This document shows, one piece after another, positions 1-25,605 of a stretch of DNA of 25,605 nt. Source of the stretch: a virus; IMG/VR virus record IMGVR_UViG_3300036886_000009, positions 1 to 25,605 of that record; one strand, 5' to 3'. Position numbers and translations under genes: made by a program. The number at the start of each line of letters is the position of its first letter. Position 1 is the stretch's first letter. Below the pieces are notes generated by a model. That model did not search any database and had not been told where the DNA came from. It saw nothing but the letters and a program-made list of their open reading frames with translations.

Positions 1-251
1 ATAAAACAGAAAATATCTTTTCTAATAATATCAGCTAGTTATGATGTATTTTGGTCCAGCAAATACGGGCAGTTGATTGGCTATCGTATTGTAATGATAT
101 CAATGAGTTATGAAATAGGTGATATTTAAAACCTACCTGCAGCACCTCTTGTAGGTCAGTTTTGCTTGGTTTTAAGCCATCGAGAGAAAAACTACCACTC
201 TAGAGAATAACTCTCGTTGTCATTTTATAGTAAAGAAAATAGTAAAAACTT
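1..251. other. Leader without a convincing gene
   Basis: No gene is supported in this stretch. One frame is open from base 1 to a TAA at 127-129 (about 42 residues with no recognisable motif); it could be the tail of an upstream gene cut by the window edge, but chance is as likely. ACCTAC at 131-136 can pair with GTAGGT at 151-156, leaving a 14-nt loop and no clean T tract. CGAGAG at 181-186 is complementary to CTCTCG at 211-216, and a CTCTAGAG palindrome lies between them at 198-205. These could be operator or structural elements upstream of the promoter-like element at 252-290, but nothing proves it. Confidence 0.4.
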
Positions 252-290
252 CAAAGTATGGAAGCAGGTTTTTCTTTTATATATATGGAG
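252..290 (+). promoter_or_regulatory. Promoter-like conserved element, copy 1 (before terminase)
   Basis: This 39-nt segment begins CAAAGTATGGAAGCAGG and ends in a CTTTTATATATAT block. It matches 14078-14116 at about 33 of 39 positions, and each copy stands directly ahead of a gene block. TATATA at 280-285 can act as a -10 box. No TTGACA-like -35 lies at the usual distance; the conserved GTATGRAAGCARG block occupies that place instead. This suggests a phage-specific or activator-dependent late promoter, which is inferred only from the repetition and position. If 280-285 is the -10 box, transcription would start near 292, very close to the terminase ATG at 299. Confidence 0.6.
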
Positions 291-298
291 TGACGGAT

Positions 299-892
299 AT
301 GACAACCCTGAATCGCAGAAACAGGACAGAGATGAACGATACTAACCCACCGGAAACAAAACCTACCCGCAGGTATTCTAAGAAATCAAGAAAGCGTAGA
401 AAGAAGACAGGACCTAAAGGCGGACAGCCAACTCTTTACACAAAGAAATTGGCTGATTTGATTTGTGAACAACTAGCAGGTGGAATGAGTCTTACTGCTA
501 TTTGTAAGCAAGATGGATTTCCTGGATATGGAACTGTCATGAAATGGCTGTGGAGAAAGAGTGATTTCTTGGAAGATTTCAAAGCATGTTATGAAGAAGC
601 TCGTCAGCAACAAGCAGAATACATGGCTGATCATTGTATAGATATAGCAGATGATGGTTCAAATGATTATGTAGAGAAAGTAAGAAAGGATGGCTCTACA
701 TACATGGCTCTCAATTCAGAAAACATTCAAAGAAGTAGATTAAAGGTTGATACCCGTAAATGGGCAGCTGCTCATCTAAGACCTAAGAAATGGGGAGACA
801 AAGTAATTCTAGGTGGAGATGATGAAAGCGGACCTATCAAATTCAATGTTATATACGAGAATAAACCCATTAGAAACGAAGACGAAGATTAA
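299..892 (+). CDS. Terminase small subunit
   Basis: Probable small terminase subunit, the DNA-recognition component that brings phage DNA to the packaging motor. From ATG 299 the product has 197 residues. A very basic N-terminal tail (about residues 22-40, rich in Lys and Arg) precedes a helix-turn-helix region at about 55-85 (GMSLTAICKQDGFPGYGTV). A helical stretch and a C-terminal part containing RKWAAAHLRPKKWGDK follow, typical of Sf6-type small terminases. Start choice: GGAG at 287-290 lies 8 nt before ATG 299. A GTG at 290 overlaps that site and is unlikely. ATG 332, behind AGGACAGAG, is a real alternative if transcription begins near 292. The stop overlaps the start of the large subunit (TAATG), as expected for a packaging pair. 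Confidence 0.85.
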   Translation: MTTLNRRNRTEMNDTNPPETKPTRRYSKKSRKRRKKTGPKGGQPTLYTKKLADLICEQLAGGMSLTAICKQDGFPGYGTVMKWLWRKSDFLEDFKACYEEARQQQAEYMADHCIDIADDGSNDYVEKVRKDGSTYMALNSENIQRSRLKVDTRKWAAAHLRPKKWGDKVILGGDDESGPIKFNVIYENKPIRNEDED

Positions 893-2154
893 TGTCAGTT
901 GTATCCCGACGAACTGAGTATAATGTATTTCTTCCGATGCCTACTAAAAAGCAATCGGATTTTATTTATAGTCCAGCAAAAAGAAAAATTGTAAAAGCAG
1001 GTCGTCGAGGGGGAAAGACAGTGGGCGTTGGAATCTTAGGAGTAGAAGATTTCTTAGATAAGAAACGAGTATTGTATGCAGCTCCCACTGCTGAGCAGAT
1101 TGGAAGATTCTGGGCTACTGTTACTCGTGCACTCCAGGAGCCTATCAAAGATAAACGTCTCTACAAAAATGAAAGCGAGCATTACATTGAAGTTCCTGGT
1201 ACTGAGAATAGGATAAAGGCAAAGACAGCATGGAATGCCGATAGTCTTCGTGGAGATTATGCAGACACTCTTATTCTTGATGAGTGGCAATTGATGAATG
1301 AAGATGCATGGGGACTTGTTGGTGCCCCTATGATGTTAGATACAAATGGTGACACAGTATTTATTTATACTCCGCCTAGTTTAAGAACAAGAAGCGTAAG
1401 TAAAGCCAATGATCCGCAACACGCAGCAAAGCTATTTAAAAAGATCAGTGAATTAGAAAAGACAAATCCTGGCCGGTATGCAGCATTCCATTTTACTTCT
1501 ATGGACAATCCTCATTTGAGTAGAACTGCGTTGTCAGAGATATCTGGAGATATGAGTGCTATCGCTTACCGCATGGAAGTGTTAGCAGAAGATGTAGATG
1601 AAGTTCCAGGAGCATTATGGAATAGGGATACTCTTGAATCTACTCGAGTGCATGAAATTCCAGAGCTTGAGAAGATTGTAGTTGCTGTTGATCCGTCTGC
1701 TAGTTCTACTGGAGATGAGGCTGGAATCATTACAGTGGGTAAGAAAGATAAGCATGGTTATGTATTAGCAGACAATTCGGTTCAGGGAACTCCAGAGGTA
1801 TGGGCAAAAGCTGCCATCACTGCTTTTTATTTGAATCATGCAATGTATATAGTTGCTGAAAAGAATAATGGTGGAGAGATGATTCAAAGTGTTATTGGAC
1901 AAGTTGATAAGCAAGTAGTTGTAAAGCTTGTTCATGCAAGTAAATCAAAAGCAACTCGGGCAGAACCAGTATCTATTATATTTGAACAAGGTAGAGGGCA
2001 TCTTGTTGGGGAATATTTAAAGTTAGAAGATGAATTATGTTTGTGGACTCCTGGGGACAAGAGTCCGAATAGATTAGATGCTATGGTGTGGGGATTCACG
2101 GAACTTGATTTGGGGGGAAGTATAGATTGGGAAGCAGTAGTGGGAATGCGATGA
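892..2154 (+). CDS. Terminase large subunit (packaging ATPase/nuclease)
   Basis: Large terminase subunit, the motor that translocates DNA through the portal and cuts the concatemer. The ATPase domain has a Walker A motif AGRRGGKT at residues 36-43, and LILDE at 127-131 is Walker B with the catalytic Glu. FIYTPPSL downstream fits the coupling motif. The RNase H-like nuclease domain shows three acidic residues in order: D267 (VAVDPS), E323 (VAEKNNGG) and D396 (NRLDAMVWGF). The 420-residue length is normal for the family and all key residues are present. It begins at ATG 892, overlapping the small-subunit stop, so translational coupling is likely because the ribosome binding site is weak. Confidence 0.95.
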   Translation: MSVVSRRTEYNVFLPMPTKKQSDFIYSPAKRKIVKAGRRGGKTVGVGILGVEDFLDKKRVLYAAPTAEQIGRFWATVTRALQEPIKDKRLYKNESEHYIEVPGTENRIKAKTAWNADSLRGDYADTLILDEWQLMNEDAWGLVGAPMMLDTNGDTVFIYTPPSLRTRSVSKANDPQHAAKLFKKISELEKTNPGRYAAFHFTSMDNPHLSRTALSEISGDMSAIAYRMEVLAEDVDEVPGALWNRDTLESTRVHEIPELEKIVVAVDPSASSTGDEAGIITVGKKDKHGYVLADNSVQGTPEVWAKAAITAFYLNHAMYIVAEKNNGGEMIQSVIGQVDKQVVVKLVHASKSKATRAEPVSIIFEQGRGHLVGEYLKLEDELCLWTPGDKSPNRLDAMVWGFTELDLGGSIDWEAVVGMR

Positions 2155-2396
2155 CAATACATATTCTTTGTACAATTTGTGGACAACAAAGAGAACAAGA
2201 AGGAGCCATTGCTGTTGGCTATTCTCGAGATGGAAAATACATGGACTTGTTTGTTTTGATGTGTAATGAATGTAAGCAGAAAACAATTGCTGGAGATTGG
2301 GAATATAAAAATAAACAAGTTCGAGATTATATACAAATTTGTGAACAAGAAAAGACTGGAGGAAAAGAAAATGGCATTACTCAGCGACCTGCTTAA
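2151..2396 (+). CDS. Small zinc-ribbon-like protein
   Basis: An 81-residue protein of unknown function. It carries two CxxC pairs, C7-x2-C10 (CTIC) and C38-x2-C41 (CNEC), spaced as in a small zinc ribbon or knuckle. The C-terminus is polar and may be unstructured. ATG 2151 overlaps the large-terminase stop by four bases (ATGA), and this start removes a longer upstream reading that lies inside the terminase gene. Its last 26 bases overlap the start of the next gene, including that gene's GGAGG ribosome binding site. Position next to terminase suggests a packaging or nucleic-acid-binding accessory, but the sequence alone does not show this. Confidence 0.7.
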   Translation: MTIHILCTICGQQREQEGAIAVGYSRDGKYMDLFVLMCNECKQKTIAGDWEYKNKQVRDYIQICEQEKTGGKENGITQRPA

Positions 2397-4170
2397 GGAT
2401 GATGTAAAGAAAAGTCTGTATGCCATGACGAAAGATGGTAAGCGGATGACAAGAGATGATAAGTTTGATGAGACCCAAGTAGGGGCTGCAAAGAAAGAAG
2501 GAGCAAAGGCTGCTAGTGACGGAGAGAAAATAACCAGTAATCCTTATCCAAAAGATTCTACAGCTTATTCAGCTTGGAATCAAGGATTTAAAGGAATCAA
2601 GGATGCTGAAGATGAGTCGGATATCTTTACTGAAGATGGTCCTCCTGATTATTATGCAGCTATTGTTTCTGTTGCACGACAGGCTGACAATCCTAGAGCT
2701 AACAAAGAATATTTGAGAAAGAATATTGAGCCGATCTTTAAGGCCAGAGGAGTGCCGTTTGAAAGTGATAAGTTTGAAGCTGAGTATAAACGATTCAGCC
2801 AGGCAAGAATGGGCAGAGAATATGAGAAGAGTAAGGATGCAGCAGAAGAATTTCGGGAAGGAGAAAAGGTAAAGATTAATTATGGAGAACATTCAGGAAA
2901 GACGGGTACGTTTGTTGAATATTCTCCATCTGGATCGTTCGCCATTGTCAAAGTTGCTGGAAACAACGTTGGATATGATACTTCTAATTTGAAAAAGATA
3001 GGAAAGTATCATGATGCAGAGTCTAACTGCACCTGTGAAGAAAACATGGAAGACATGAAGCGAGCATGGTATTGCCCGCAGCACGGACATAGAACTCTTA
3101 CTAGCAGTGAAATGATTTTAAAAAGAACCAGTGATGCATCTTATGTGAATGCCTATAGAGTTAGAGATGGAAAGAATGATACAGCGAAAGAAAGAATCGA
3201 ATCTTTGAAGAGGCAATTGAAGCAGGCAATCCAAGCAGGAGATAGTGAAGAGGTAAAAGAATTAAAGGAAGCTCTTCAGGAAGCAGAGGAGCAGTATAAG
3301 AGAGATACTACGGAGGATGATGGTGGATTTACTCTTGCTGGATTAAAACATGAATTGCAGAGACACACAAAGAATTTAAAATACTATGAGGACAATCCGG
3401 AGAAGACCCTGTCTGGTGCGAATAGAAGCCAGACAATGAAAGAGCTCAAGGGAAATGTTGCTCAGGTTCAAAAGATGATTGACAACTTTGATAAGACAAA
3501 GGACGACTGGTCTCCAGAAGCAAGAGAGGCAGCAGCTGAAGCTAGAAGAAGGAATGCAAAGAATAAACCTGACGATCAGCCTAAAGCTAAATCAGAAGTA
3601 AAGTCTAAACGTCCGAAAACTATGGCTGAGGCTCTTCAAGACATGGATATTAAAATGTATTCCCCAAAGGGAGAGGCTGGAGAAAAAATTAGAAAAAAAT
3701 TATGGGAAACTCTAAATGCTCCGCACAATACACCAGGAACGAAAGAGTATGAAGAATCAATGAAAGAACTAGCTTTAACAATTAAAGCCAGAGAAGAGAA
3801 AGAAAGAGAAAAAAAGAGAGAAAAAAATAAATCAAAAGATTCAGATCTGATGGCGCAATCCTTATTCAATCAAATTAAAAGAGAAGGGGATCTTGAAGAT
3901 GCAAGAGAGCAGGATGCAGAGGATTTCATGTCTGCTTATCCAGGCCTAAGCAAAGGGGAAGCTCAGAAGTTATACAATCTGGTGCAGCAATGGGCACATG
4001 ACTCAGCGAATCCAAGATTGCAAATCAATCCCAACTTGATAAAGGATATAGCCAGAGAGAATGGGTATAACGATATAAATGATAAGGATGTCAAAAGAGC
4101 TCACGACTTCGCAAGCAAGTACAACGATCCACAGGATTACTTAGATGCTATAAAGGAATTCTTCAGCTAA
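2371..4170 (+). CDS. Tagged KOW-domain, coiled-coil phage protein
   Basis: A 599-residue hydrophilic protein of unknown function. ATG 2371 sits 8 nt after GGAGG (2358-2362). The N-terminus (MALLSDLLKD, then SLYAMTKDG) is a copy of the tag shared with the proteins at 4238, 5841, 7334 and 14147. Next come a NPYPKDSTAYSAWNQGF segment, a motif of the type seen in ribosome-modulation-factor-like phage domains, and a KOW/SH3-like segment (GEKVKINYGEHSGKTGTF). A small Cys/His cluster follows (CTCEENMEDMKRAWYCPQHGH is split over about 20 residues as C-x-C, then CPQHGH). The second half is charged coiled coil rich in Lys, Glu and Arg. No enzyme motif is visible. A virion-internal or nucleic-acid-associated role is possible from the tag and KOW domain, as inference only. 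Confidence 0.8.
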   Translation: MALLSDLLKDDVKKSLYAMTKDGKRMTRDDKFDETQVGAAKKEGAKAASDGEKITSNPYPKDSTAYSAWNQGFKGIKDAEDESDIFTEDGPPDYYAAIVSVARQADNPRANKEYLRKNIEPIFKARGVPFESDKFEAEYKRFSQARMGREYEKSKDAAEEFREGEKVKINYGEHSGKTGTFVEYSPSGSFAIVKVAGNNVGYDTSNLKKIGKYHDAESNCTCEENMEDMKRAWYCPQHGHRTLTSSEMILKRTSDASYVNAYRVRDGKNDTAKERIESLKRQLKQAIQAGDSEEVKELKEALQEAEEQYKRDTTEDDGGFTLAGLKHELQRHTKNLKYYEDNPEKTLSGANRSQTMKELKGNVAQVQKMIDNFDKTKDDWSPEAREAAAEARRRNAKNKPDDQPKAKSEVKSKRPKTMAEALQDMDIKMYSPKGEAGEKIRKKLWETLNAPHNTPGTKEYEESMKELALTIKAREEKEREKKREKNKSKDSDLMAQSLFNQIKREGDLEDAREQDAEDFMSAYPGLSKGEAQKLYNLVQQWAHDSANPRLQINPNLIKDIARENGYNDINDKDVKRAHDFASKYNDPQDYLDAIKEFFS

Positions 4171-4237
4171 CACAAAGATATTAAAATGGAAACAAAGAAA
4201 AGTTAAGACAAAGTAAATCCACAAATACGAGAAGACG

Positions 4238-5599
4238 ATGTTACTATCAGAACTGCTCAAAGATAAGAAAGATTCATTATACCTGCTGACTAAGGATGCA
4301 GGTAACTTCAAGGAAGAGGAACATCCGAGAGGGCAACCTGCAAATGCAGGTCAATTCGCTAAAGGAGCAGGCTCAGCTAAGAAAGCAGAACCACAAGAAG
4401 GAGAAGAGGCAAGAAAGGGAGGCGGCAAATTCTTAGGGACAATGCAGGAGATGATCAGGAACAAGGAATCAGATGAGGCTATTAAGAAAGCATTTACGCA
4501 GATGTTCAAAGAGAAGGGAGTAACAGATCCTGCATTCATTGCTAAACGTATCGAGTTTTATAAGAAGCTGACAAAGAAATTCCCAGGAGGAGAACCCCCT
4601 AAGAAGACAGAGCCAGTAGTAGAACCAAAGAAGACGGAAGAGCCAAAGCCGACTGCTACTAAGACAGGTAAGAAATTCGATGCTAAGAAGTTCAGAGAGA
4701 AGTATCAGAGTGACCTGAAGTCTTATGATAAGGAAGCAAAGCCATACAAAGATCAAATGGCTGAGATCAATACAGAGATGATTAATATAAGGATGAAGCT
4801 GGTTGATACTAACAACAGTGCTGGGGTTGGTGTATGGAAACAGCTTGAATCAAACGAGAGATACCAGAAGTTGAAATTTGACTATCATGATGCTAAGGAT
4901 GAGCTTGATCATATTAGATTCCAGCAAAGACATTTGTTTAGAGAGATGATGTTCCAGCCAACTACTAACCAGAAAATTCCAGTAGCAGAAATAACTGGAG
5001 GAAGTGGTCCAGCATCTGAGAGAAAGGAAGCAAAGAAGTGGGCAGAAGATACGCTTAGTGATTTGTTTGCTCACATTGATTCATCTGCATTAGATAGGAC
5101 AGGCTGGCATAATAGTGAGACTAGAAGAGTGTCTATTAATTATTACCCTGGTACTATGGGTAGGGCATGTTTTAATTATGGTAGATCAGATGGTGGAGAG
5201 ATTACTCTTCATAAAAAGGGGAAAGATGATTTAATCCATGAGTTCGGGCATTGGATTGAATGGAACAATGCAGCAGCAAAGAGAGCAGTGGTTCGATTCA
5301 AAGCAAGAAGGACAGGTGAAGAGAAAGCTAGGCCTCTTAACTCAATAAAGAATAGCAGCTGCTATGATGATCATGAAATTGCAAAGCCTGACAAGTTCTT
5401 CAATGCTTATGTGGGAAAGATATATCCCAATGGCAGCACTGAGATCTTATCTATGGGACTAGAAGAGATTATGGCAAGACCAGCAGAATTCGCAAAGAAA
5501 GACCCTGAGCATTTCGAGTTGATATGTGAGATTATGCAGGGCGTGTATCCTGGAGAAGATAAAAAGTTAGAAGCTGTTCCAGATTATGAGGAGATCTAA
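4238..5599 (+). CDS. Tagged HEXXH zinc metalloprotease
   Basis: A 453-residue protein with three parts. The N-terminal tag reads [20 protein letters not shown]. Just after it, EHPRGQPANAGQF and a Gly/Ser/Ala stretch form a linker. The middle is Lys/Glu-rich coiled coil with Pro-Lys-Thr repeats. The C-terminal domain has H334-E-F-G-H338 preceded by DDLI and followed by WIEW, the signature of a zinc metallopeptidase. E402 in the segment STEILSMG is a good candidate third zinc ligand, as in gluzincin-type phage peptidases. The substrate is unknown. Possible roles are processing of virion proteins or cleavage of a host protein after injection; the shared tag favours a virion-carried enzyme (inference). 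A 67-nt gap precedes it and its ribosome binding site is weak (GAGAAG). Confidence 0.8.
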   Translation: MLLSELLKDKKDSLYLLTKDAGNFKEEEHPRGQPANAGQFAKGAGSAKKAEPQEGEEARKGGGKFLGTMQEMIRNKESDEAIKKAFTQMFKEKGVTDPAFIAKRIEFYKKLTKKFPGGEPPKKTEPVVEPKKTEEPKPTATKTGKKFDAKKFREKYQSDLKSYDKEAKPYKDQMAEINTEMINIRMKLVDTNNSAGVGVWKQLESNERYQKLKFDYHDAKDELDHIRFQQRHLFREMMFQPTTNQKIPVAEITGGSGPASERKEAKKWAEDTLSDLFAHIDSSALDRTGWHNSETRRVSINYYPGTMGRACFNYGRSDGGEITLHKKGKDDLIHEFGHWIEWNNAAAKRAVVRFKARRTGEEKARPLNSIKNSSCYDDHEIAKPDKFFNAYVGKIYPNGSTEILSMGLEEIMARPAEFAKKDPEHFELICEIMQGVYPGEDKKLEAVPDYEEI

Positions 5600-5841
5600 T
5601 GGCAACGAAGATTGAAGTTTATGGAGTAGAGGCAGAATGGACTGAAGAAGGTCTGTGGACTTCTAGTCATGAAGAGCTGACCTTTATTCTGAATATGAAT
5701 CAAGAACAGAATCAGCTACCCTCTGGTGCGAATCCATGGCCTGCTGGAGTTGCTGTTGAGATAGCTAAAGATATTTTTCCAGATCTAAAGATTATAGAGC
5801 AAGAAGACAAACCAGAATTCGACAAGAAGGTTACATACTAA
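5599..5841 (+). CDS. Small acidic phage protein
   Basis: An 80-residue protein I do not recognise. It overlaps the preceding gene by one base (TAATG), and GGAG lies a few bases upstream. The composition is acidic and contains a segment with several Trp and Pro residues (GANPWPAGVAVEIAKDIFPDL) that looks folded rather than disordered. There is no signal peptide, membrane segment or metal-binding motif. Its stop overlaps the start of the acetyltransferase-like gene in the same way, so it is translated as part of the accessory operon between terminase and portal. Confidence 0.65.
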   Translation: MATKIEVYGVEAEWTEEGLWTSSHEELTFILNMNQEQNQLPSGANPWPAGVAVEIAKDIFPDLKIIEQEDKPEFDKKVTY

Positions 5842-6584
5842 TGCTGCTATTTGATTTGTTAAAGGGAGAGCCCGGTAGTTTATTTCTGAGCACTGTAGAT
5901 GCAGCTGCTTTCGTGGAGTCTGAGCATCCAAGGGAGCAGACAGGGAAATTCACAGCTGGAGCAGGGAGCAATAAAGGACCTAGCAGTGAAACTAGAAGCG
6001 AATCTAGTAACGAGGGCAGAGCAGACGTGATAACTAAAGGGTATGACACTCCGGAAGCCAAGAAGGCCATTGAAGGAATATTCAATGGAGTAGAGAAAGC
6101 GAAGATTGAAATCAAGGCTTCTGACATTCATCCCAAGCATGAGTTCTCAGTCAACACTACAGGAGCTGGATTCAAATCAACTCTTACTGTGGATAGGAAG
6201 GCTAAAGACATATTCGTAGATGAGGTCCATATTTCACGGACAAAGCAAGGAAGAGACATAGGCAAGAATATGATTCACAACATGATTGCCTTTGCAAAGA
6301 AAGAAGGAATGCAGACGATCAGCTTGTGGGCTGCTGAGAAGGTCGGCATATATGCTTGGGCCAAACTCGGATTCGACTATGATCAGCCTACAGGATTGCA
6401 AGATGCAAAGGCTTCTCTGAAGATCTACTGCAAAGATAACGGCATAAAGTTAGGGAAAGAAGATTTGAATAAACTAAAGACAGCAAAGGATGTAGCAAGT
6501 CTTACAATCAATGATGAGACGGTGGGAAAGAATTTCATGCTGTCAGGAAGTCACGGAAGTTGGACAGGAGTGTTAAAGATATGA
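5841..6584 (+). CDS. Tagged GNAT-family acetyltransferase
   Basis: A 247-residue protein combining the shared tag with a GNAT fold. Residues 1-24 (MLLFDLLKG, SLFLSTVDA) are the tag. EHPREQTGKF followed by TAGAGS is a shortened version of the EHPRGQPxNAGQF linker. The enzymatic part, about residues 95-185, contains the acetyl-CoA pyrophosphate-binding motif Q136-G-R-D-I-G141 followed by a long helix, then SLWAAEKVGIYAWAKLGF, the usual late GNAT motif with Y171. The acceptor is unknown; phage GNATs can modify host proteins or toxins. Presence of the tag argues that it is carried in the particle (inference). Start ATG 5841 overlaps the upstream stop. Confidence 0.8.
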   Translation: MLLFDLLKGEPGSLFLSTVDAAAFVESEHPREQTGKFTAGAGSNKGPSSETRSESSNEGRADVITKGYDTPEAKKAIEGIFNGVEKAKIEIKASDIHPKHEFSVNTTGAGFKSTLTVDRKAKDIFVDEVHISRTKQGRDIGKNMIHNMIAFAKKEGMQTISLWAAEKVGIYAWAKLGFDYDQPTGLQDAKASLKIYCKDNGIKLGKEDLNKLKTAKDVASLTINDETVGKNFMLSGSHGSWTGVLKI

Positions 6585-6745
6585 GTCAAGAAATCCCGAT
6601 CATAAGCGCTAAGGGTTCTGCAGGCGGCAATGACGACACCTTCTTCTGGGAAGAGCTGCTAGCAGATGACAACAAAGATTTCACAGAAGAATATTTGGGG
6701 ATAAAGGCAGATGACCAAGTTCGACCTACAGAAGATACTTCGTAG
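6581..6745 (+). CDS. Small acidic protein
   Basis: A 54-residue acidic protein of unknown function. ATG 6581 overlaps the stop of the acetyltransferase gene (ATGA), with AGGAG at 6566-6570. It is rich in Asp and Glu in its second half (ADDNKDFTEEYLGIKADD). Its last 35 bases overlap the start of the methyltransferase gene in another frame. Overlaps on both sides support a real gene, but no homology is recognised. Confidence 0.5.
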   Translation: MSQEIPIISAKGSAGGNDDTFFWEELLADDNKDFTEEYLGIKADDQVRPTEDTS

Positions 6746-7334
6746 CGATTTGACAAGGCTGACAAGAATGTATTCGCTTGAGCCTTTTCAAAAGCTATCA
6801 ACACCAGAGATAGGGTGCCTGATCAACTTGCTGGTGGAGGTCATACCTTACTCTGCTTGTTACCTGAATATAGGAACTGGAGCAGGCTATTCATTAGTAG
6901 CAGGTGCTGCATGGAATTCAGAGAAGATGTGTATAGGAGTAGATAATTGGAGCGAGATGCAGGAATCAAAATACCTGCATGACAGAATCTATCCTTATAA
7001 GAATGTCCGCTTCTATGAAATGGATTACAAGGAATACTTCAAGCAACACATACTGCCTATAGGCCTTTACTATTATGATGCTGACCATTCTGCTGAGGCC
7101 ACCTATGAAGGCTTATCCCTGGCAGTTCCTTTTATGTATGAAGGATCGCAGATACTTATTGACGATTGGAATTGGGAAATGGTAAGAGACGGAGCATTTG
7201 AATTCTTAAAAGCTAATCCTGAATACTCAATCATCTACGAGGAATTCACAGAGGTGCCTGTTGAAGATACAAGTGAGAAGATGCATCGCTTATGTGAGAT
7301 GTATAATGGGATTTGCATCATGAGGAGAAACTGA
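6711..7334 (+). CDS. SAM-dependent methyltransferase (Methyltransf_24-like)
   Basis: A 207-residue class I methyltransferase-like protein. YLNIGTGAGYSLVAG is motif I, the S-adenosylmethionine-binding Gly-rich loop. CIGVDNW is the acidic end of the second strand, and YYYDADHSAEATYEGL with ILIDDWNW matches the later strands of the Methyltransf_24 family, in which D-x-D-H and DDW are characteristic. Members often act on sugars or other small molecules, so a DNA target should not be assumed. It lacks the N-terminal tag found in neighbouring enzymes. Start ATG 6711 lies inside the previous gene with a weak AAAGG site; ATG codons further in are alternatives. Confidence 0.75.
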   Translation: MTKFDLQKILRSDLTRLTRMYSLEPFQKLSTPEIGCLINLLVEVIPYSACYLNIGTGAGYSLVAGAAWNSEKMCIGVDNWSEMQESKYLHDRIYPYKNVRFYEMDYKEYFKQHILPIGLYYYDADHSAEATYEGLSLAVPFMYEGSQILIDDWNWEMVRDGAFEFLKANPEYSIIYEEFTEVPVEDTSEKMHRLCEMYNGICIMRRN

Positions 7335-7783
7335 TGCTGCTTGCTGATAAATTAAAAGACCATAAGGATAGCCTGTTCATGCAGACGAAGGATGCCGCCA
7401 GATACATAATCAACTTCCAAGGCATGACCATTGGCATTGAGAATCCTGAAGGCTCAACAAGAGAAGGAGAACATGAAGATGGCACTAAATGGAAACAGAC
7501 TTACTTTCATGCTTATGGATTTATCATAGGTACGAAAGGAGCGGACGGCGAGGAGATCGATTGTTTTATTGGCCCGAATGAGAATGCTGAGAAGGTATAC
7601 ATCATCCACCAGCAGATTGCCGATGAGTATGATGAAGACAAGGTCATGCTTGGCTTCGATTCGAAAGAACATGCCCGAGATGCTTATCTGGGACACTTCG
7701 ATACTCAGAGCTTTCTGGGCCCGATCACTGAAATGGATGTAGAAGAATTCAAAGACAAAATATATGGGAGGAATGAAAGATGA
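7334..7783 (+). CDS. Tagged inorganic-pyrophosphatase-like protein
   Basis: A 149-residue protein. The N-terminus (MLLADKLKDHKDSLFMQTKD) is the shared tag, and the remainder matches the phage inorganic-pyrophosphatase-like domain (InPase). Recognisable elements are IENPEGSTREG, then YGFIIGTKGADGEEIDCFIGPN, in which DGEEID corresponds to the metal-binding DxDPxD region of soluble pyrophosphatases, and DEDKVMLGFDSKEHARDAY. Activity on pyrophosphate is family-based inference; such domains in phage polyvalent proteins may act on other phosphorylated substrates. There is no EHPRGQP linker here; the tag runs straight into the domain. Start ATG 7334 (TGATG overlap) follows AGGAG at 7323-7327 with a 6-nt gap, which rules out the longer upstream reading. 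Confidence 0.8.
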   Translation: MLLADKLKDHKDSLFMQTKDAARYIINFQGMTIGIENPEGSTREGEHEDGTKWKQTYFHAYGFIIGTKGADGEEIDCFIGPNENAEKVYIIHQQIADEYDEDKVMLGFDSKEHARDAYLGHFDTQSFLGPITEMDVEEFKDKIYGRNER

Positions 7784-8208
7784 AAAGAAAAGTAATGCTG
7801 TATGTGATGATTGCTTTGTTGATCGGTATTGTGCTAGCCGTATCTTATCAGGCAGCACAGGCTGCCCCTGCTATGGGCCAGCTGAAGATTGTAAGAGTTC
7901 TGCCTGATGGTGCTCCTGCTAGTTCAAGTGGTATAGCGCCTGCAACATGGACAGACGCAATAGTGCTTGCAGCTAATACTCCGGCTACTTACAATCCGCC
8001 TCCAGGAGCAGTATTCGCTTTGATCACTTGCAATGGAAATGTCTATGTAACTTTTGGATCTACCGTGTCTGCTGTTCCAGCATCTTCTATTACAAATGGA
8101 TCATCGCCAACATTGAATCCGTCCTTGAGAAATATAAACGGAATCACTACTATGGGATTTATCTCGGCATCCATCGCAATCTGCACCATTGACTTATGGA
8201 ATCAATGA
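7780..8208 (+). CDS. Exported phage protein with Sec signal peptide
   Basis: A 142-residue protein with a clear Sec signal peptide: MKRK, a hydrophobic core (VMLYVMIALLIGIVLAV) and a probable signal peptidase I site after AQA in QAAQAAPA, at about residue 28. No lipobox Cys is seen. The mature part is Ala, Pro, Ser and Thr rich and predicted to be beta-structured (GAVFALITCNGNVYVTFGS and a repeat of NGSSPTLNP). It resembles small phage surface or fibre-like domains but I cannot name it. Export from the host cell is unusual among head genes; superinfection exclusion or envelope modification are possibilities without direct support. ATG 7780 overlaps the upstream stop, with GGGAGG nearby. Confidence 0.7.
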   Translation: MKRKVMLYVMIALLIGIVLAVSYQAAQAAPAMGQLKIVRVLPDGAPASSSGIAPATWTDAIVLAANTPATYNPPPGAVFALITCNGNVYVTFGSTVSAVPASSITNGSSPTLNPSLRNINGITTMGFISASIAICTIDLWNQ

Positions 8209-8209
8209 T

Positions 8210-8443
8210 ATGATATGCAACTTCTGTAGAAAAGAGATTAATGAATTAGCCGGCAGGAAAGGCGTGCAGGCAGGCGAAGGCGGAGCGGTCATCTGCTATC
8301 ATTGTGTCATGTGGGCAAAGCAAGCAGTATCAGAGCCGTTCTTTGTAGACGCTAAGATGATTCACCTCAGGGACTATGTAGAGGTTAAGAATAAGCAGAA
8401 GGCAGACTTGCCACAGACTATTGAAGAAAGGATACCAGAATGA
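8210..8443 (+). CDS. Small C4 zinc-finger protein
   Basis: A 77-residue protein with C3-x2-C6 and C29-x2-C32 (CNFC and CYHC), a spacing like the ClpX-type treble-clef zinc-binding domain. The surrounding residues (GGAVICYHCV) strengthen the resemblance. A ClpX-like zinc domain in a small phage protein could mediate dimerisation or adaptor binding, but that is inference. ATG 8210 comes just after the previous stop (8206-8208), and there is no strong ribosome binding site, so translation probably depends on coupling. Its stop overlaps the next start by four bases. Confidence 0.65.
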   Translation: MICNFCRKEINELAGRKGVQAGEGGAVICYHCVMWAKQAVSEPFFVDAKMIHLRDYVEVKNKQKADLPQTIEERIPE

Positions 8444-8667
8444 AGCTGAATCATTTTATATGCCCGACATGTGGTCACGACTTCTATGTAGAAGGGTCTT
8501 ATTCAACTTGTGATGATTGTCAATGTCACTTCTATGCATCTCAATCTAAGACATGCAAGAATGCAAAGCCTATGGGATCATGTGGATATCCATTCACATA
8601 TGACCAATCACATGTTAATAATCACTTTACAATTGCTACAGATCATCATTCTGGAAGTAAATACTAA
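8440..8667 (+). CDS. Small zinc-ribbon protein
   Basis: A 75-residue Cys- and His-rich protein. C8-x2-C11 (CPTC) and C24-x2-C27 (CDDC) form a probable zinc ribbon. Three further Cys and several His residues follow, including a His-rich C-terminal end (NHFTIATDHHSGS). Function is unknown. ATG 8440 overlaps the previous stop as ATGA. It is one of four Cys-rich small proteins in this accessory region (at 2151, 8210, 8440 and 9379). Confidence 0.65.
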   Translation: MKLNHFICPTCGHDFYVEGSYSTCDDCQCHFYASQSKTCKNAKPMGSCGYPFTYDQSHVNNHFTIATDHHSGSKY

Positions 8668-8680
8668 GGAGGATTAGCAA

Positions 8681-9382
8681 TTGGATACGGAAAAAGTACT
8701 CTTAGAGCAAGCAAGTAAAATTGGTGGTCTTGAAGAGGCAACGCAAACAATAAAAATTGATGTGCATACAATTTTTCAATCTCTTGAGACGATAAAAGAT
8801 ATTGCTAACAAAAGTAATCTTTCAATTGAAAAGCTTAGTTTAAAGATAGACAATGGCATTTCAAGTAAGTTAAAGATAATAACAGATACATTAGAAACAA
8901 TTCAAAACAAGAATGAGCGAAATGGGGAGAGAAGCAGAGATAAACAGGATAGAAAAGAAGAAAAGCAGCAAGATAAATTTGAGAGAGCGGATGAAAGGAA
9001 AGAAGAAAGAATCCATAATTTAGAAGAAGATTCATGGATAGTTAAGATTCTTTCTGGCGGAACAAAGAAAGCTTTGATAGGTTTAGTCAGCCTAATGATT
9101 ATCTCTGGCATTATTTTTGCTGTGATTACAAATGCAGGATACTATATGCAGAAGAAATATACTTTCCAAGAGACTCCTGGTCTTATTAAGGAATTGGTAG
9201 AACAGGGGAAATCTGAATATCATATCCACCGCATTTCTAATAGTGAGATTATACTCCATGCAGGAAATCTTGATTTGCCTGCATGGAGGATTAATCCAGA
9301 GACGCAGCAAAAAGAGAATATGCCTTCAGTGAGAACAGAAGAGGGTTTTAACAAATATATTAAAGAAAGAGTAGTGAAGTGA
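8681..9382 (+). CDS. Coiled-coil protein with one transmembrane segment
   Basis: A 233-residue protein. It begins at TTG 8681, fixed by a perfect AGGAGG at 8668-8673 with 7-nt spacing; no ATG is better placed. Residues 1-80 are amphipathic helix with heptad-like spacing, and 80-115 is a highly charged Arg/Lys/Glu stretch. One strong transmembrane segment spans about 131-155 (ALIGLVSLMIISGIIFAVIT), followed by a 75-residue domain. Location near small membrane proteins fits a membrane-anchored accessory or lysis-related protein, but there is no holin signature. The orientation cannot be set confidently. Confidence 0.7.
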   Translation: MDTEKVLLEQASKIGGLEEATQTIKIDVHTIFQSLETIKDIANKSNLSIEKLSLKIDNGISSKLKIITDTLETIQNKNERNGERSRDKQDRKEEKQQDKFERADERKEERIHNLEEDSWIVKILSGGTKKALIGLVSLMIISGIIFAVITNAGYYMQKKYTFQETPGLIKELVEQGKSEYHIHRISNSEIILHAGNLDLPAWRINPETQQKENMPSVRTEEGFNKYIKERVVK

Positions 9383-9540
9383 GTAAGTTCAAGATAATAT
9401 ATTATAGTGAGAACTATTGTTTATATCATCAGAGGGAATGCAATAGGGGTCTTCATCCTGAATGTCCAAAGCCTATAGGAAAGCTGGAAGTCCCTTGTAA
9501 ATATTTTGTTCCAAGAAGTGAGATGCAAGACAAGAAGTGA
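9379..9540 (+). CDS. Cys-rich miniprotein
   Basis: A 53-residue protein starting at GTG 9379, which overlaps the previous stop by four bases. It has C14, C21, C29 and C40 with His residues between (CLYHQREC, HPECPKP), suggesting a small metal-binding fold. No strong ribosome binding site is seen, so coupling to the upstream gene is likely. Evidence for coding is the overlap, the uninterrupted frame and the Cys pattern; function is unknown. Confidence 0.5.
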   Translation: MSKFKIIYYSENYCLYHQRECNRGLHPECPKPIGKLEVPCKYFVPRSEMQDKK

Positions 9541-9580
9541 ATAGTGACACAAACAACGTAACAAGGGAAGGAGTAGTATT

Positions 9581-9721
9581 ATGGATGCAAGAACTATATT
9601 GATTATCATCGCGTGTATTTGTTGGGCAGTCGCAGCGCTCCCGTTGGCGACCGTAGAAGCCAGAGTCAGAACTGGTTGGCTTGGGATGTTGTTCTTTGGG
9701 ATATCCCTGTTGATTAGGTAA
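9581..9721 (+). CDS. Small membrane protein
   Basis: A 46-residue hydrophobic protein. GGAAGGAG at about 9567-9574 precedes ATG 9581 at good spacing. The residues TILIIIACICWAVAALPLA form one transmembrane segment, and a second hydrophobic stretch (GWLGMLFFGISLLI) lies at the C-terminus, so it may be a two-helix hairpin. Holin-like size and topology are possible but not diagnostic. It ends just before the strong hairpin at 9729-9762. Confidence 0.55.
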   Translation: MDARTILIIIACICWAVAALPLATVEARVRTGWLGMLFFGISLLIR

Positions 9722-9728
9722 GGAGATG

Positions 9729-9762
9729 AAATGTGCCCCTCATACTTCTGAGGGGCACATTT
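9729..9762 (+). terminator. Strong perfect hairpin, possible terminator
   Basis: AAATGTGCCCCTCA (9729-9742) pairs perfectly with TGAGGGGCACATTT (9749-9762), a 14-bp stem with a 6-nt loop. It is the most stable simple hairpin I see in the window. The T tract is only three bases and belongs to the stem, followed by AAAAAG, so intrinsic termination would be weak. It may instead be a partial terminator, an RNA processing or stability element, or a translational barrier between the accessory genes and the portal block. Confidence 0.5.
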
Positions 9763-9768
9763 AAAAAG

Positions 9769-9882
9769 ATGAATACAATAATATTACATAAGGTCATTAT
9801 TGCAATTGGAATTTTATATACCTTTGTTGTGATTGGATATGCAGTCTGGTTGTATAAGAAAGTTAAGGATGGCAAAGAATGA
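9769..9882 (+). CDS. Very small membrane protein
   Basis: A 37-residue protein starting at ATG 9769, just after the hairpin. Nearly the whole length is one transmembrane helix (VIIAIGILYTFVVIGYAVW) followed by a basic tail (KKVKDGK), which suggests a cytoplasmic C-terminus. There is no good ribosome binding site other than the stem sequence. Its stop overlaps the next start as ATGA, supporting a real reading frame. Function is unknown. Confidence 0.45.
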   Translation: MNTIILHKVIIAIGILYTFVVIGYAVWLYKKVKDGKE

Positions 9883-10007
9883 ATCTGCATGAATACATGG
9901 AATCATATTTAAGGTGGCAACAGAATTATCTAAATTTCTGCAATACTTTTTGGAGTATGTATTTGCAGAGAGTCAATGAAAGAATTAAGGAGATGACTAA
10001 TGGCTAA
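9879..10007 (+). CDS. Very small aromatic-rich protein
   Basis: A 42-residue protein between the small membrane protein and the portal. ATG 9879 overlaps the preceding stop by four bases, and its end overlaps the first eight bases of the portal gene. It is rich in Tyr, Trp, Phe, Asn and Gln (SYLRWQQNYLNFCNTFWSMY) and is probably helical. The portal ribosome binding site (AAGGAG, 9987-9992) lies inside it. Coding is supported by the overlaps only. Confidence 0.4.
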   Translation: MNLHEYMESYLRWQQNYLNFCNTFWSMYLQRVNERIKEMTNG

Positions 10008-12594
10008 GAAGATTTCAAAGGCTCTTGTCCCGATGATACCAGAGAGAAAAGGAAAGCTGACTATTGATCAACAAACTCTAGACAGCTTTATGAATGTGGC
10101 GGCTAAGCTTGGAATACAAGCTGAGAATTTAAGCAGCCAGGGATATTATGCGCTAGGCCCATTCATCACGCGCAATAGGATTGAACTTGAAGCTGCTTAT
10201 AGATCTAGCTGGCTGGTTGGTCAAGTGGTGGACTGCATTGCTGAGGACATGACTCGAGATGGAATCAATATACGCTCAGAACTCAAGCCTGACGATATCC
10301 AGAAGATACAAGTTGGATTCAGTGAGTTTGGAATATGGCACGACATCTCTATGGCAATCAAATGGGGAAGGTTATACGGAGGAGCAATAGCAGTCATCTT
10401 AATTGACGGAGCGAAGTATGATACTCCTTTGAATATAGAAGCCGTTGGAAAAGGAAAATTCAAAGGTCTTGTTATACTTGATCGTTGGATGGTGCAGCCT
10501 ACAATGGGAGACTTGATTACTGACATTGGTAAAGATCTGGGTAAGCCTAAATTTTATCAGGTGCTAGGAACATCAACTTCATTCCAGGGAGAGAAGATAC
10601 ATCATACCCGCTGTATGCGCTTCGATGGAATTGAGCTTCCTTATTATCAGAAGTTGTTTGAGAATCTTTGGGGCATGTCAGTTGTCGAGAGAATGCTAGA
10701 TCGTCTTATGGCATTTGATAGCGCTACTCAGGGAGCAGCTCAGCTTTTATATAAGGCCTACCTGCGTGTTATTAAAGTAAAGGGATTCAGGGAAGCGCTG
10801 TCTTTAGGAGGAACAAAAGAAGCAGCAGTCATTAAATGGTTCCAGTATATCCGGTTGATGCAGACGAACGAGGGAATCACAACGCTTGATGCAGAAGATG
10901 ATTTTGCAGTCCATCCATATTCTTTCGGGGGCATATCTGATATGCTGATTCAATTCGGTCAGCAGATTTCAGGAGCTACTGGAATTCCTCTTGTAAGATT
11001 ATTCGGTCAATCTCCTACAGGACTTAATTCTTCTGGAGAGTCAGATCTTAGAAATTACTATGATCATATAAACAAGCTGCAAGAGAATCAATTGAGACCT
11101 CAACTTGACAAGTTGCTAGCAGTCATGTCTATGTCAATACTTGGACATGAGCTTCCTGAAGATTTAGAGTTTGATTTCATTCCCCTGTGGCAATTGTCTG
11201 AGACAGAGAAGGCAGAGATTGCATCTACAGATTCTGACAATGTAGCAAAGCGTCATGAGGAAGGACTGATTAAAAAGTCTACGGCTTTAAAGGAGCTGTT
11301 GATTAGCAGCAGGATTACAGGAAGGTTCACAACAATAACTGAAGATGATATTAAGGATGCAGAAGAAGAAGATGCAGCTCCTCCTGCTCTTGTTCCTGGT
11401 ATGCCTGGAGCACCAGCACCGCCTGCAGGCGGAGGAGAACATAAACCTGAAGAACCTGATTCTGCAAATGAGAGGCTGGGCGGATCAAATCCAGAAAATA
11501 CAAAAGAAGGTGAAGGAAAAGATCCGATAGATAAAAACTATAAAGGAACAGATGCTCCTCCAAAGAAGAAATCTATTAAGGATAGTGTAGTGGATTTCTT
11601 TCGAGATGTATTTAAAGAATCTGAACATCCAAGGGGGCAACCTGGAAACGCTGGACAGTTTGGCCCAGGCGGAGGATCAAAATCCTCGTCTAGTTCAAAA
11701 AGTGAGGGAGAAGGTGAATCGTCTCGTCCCCGGAAAGAAAGCGAAACTAGAGGCAACAAGAAGGACAAAGTTCAGCTTGTTTCGACAAAAGTCGTAGGAG
11801 AAAAGCATATGGCAGCGAATGGTAAGCCTCTTCCGCCTCATGTTGCTTCTAAGAGGATTCCTCCAGGATGGACAAATGTGCAATACAATCCTGATCCAAA
11901 AGGCGAGCTTTTGATTATGGGATATGATAAGAAGGGTCGTCCACAAAGATTATATTCTGCTGCTCACTGGGAAAAGGCGGATGCAGAGAAATTTTCTCGA
12001 GTAGATGATTTGAATACTAACTATAATAAAGTTAAGAATGAAAATTTGAAGAATATGAAAGGACCGCAATCAGAAGCAGCAACTGTTCTGGGATTGATTA
12101 TGGATACAGGGATACGCCCGGGCGGAGAAGAAGGCTCAGGGGATTTCGCTGCCTATGGAGCAACTACTCTCGAGGGAAGACATATAAAGGTTAATGGAAA
12201 TAATGTAGTTTTAGAATTTGTTAGTGGGAAGTCGAAGGGAAAGACTAAGACAATACCTGTTACAGATCCCTCTGTAGCCAAGACTCTTATCGAAAGGTCT
12301 AAGAACGTTAAGAAAGATGAACAGATATTCTCTGTTGATGAATTCGGGTTGTTGAAGTATACAAAGTCTCTTGACGGACAGAAGTATATTACAAAAGACT
12401 TCCGGACACTGATTGGGACGAAGACAGGCATGACTGCAATGAAAGATGTAGAGAAGCCTACAGATATGAAGTCGTACAAGAAGGCTTGTATGAAAGTTGC
12501 AAAAGTAGTTGCTGAGAAATTGGGAAACACTCCTAAGATGGCATTGAAGTCTTATATCAATCCAGTGATATTCGCTGATTGGAGGATCGACTAA
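10000..12594 (+). CDS. Portal protein fused to a topoisomerase IB domain
   Basis: An 864-residue protein with two functional parts in one uninterrupted frame. Residues 1 to about 450 are a DUF1073-type portal, the dodecameric ring through which DNA enters the head (LVGQVVDCIAEDMTRDGI, GLNSSGESDLRNYYDHI). A Pro/Gly-rich linker follows (about 455-540), then E542-HPRGQPGNAGQF554 and a Ser-rich spacer. From about 590 on it matches DNA topoisomerase IB: KRIPPGWTNV at 618-627, R706 in GIRPGGEE, K744 in SGKSKG, R802 in DFRT, N843 in LGNTP and the nucleophile candidate Y852 in SYINP. The R-K-R-N-Y set and the 9-residue N-to-Y spacing equal those of bacterial enzymes such as the Deinococcus one. AAGGAG lies 7 nt before ATG 10000. 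The topoisomerase might relax DNA during packaging or ejection, or be cut free as cargo (inference). Confidence 0.9.
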   Translation: MAKKISKALVPMIPERKGKLTIDQQTLDSFMNVAAKLGIQAENLSSQGYYALGPFITRNRIELEAAYRSSWLVGQVVDCIAEDMTRDGINIRSELKPDDIQKIQVGFSEFGIWHDISMAIKWGRLYGGAIAVILIDGAKYDTPLNIEAVGKGKFKGLVILDRWMVQPTMGDLITDIGKDLGKPKFYQVLGTSTSFQGEKIHHTRCMRFDGIELPYYQKLFENLWGMSVVERMLDRLMAFDSATQGAAQLLYKAYLRVIKVKGFREALSLGGTKEAAVIKWFQYIRLMQTNEGITTLDAEDDFAVHPYSFGGISDMLIQFGQQISGATGIPLVRLFGQSPTGLNSSGESDLRNYYDHINKLQENQLRPQLDKLLAVMSMSILGHELPEDLEFDFIPLWQLSETEKAEIASTDSDNVAKRHEEGLIKKSTALKELLISSRITGRFTTITEDDIKDAEEEDAAPPALVPGMPGAPAPPAGGGEHKPEEPDSANERLGGSNPENTKEGEGKDPIDKNYKGTDAPPKKKSIKDSVVDFFRDVFKESEHPRGQPGNAGQFGPGGGSKSSSSSKSEGEGESSRPRKESETRGNKKDKVQLVSTKVVGEKHMAANGKPLPPHVASKRIPPGWTNVQYNPDPKGELLIMGYDKKGRPQRLYSAAHWEKADAEKFSRVDDLNTNYNKVKNENLKNMKGPQSEAATVLGLIMDTGIRPGGEEGSGDFAAYGATTLEGRHIKVNGNNVVLEFVSGKSKGKTKTIPVTDPSVAKTLIERSKNVKKDEQIFSVDEFGLLKYTKSLDGQKYITKDFRTLIGTKTGMTAMKDVEKPTDMKSYKKACMKVAKVVAEKLGNTPKMALKSYINPVIFADWRID

Positions 12595-12923
12595 TGTTAT
12601 TCGAAGATATGACAGTAAGTAGGGGCAGAGTTATAACAAAGGATGAAGCCCTTACAGAAGTTGAAAAATTTTCTATGGATGATGCCATACTGATAGCGTC
12701 TGTGATGGGTATTGACTTATTGCAGACAGATCCAGAAGAGTTTCACATGGGACTTAATGTTGAGCTTGAGCATGGAACTATCAATGCAGAAACGAATATA
12801 ACAAACGATGATCCTATCATGACAGGGAAGATTGCATGGGCACACCTGAATGAGATCCCTGATTATTACACTCGCCTTGCCAAAATGGAAAAGGAAGGCA
12901 AGAAATTAAAGGAGACGACATGA
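12594..12923 (+). CDS. DUF5661-family protein
   Basis: A 109-residue protein. Residues around GLNVELEHGTINAETNITND and IAWAHLNEIPDYYTRLAKME match the DUF5661 family, small phage proteins of unknown function. ATG 12594 overlaps the portal stop (TAATG) and follows GGAGG (12581-12585) with 8-nt spacing, so the five extra residues possible upstream are not used. Its N-terminus (MLFEDM, then VITKDEA) faintly recalls the shared MLLSELLK...TKDA tag and may be a degenerate copy; I do not count it as one. Confidence 0.75.
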   Translation: MLFEDMTVSRGRVITKDEALTEVEKFSMDDAILIASVMGIDLLQTDPEEFHMGLNVELEHGTINAETNITNDDPIMTGKIAWAHLNEIPDYYTRLAKMEKEGKKLKETT

Positions 12924-13099
12924 GTTACATTGAAGATCTACCAAGGGCACAGTTTGGAGAAATCAAAGAAGAACCCGATGAGGTAGTTGCTGGAACAGAT
13001 GCAGATGAGAAAGATGATGATGCTCCTGCTTCTCAGATGCTGATCGACATGCTTGGATTTGATCCAGACAAAGTTGACGACGAAGGAAACGATATCTAA
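12920..13099 (+). CDS. Small acidic protein
   Basis: A 59-residue strongly acidic protein (many Asp and Glu, including DADEKDDDAPAS and a final DDEGNDI). ATG 12920 overlaps the previous stop (ATGA), with GGAG at 12911-12914. No domain is recognised. The overlap and ribosome binding site support it as a real gene. It could pair with the basic protein encoded next, but that is only a charge-based thought. Confidence 0.6.
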   Translation: MSYIEDLPRAQFGEIKEEPDEVVAGTDADEKDDDAPASQMLIDMLGFDPDKVDDEGNDI

Positions 13100-13109
13100 G
13101 GAGAGAACA

Positions 13110-13274
13110 ATGGCAGAAGAATGGAGAGAAGGTCATGATAAATTCAGTAAGGCTAAACAGAGACGGCTTGCAAGGAACCGTGAAATTTTGATTAAAAAAA
13201 ATGTGGGTTATATTGCTCCTGTCCCAAGTAATAGTTATAAAGAAGGTTGGGAAAGAATCTGGGGGAAGAAGTGA
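13110..13274 (+). CDS. Small basic protein
   Basis: A 54-residue basic protein (KAKQRRLARNREILIKK). ATG 13110 is fixed by AAGGAG at 13099-13104; the longer reading starting at 13053 would overlap most of the previous gene and has no ribosome binding site. The stop overlaps the GTG start of the head morphogenesis gene. Composition suggests DNA, RNA or acidic-protein binding. Function is unknown. Confidence 0.6.
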   Translation: MAEEWREGHDKFSKAKQRRLARNREILIKKNVGYIAPVPSNSYKEGWERIWGKK

Positions 13275-14050
13275 CATATACATTAGATGCCCCAAAGAAT
13301 AAACCTGTTCCTATTAAGATAAAGTCAAAGGACTCTCCATTCCAGAAGTCTAAGAATATCCAGATGGGATATGAACGAGCGCTGCGTGGAGTAGCAAAGG
13401 AAGTTGGAAAGCTGATCAGGGGGTATGACCCTAAGGACTTGCTGTCTGTTGAAAGATTGAAGAGGGCGCTATACAGTTATTCAGATTTGATCGAGCCGTG
13501 GGCTAGAAAGTTAGCAGGTAAAGTAGTTGTGAGTCTTGACTATCAAGATAAGAATGCCTGGAGAAAACATACACAGAAGATGTCAGTTGCAATGCGACTT
13601 GAGTTGTTGAATACCCCTACAGGAGATGAACTACGTCAGCTTCTTGAAGACAATGTAGCTCTGATTACATCTCTACCCATAGAGGCAGCTCAGCGAGTTC
13701 ACGAATTAGTTACAGAGAGTCTAGCGACGAGTATTCGAGCAAGTGAGATTGCTACTAAGATAATGAAGACAGAAGATATAACAAAGAACAGGGCAACAAT
13801 GATTGCCAGGACAGAAGTAGCGAGGGCTTCTAGCTTATTGACTCAAGTAAGGGCAACAAATATAGGATCTGATTCTTATATTTGGAGGACTGCTAATGAC
13901 AGGATAGTCAGAGAGTCACATCGCAAGATGAATGGAAGACAAGTTAAGTGGGCAGTAGCTCCTACTTTGATAGACGGAACAACAACGCATGCAGGGCAGA
14001 TATACAACTGTAGATGTTATCCAGAACCGATTATTTCTGATCTGGAATAA
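13271..14050 (+). CDS. Head morphogenesis protein (MuF / SPP1 gp7 family)
   Basis: A 259-residue minor head protein of the Mu gpF/SPP1 gp7 family, usually associated with the portal and present in few copies in the capsid. The conserved C-terminal domain is clear: NRATMIARTEVARASSL, then IWRTANDRIVRESHRKMNG and GQIYNCRCYPEP with its paired Cys. The N-terminal half is helical. Its place after the portal is standard. I chose GTG 13271, which overlaps the upstream stop as GTGA and follows GGGGGAAG closely; a TTG at 13247 would add 8 residues but has poor spacing. The gene ends an operon-like block, since a 96-nt gap with regulatory elements follows. Confidence 0.9.
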   Translation: MTYTLDAPKNKPVPIKIKSKDSPFQKSKNIQMGYERALRGVAKEVGKLIRGYDPKDLLSVERLKRALYSYSDLIEPWARKLAGKVVVSLDYQDKNAWRKHTQKMSVAMRLELLNTPTGDELRQLLEDNVALITSLPIEAAQRVHELVTESLATSIRASEIATKIMKTEDITKNRATMIARTEVARASSLLTQVRATNIGSDSYIWRTANDRIVRESHRKMNGRQVKWAVAPTLIDGTTTHAGQIYNCRCYPEPIISDLE

Positions 14051-14060
14051 GAAAATTGAA

Positions 14061-14076
14061 GAAAACGAACGTTTTC
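14061..14076. promoter_or_regulatory. Perfect inverted repeat, possible operator
   Basis: GAAAACG-AA-CGTTTTC is a perfect 7+2+7 dyad located directly upstream of the second promoter-like element. It lacks a T tract, so termination is unlikely. As DNA it could bind a dimeric regulator; as RNA it could form a 6-bp stem with a GAAC loop. No equivalent was found next to the first copy of the promoter-like element. Confidence 0.4.
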
Positions 14077-14077
14077 A

Positions 14078-14116
14078 CAAAGTATGAAAGCAAGTATTTC
14101 TTTTATATAATAGAAG
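14078..14116 (+). promoter_or_regulatory. Promoter-like conserved element, copy 2 (before capsid module)
   Basis: This segment starts CAAAGTATGAAAGCAAG and ends with a CTTTTATATAATA block. It is the second copy of the element at 252-290. It contains a consensus -10 box TATAAT at 14106-14111, which would place the transcription start near 14118, about 30 nt before ATG 14147 and its GGAGG site. As in copy 1, the -35 position holds the conserved GTATGRAAGCARG block rather than TTGACA. The location, in the largest gene-free gap of the structural region, supports a promoter for the protease-scaffold-capsid genes. Confidence 0.65.
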
Positions 14117-14146
14117 GACTTGCTTCAGAAAACAACGGAGGATGCT

Positions 14147-15220
14147 ATGTTACTAAGTGAGTTGCTCAAAAGTTCAAAAAATTCCAAGTACATGAAAACT
14201 AAAGATGCTTCTACTGTAAGGACTATTGATTCTAGCAATTATAGTTGGGAGCATTGGGATCATGACCCTTCTTCAGGAAAATATAGTAATGAATATAAGG
14301 TAACTCATTATAAAGGATATAGAATTGTAGAATCTATCGCTGATGCTGGTATGGGATATGTAGTGATGGAAGGAAGTGGTAAACGAGGCATTGATGATGA
14401 ATTCGATTCTATGTCTGATGCAAAGAAAGTTATTGATGAACTGACAGGAACAAAAGATGCCAAGACAGAATGGTTTGTCATGGAAGAGATAACAGGTAAG
14501 ATTCTTAGTAAAGGATTCACATCTGAATCTGAAGCAGAAAAAGAAATGGCAAAGCTTCTTGCAAAAGGAAAAACAAATATCTATGTTGAAGAAGAATATG
14601 CAAGAGACTCCAAGACTGGGGACGCTACACCTCTTTGGAAACTTCAAGAAGATTTGAGGGATGCTAAAAATAAAGCAGAAAGAGACGCTATACAGAAAGA
14701 AATAAATAAAGAATTGGAGAAGATTGCCAAAGAGAATTTAAAGACTGGTGATGATCGTTATACTCAGCAGGATATAGCAGTATTGAAAAGAAGTATCCAG
14801 CAACAGAAAGAAGTGTTAGAAACAGAACTTGATCCTAAGATGAAAAAGAAAAGAGAAGGCTGGATCAAAGAATGGGAAGAAGAGATTAAAGGATTAAAAG
14901 CTAAAGACTCATACACTGGCGATCCTCTCGAACAAGGCTCCTCCAAAGAAGCAATCTCAAAGAACATCGCTATTGAACGCAATGCTGGCAAACCTGAAAA
15001 ACAAGCGATTGCCATTGCCATGAGTGAGGCGGGCAAGAGCAAGGATGACAGTGGAGTAAAGACTTCCTATTATAAAAGTTTTGAAATCAACGAAAGTCCT
15101 CATGGTTGTATTGTTATTGGGAGTGGAGATAAGAGAACTCTTTATCAGGGCAAGAATACTGAGCAGGTAAAAAAGGAAATTGATAAAGATATCACATCAG
15201 GTAAATATGATAAGAGGTAG
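14147..15220 (+). CDS. Tagged phage protein with repeated small modules
   Basis: A 357-residue protein of unknown function. It begins with the shared tag (MLLSELLK, then [10 protein letters not shown]). Two or three related segments follow: [20 protein letters not shown] with a downstream [30 protein letters not shown]; and near the C-terminus [20 protein letters not shown] with [10 protein letters not shown]. These look like diverged copies of one small alpha/beta unit. A coiled-coil middle (about 160-235) precedes a segment of the form [34 protein letters not shown], a motif common in phage structural-region proteins. ATG 14147 lies 5 nt after GGAGG (14137-14141). It is the first gene of the block that leads into the protease and capsid genes. 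Confidence 0.75.
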
Positions 15221-15223
15221 TTG

Positions 15224-16864
15224 ATGCCAGAAAAAATGAGATTCTATGTTGAGGAGCAATTAAGTGAGCATATGGCTGAGACGCCAGAAGGGTTTCTGCT
15301 TTGCTTAGGAGTTCCGATTACTCGGACAGGCGAATTTCTTTATAAGGCAAACGAAGTCCCAGTAGAAGCAGATCGCTCTGGGATGATTACGATCAAGCGC
15401 TTTGAAGAAGATGTGTTTGATGAAAAGGCTATGAAGAGTTTTGAAGGAAAGCCTGTTACGATCAATCACCCTTCTGGTTTTGTTGGTCCTGAGAATTGGG
15501 CAGGACTTGCTCATGGTCATTTGCAGAATGTCCGTAGGGGAGATAGAGAACAAAAGGATATGTTAGTTGCGGACATGCTCATTACGACTGCTGAGGCAAT
15601 TGAGCTTGTCAAGTCGGGGTTACGAGAAGTCTCATGCGGATATGATGCAGAGTATGAGCAGTTGGAAGAAGGAGTAGGGAAGCAAAAGGACATAGTTGGG
15701 AATCATGTCGCGTTAGTTATGAAAGGGAGGGCTGGTTCTCGGTGTGCAATCGGAGACACGGGTAAAATCTGTGACGGTTGTGGAAATTGCAGTTGTGGAA
15801 AAGAAAATAATGTAGAGGAGGTTAACATGGGAATTAAAGAGTTAAAAAAGAAATTGCGGGTTTGGATTGACTCTATGCCTACCGCAGATCAGGATCTTGA
15901 GGACAATCCCAAGGCAAATCGGGAAGACGCCAAGATTCGAAAAGAGTCGGCTGACAAGAAGGGCAAAGCCAAAGATGATGAGGAAGAAACTGGTACGGAT
16001 ATCGAGAAGAAGAAAAAAGGTGAATCCGAAGATACTGGCGAAGCAGCTGCTATGGTTGCAGAGGCAAAGACTGGCGCCGCTCTTACTGTCAAAGATGATG
16101 ACGATGAGGAAGATAATAAAGACCTCAAAGAAGATGAGAAAGGCAAGGGTCTGAAAGCCAAAGACAAAAAGGCTAAGGACAAAGATGAAGATGAAGATGA
16201 AGATGAAGATGAAGAAACAATTGATGCAGAAGATCCAGCTGCTGTTAAAAAACTGAAGAACGATGTTGAAAAGGCTGCTATTCTTGCTCTTGACAATGAT
16301 GGGGATGACGATGAAGATGACAAGAAGGATTTGAAGGAACAGGTCAAAGATCTTCGTCGGGCTATTAAAGACATGGCCGCTTCTCAGAAGAAGTTCCAAG
16401 ATGGTGTTGCCAAGGTTATTAAGGATGCAGAAGCAGCAGAGGAAGCAGAAGCAGAGAAAGAGACGAAGGAAAAGAATGAGACTGCTGACTGTGATGCTAC
16501 CTGGAATGAAACTGCTCATGCAGCGGAGATCCTGTTCCCAGGGATGCATCTCCGGAAGCCTACCAAAGATCATGGCTCAAGAATGCGAGAGATTAAGATT
16601 ACTGCATTGCGAGGGGCCTCGCTTCGTCCTGATAGTAAAGATGTTGTTGAAAAGATTGTCAAGGGCAGAGCATTCAGCAAAATGACAAACGATGCTCTGG
16701 ATGTGGCCTTCACCGGTGCTGCCGAGTTATTGTCAGCATTGAACAACGGAAAGGTCGGTAGAGGTTCTATTGCCATCGAGACGAAGGATTTCGGTTCGCT
16801 GTCGAAAATCCAGGAGATCGAAAAGGCCAATAAGAAGTTCTATAAAACGCATGGACATGTGTAA
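15224..16864 (+). CDS. Prohead protease-scaffold fusion (DUF2213)
   Basis: A 546-residue protein. Residues 1 to about 180 form a DUF2213 prohead protease domain: H82 in TINHP and S137 in REVSCGYDAEY are the likely catalytic His and Ser, in the order seen in prohead proteases of the herpesvirus-assemblin type. A Cys cluster (C183, C186, C189, C191) marks the domain boundary. The remainder is a very acidic, Lys/Glu/Asp-rich scaffold (about 202-430) with a folded C-terminal segment (about 430-546), which probably binds the capsid shell. The protease should remove scaffold and trim head proteins during maturation. ATG 15224 follows AAGAGG at 15212-15217. A TTG at 15221 is less likely. Confidence 0.85.
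   Translation: MPEKMRFYVEEQLSEHMAETPEGFLLCLGVPITRTGEFLYKANEVPVEADRSGMITIKRFEEDVFDEKAMKSFEGKPVTINHPSGFVGPENWAGLAHGHLQNVRRGDREQKDMLVADMLITTAEAIELVKSGLREVSCGYDAEYEQLEEGVGKQKDIVGNHVALVMKGRAGSRCAIGDTGKICDGCGNCSCGKENNVEEVNMGIKELKKKLRVWIDSMPTADQDLEDNPKANREDAKIRKESADKKGKAKDDEEETGTDIEKKKKGESEDTGEAAAMVAEAKTGAALTVKDDDDEEDNKDLKEDEKGKGLKAKDKKAKDKDEDEDEDEDEETIDAEDPAAVKKLKNDVEKAAILALDNDGDDDEDDKKDLKEQVKDLRRAIKDMAASQKKFQDGVAKVIKDAEAAEEAEAEKETKEKNETADCDATWNETAHAAEILFPGMHLRKPTKDHGSRMREIKITALRGASLRPDSKDVVEKIVKGRAFSKMTNDALDVAFTGAAELLSALNNGKVGRGSIAIETKDFGSLSKIQEIEKANKKFYKTHGHV
15816..15829 (+). promoter_or_regulatory. Internal ribosome binding site for scaffold
   Basis: AGGAGGT at 15816-15822 lies 5 nt before ATG 15827, inside and in frame with the protease-scaffold gene. 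It is among the best ribosome binding sites in the window and falls exactly at the boundary between protease and scaffold domains, so it is unlikely to be accidental. Confidence 0.7.
15827..16864 (+). CDS. Scaffold protein from internal in-frame start
   Basis: Probable separate scaffold product of 345 residues, made from an internal ATG in the protease-scaffold gene and sharing its C-terminus. It begins MGIKELKKKLRVWIDSMP right after the Cys cluster that closes the protease domain. Making many scaffold copies relative to protease by an internal start is known for lambda C/Nu3 and related phages. The product is acidic coiled coil, with a run of Glu/Asp encoded by the repeat at 16184-16213 and a more ordered C-terminal 115 residues. 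Existence as a separate protein is inferred from the ribosome binding site and domain boundary. Confidence 0.65.
   Translation: MGIKELKKKLRVWIDSMPTADQDLEDNPKANREDAKIRKESADKKGKAKDDEEETGTDIEKKKKGESEDTGEAAAMVAEAKTGAALTVKDDDDEEDNKDLKEDEKGKGLKAKDKKAKDKDEDEDEDEDEETIDAEDPAAVKKLKNDVEKAAILALDNDGDDDEDDKKDLKEQVKDLRRAIKDMAASQKKFQDGVAKVIKDAEAAEEAEAEKETKEKNETADCDATWNETAHAAEILFPGMHLRKPTKDHGSRMREIKITALRGASLRPDSKDVVEKIVKGRAFSKMTNDALDVAFTGAAELLSALNNGKVGRGSIAIETKDFGSLSKIQEIEKANKKFYKTHGHV
16184..16213 (+). repeat. (GATGAA)5 hexanucleotide repeat
   Basis: Five exact tandem GATGAA units encode alternating Asp-Glu in the scaffold. As a six-base unit it can gain or lose copies without shifting frame, so it would vary acidic-tract length rather than switch the gene off. 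Confidence 0.85.
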
Positions 16865-16899
16865 AAGATAAAATAAACTAACTCAAGGAGGAAATAATT

Positions 16900-17391
16900 A
16901 TGACAGCATATTTGTACAGAATGCCCGCAGGTATTCCTGGTGATCTGACTCGTAGGGAACATTGCAAGGTTGAACAACAGCAGATGGATCCGAATTATCC
17001 TTGCTTGTTTTTTGGGATTCCTGTTAAAATGGTATCCGGTCTTATCCGGCCCATGACTGCTGGAGATACTTCTCAGCCTTACGGATTCCTGGTTCGGCCT
17101 TTTCCGACCCAGAGACAGACAAATGAAATTCTCGGTGTTGCAACGCCAGATCCTACTCAGATCTGTGATGTCATGGTCAGTGGTTACATGACAGTGAAGG
17201 TTTACGAGGGAACTCCGGCAAAGAATGGTGCAGTGTATTATCGTGGACAGGCTGGTTCGCCTGCTGGTAACCTTGGACAGCTGGAAACAGATTCGTCTGG
17301 TTCTCCTACGATCAACACGGCTATCACGAATTGCCGCTTCATGGGTACTTTCGATGCCAACGGATTTGGTGAGATCGCGTTCAACGTGTAA
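16900..17391 (+). CDS. Capsid cement/decoration protein (gp24-like)
   Basis: A 163-residue protein resembling the structural cement proteins placed just before DUF2184-type major capsid genes. It has an N-terminal MPAGIPGDLTRREHCKVEQQ stretch, then beta-rich segments with many Gly, Pro and Val (FGIPVKMVSGLIRPM, DVMVSGYMTVKVYEGTPAKN). Such proteins bind the outside of the mature shell and stabilise it. AAGGAGG (16885-16891) is a near-ideal ribosome binding site with 8-nt spacing, and codon choice is more GC-rich than in the accessory genes, both fitting high expression. The function is assigned from family likeness and position. Confidence 0.75.
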   Translation: MTAYLYRMPAGIPGDLTRREHCKVEQQQMDPNYPCLFFGIPVKMVSGLIRPMTAGDTSQPYGFLVRPFPTQRQTNEILGVATPDPTQICDVMVSGYMTVKVYEGTPAKNGAVYYRGQAGSPAGNLGQLETDSSGSPTINTAITNCRFMGTFDANGFGEIAFNV

Positions 17392-17429
17392 TTGAAAATT
17401 TAACATTCCAATGAAGGAGGAAAAATAAC

Positions 17430-18416
17430 ATGAATGGTATGATGACATTTGATAGAATGACTCTTGACAGCACCGGTGCATTTCTGGTTGGTGAACTCGA
17501 GAGACTCGACCAAAAGCTTCATGAGCCTTTGGTTGCTGTAACATGGGGAAGGGATATCGATCTGCGTGAAGACGTTTCCATTGCTGATGAGTCTTCGTCT
17601 TTTACGAACAGCACCTTCGCCGCTGCTGGTGGTATTAACTCCAGTGGTAAAAATTTCATCGGCAAGAACACCAATGCAATTCCAGGCGTTGGGCTGGACA
17701 TTGGTAAAACTGTTAGCCCCTTGTATCTCTGGGGTTCTGAAATTTCCTACACCATTCCGGAACTGCTTTCCGCCCAGCAGCTTGGTCGCCCGGTCGACGA
17801 GCAGAAGTTCGCAGGCATGCAGTTGAAATGGCAGATGGACATTGACGAGATGGTCTACATTGGCGACTCTGGTATGGCTAAATACGGTCTTGTCAATTCG
17901 GTCGCAGCAGTTACTACAGGTTTCGTTGCTGCTGGTGCTCTGACCTTTACGGCGTGGACGAAGAAGACCCCAGCTGAGATTCTGGCTGATGTTAATGCCC
18001 TGATCAACTCCTGCTGGTCAGCTGCTGGCTTTGCAATTTGCCCCAGCAAGCTTCTTCTGCCTCCGGCGCAGTTTGCATACCTGGTGTCTCAGGTTGTTTC
18101 TACTGCCGGTAATATCTCGATCTTGAAGTTCCTGCAGGACAACTGCATCAGCAACAGCATCAATGGTAAGCCTCTGGACATTCAGCCCTGCAAGTGGTTG
18201 ACTGGTCGTGGCGCTAATGCAGGTTCTCCGTCTACGGCAACTGACCGCATGATGGTTTATACCCAGGACAAGATCCGGGTGCGGTATCCTCTGGTTCCTC
18301 TGCAGAGAACTCCGCTTGAGTACCGTTCTATTTATCACATGACGACTTACTTCGGTCGCCTTGGTGTTCTGGAATGGGTGTATCCCGAAACGGCGTACTA
18401 CGCTGATGGTATCTAA
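17430..18416 (+). CDS. Major capsid protein (DUF2184, HK97 fold)
   Basis: The major head subunit, 328 residues, of the DUF2184 family, a branch of the HK97 fold. Supporting segments include DRMTLDSTGAFLVGELERLD near the N-terminus, WGSEISYTIPELLSAQQLG, then MQLKWQMDIDEMVYIGDS and the C-terminal YHMTTYFGRLGVLEWVYPET. The order after protease/scaffold and cement genes is typical. AAGGAGG at 17414-17420 precedes ATG 17430 with 9-nt spacing. Codon use is noticeably more GC-rich than in most other genes here, as expected for the most highly made protein. No tag or obvious N-terminal propeptide is visible. Confidence 0.9.
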   Translation: MNGMMTFDRMTLDSTGAFLVGELERLDQKLHEPLVAVTWGRDIDLREDVSIADESSSFTNSTFAAAGGINSSGKNFIGKNTNAIPGVGLDIGKTVSPLYLWGSEISYTIPELLSAQQLGRPVDEQKFAGMQLKWQMDIDEMVYIGDSGMAKYGLVNSVAAVTTGFVAAGALTFTAWTKKTPAEILADVNALINSCWSAAGFAICPSKLLLPPAQFAYLVSQVVSTAGNISILKFLQDNCISNSINGKPLDIQPCKWLTGRGANAGSPSTATDRMMVYTQDKIRVRYPLVPLQRTPLEYRSIYHMTTYFGRLGVLEWVYPETAYYADGI

Positions 18417-18456
18417 TCAGCTTGGTGTCCGATTGAAATTCTAAAGGAGAATTGTC

Positions 18457-18939
18457 ATGAAGATAACATTGAAACGCCCGATAGCATTGGGCTTCGGGCT
18501 TATGGGTGATCAGCTTGATCTTAAAGCTGGAGAACACATTATTGACGATGCATGGGCATCTGATACTTTTGTGAAGTCATTAATTGCATCCGGAGACATC
18601 GTCATGGGTGGCGATGTCCCGGTTGCACCTAACCAGCTGAGTTACGGTCAAGGTCCTATCCGAATGCCAGAATCTGGTTCAATCAAGAATATTGAACAAC
18701 CTAAGAAAGTAGGTACTCTGAAGTACGACATGGATAAGGTTGTATTCACTGAGTCTGGACCAAAGAAAGTTGATATCCCTGTTGATGCTACATTGGTTGA
18801 TGATGATGCAGAGTCAGGTATTGATGATGCTGCTCTTGATTCTGAAATCAAAGATGATGAAGAAAAAATTGCAGTTCTTCAGGAAGATGTTGAAAAGAAA
18901 ACAGTATTAAAGAAAAGATCCAAGAAGAAGGAGTCATAA
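18457..18939 (+). CDS. Hypothetical protein after the major capsid gene
   Basis: A 160-residue protein I cannot assign to a family. The N-terminal third looks folded (KITLKRPIALGFGLMGDQLD, AGEHIIDDAWASDTFVKSLI); the rest is charged and probably disordered, ending in a strongly basic tail (KKTVLKKRSKKKES). Genes of this size commonly follow the major capsid gene in this type of phage, where they may act as head-completion or accessory capsid factors. AAAGGAGA lies 6-8 nt before ATG 18457. Confidence 0.75.
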   Translation: MKITLKRPIALGFGLMGDQLDLKAGEHIIDDAWASDTFVKSLIASGDIVMGGDVPVAPNQLSYGQGPIRMPESGSIKNIEQPKKVGTLKYDMDKVVFTESGPKKVDIPVDATLVDDDAESGIDDAALDSEIKDDEEKIAVLQEDVEKKTVLKKRSKKKES

Positions 18940-18941
18940 CA

Positions 18942-19334
18942 ATGGCTTTTGATTTAACTGTCTTCCGGACAAATTTTCCAGAGTTTGCTGATCAAAGTGT
19001 ATATCCTCTTACGCTCATAATATTCTGGGCTGGTATTGGAGATACAATGTTGAATACTGATCGTTGGGGGGATATCAGAGATCAAGGGCTTCAGTTGTAT
19101 GTTGCTCATGAGATCACATTGTCAGTAAGGAATCAGTCAGTAGGAGCAATCCCAGGAGGCGCTCCTGGGTTAGGGGCAGGAGTGATTAGTAATATAAGTG
19201 TTGGAGGAATTTCTGTTGGAATTGATACTCAAGCTTCTATTGAAAGTTACTCTGGCCATTACAATGAAACAAATTACGGTAGACAGTTTATCAGGTTAGC
19301 AAAAATGGTTGGAATGGGAGGAGCCCAAGTATAA
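18942..19334 (+). CDS. Head-tail connector/adaptor (DUF4054)
   Basis: A 130-residue DUF4054 protein, the likely adaptor that docks on the portal after packaging. The N-terminus (FRTNFPEFADQSVYPLTLI) and the C-terminal half (SYSGHYNETNYGRQFIRLAK) are typical of the family; a Gly-rich loop (GAIPGGAPGLGAGV) lies between them. AAGAAGGAG precedes ATG 18942 at good spacing. It is the first of four neck genes before the sheath. Confidence 0.85.
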   Translation: MAFDLTVFRTNFPEFADQSVYPLTLIIFWAGIGDTMLNTDRWGDIRDQGLQLYVAHEITLSVRNQSVGAIPGGAPGLGAGVISNISVGGISVGIDTQASIESYSGHYNETNYGRQFIRLAKMVGMGGAQV

Positions 19335-19873
19335 TGTTTGATGTTAATTTTAGAATGACAACCAAAGTTGATCGTGTACAAAAAATGGTTAATGACATTT
19401 TAAAATTAACTAATAAGCAAGTTCTAGTAGGAGTTCCTGATGATAAGAATCAAAGAAAAGAAGGTCCTATTGGGAATGCAGCTCTTGCTTATATACACGA
19501 TAAGGGTTCTCCTTTGCAAGGAATTCCAGCAAGACCGTTTATGGAACCAGGAATCAATCAGGTGCAAGACAGAATTAACACTCATATGCTGGCAACAGCT
19601 AAGGCTGAATTAGAAGGGGATCAAGATAAAGTTGATCGTCATTTAAGTGCAGCAGGTATGATTGCTCAGAATAGTATTAAAAGAGTTATTAATGAGGGAG
19701 TTGGTTTTGCTCCGATTAAAAGATCTACAGCCCTAGCACGATTGAGAAAGAGGAAAGGTGCTGATAAATGGAGTAAAGAAAAAAGAGAAGATATTATTGA
19801 AGGCATGCAGCCTCTAGTAGCTACAGGACAATTGAGAAACAGTATAACCTATGTTGTGGCGGATAAGGAATGA
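19334..19873 (+). CDS. Neck/tail completion protein (HK97 gp10-like)
   Basis: A 179-residue neck or tail-completion protein. The segment NAALAYIHDKGSPLQGIPARPFMEPGI is diagnostic of the HK97 gp10-like/Mu gpG-related group: AxIHxxGSP, then IPARPF and PG. A C-terminal LVATGQLRNSITYVV closes the domain. It starts at ATG 19334, overlapping the previous stop (TAATG), with GGAGGAG upstream. Such proteins join head and tail or cap the tail tube. Confidence 0.85.
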   Translation: MFDVNFRMTTKVDRVQKMVNDILKLTNKQVLVGVPDDKNQRKEGPIGNAALAYIHDKGSPLQGIPARPFMEPGINQVQDRINTHMLATAKAELEGDQDKVDRHLSAAGMIAQNSIKRVINEGVGFAPIKRSTALARLRKRKGADKWSKEKREDIIEGMQPLVATGQLRNSITYVVADKE

Positions 19874-20238
19874 TCAATCTATCTAGTATAGTAATGTCTC
19901 CTCTTTTTGTACAGCCTTTTAAGGTAAGAAGAAGTAATGGAGAATTTGGTGAAGGAGGATGGAAGGAGATTGCTCAAGTTCCAGATTCATTCACAATGTG
20001 GGGAACAGTTGTACCAGCTAATGAGAGGGAGTTAAAACAAGTTCCAGAAGCAGATAGGGCAATGGCTGGAATGCAATTCTTTACGACTCAGCCTCTTTAT
20101 ACTACAAGAAGTGGACAGTATAAAGGAACATCTGATAAGGTGATCTGGAATGGAGATGAGTATAAAATTCTTCAGTGCATGCCTTACAGTGATTATGGAT
20201 TTTGGAAATCAACAGGTCAGAGGACTTCAGGAGATTAA
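19870..20238 (+). CDS. Head-closure/stopper-like neck protein
   Basis: A 122-residue beta-rich protein between the completion and neck-terminator genes. WNGDEYKILQCMPYSDYGFWKSTG at its end resembles small neck proteins of myoviruses in this gene order. ATG 19870 overlaps the previous stop by four bases. Placement suggests the stopper that closes the head after packaging, but the motif evidence is weaker than for its neighbours. Confidence 0.65.
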   Translation: MINLSSIVMSPLFVQPFKVRRSNGEFGEGGWKEIAQVPDSFTMWGTVVPANERELKQVPEADRAMAGMQFFTTQPLYTTRSGQYKGTSDKVIWNGDEYKILQCMPYSDYGFWKSTGQRTSGD

Positions 20239-20838
20239 ATGGCGGATGTAAATCTCTCCATTGAACAGATAGAAATAATATTCCAGAACATGATTATAGC
20301 AATGCTGGGATATACGAAGTCTGGTTCCCCTGCTAAGTATTCTAGTGATGCTTATTCTGCTGTTAGGATCTCGTGGCCTGATGAAGGAGCGCCTGCTTGG
20401 AAGAGAACAGAGGATGTGATTTTCCTAAGTGTATATGAAGATGATGATCTGATAAATCGACAAAGAGACGTGTTGTATACGAATATCGGATCCCCTACAA
20501 ATCTTAATCAGGCTATGTCATACACAAGGGTTATAAGAATTGACTTTGTTTTGTATGGCCCAAAAAGTTATGTCAATGCTCAATTGATAAGAGACTTGCT
20601 TTTCTATCAACAGTATCGTGAGACATTGGCTTTGCAAAAAATGTATTTGATTCCTGATATTGTTGCTCCAGTAAGAGCTCCAGAGTTATTCCAAGGGAGC
20701 TGGTGGGAAAGATGTGACATGAGTGCAAGATTTAATGAAGGAATCAACAGAGACTTAACAGTTCCATTCATAACTAGTGCGGAAGTCATTGTCAATGAGG
20801 ATGATAAAGGACAAGTGGCCGACGTAACAATTTCATAA
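20239..20838 (+). CDS. Neck terminator protein (gp12-like, LIC_12616 family)
   Basis: A 199-residue protein of the phage neck/tail terminator group. Recognisable stretches are SAVRISWPDEGAPAWKRTED, VIFLSVYEDDDLINRQRD, YTRVIRIDFVLYGPKSYVNA and a C-terminal MSARFNEGINRDLTVPFI. It starts immediately after the preceding stop with AGGAG 5 nt upstream. It likely ends the tail tube and sheath and connects them to the neck. Confidence 0.8.
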   Translation: MADVNLSIEQIEIIFQNMIIAMLGYTKSGSPAKYSSDAYSAVRISWPDEGAPAWKRTEDVIFLSVYEDDDLINRQRDVLYTNIGSPTNLNQAMSYTRVIRIDFVLYGPKSYVNAQLIRDLLFYQQYRETLALQKMYLIPDIVAPVRAPELFQGSWWERCDMSARFNEGINRDLTVPFITSAEVIVNEDDKGQVADVTIS

Positions 20839-20851
20839 GTGAGGTGAGAAT

Positions 20852-22009
20852 ATGGCAAATCCACAGACTTTAAATCTTGACTCCATTGTGACTATATCGG
20901 TGCAGGTGTCTCCTGTTTCTGCTCCGAGAAGCACTTTCAATCAGGCTCTCATTTTGGGGTCATCTACAGTTATTTCTACTGTAGAGAGAGTCAGAAAGTA
21001 TACACGACTTGCTGATATGCTTACGGACGGCTTCTTGGTTTCTAGTCCCGAGTATATTGCTGCTCAAATTTATTTCAGTCAGATTCCAACTCCATTGACT
21101 CTTTGGATTGGTCGTCAGGATAAAACAACTTCTCCAAATGAGACTTGTTTGCAAGCTTTGCAGGCTTGTCGGACAGCTAATTTCCAATGGTATATTGCCA
21201 TTGTCTTGAATGCTGTCAAAGCAGATCATATTGCGATTGCAGGTTACATTGAGACTGCGACTCCGTCCAGCCTTTATGCATTTACGACTAGTGATGCAGA
21301 TTGTTTGATTGGATTAACTTCTCCAGCAAACATTTTCACTTATCTTAAAAGCCTAGGGTATAAGAGAACCATTGGTCAGTATGCAACTACACAGAGCGCT
21401 TTGTATCCCAACAATATTTATGCTGTTGTAGCGGCTGTAGGGTATGCCTGCGGTCAGAATACGGGTCTGGCTAACTCAGCATTCACTCTAAAATTCAAAT
21501 CTCAGATTGGTATTGCTACGGAGCCTTTAACTCCTTCTCAGATTGCATTGATTGAAGGACAGAATGGAAATGTGTATCTGTCTTATGGTAACTTCTACAC
21601 AATCTTTGAGCAAGGACAAATGGCAGCAGCAAATTGGTTCTTTGACCAGGTGATTAATCTTGATATGCTGGTTAACAATATTCAGTTGACAATCATGGAT
21701 CTGTTGGCAAGCAATCCAAAGATTCCTCAGACAGATGTTGGTGTTGCTATGTTGATTCATGCTGTCAATCGTGCTTGCGATACAGCTGTGTCTGTTGGAT
21801 TCTTAGGTCCTGGAAATTGGAGTGGTGTCCAGATCCTAAATCTTAACAATGGGGATACAATGCCGAATGGTTATATTGCTCAGGCTGATTCTCTTGCTAA
21901 TCAATCAACAGCAGACAGAGCAGCTAGAAAAGCTCCTTCTATTTATCTTGCGATTAAACCAGCTGGTGCTGTCCATAGCGTGATAGTCGGTATTTACATT
22001 TCGGCATAA
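20852..22009 (+). CDS. Tail sheath protein (DUF3383)
   Basis: A 385-residue DUF3383 protein, the sheath of a contractile tail. N-terminal beta strands (LDSIVTISVQVSPVSAP, FNQALILGS) and a C-terminal domain with AIKPAGAVHSVIVGIYIS are as in the family. The internal segment EGQNGNVYLSYGNF is also typical, as is the position just before a tube gene. The gene tells us the virion contracts on infection. GAGGTGAG precedes ATG 20852. Confidence 0.9.
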   Translation: MANPQTLNLDSIVTISVQVSPVSAPRSTFNQALILGSSTVISTVERVRKYTRLADMLTDGFLVSSPEYIAAQIYFSQIPTPLTLWIGRQDKTTSPNETCLQALQACRTANFQWYIAIVLNAVKADHIAIAGYIETATPSSLYAFTTSDADCLIGLTSPANIFTYLKSLGYKRTIGQYATTQSALYPNNIYAVVAAVGYACGQNTGLANSAFTLKFKSQIGIATEPLTPSQIALIEGQNGNVYLSYGNFYTIFEQGQMAAANWFFDQVINLDMLVNNIQLTIMDLLASNPKIPQTDVGVAMLIHAVNRACDTAVSVGFLGPGNWSGVQILNLNNGDTMPNGYIAQADSLANQSTADRAARKAPSIYLAIKPAGAVHSVIVGIYISA

Positions 22010-22042
22010 CAAAAAAGGAAAATTTGAAGGAGGAATAAGAAT

Positions 22043-22477
22043 ATGCAAACTACCTATTCATTTTTAGACTTGTCTGGAGTCATTGCTCACCCTCTCGGAG
22101 GAACAATGAATTTCACAGGTCTTGGAACAGGTCAGGTAACTGTTTCGATGGCTCAGGAAAGATCTGCTATTGAGACTGCTGCAGACGGATCAGTAATGAT
22201 CAGTAAATTAGCAGGTAACAATGGTTCGATTCAAATTCAATGTCAGCAGACTTCATTTGTTCATAAATTTTTGCTGGAGCTTTATAACAAGCTTATTATT
22301 GCAGGCCCTGATCAGTGGGCTCAAGCAGCAGTATTGCTGAGGAACATATCTGACGGAACGAGCCATGTGGCAACAGGAGTTTGTTTCTCAAAAATTCCTG
22401 ATAAACTATATACACGACAAGGTCAGATGATTACTTGGTCACTTCTCGCAGGAGATATTCAAAGCGTGACTATGTAA
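22043..22477 (+). CDS. Tail tube protein (DUF3277-like)
   Basis: A 144-residue tail tube protein of the DUF3277/KPP10 type. It contains TYSFLDLSGVIAHPLGG at the N-terminus, the central MAQERSAIETAADGSVMISK and a C-terminal QGQMITWSLLAGDIQSV. It forms the inner tube through which DNA passes. AAGGAGG stands 8-10 nt before ATG 22043, and it directly follows the sheath gene, as expected. Confidence 0.85.
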   Translation: MQTTYSFLDLSGVIAHPLGGTMNFTGLGTGQVTVSMAQERSAIETAADGSVMISKLAGNNGSIQIQCQQTSFVHKFLLELYNKLIIAGPDQWAQAAVLLRNISDGTSHVATGVCFSKIPDKLYTRQGQMITWSLLAGDIQSVTM

Positions 22478-22510
22478 TTGTTTGACACTTACCTTTTAAA
22501 GGAGAGGGAA

Positions 22511-22966
22511 ATGTCTAAACGAGAAACTTTTAAAATTATTGAATCTTGTGGCCGGAGATGGCGCATTGATAAATTTAATGCGCTAACTGGCTCTTATGTT
22601 GTTTATCGTATTCTCTTCCAAATGCTTCCAGGCGGTCTAGAACAAGCTCAAGAAATTCAAGGTTTGAATCTACCGAAGGGTAGAGGTATTATGAATAGAC
22701 AGGATTTTGCAGAATTGCAAATGGACTGTCTATCTGTTTGTTCTGAGATTGTACAAGTTGGAAGCACAGAGGCAGAAATTCCTATAATTAGGAATGAAGC
22801 CTTTACGAGAGAAAATATTGAAGATGATACAATGCTTGTGATGACCCTTACATTACATGCATTGATGTTCAATGTGACAAGTTTTTTCGAAGGCGACGCA
22901 CTGAAGGATTTAGTATTAAGCTTTCAAACGAGCCTTCCTTCGAGTGCGTCAAGTGTGAAAACGTAG
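22511..22966 (+). CDS. Tail assembly chaperone, short form
   Basis: A 151-residue tail assembly chaperone, the protein that coats the tape measure before tube polymerisation. Its N-terminal RRWRIDKFNALTGSYVVYRI and helical body fit the KPP10-like chaperone group between tube and tape measure. ATG 22511 follows GGAGAGGG; the 11 extra residues in the upstream reading lack a site. The last residues after 126 (EGDALKDLVLSFQTSLPSSA) are translated only when ribosomes do not shift at 22882-22888. Confidence 0.8.
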   Translation: MSKRETFKIIESCGRRWRIDKFNALTGSYVVYRILFQMLPGGLEQAQEIQGLNLPKGRGIMNRQDFAELQMDCLSVCSEIVQVGSTEAEIPIIRNEAFTRENIEDDTMLVMTLTLHALMFNVTSFFEGDALKDLVLSFQTSLPSSASSVKT

Positions 22967-23136
22967 ATCATTTTGCATATGCGCCAGTCATGGTTGGAAA
23001 TTGGCAACAGCATCAAGTATGGGATGGGACTTATACTCTTGATGATTTGATGGACTGGCATGAGATGCATTCAGTGAAAACTGAGAACGAAAAGATGTAT
23101 AGAGAATATATTGAATCTAAAGAAAAGGACGGATAA
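22511..23136 (+). CDS. Tail assembly chaperone, frameshifted long form
   Basis: The -1 frameshift product, 208 residues: 126 from the chaperone frame, then 82 from the -1 frame (codons from 22888 to the TAA at 23134-23136). The added part starts RRRRTEGFSIKLSNEP, includes a CVKCEN pair of Cys and continues VMVGNWQQHQVWDGTYTLDD and MYREYIESKEKDG. There is no separate start or ribosome binding site for this frame, and it fills the otherwise empty 22967-23135 interval and ends on the tape measure start (TAATG). In lambda the equivalent extension (gpT) binds the tape measure protein. Confidence 0.8.
22882..22950 (+). other. Programmed -1 ribosomal frameshift signal
   Basis: T TTT TTC at 22882-22888 is a canonical X XXY YYZ slippery heptamer in the reading register of the chaperone gene. 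After a 6-nt spacer, GACGCAC (22895-22901) pairs with GTGCGTC (22944-22950), and GAAGG (22903-22907) pairs with CCTTC (22937-22941). This gives a 12-bp stem with a small internal bulge and a 29-nt loop. Slip site, spacing and stem all match known -1 signals in tail assembly chaperone genes such as lambda G/GT. Confidence 0.85.
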
Positions 23137-24266
23137 TGCCTTCACAAGCTGATGTCATAAAAGAATATCTTGTATCTCTTGGATTCCAAGTTGACAACGA
23201 TGCATTGAATAAGTTTAAGGATTCTCTTGAAAATCTTTCTAAGATGCTTCAAGAGAAAGCTTCTTCAATGTCAAAAGCATATATCATTGCTGCTACTGAA
23301 ATTGTATCCGCCCTTCTTACTGTAACAACAGCTACAGCACTTCTTCTTGATAAAATTGCACAAGCAGATCTTGGCTATCAGAAATATGCATTAAGAATGT
23401 ATATGGCTAGGGATGCTGCAAAGGAGTTAAAAATTGTTACAGATGCAATGGGAGAATCTCTTGAAGATATCGCTTGGAATCCAGAACTTAGTCAGAGATA
23501 TAAAGGTTATATGGCTGAAGCTAGGGGAATGGAGACCCCTAAGAATGCAGAAGAGCAATTAAAATACATAAGAGATATAAGAAGTGAGTTTACAAGATTA
23601 AAAATTGAAATAACCTACGGTATGCAGCATGTAGGTATGTATCTTTTTAAATTTCTTCAAGAGCCTATTGTTGGATCTAAACTAGGGATGAAGGAGTTAA
23701 ATGATTATATCCAGCAACACTTACCAGAAATAGCAAGAACTATAGCTGAGAATCTTGCTATAGTTATTAACTTTGGTAGAGATCTTTGGAAAATTTTAAA
23801 AGATTGTGGATCAGGGGCAAAATATTTATGGGATACATTATCAGATAAAGGAAAAGCTAATGCTGTATTGCTTGTGTTCGCTGGGCTTATTGCTGCTACT
23901 GGTCCATTAGGAAGACTTCTTGCAGCACTTACTTTGTTACAGGATTTTTATAAATTTATTCATAATGAAGAAGGTAGAGAGAAACGTTTAGATCCATATT
24001 GGGAAAAATTATTTTTTGCCATAGCAAAAGTATATTATATTGCTGGAGAAGCGTTTGCTAGATTATCAATGGTTGCTACTATAGGAGGATTAATTGCATC
24101 AGGAGAATTCAAAGAAGCTGCTAGATTAACTAAAGCTCTTCCAGAATTTTATGCAAAGACTCATAAACAATCTCAGGATGATTATAACGCAACAGTCAGA
24201 GGATACGTAGAAGAACGAATGGCTCCTGCTAGTGAGAATGATGAAGATCTTTTGAAAATGAAGTAA
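23136..24266 (+). CDS. Tape measure protein, N-terminal part
   Basis: A 376-residue protein, mostly helix, with two hydrophobic segments (AYIIAATEIVSALLTVTTAT, and NAVLLVFAGLIAATGPLGRL), as in tape measure proteins that set tail length and pass through the host membrane. It follows the chaperone with a TAATG overlap. It stops at TAA 24264-24266, while the rest of a typical tape measure, a lytic transglycosylase domain and a characteristic C-terminus, continues in the -1 frame at once. Taken together the two parts come to about 600 residues. So this is either a split gene or one interrupted by a 1-base deletion. Confidence 0.75.
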   Translation: MPSQADVIKEYLVSLGFQVDNDALNKFKDSLENLSKMLQEKASSMSKAYIIAATEIVSALLTVTTATALLLDKIAQADLGYQKYALRMYMARDAAKELKIVTDAMGESLEDIAWNPELSQRYKGYMAEARGMETPKNAEEQLKYIRDIRSEFTRLKIEITYGMQHVGMYLFKFLQEPIVGSKLGMKELNDYIQQHLPEIARTIAENLAIVINFGRDLWKILKDCGSGAKYLWDTLSDKGKANAVLLVFAGLIAATGPLGRLLAALTLLQDFYKFIHNEEGREKRLDPYWEKLFFAIAKVYYIAGEAFARLSMVATIGGLIASGEFKEAARLTKALPEFYAKTHKQSQDDYNATVRGYVEERMAPASENDEDLLKMK

Positions 24267-24277
24267 TAGCTGATCAT

Positions 24278-24952
24278 ATGGCAAGAAAATTTGGAATTGA
24301 TCCTGCTAAATTTAAAGGAATGATAGGAATTGAAAGTAATTGGAATCCCAATGCTGTAAATAAAGATTCTGGAGCAATGGGACTTGGTCAATGGATGCCT
24401 GGGAGTTATCCCGGAAAAAATTGGAAAGACTCAACAGAAAATCTTTATTATTCTGCAAGATATCTTAGTCAATTGTTGAAGAAAAATCATGGAGATTATA
24501 ATTTAGCTTTTAAAAATTATGGAGGATTTGTAACAGAAGATCCTTCTGGATATATTGCTAAAATTGAAGCAAGGATAGCATCTGAGGGTTATTTATCTGA
24601 AGCTCCGAGAAGTGCTATGGTTCCTACTCCATTAATTACTGCTGCAAAAGCAGGACCTGTTCATCAACAACATATTATGTCAGATCAATCTGCTAAAGGG
24701 AAAGCACCATCTTTATCTGGAATTAGAGAAGGTTGGTATATGCCGTATTTAAGATCTTTAAGAGAAGCTACTCATTTTGGAGCAGATGCTGGATCTTCTA
24801 ATCCAACACAAATTGTTCATAGAGAAATTAATATGCATGCAAATGTTACTGTTCATGATGGAGATCCAGAAAAAGTAACAGCAGCAGTAAAGAAAGCTTA
24901 TAATGATATAAGTATTGCTGAAGCAGTAGCAGGGGCTCAGTGGAATAAGTAA
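24278..24952 (+). CDS. Tape measure C-terminal part with lytic transglycosylase domain
   Basis: A 224-residue product with an SLT-type lytic transglycosylase domain: E19 in GMIGIESNWNP is the catalytic Glu, followed by SGAMGLGQWMPGSYPG and YNLAFKNYGG. The end (INMHANVTVHDGDPEKVTAA) is the usual tape measure C-terminus. The domain itself begins upstream of ATG 24278: the same frame reads FENEVIADH before it, which belongs to the domain's first helix. There is no ribosome binding site before 24278. It opens peptidoglycan for the tail tube. I treat it as the displaced second half of the preceding gene, possibly made by reinitiation. Confidence 0.75.
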   Translation: MARKFGIDPAKFKGMIGIESNWNPNAVNKDSGAMGLGQWMPGSYPGKNWKDSTENLYYSARYLSQLLKKNHGDYNLAFKNYGGFVTEDPSGYIAKIEARIASEGYLSEAPRSAMVPTPLITAAKAGPVHQQHIMSDQSAKGKAPSLSGIREGWYMPYLRSLREATHFGADAGSSNPTQIVHREINMHANVTVHDGDPEKVTAAVKKAYNDISIAEAVAGAQWNK

Positions 24953-24964
24953 TGGAGATAAATT

Positions 24965-25605
24965 ATGCCTCCTTTTAATTTAGTTTGGTTTGACACATCG
25001 AGTTTACCTTATGCTCCTTGGAGAGCTTTTGCAATGTTGACGACTGGAACTCCAGCAGTATTTTCTCAGGGAGCAGATACAGGTGGTCCAACTCCTCAGA
25101 CTACTTTTTTAATAGATGTTGATGAAACAATTTGGTATTTTGATGCAGTATTTAGAATTGAACATACTGCTCAAAGAAGAATTACAGAACATCCTGTTCA
25201 AACGGGGGCAAATATATCTGATCATTCATTTCAATTACCTGCAAGAGTAAGTTTAGAAATAGGAATGTCAGATGTTATGTCTGGTGTTCATTTAACTGCT
25301 GTAGATTCTTTTCAAGAAGGAGATTGGGGAGATCAAGATAAGTCAGTAAAAGCTTTTCAAAAAATTATTGAATGGCAAAAATCAGGAGCTCCTATGTCAA
25401 TAGGAACTCGTCTTTTACATTACGATAATATGGTGATAGAAAATGTTCATGCTCCTGATGATTTTAAAACAAAACATGGATTGAAGTGTATTGTTTCTTT
25501 TCGTCAGATTATAACATCTGAAGTTATTATGGGGAGGGTTTCAGTTCGAGAACAATTAACAAATGAATTCAATAGAGGAGCACTTCCTACAGGAAGTGCT
25601 AATCA
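24965..25605 (+). CDS. Dit-like tail/baseplate protein, partial
   Basis: A reading frame open from ATG 24965 to the end of the window, 213 residues so far and truncated by the edge. GGAG at 24954-24957 lies 7 nt before the start. The segment ITEHPVQTGANISDHSFQLP, followed by RVSLEIGMSDVM, is characteristic of the Dit-like N-terminal domain of phage tail proteins, which forms the hub joining tube and baseplate. The C-terminal part here (INTERVAL around HGLKCIVSFRQIITSEVIMG) continues the fold. Position directly after the tape measure is as expected. Confidence 0.8.
   Translation, partial: MPPFNLVWFDTSSLPYAPWRAFAMLTTGTPAVFSQGADTGGPTPQTTFLIDVDETIWYFDAVFRIEHTAQRRITEHPVQTGANISDHSFQLPARVSLEIGMSDVMSGVHLTAVDSFQEGDWGDQDKSVKAFQKIIEWQKSGAPMSIGTRLLHYDNMVIENVHAPDDFKTKHGLKCIVSFRQIITSEVIMGRVSVREQLTNEFNRGALPTGSAN

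Follow-up and report, generated by a model that had tools for sequence, protein, structure and literature searches.

Portal proteins that carry an additional enzyme at their C-terminus have been described for several tailed phages. Gp19 of the Pbunavirus phages Pa193 and E217 and the BcepF1.124 protein consist, like the gene product analysed here, of a DUF1073-related portal followed by an enzyme (PMC11042391, PMC10329688, PMC5512222). In E217 the C-terminal barrel of the portal reaches into the head, and of the 765 portal residues the model includes 97-528; for the Pa193 portal density was reported absent for residues 529-765 (PMC11042391, PMC10329688). The missing density may equally reflect a tether that is flexible, a cleavage or a loss. 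Fusions of portal and MuF proteins to InPase, PBECR and 2H domains belong to the 'polyvalent proteins' (Iyer et al. 2017, PMC5512222); effector-like domains on head proteins of portal-terminase phages are proposed there to be packaged and injected, and InPase is described as virion cargo and as a portal fusion. A search of the main text of the same paper did not show TopIB as a fusion partner; its one match to 'topoisomerase' is a reference title. TopIB enzymes themselves are encoded by tailed phages of the jumbo type (Motura, RSL1, Lu11 and PaBG), where they are separate non-portal genes described together with functions in DNA recombination and topology (PMC7824862).

The window of the present study, a stretch of 25,605 nucleotides that comprises positions 1 to 25,605 of the metagenomic virus record IMGVR_UViG_3300036886_000009, encodes a portal with a complete-looking TopIB domain (Table 1). 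In Pa193, E217 and BcepF1.124 the portal-borne enzyme is an InPase; the window has its InPase as a gene of its own and TopIB on the portal. As in the polyvalent proteins, an enzyme is attached to a head protein and different domains are exchanged at the same position among relatives.

Table 1 Features of the portal-TopIB gene and of neighbouring genes in the window.
Feature	Coordinates	Strand	Basis
Portal-TopIB fusion gene, 864 aa	10000..12594	+	Open frame that matches both PF06381 and PF01028
Portal domain, about residues 60-460	10177..11379	+	PF06381; model aligns with Pam3 portal 8hds
Flexible linker, residues 463-590	11386..11769	+	pLDDT <50 at 463-524 and 544-590, full-length model
HPR box HPRGQPGNAGQF, residues 543-554	11626..11661	+	Motif recurs at other junctions and ahead of solo phage TopIBs
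TopIB domain, about residues 594-864; R706, K744, R802, N843, Y852	11779..12591	+	PF01028, Foldseek, VIA, residue check
Internal ATG (M604), possible start of free TopIB	11809..11811	+	AGGAG 7 bases upstream
Gene of unknown function, shared leader within frame from about residue 37	2266..4170	+	
Putative cargo gene, leader, HPR box, HEFGH motif (zinc-peptidase-like by eye)	4238..5599	+	phrog_33618, minor head protein family
Putative cargo gene, leader, HPR box, weak GNAT match	5841..6584	+	PF00583 E 0.006, below cut-off
Stand-alone InPase with shared leader; relative fused to Pa193 portal	7313..7783	+	PF18823 E 1.3e-40
MuF-type head morphogenesis protein	13247..14050	+	PF04233 E 1e-15
Gene of unknown function, shared leader	14120..15220	+	
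DUF2213 protein, matches head maturation protease families	15221..16864	+	PF09979 E 8.9e-46; phrog_530 E 3.5e-46
Major capsid protein	17430..18416	+	PF09950 E 1.3e-74

The initial annotation had described an uninterrupted frame of 864 codons with a DUF1073-type portal first and a TopIB-like region last, and both parts of this description proved correct. The start codon is preceded by a Shine-Dalgarno-like TAAGGAG, and PF06381 matches residues 62-416 with an E-value of 9.7e-113, spanning positions 2-356 of the 357 profile positions. Among solved structures the first part of the protein matches portals (Pam3, E 1.5e-35). The portal part of an AlphaFold2 model of the full-length protein aligns with the Pam3 portal 8hds over 401 residues (Z 26.1, rmsd 6.2), and a comparison of the window model with the Pa193 portal gave Z 24.8. 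The gene is placed where a portal gene would be sought, between those for the terminase (290-2154) and for the MuF (13247) and capsid (17430) proteins. In the full-length model the portal and the TopIB domain (594-864) are both well predicted and most of residues 463-590 are of low confidence; this model was calculated for the monomer only, and its low pTM of 0.44 does not fix the placement of the portal relative to TopIB.

The C-terminal region matches PF01028 (Topoisom_I) at residues 658-846 with E 8.3e-18 and 65 bits, compared to a cut-off of 23.7. PF21338, the N-terminal domain of bacterial TopIB, gave a partial match at residues 619-643 (19.1 bits, below the 27-bit cut-off), and the N-terminal strands of the domain are present in the AlphaFold2 model. 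The proposed active site residues R706, K744, R802, N843 and Y852 were confirmed in the sequence, as was the IPPGWTNV signature, which begins at residue 620. The alignment with Deinococcus TopIB (2f4q) is free of gaps from R802 to Y852, and the spacings of 41 residues (R to N) and 9 residues (N to Y) are therefore equal to those of that enzyme, as the initial annotation had stated. The last part of the protein matches TopIBs among solved structures (Deinococcus, variola, 6z01, vaccinia), and with Deinococcus-type (2f4q, 3m4a) and poxvirus enzymes (2h7f, 1a41) it shares the R-K-R-N/H-Y pattern, the fold and the N-terminal IPP segment. It differs from them by a sequence identity of only 24-25%, by its attachment to a portal and by the position of the phage domains apart from the cellular enzymes.

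Since the catalytic fold is common to TopIBs and tyrosine recombinases, and recombinases do appear lower in the fold list, the domain might instead be a tyrosine recombinase or a resolvase with a function in joining or resolving the ends of the genome. We modelled residues 601-864 alone from an alignment of ten rows (mean pLDDT 86.7) and searched with this model by Foldseek. At a threshold of E 0.001 or better the 22 strongest matches were all TopIBs, with E-values of 1.5e-5 or better and down to 3.8e-11, whereas the first tyrosine recombinase followed at E 0.016. VIA-align gave Z-scores of about 15 to 19.5 with TopIBs (for 2h7f Z 19.4, rmsd 4.0 over 257 residues) and below 14 with recombinases; the C-terminal part of the full-length model reached Z 18.9 with Deinococcus TopIB. 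A recombinase identity is thus highly improbable and is rejected on the basis of the profile, of the TopIB pattern and Deinococcus spacings of the active site, and of the fold ranking.

The initial annotation had allowed that the fusion may exist in databases. This held for further contigs, in which four other distinct DUF1073 portals with a TopIB were found (L006, L017/L018, L037 and L040), but not for annotated phage records, which contained none. L006, detected by a scan with the full protein, is a second complete fusion that is 51% identical overall and 44% identical in the TopIB part; L017/L018, L037 and L040 were added by profile scans. L017 and L018 code for identical proteins from two metagenomes, L040 is devoid of the N-terminal part of the TopIB domain, and in L016 TopIB is joined to a portal of another family, Portal_Mu (PF06074). 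A scan of viral contigs with the TopIB part as a single sequence yielded no relatives, but a two-row profile did find them. In annotated phage records the full protein matched 1894 entries via its portal half, none of them covering 80%, and the TopIB half gave seven distant matches. Matches of TopIB in plasmids were about 30% identical, comparable to those of cellular TopIBs. Being a metagenomic virus record that may be incomplete, the window could in principle contain a portal gene and a TopIB gene that were wrongly joined during assembly. The fusion was however found in other, independent contigs, one of them with an identical protein in two metagenomes, and GC3 is 0.376 in both the portal and the TopIB part; a misjoined assembly is therefore extremely unlikely and is in practice ruled out by the recurrence.

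TopIB genes related to the fused domain also occur alone, in clusters of head genes. One solo gene (L013) follows MuF and another (L014/L015) follows a PF04860 portal-MuF protein; a third (L077) starts where a DUF1073 portal gene has its stop codon, and a fourth (L094) is located downstream of a PF06381 portal on a contig that belongs by assignment to a gammaproteobacterial MAG. In the latter, the portal and the TopIB gene are separated by an ORF (L094:3962-5764) with a weak match to an intein splicing domain (PF14890, E 3e-5, below cut-off). Ten aligned TopIB rows with 30-47% identity are invariant in the columns of the two catalytic arginines, the asparagine and the tyrosine, and the catalytic lysine is also kept in all ten once the conserved G-K is aligned by eye.

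In a TopIB tree of 41 rows (midpoint-rooted for display only, with several long branches and unsure details) a branch (94/85) separates the phage domains and two genome-contig relatives from the TopIBs of cells and of jumbo phages, the jumbo-phage enzymes being far from the window group. Fused and solo forms are intermingled in this tree. A portal tree of 71 rows required four changes of the fused state, and the count was still four when rows cut by contig ends were left uncounted. These observations are more in line with a cassette that was repeatedly gained, lost or swapped than with a single inherited fusion. In a Xanthomonas jumbo phage (L012:4107-6110) an annotated topoisomerase gene is located near the gene of a head-tail connector, from which four genes separate it.

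The same portal position accommodates other domains. Most of 85 related portal frames stop 40-120 residues past the portal, and the long ones include the TopIB fusions. A DUF1073 portal of 1133 residues (L004:2789-6187) has an HPR box and numerous pentapeptide repeats, and it weakly matches an ADP-ribosyltransferase (DRAT); a link of these repeats to gyrase would be speculation. A NUDIX domain is fused to the portal in L068:1971-4040 and in L070, and the 765-residue portal Pa193 gp19 (9b41_L) has an InPase at residues 637-750 that matches the window InPase with E 7.3e-24. In the same slot relatives of the window portal thus exchange TopIB, pentapeptide repeats with an ART-like domain, NUDIX, or no domain at all. 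The portal of L005:1240-3768 has a long C-terminal extension with short repeats of the SLEGCPKEVGGDF type, which gave no Pfam match above the cut-off.

The linker contains a short motif that recurs at such junctions. An HPR...G..F box precedes the cargo in six of six fusions, in the solo forms L013, L077 and L094 and in the portal of L004; it reads HPRGQPENAGQFGPGGG in L094 and HPRGQPGNAGQFGPGGG in the window, although the two portals are no more than remote relatives. In L014/L015 another segment, GSGRHPEG, is present, and the box was found in no TopIB frame among the 77 loci L097-L173. From the sequences we infer that the HPR box travels with the cassette, and it may represent a cleavage or targeting site. 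Release of the enzyme by a protease, with a cut near residue 542, had been suggested initially; the model provides a linker in which cleavage could occur, with the HPR box at the guessed spot. The linker peptide matched no Pfam family, and tblastn against annotated phages was empty, a weak result for so short a query. The linker also contains a TDA tripeptide that is similar to the final residues of the leaders described below but is too short for use.

Five otherwise unrelated genes of the window (2266, 4238, 5841, 7313 and 14120) have an N-terminal leader in common that ends with T-x-D-A/G/S and is also present in L017/L018. When each gene was sought with a model built from the other four, E-values of 1.5e-4 (2266), 3e-8 (4238), 0.017 (5841), 4e-8 (7313) and 3.6e-6 (14120) were obtained; none of the leader peptides matched a Pfam family. 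The leader may direct proteins to the head and include a site for a protease, and the DUF2213 protein is, by its family matches, a candidate to cut leaders or linker. The arrangement resembles that of T4, in which internal proteins enter the head via removable leaders (PMC9026906), in that short N-terminal leaders are found on several unrelated proteins and a head-protease-like gene is present. This likeness is one of arrangement, and the window TopIB is attached to the portal and has no such leader; by analogy the leaders could serve for head entry and be removed as in T4. The solo TopIB of L013 starts with MLLSEFLK, a leader similar to that on adjacent genes, and has an HPR box, and TopIB therefore occurs both on a portal and behind a short leader. 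A methyltransferase-like gene (6711-7334; PF13578, E 7e-10) is situated amid the cargo-like genes.

We consider it probable that TopIB is a virion cargo that acts on DNA; the exact moment of its action is less sure. The presence of TopIB on two kinds of portal or standing alone suggests a cargo that is loaded into the head, and because solo TopIB genes exist and unrelated domains are found in the slot, the portal looks like a carrier. This reading is further supported by the retained catalytic residues, by the leader-bearing InPase gene, and by the shared leader on five genes in a cluster with a head-protease-like gene. Delivery with the genome is a good option, perhaps as a cargo of the polyvalent kind that is held by the portal inside the head and co-delivered for relaxing the incoming DNA. 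The portal part would join the ring at the head vertex, and its C-terminus would lead via the flexible linker with the HPR box to TopIB. By analogy to the E217 portal, the enzyme would be located inside the head on a flexible tether, with up to about twelve copies per virion when the DNA leaves. It would then most likely act early in infection, either on its tether or after cleavage and ejection together with the DNA, and remove supercoils that arise from transcription and replication of the incoming genome. Packaging, release, activity and a role after entry are presumed in this model. Poxviruses are a precedent for a TopIB packaged in virions. The truncated domain of L040 speaks against the cargo reading. 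The need for a phage TopIB is moreover not obvious, because host RNA polymerase and host topoisomerases could serve early transcription.

Other roles have to be weighed against a delivered cargo. The initial annotation had envisaged an enzyme working at the DNA entry channel. A portal with a complete TopIB is indeed present, but the job at the channel is less supported in view of the solo genes beside portal or MuF and of the unrelated domains in the slot. A swivel for packaging and ejection would relax DNA torsion at the inner portal mouth with no delivery into the cell; TopIB is joined to the very ring through which DNA passes, the C-terminal barrel of E217 contacts DNA and faces the head, and ATP, without which TopIB works, would not be needed. 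Such a swivel appears rather unlikely, as several TopIBs are unattached to a portal (L013, L014, L077 and L094), non-topological domains occur in the same slot and most related portals have no such extension at all. An in-place ring of up to twelve TopIBs that relieves torsion during packing or exit is likewise improbable; if true, topology control would be built into some phage packaging motors.

An attack on the host, in which the delivered TopIB disturbs chromosome topology or counters a topology-based defence, is unlikely too. It would be in line with neighbouring or slot domains (InPase, GNAT, ADP-ribosyltransferase) of classes that are proposed as conflict effectors in PMC5512222, but TopIB merely relaxes DNA and few copies would have to compete with the gyrase of a whole cell. 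The internal ATG at residue 604, which coincides with the domain boundary and has an AGGAG at a good distance upstream, could finally mean that TopIB is made mainly as a free protein and that the fusion is incidental. This is quite improbable, since a comparable start at the TopIB boundary is absent from the other fusions and the in-frame fusion is recurrent and has a conserved HPR box.

Fusions of portals with enzymes are known, and TopIB as the fused enzyme is apparently unreported: a search of main texts, mostly of open-access papers, found no report of TopIB with phage portals, which does not prove priority. With the present fusion a topoisomerase joins the apparent portal-borne enzymes of phages, and one and the same enzyme is seen to move among two families of portals and a stand-alone gene. 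The system thus offers a handle on the question whether C-terminal portal cargo enters the cell, and on whether phages have to control the topology of DNA while it is packaged or just after infection begins.

What the first reader, a model, noticed from the sequence alone, without database searches (positions are those of the whole stretch)
22882..22950. Canonical -1 frameshift signal in the tail assembly chaperone gene
Seen: T TTT TTC in register, 6-nt spacer, then a 12-bp bulged stem, and an 82-codon extension in the -1 frame with no start of its own that ends exactly at the tape measure start. Known: conserved frameshifting in chaperone genes of lambda-like and many other tails. The mechanism is expected, but this particular site looks uncommonly complete and would be missed by ordinary gene calling.
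Basis: partly seen in the sequence, partly recalled or inferred. Interest (0 to 1): 0.62.

Follow-up and report, generated by a model that had tools for sequence, protein, structure and literature searches.

The report
Frameshift site in phage tail gene
A phage gene for a tail-building helper protein carries a signal that very likely makes some ribosomes slip back one letter and add a hidden second domain; this is a well-known trick, here found conserved in more than a hundred related phages and prophages, and it suggests a role for a protein family listed as having no known function.

Summary
An 82-codon -1 extension ends in a TAA (23134-23136) overlapping the tape measure ATG. It is the only in-register T6 heptamer in 29 genes examined. 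The extension is DUF6889 (PF21829) / phrog_4364, both 'unknown function'. In all 115 distinct loci where the chaperone ORF could be assigned, the C domain lies in its -1 frame; 113 have an in-register T6 site, two have T5. A downstream stem starting 5-9 nt after the heptamer is enriched only at that spot. Own stem arms pair better than arms swapped between loci in two sets (0 of 5000 permutations each); in a fixed register covariation is weaker and mixed. The mechanism is the known lambda G/GT-type programmed -1 frameshift; SPP1 is reported with the same heptamer. So: an ordinary, well-supported new member of a known kind. The modest gain is a likely role for DUF6889. Frameshifting itself and the product ratio are inferred, not measured.

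The parts
22511..22966 (+). zero-frame tail assembly chaperone (TAC-N, gpG-like), 151 aa
   Evidence: translation; PF21822 Phage_TAC_15 E 1.6e-6; phrog_1688 tail assembly chaperone E 1.2e-6
22882..22888 (+). slippery heptamer T TTT TTC, codons F125-F126
   Evidence: in-register T6 in 113 of 115 assignable distinct loci
22889..22894 (+). 6-nt spacer between heptamer and stem
   Evidence: family-wide folding signal for windows starting 5 nt after the heptamer
22895..22950 (+). predicted stimulatory stem: 14 bp, one bulged base; arms 22895-22908 and 22936-22950; small inner hairpin in the loop
   Evidence: arm-swap tests
22888..23136 (+). -1 frame extension, 82 codons plus TAA (T-like domain, DUF6889), giving a 208-aa fusion (126 + 82)
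   Evidence: PF21829 26.2 bits against cut-off 23.9; phrog_4364 E 2e-8
23136..24266 (+). next gene, tape-measure-like protein (376 aa); its start overlaps the extension's stop
   Evidence: phrog_22539 (unknown function) E 1e-21, phrog_2276 tail length tape measure protein E 2.9e-4
22043..22477 (+). tail tube protein by position and family (KPP10 Orf10, PF11681)
   Evidence: PF11681 E 9.7e-40
20852..22009 (+). tail sheath protein (DUF3383)
   Evidence: PF11863 E 3.8e-60; phrog_205 tail sheath

Best explanation
This is a programmed -1 ribosomal frameshift in the tail assembly chaperone gene of a contractile-tailed phage. Most ribosomes read 22511-22966 and make the 151-aa chaperone. A minority, with tRNA-Phe in both the P and A sites on T TTT TTC and held up by the stem 6 nt downstream, re-pair one base back (TTT TTT) and read on for 82 codons. 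They make a 208-aa fusion whose C-terminal DUF6889 domain plays the part of lambda's T domain: it is thought to recruit tail tube subunits onto the chaperone-coated tape measure. Shown here: anatomy, family assignments, conservation of frame relation and slip site, positional stem signal and arm-swap covariation. Inferred: that slippage happens, its rate, the exact junction F126-R127, and the T-domain function.
For: Anatomy. TAC-N is PF21822, matched by 82 of 91 homologous N ORFs scanned. The C domain is PF21829, matched by 42 of 45 scanned. Frame: 82 of the 85 loci with a C domain have an overlapping upstream ORF in the -1 relation (73 unique). In one search, 48 of 51 genome loci were called -1, but in 4 of them (L091, L108, L117, L130) with the wrong upstream ORF; one search gave the right one, also -1, and added L129. 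Slip site: T6 in register in 71 of 73 unique (61 TTTTTTC, 9 TTTTTTT, 1 TTTTTTA), in 37 further distinct loci and in 5 more; the two exceptions have T5. Background in the same ORFs: third-base T 28.8%, Phe as TTT 344 of 552; of 15 other FF pairs with a preceding codon, 1 was preceded by T. The -1 frame opens only 9 nt or less before the heptamer in 49 of 113 loci, which pins the slip to this spot. Stem: mean folding z -1.68 for windows starting 5 nt after the heptamer against -0.18 six bases further on (71 loci). Arm-swap test: own -12.57 against permuted -8.92, sd 0.34, 0 of 5000 (67 loci; 7 control offsets flat); repeated on 36 new loci, -14.94 against -11.41, sd 0.43, 0 of 5000.
Against: No expression data of any kind. 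The window's stem is less striking in a longer context (z -1.1), and 61% of 71 loci do not reach z below -2 at the peak. Fixed-register covariation is modest: z 2.5 for the long stem (60 loci) and z 6.3 for the short hairpin (40 loci), so the exact partner segment turns over. In the replication set one of five control offsets also leaned (52 of 5000). Two loci have only T5; Psychrobacter phage pOW20-A keeps the -1 relation without a canonical heptamer in register. L125 and L136 carry a C domain with no chaperone ORF or slip site found. An internal ATG at 22990 could give a short separate product.
Confidence: 0.93

Rival explanations
1. The downstream frame is a separate small gene, translated from its own start (for example ATG 22990) by re-initiation or coupling.
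For: ATG 22990 exists in frame; 80 of 113 loci have some in-frame ATG before or early in the domain. In Klebsiella phage GZ7 the homologous stretch is annotated as a separate 58-aa gene from an ATG.
Against: 16 of 113 loci have no ATG/GTG/TTG in the C frame up to 117 nt after the heptamer. Start positions vary, and only 19 of 113 have any start with a Shine-Dalgarno-like 4-mer in the 18 nt upstream. It does not explain the open frame back to the heptamer, the conserved residues before position 35 (R2, N25, P33), the T6 site or the stem.
Confidence: 0.03
2. RNA polymerase slips on the T run (transcriptional slippage), giving a mixed mRNA population.
For: A homopolymer T run is conserved.
Against: The run is short and does not grow: 6 T in 62 and 7 T in 9 of 71 loci. 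It is kept in one register (T|TTT|TT). The conserved structure lies downstream, starting 5-9 nt after the heptamer, in RNA not yet made when the polymerase is on the run; that last step is reasoning, not a test.
Confidence: 0.03
3. It is one continuous gene split by a homopolymer sequencing error.
For: Homopolymer indels are a common error in general (recalled).
Against: The same -1 relation holds in 115 of 115 assignable distinct loci, including genomes titled as named strains such as Sporomusa ovata DSM 2662, Clostridium hydrogeniformans DSM 21757 and Alicyclobacillus sendaiensis NBRC 100866, and in isolated Agathobaculum phages.
Confidence: 0.01

Closest known systems
Phage lambda gpG/gpGT -1 frameshift
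   Same: Chaperone gene between tube and tape measure genes; a -1 shift near the 3' end adds a second domain (review PMC5009743, passages).
   Different: Lambda's heptamer is G GGA AAG (recalled); here T TTT TTC with a downstream stem, in a contractile-tailed phage. No sequence relation to lambda G/T was tested.
Bacillus phage SPP1 gp17.5/gp17.5*
   Same: Putative -1 frameshift at the identical heptamer UUUUUUC in the tail chaperone gene (PMC6316719, passages).
   Different: SPP1 is a siphovirus; homology of its proteins to PF21822/PF21829 was not tested here.
Pseudomonas phage Adele and other Vandenendeviridae / Andersonviridae chaperone loci
   Same: Myovirus chaperone with an invariant GTTTTT motif and a downstream ORF argued to be the -1 C-terminal part rather than a gene (PMC12846349, passages).
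   Different: No stem-loop, hairpin, pseudoknot or heptanucleotide is mentioned there (term search); C-domain homology was not tested here.
Pfam PF21829 (DUF6889) / phrog_4364 / phrog_3976
   Same: The window's extension matches PF21829 above its cut-off, and phrog_4364 and phrog_3976.
   Different: The libraries give no function. phrog_4364 is 54 aa long and the match begins at residue 29 of the extension, so the profile lacks the stretch next to the slip site.
Agathobaculum phages AB434P2 and AB434P3
   Same: Same gene order, T TTT TTC in register, -1 DUF6889-type domain running up to the next gene.
   Different: About 30% identity in the chaperone; the C domain is left unannotated in the records; no strong stem (z about 0).

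Membership tests
Lambda G/GT-type programmed -1 frameshift in tail assembly chaperones | Gene lies between the tail tube gene and the tape measure gene | tested here: met
   PF11681 tube before, tape-measure-like protein after
Lambda G/GT-type programmed -1 frameshift in tail assembly chaperones | Zero-frame product is a tail assembly chaperone | tested here: met
   PF21822 29.1 bits, cut-off 22; 82 of 91 relatives scanned
Lambda G/GT-type programmed -1 frameshift in tail assembly chaperones | In-register X XXY YYZ heptamer near the 3' end, with an open -1 frame to the tape measure gene | tested here: met
   T6 in 113 of 115 assignable distinct loci
Lambda G/GT-type programmed -1 frameshift in tail assembly chaperones | Downstream stimulatory RNA structure (common in -1 frameshifting, not universal) | tested here: met
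   Positional folding signal and arm-swap tests; fixed-register covariation weaker and mixed; that it stimulates slippage was not testable
Lambda G/GT-type programmed -1 frameshift in tail assembly chaperones | Two products are made in a set ratio; the long one bridges tape measure and tube protein | not testable with these tools
   Needs reporter assay, mass spectrometry and binding tests
PF21829 DUF6889 | Score above the curated gathering cut-off | tested here: met
   26.2 bits against 23.9; 42 of 45 related extensions match at E up to 0.001
SPP1 gp17.5* and Adele TAC-NC (as homologous proteins) | Sequence homology of the C-terminal domains | not tested
   Neither record was fetched; the likeness rests on mechanism and papers only

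The most novel reading that the evidence does not exclude
Across DUF6889-type phages the slip site and the start of the stem are fixed, while the stem's 3' partner is rebuilt again and again from different downstream segments (a far partner giving a long stem in some lineages, a near one giving a short hairpin in others). Selection would keep a stimulator of the needed strength rather than a given structure, so that each lineage tunes its own short:long chaperone ratio. DUF6889 would then be one T-domain superfamily shared by contractile-tailed phages of Bacillota and of Gram-negative hosts (Klebsiella, Aeromonas, Psychrobacter).
Probability: 0.35. Interest if true: 0.45.

Novelty: new member of a known kind. 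Interest (0 to 1): 0.3.

Why it matters
It suggests a role for a Pfam/PHROG family listed as unknown (DUF6889, phrog_4364). It also shows that this C domain is often missed or called as a separate gene: it has no annotated gene of its own in the two Agathobaculum phages, Psychrobacter phage pOW20-A, an uncultured phage genome (MW202455) and Aeromonas phage phiA050, and is a separate 'hypothetical protein' in Klebsiella phage GZ7. A gene caller that joins PF21822 to PF21829 across a T6 site would fix such cases. The conserved set of sites is ready material for testing how stem strength sets frameshift rate and tail assembly.

Tried and rejected
Searches of viral contigs with single proteins found nothing; a two-row chaperone alignment found one locus; the C-domain alignment A2 worked (178 relatives, the best 80 returned, 98 not seen). 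Structure of the C domain: mean pLDDT 79.7, pTM 0.56, three helices with a long C-terminal one; Foldseek against PDB gave 2 matches, none with E below 9, so it says nothing about function. NCBIfam: no match for 4 proteins. Rfam on 22700-23200: none. No terminator-like site in 22400-23300, and 2 promoter-like sites against 3.0 expected. Papers: 'DUF6889' 0 papers; 'Phage_TAC_15' 0; chaperone + frameshift + covariation 0.

Rejected readings: sequencing error, own start, transcriptional slippage (see rivals). Rows not counted: L003 (unverified record; T6 present but zero-frame ORF only 58 aa), L037 (contig begins inside the C domain), L050 (T6 present, chaperone cut by the contig end), L125 and L136 (no chaperone ORF), plus exact duplicates. 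L091, L108, L117 and L130 were at first given the wrong N ORF by my script, and L129 none; they were settled. Third-base T in the codon before the site is implied by the T6 definition and is not counted as separate evidence. A3 held 91 N ORFs and A4 45 C domains, chosen by hand to leave out near-copies. In my notebook I wrote the pOW20-A site as G GTT TTA; the correct statement is that no in-register X XXY YYZ site was found there. My first checkpoint gave the extension's end as 23137; it is 23136.

Full report
What is there. The window is a 25,605-base viral record. Its tail module runs sheath (20852-22009, PF11863), tube (22043-22477, PF11681), chaperone (22511-22966, PF21822), tape-measure-like protein (23136-24266). 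In the chaperone gene, codons 125-126 are TTT TTC preceded by a T, so T TTT TTC stands in register at 22882-22888. After a 6-nt spacer comes a predicted 14-bp stem with one bulged base (22895-22950). The -1 frame is open from 22828 to a TAA at 23134-23136 that shares its last base with the tape measure ATG, giving 82 codons after the slip. The third frame (+1 or -2) stops at 22902.

More than chance. In 29 genes, 31 of 7592 in-register positions fit X XXY YYZ with Y = A or T; only one is T6, and it has the longest -1 extension. The stem is better than 197 of 200 shuffles in 72 nt, but only better than 173 of 200 in 151 nt. The decisive evidence is comparative.

Relatives. tblastn of the chaperone finds only two Agathobaculum phages in 50,697 phage records. 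There the homologous C domain lies unannotated in the -1 frame after T TTT TTC. A four-row C-domain alignment found 178 relatives in IMG/VR, of which the best 80 were returned, and 51 in GTDB genomes, mostly Clostridia, with Negativicutes, Paenibacillus, Alicyclobacillus and one Nitrospiraceae MAG by record title. Of 85 loci with a C domain (the window and L002-L085), 82 have an overlapping upstream ORF in the -1 relation; they are 73 unique. Of these, 71 carry an in-register T6 and two (L005, L059) T5. Of the 51 genome loci, 37 are new and carry T6, 5 repeat IMG/VR loci with T6, 1 is a duplicate with T6, L134 repeats L005, 5 more (L091, L108, L117, L129, L130) carry T6 once the N ORF is correctly assigned, and 2 (L125, L136) have no chaperone ORF. 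Together, 113 of 115 assignable distinct loci have T6. In named phage records, MW202455 has T TTT TTT and Aeromonas phiA050 T TTT TTC; Klebsiella GZ7 has T TTT TTG, read from the sequence printed. Psychrobacter pOW20-A has the -1 relation but no X XXY YYZ heptamer in register.

Where the slip must happen. In 49 of 113 loci the -1 frame opens 9 nt or less before the heptamer, and in all 113 the zero frame stops 21-93 nt after it. So the frames can only be joined close to this site.

The stem. Over 71 loci, 60-nt windows that start 5 nt after the heptamer have mean folding z -1.68 (39% below -2); six bases further on it is -0.18, and at the other offsets it stays between +0.4 and -0.9. Pairing energy between the segment +7..+20 and the region +24..+72 is -12.57 for own arms and -8.92 (sd 0.34) when arms are permuted among 67 loci, 0 of 5000 permutations reaching it; seven control offsets show nothing. 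In 36 new loci: -14.94 against -11.41 (sd 0.43), 0 of 5000; of five control offsets one leaned (52 of 5000) and four were flat. In MFE folds of 108 unique regions, 62 have a short hairpin, 44 a long stem and 2 neither (folds choose their own pairs, so pair types there are not independent evidence). On ungapped alignments the best registers include the long stem (positions summing to 69) in 60 loci and the hairpin (sum 42) in 40 loci, but another register ranks first in the 40-locus set. Fixed-register permutation gives z 2.5 for the long stem (133 of 20000 permutations reach it) and 6.3 for the hairpin (0 of 3000). So the presence and start of a stem are conserved, while the partner segment turns over. 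Permutations ignore relatedness, so the numbers are not exact probabilities.

The C domain. It is PF21829 DUF6889, matched in 42 of 45 scanned, and phrog_4364. Its conserved residues include some before the internal ATG (R2, N25, P33). A model of it (mean pLDDT 79.7) has no PDB match.

How it most likely works. By the lambda model (review PMC5009743, passages), the short chaperone coats the tape measure protein, and the rare long form adds a domain that brings in tube subunits; the -1 shift fixes the ratio. For lambda the review gives 30:1; GeneTack work measured 6 and 7% for two genes of an HK97-like chaperone cluster (PMC3711429, passages). No rate is known here.

Known or new. The mechanism is old, the same heptamer is reported for SPP1 (PMC6316719, passages), and a T-run -1 site is reported for Vandenendeviridae and Andersonviridae myoviruses (PMC12846349, passages). 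The PRFect paper (PMC10885494, passages) treats thousands of annotated chaperone frameshifts and notes misannotation. I found no paper naming DUF6889 or Phage_TAC_15 in the held library, which lacks most subscription journals. Verdict: real, well conserved, ordinary in kind; modest interest for the role it suggests for DUF6889.

Noticed in passing
window 10000-12594: One ORF joins a portal protein (PF06381, aa 62-416) to a C-terminal topoisomerase IB catalytic domain (PF01028, aa 658-846, E 8e-18; weak PF21338 at 619-643).
   Followed up: partly
window ORFs at 2266, 4238, 5841, 7313, 14120 (+): Five ORFs hold near their start a similar leader of about 20 aa (such as [21 protein letters not shown]), and several carry an EHPRGQP..NAGQF-like stretch (read); perhaps a shared capsid-targeting or processing signal.
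   Followed up: no
window 6524-6530: G GGA AAG (the lambda-type heptamer, recalled) stands in register in ORF 5841-6584, with 71 open codons in the -1 frame after it; an ORF in that frame is listed from 6560 with a TTG start, so it may be chance.
   Followed up: no
L125 2375-2680; L136 2459-2614: DUF6889-type domains without a chaperone ORF or slip site; several MAGs (for example CACWXP, CAMVEB, JAFUDS contigs) hold several copies of the domain on different contigs.
   Followed up: partly
L091, L108, L117, L129, L130: The chaperone ORFs before these C domains end in a different-looking sequence (such as LWTLEGFFGG) but keep the same T6 site.
   Followed up: partly
window 22942-22957: The stem's 3' arm (GAGTGCGTC) is followed at once by a similar segment (AAGTGTG); in related loci the 3' arm lies where this second segment is (read).
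   Followed up: no
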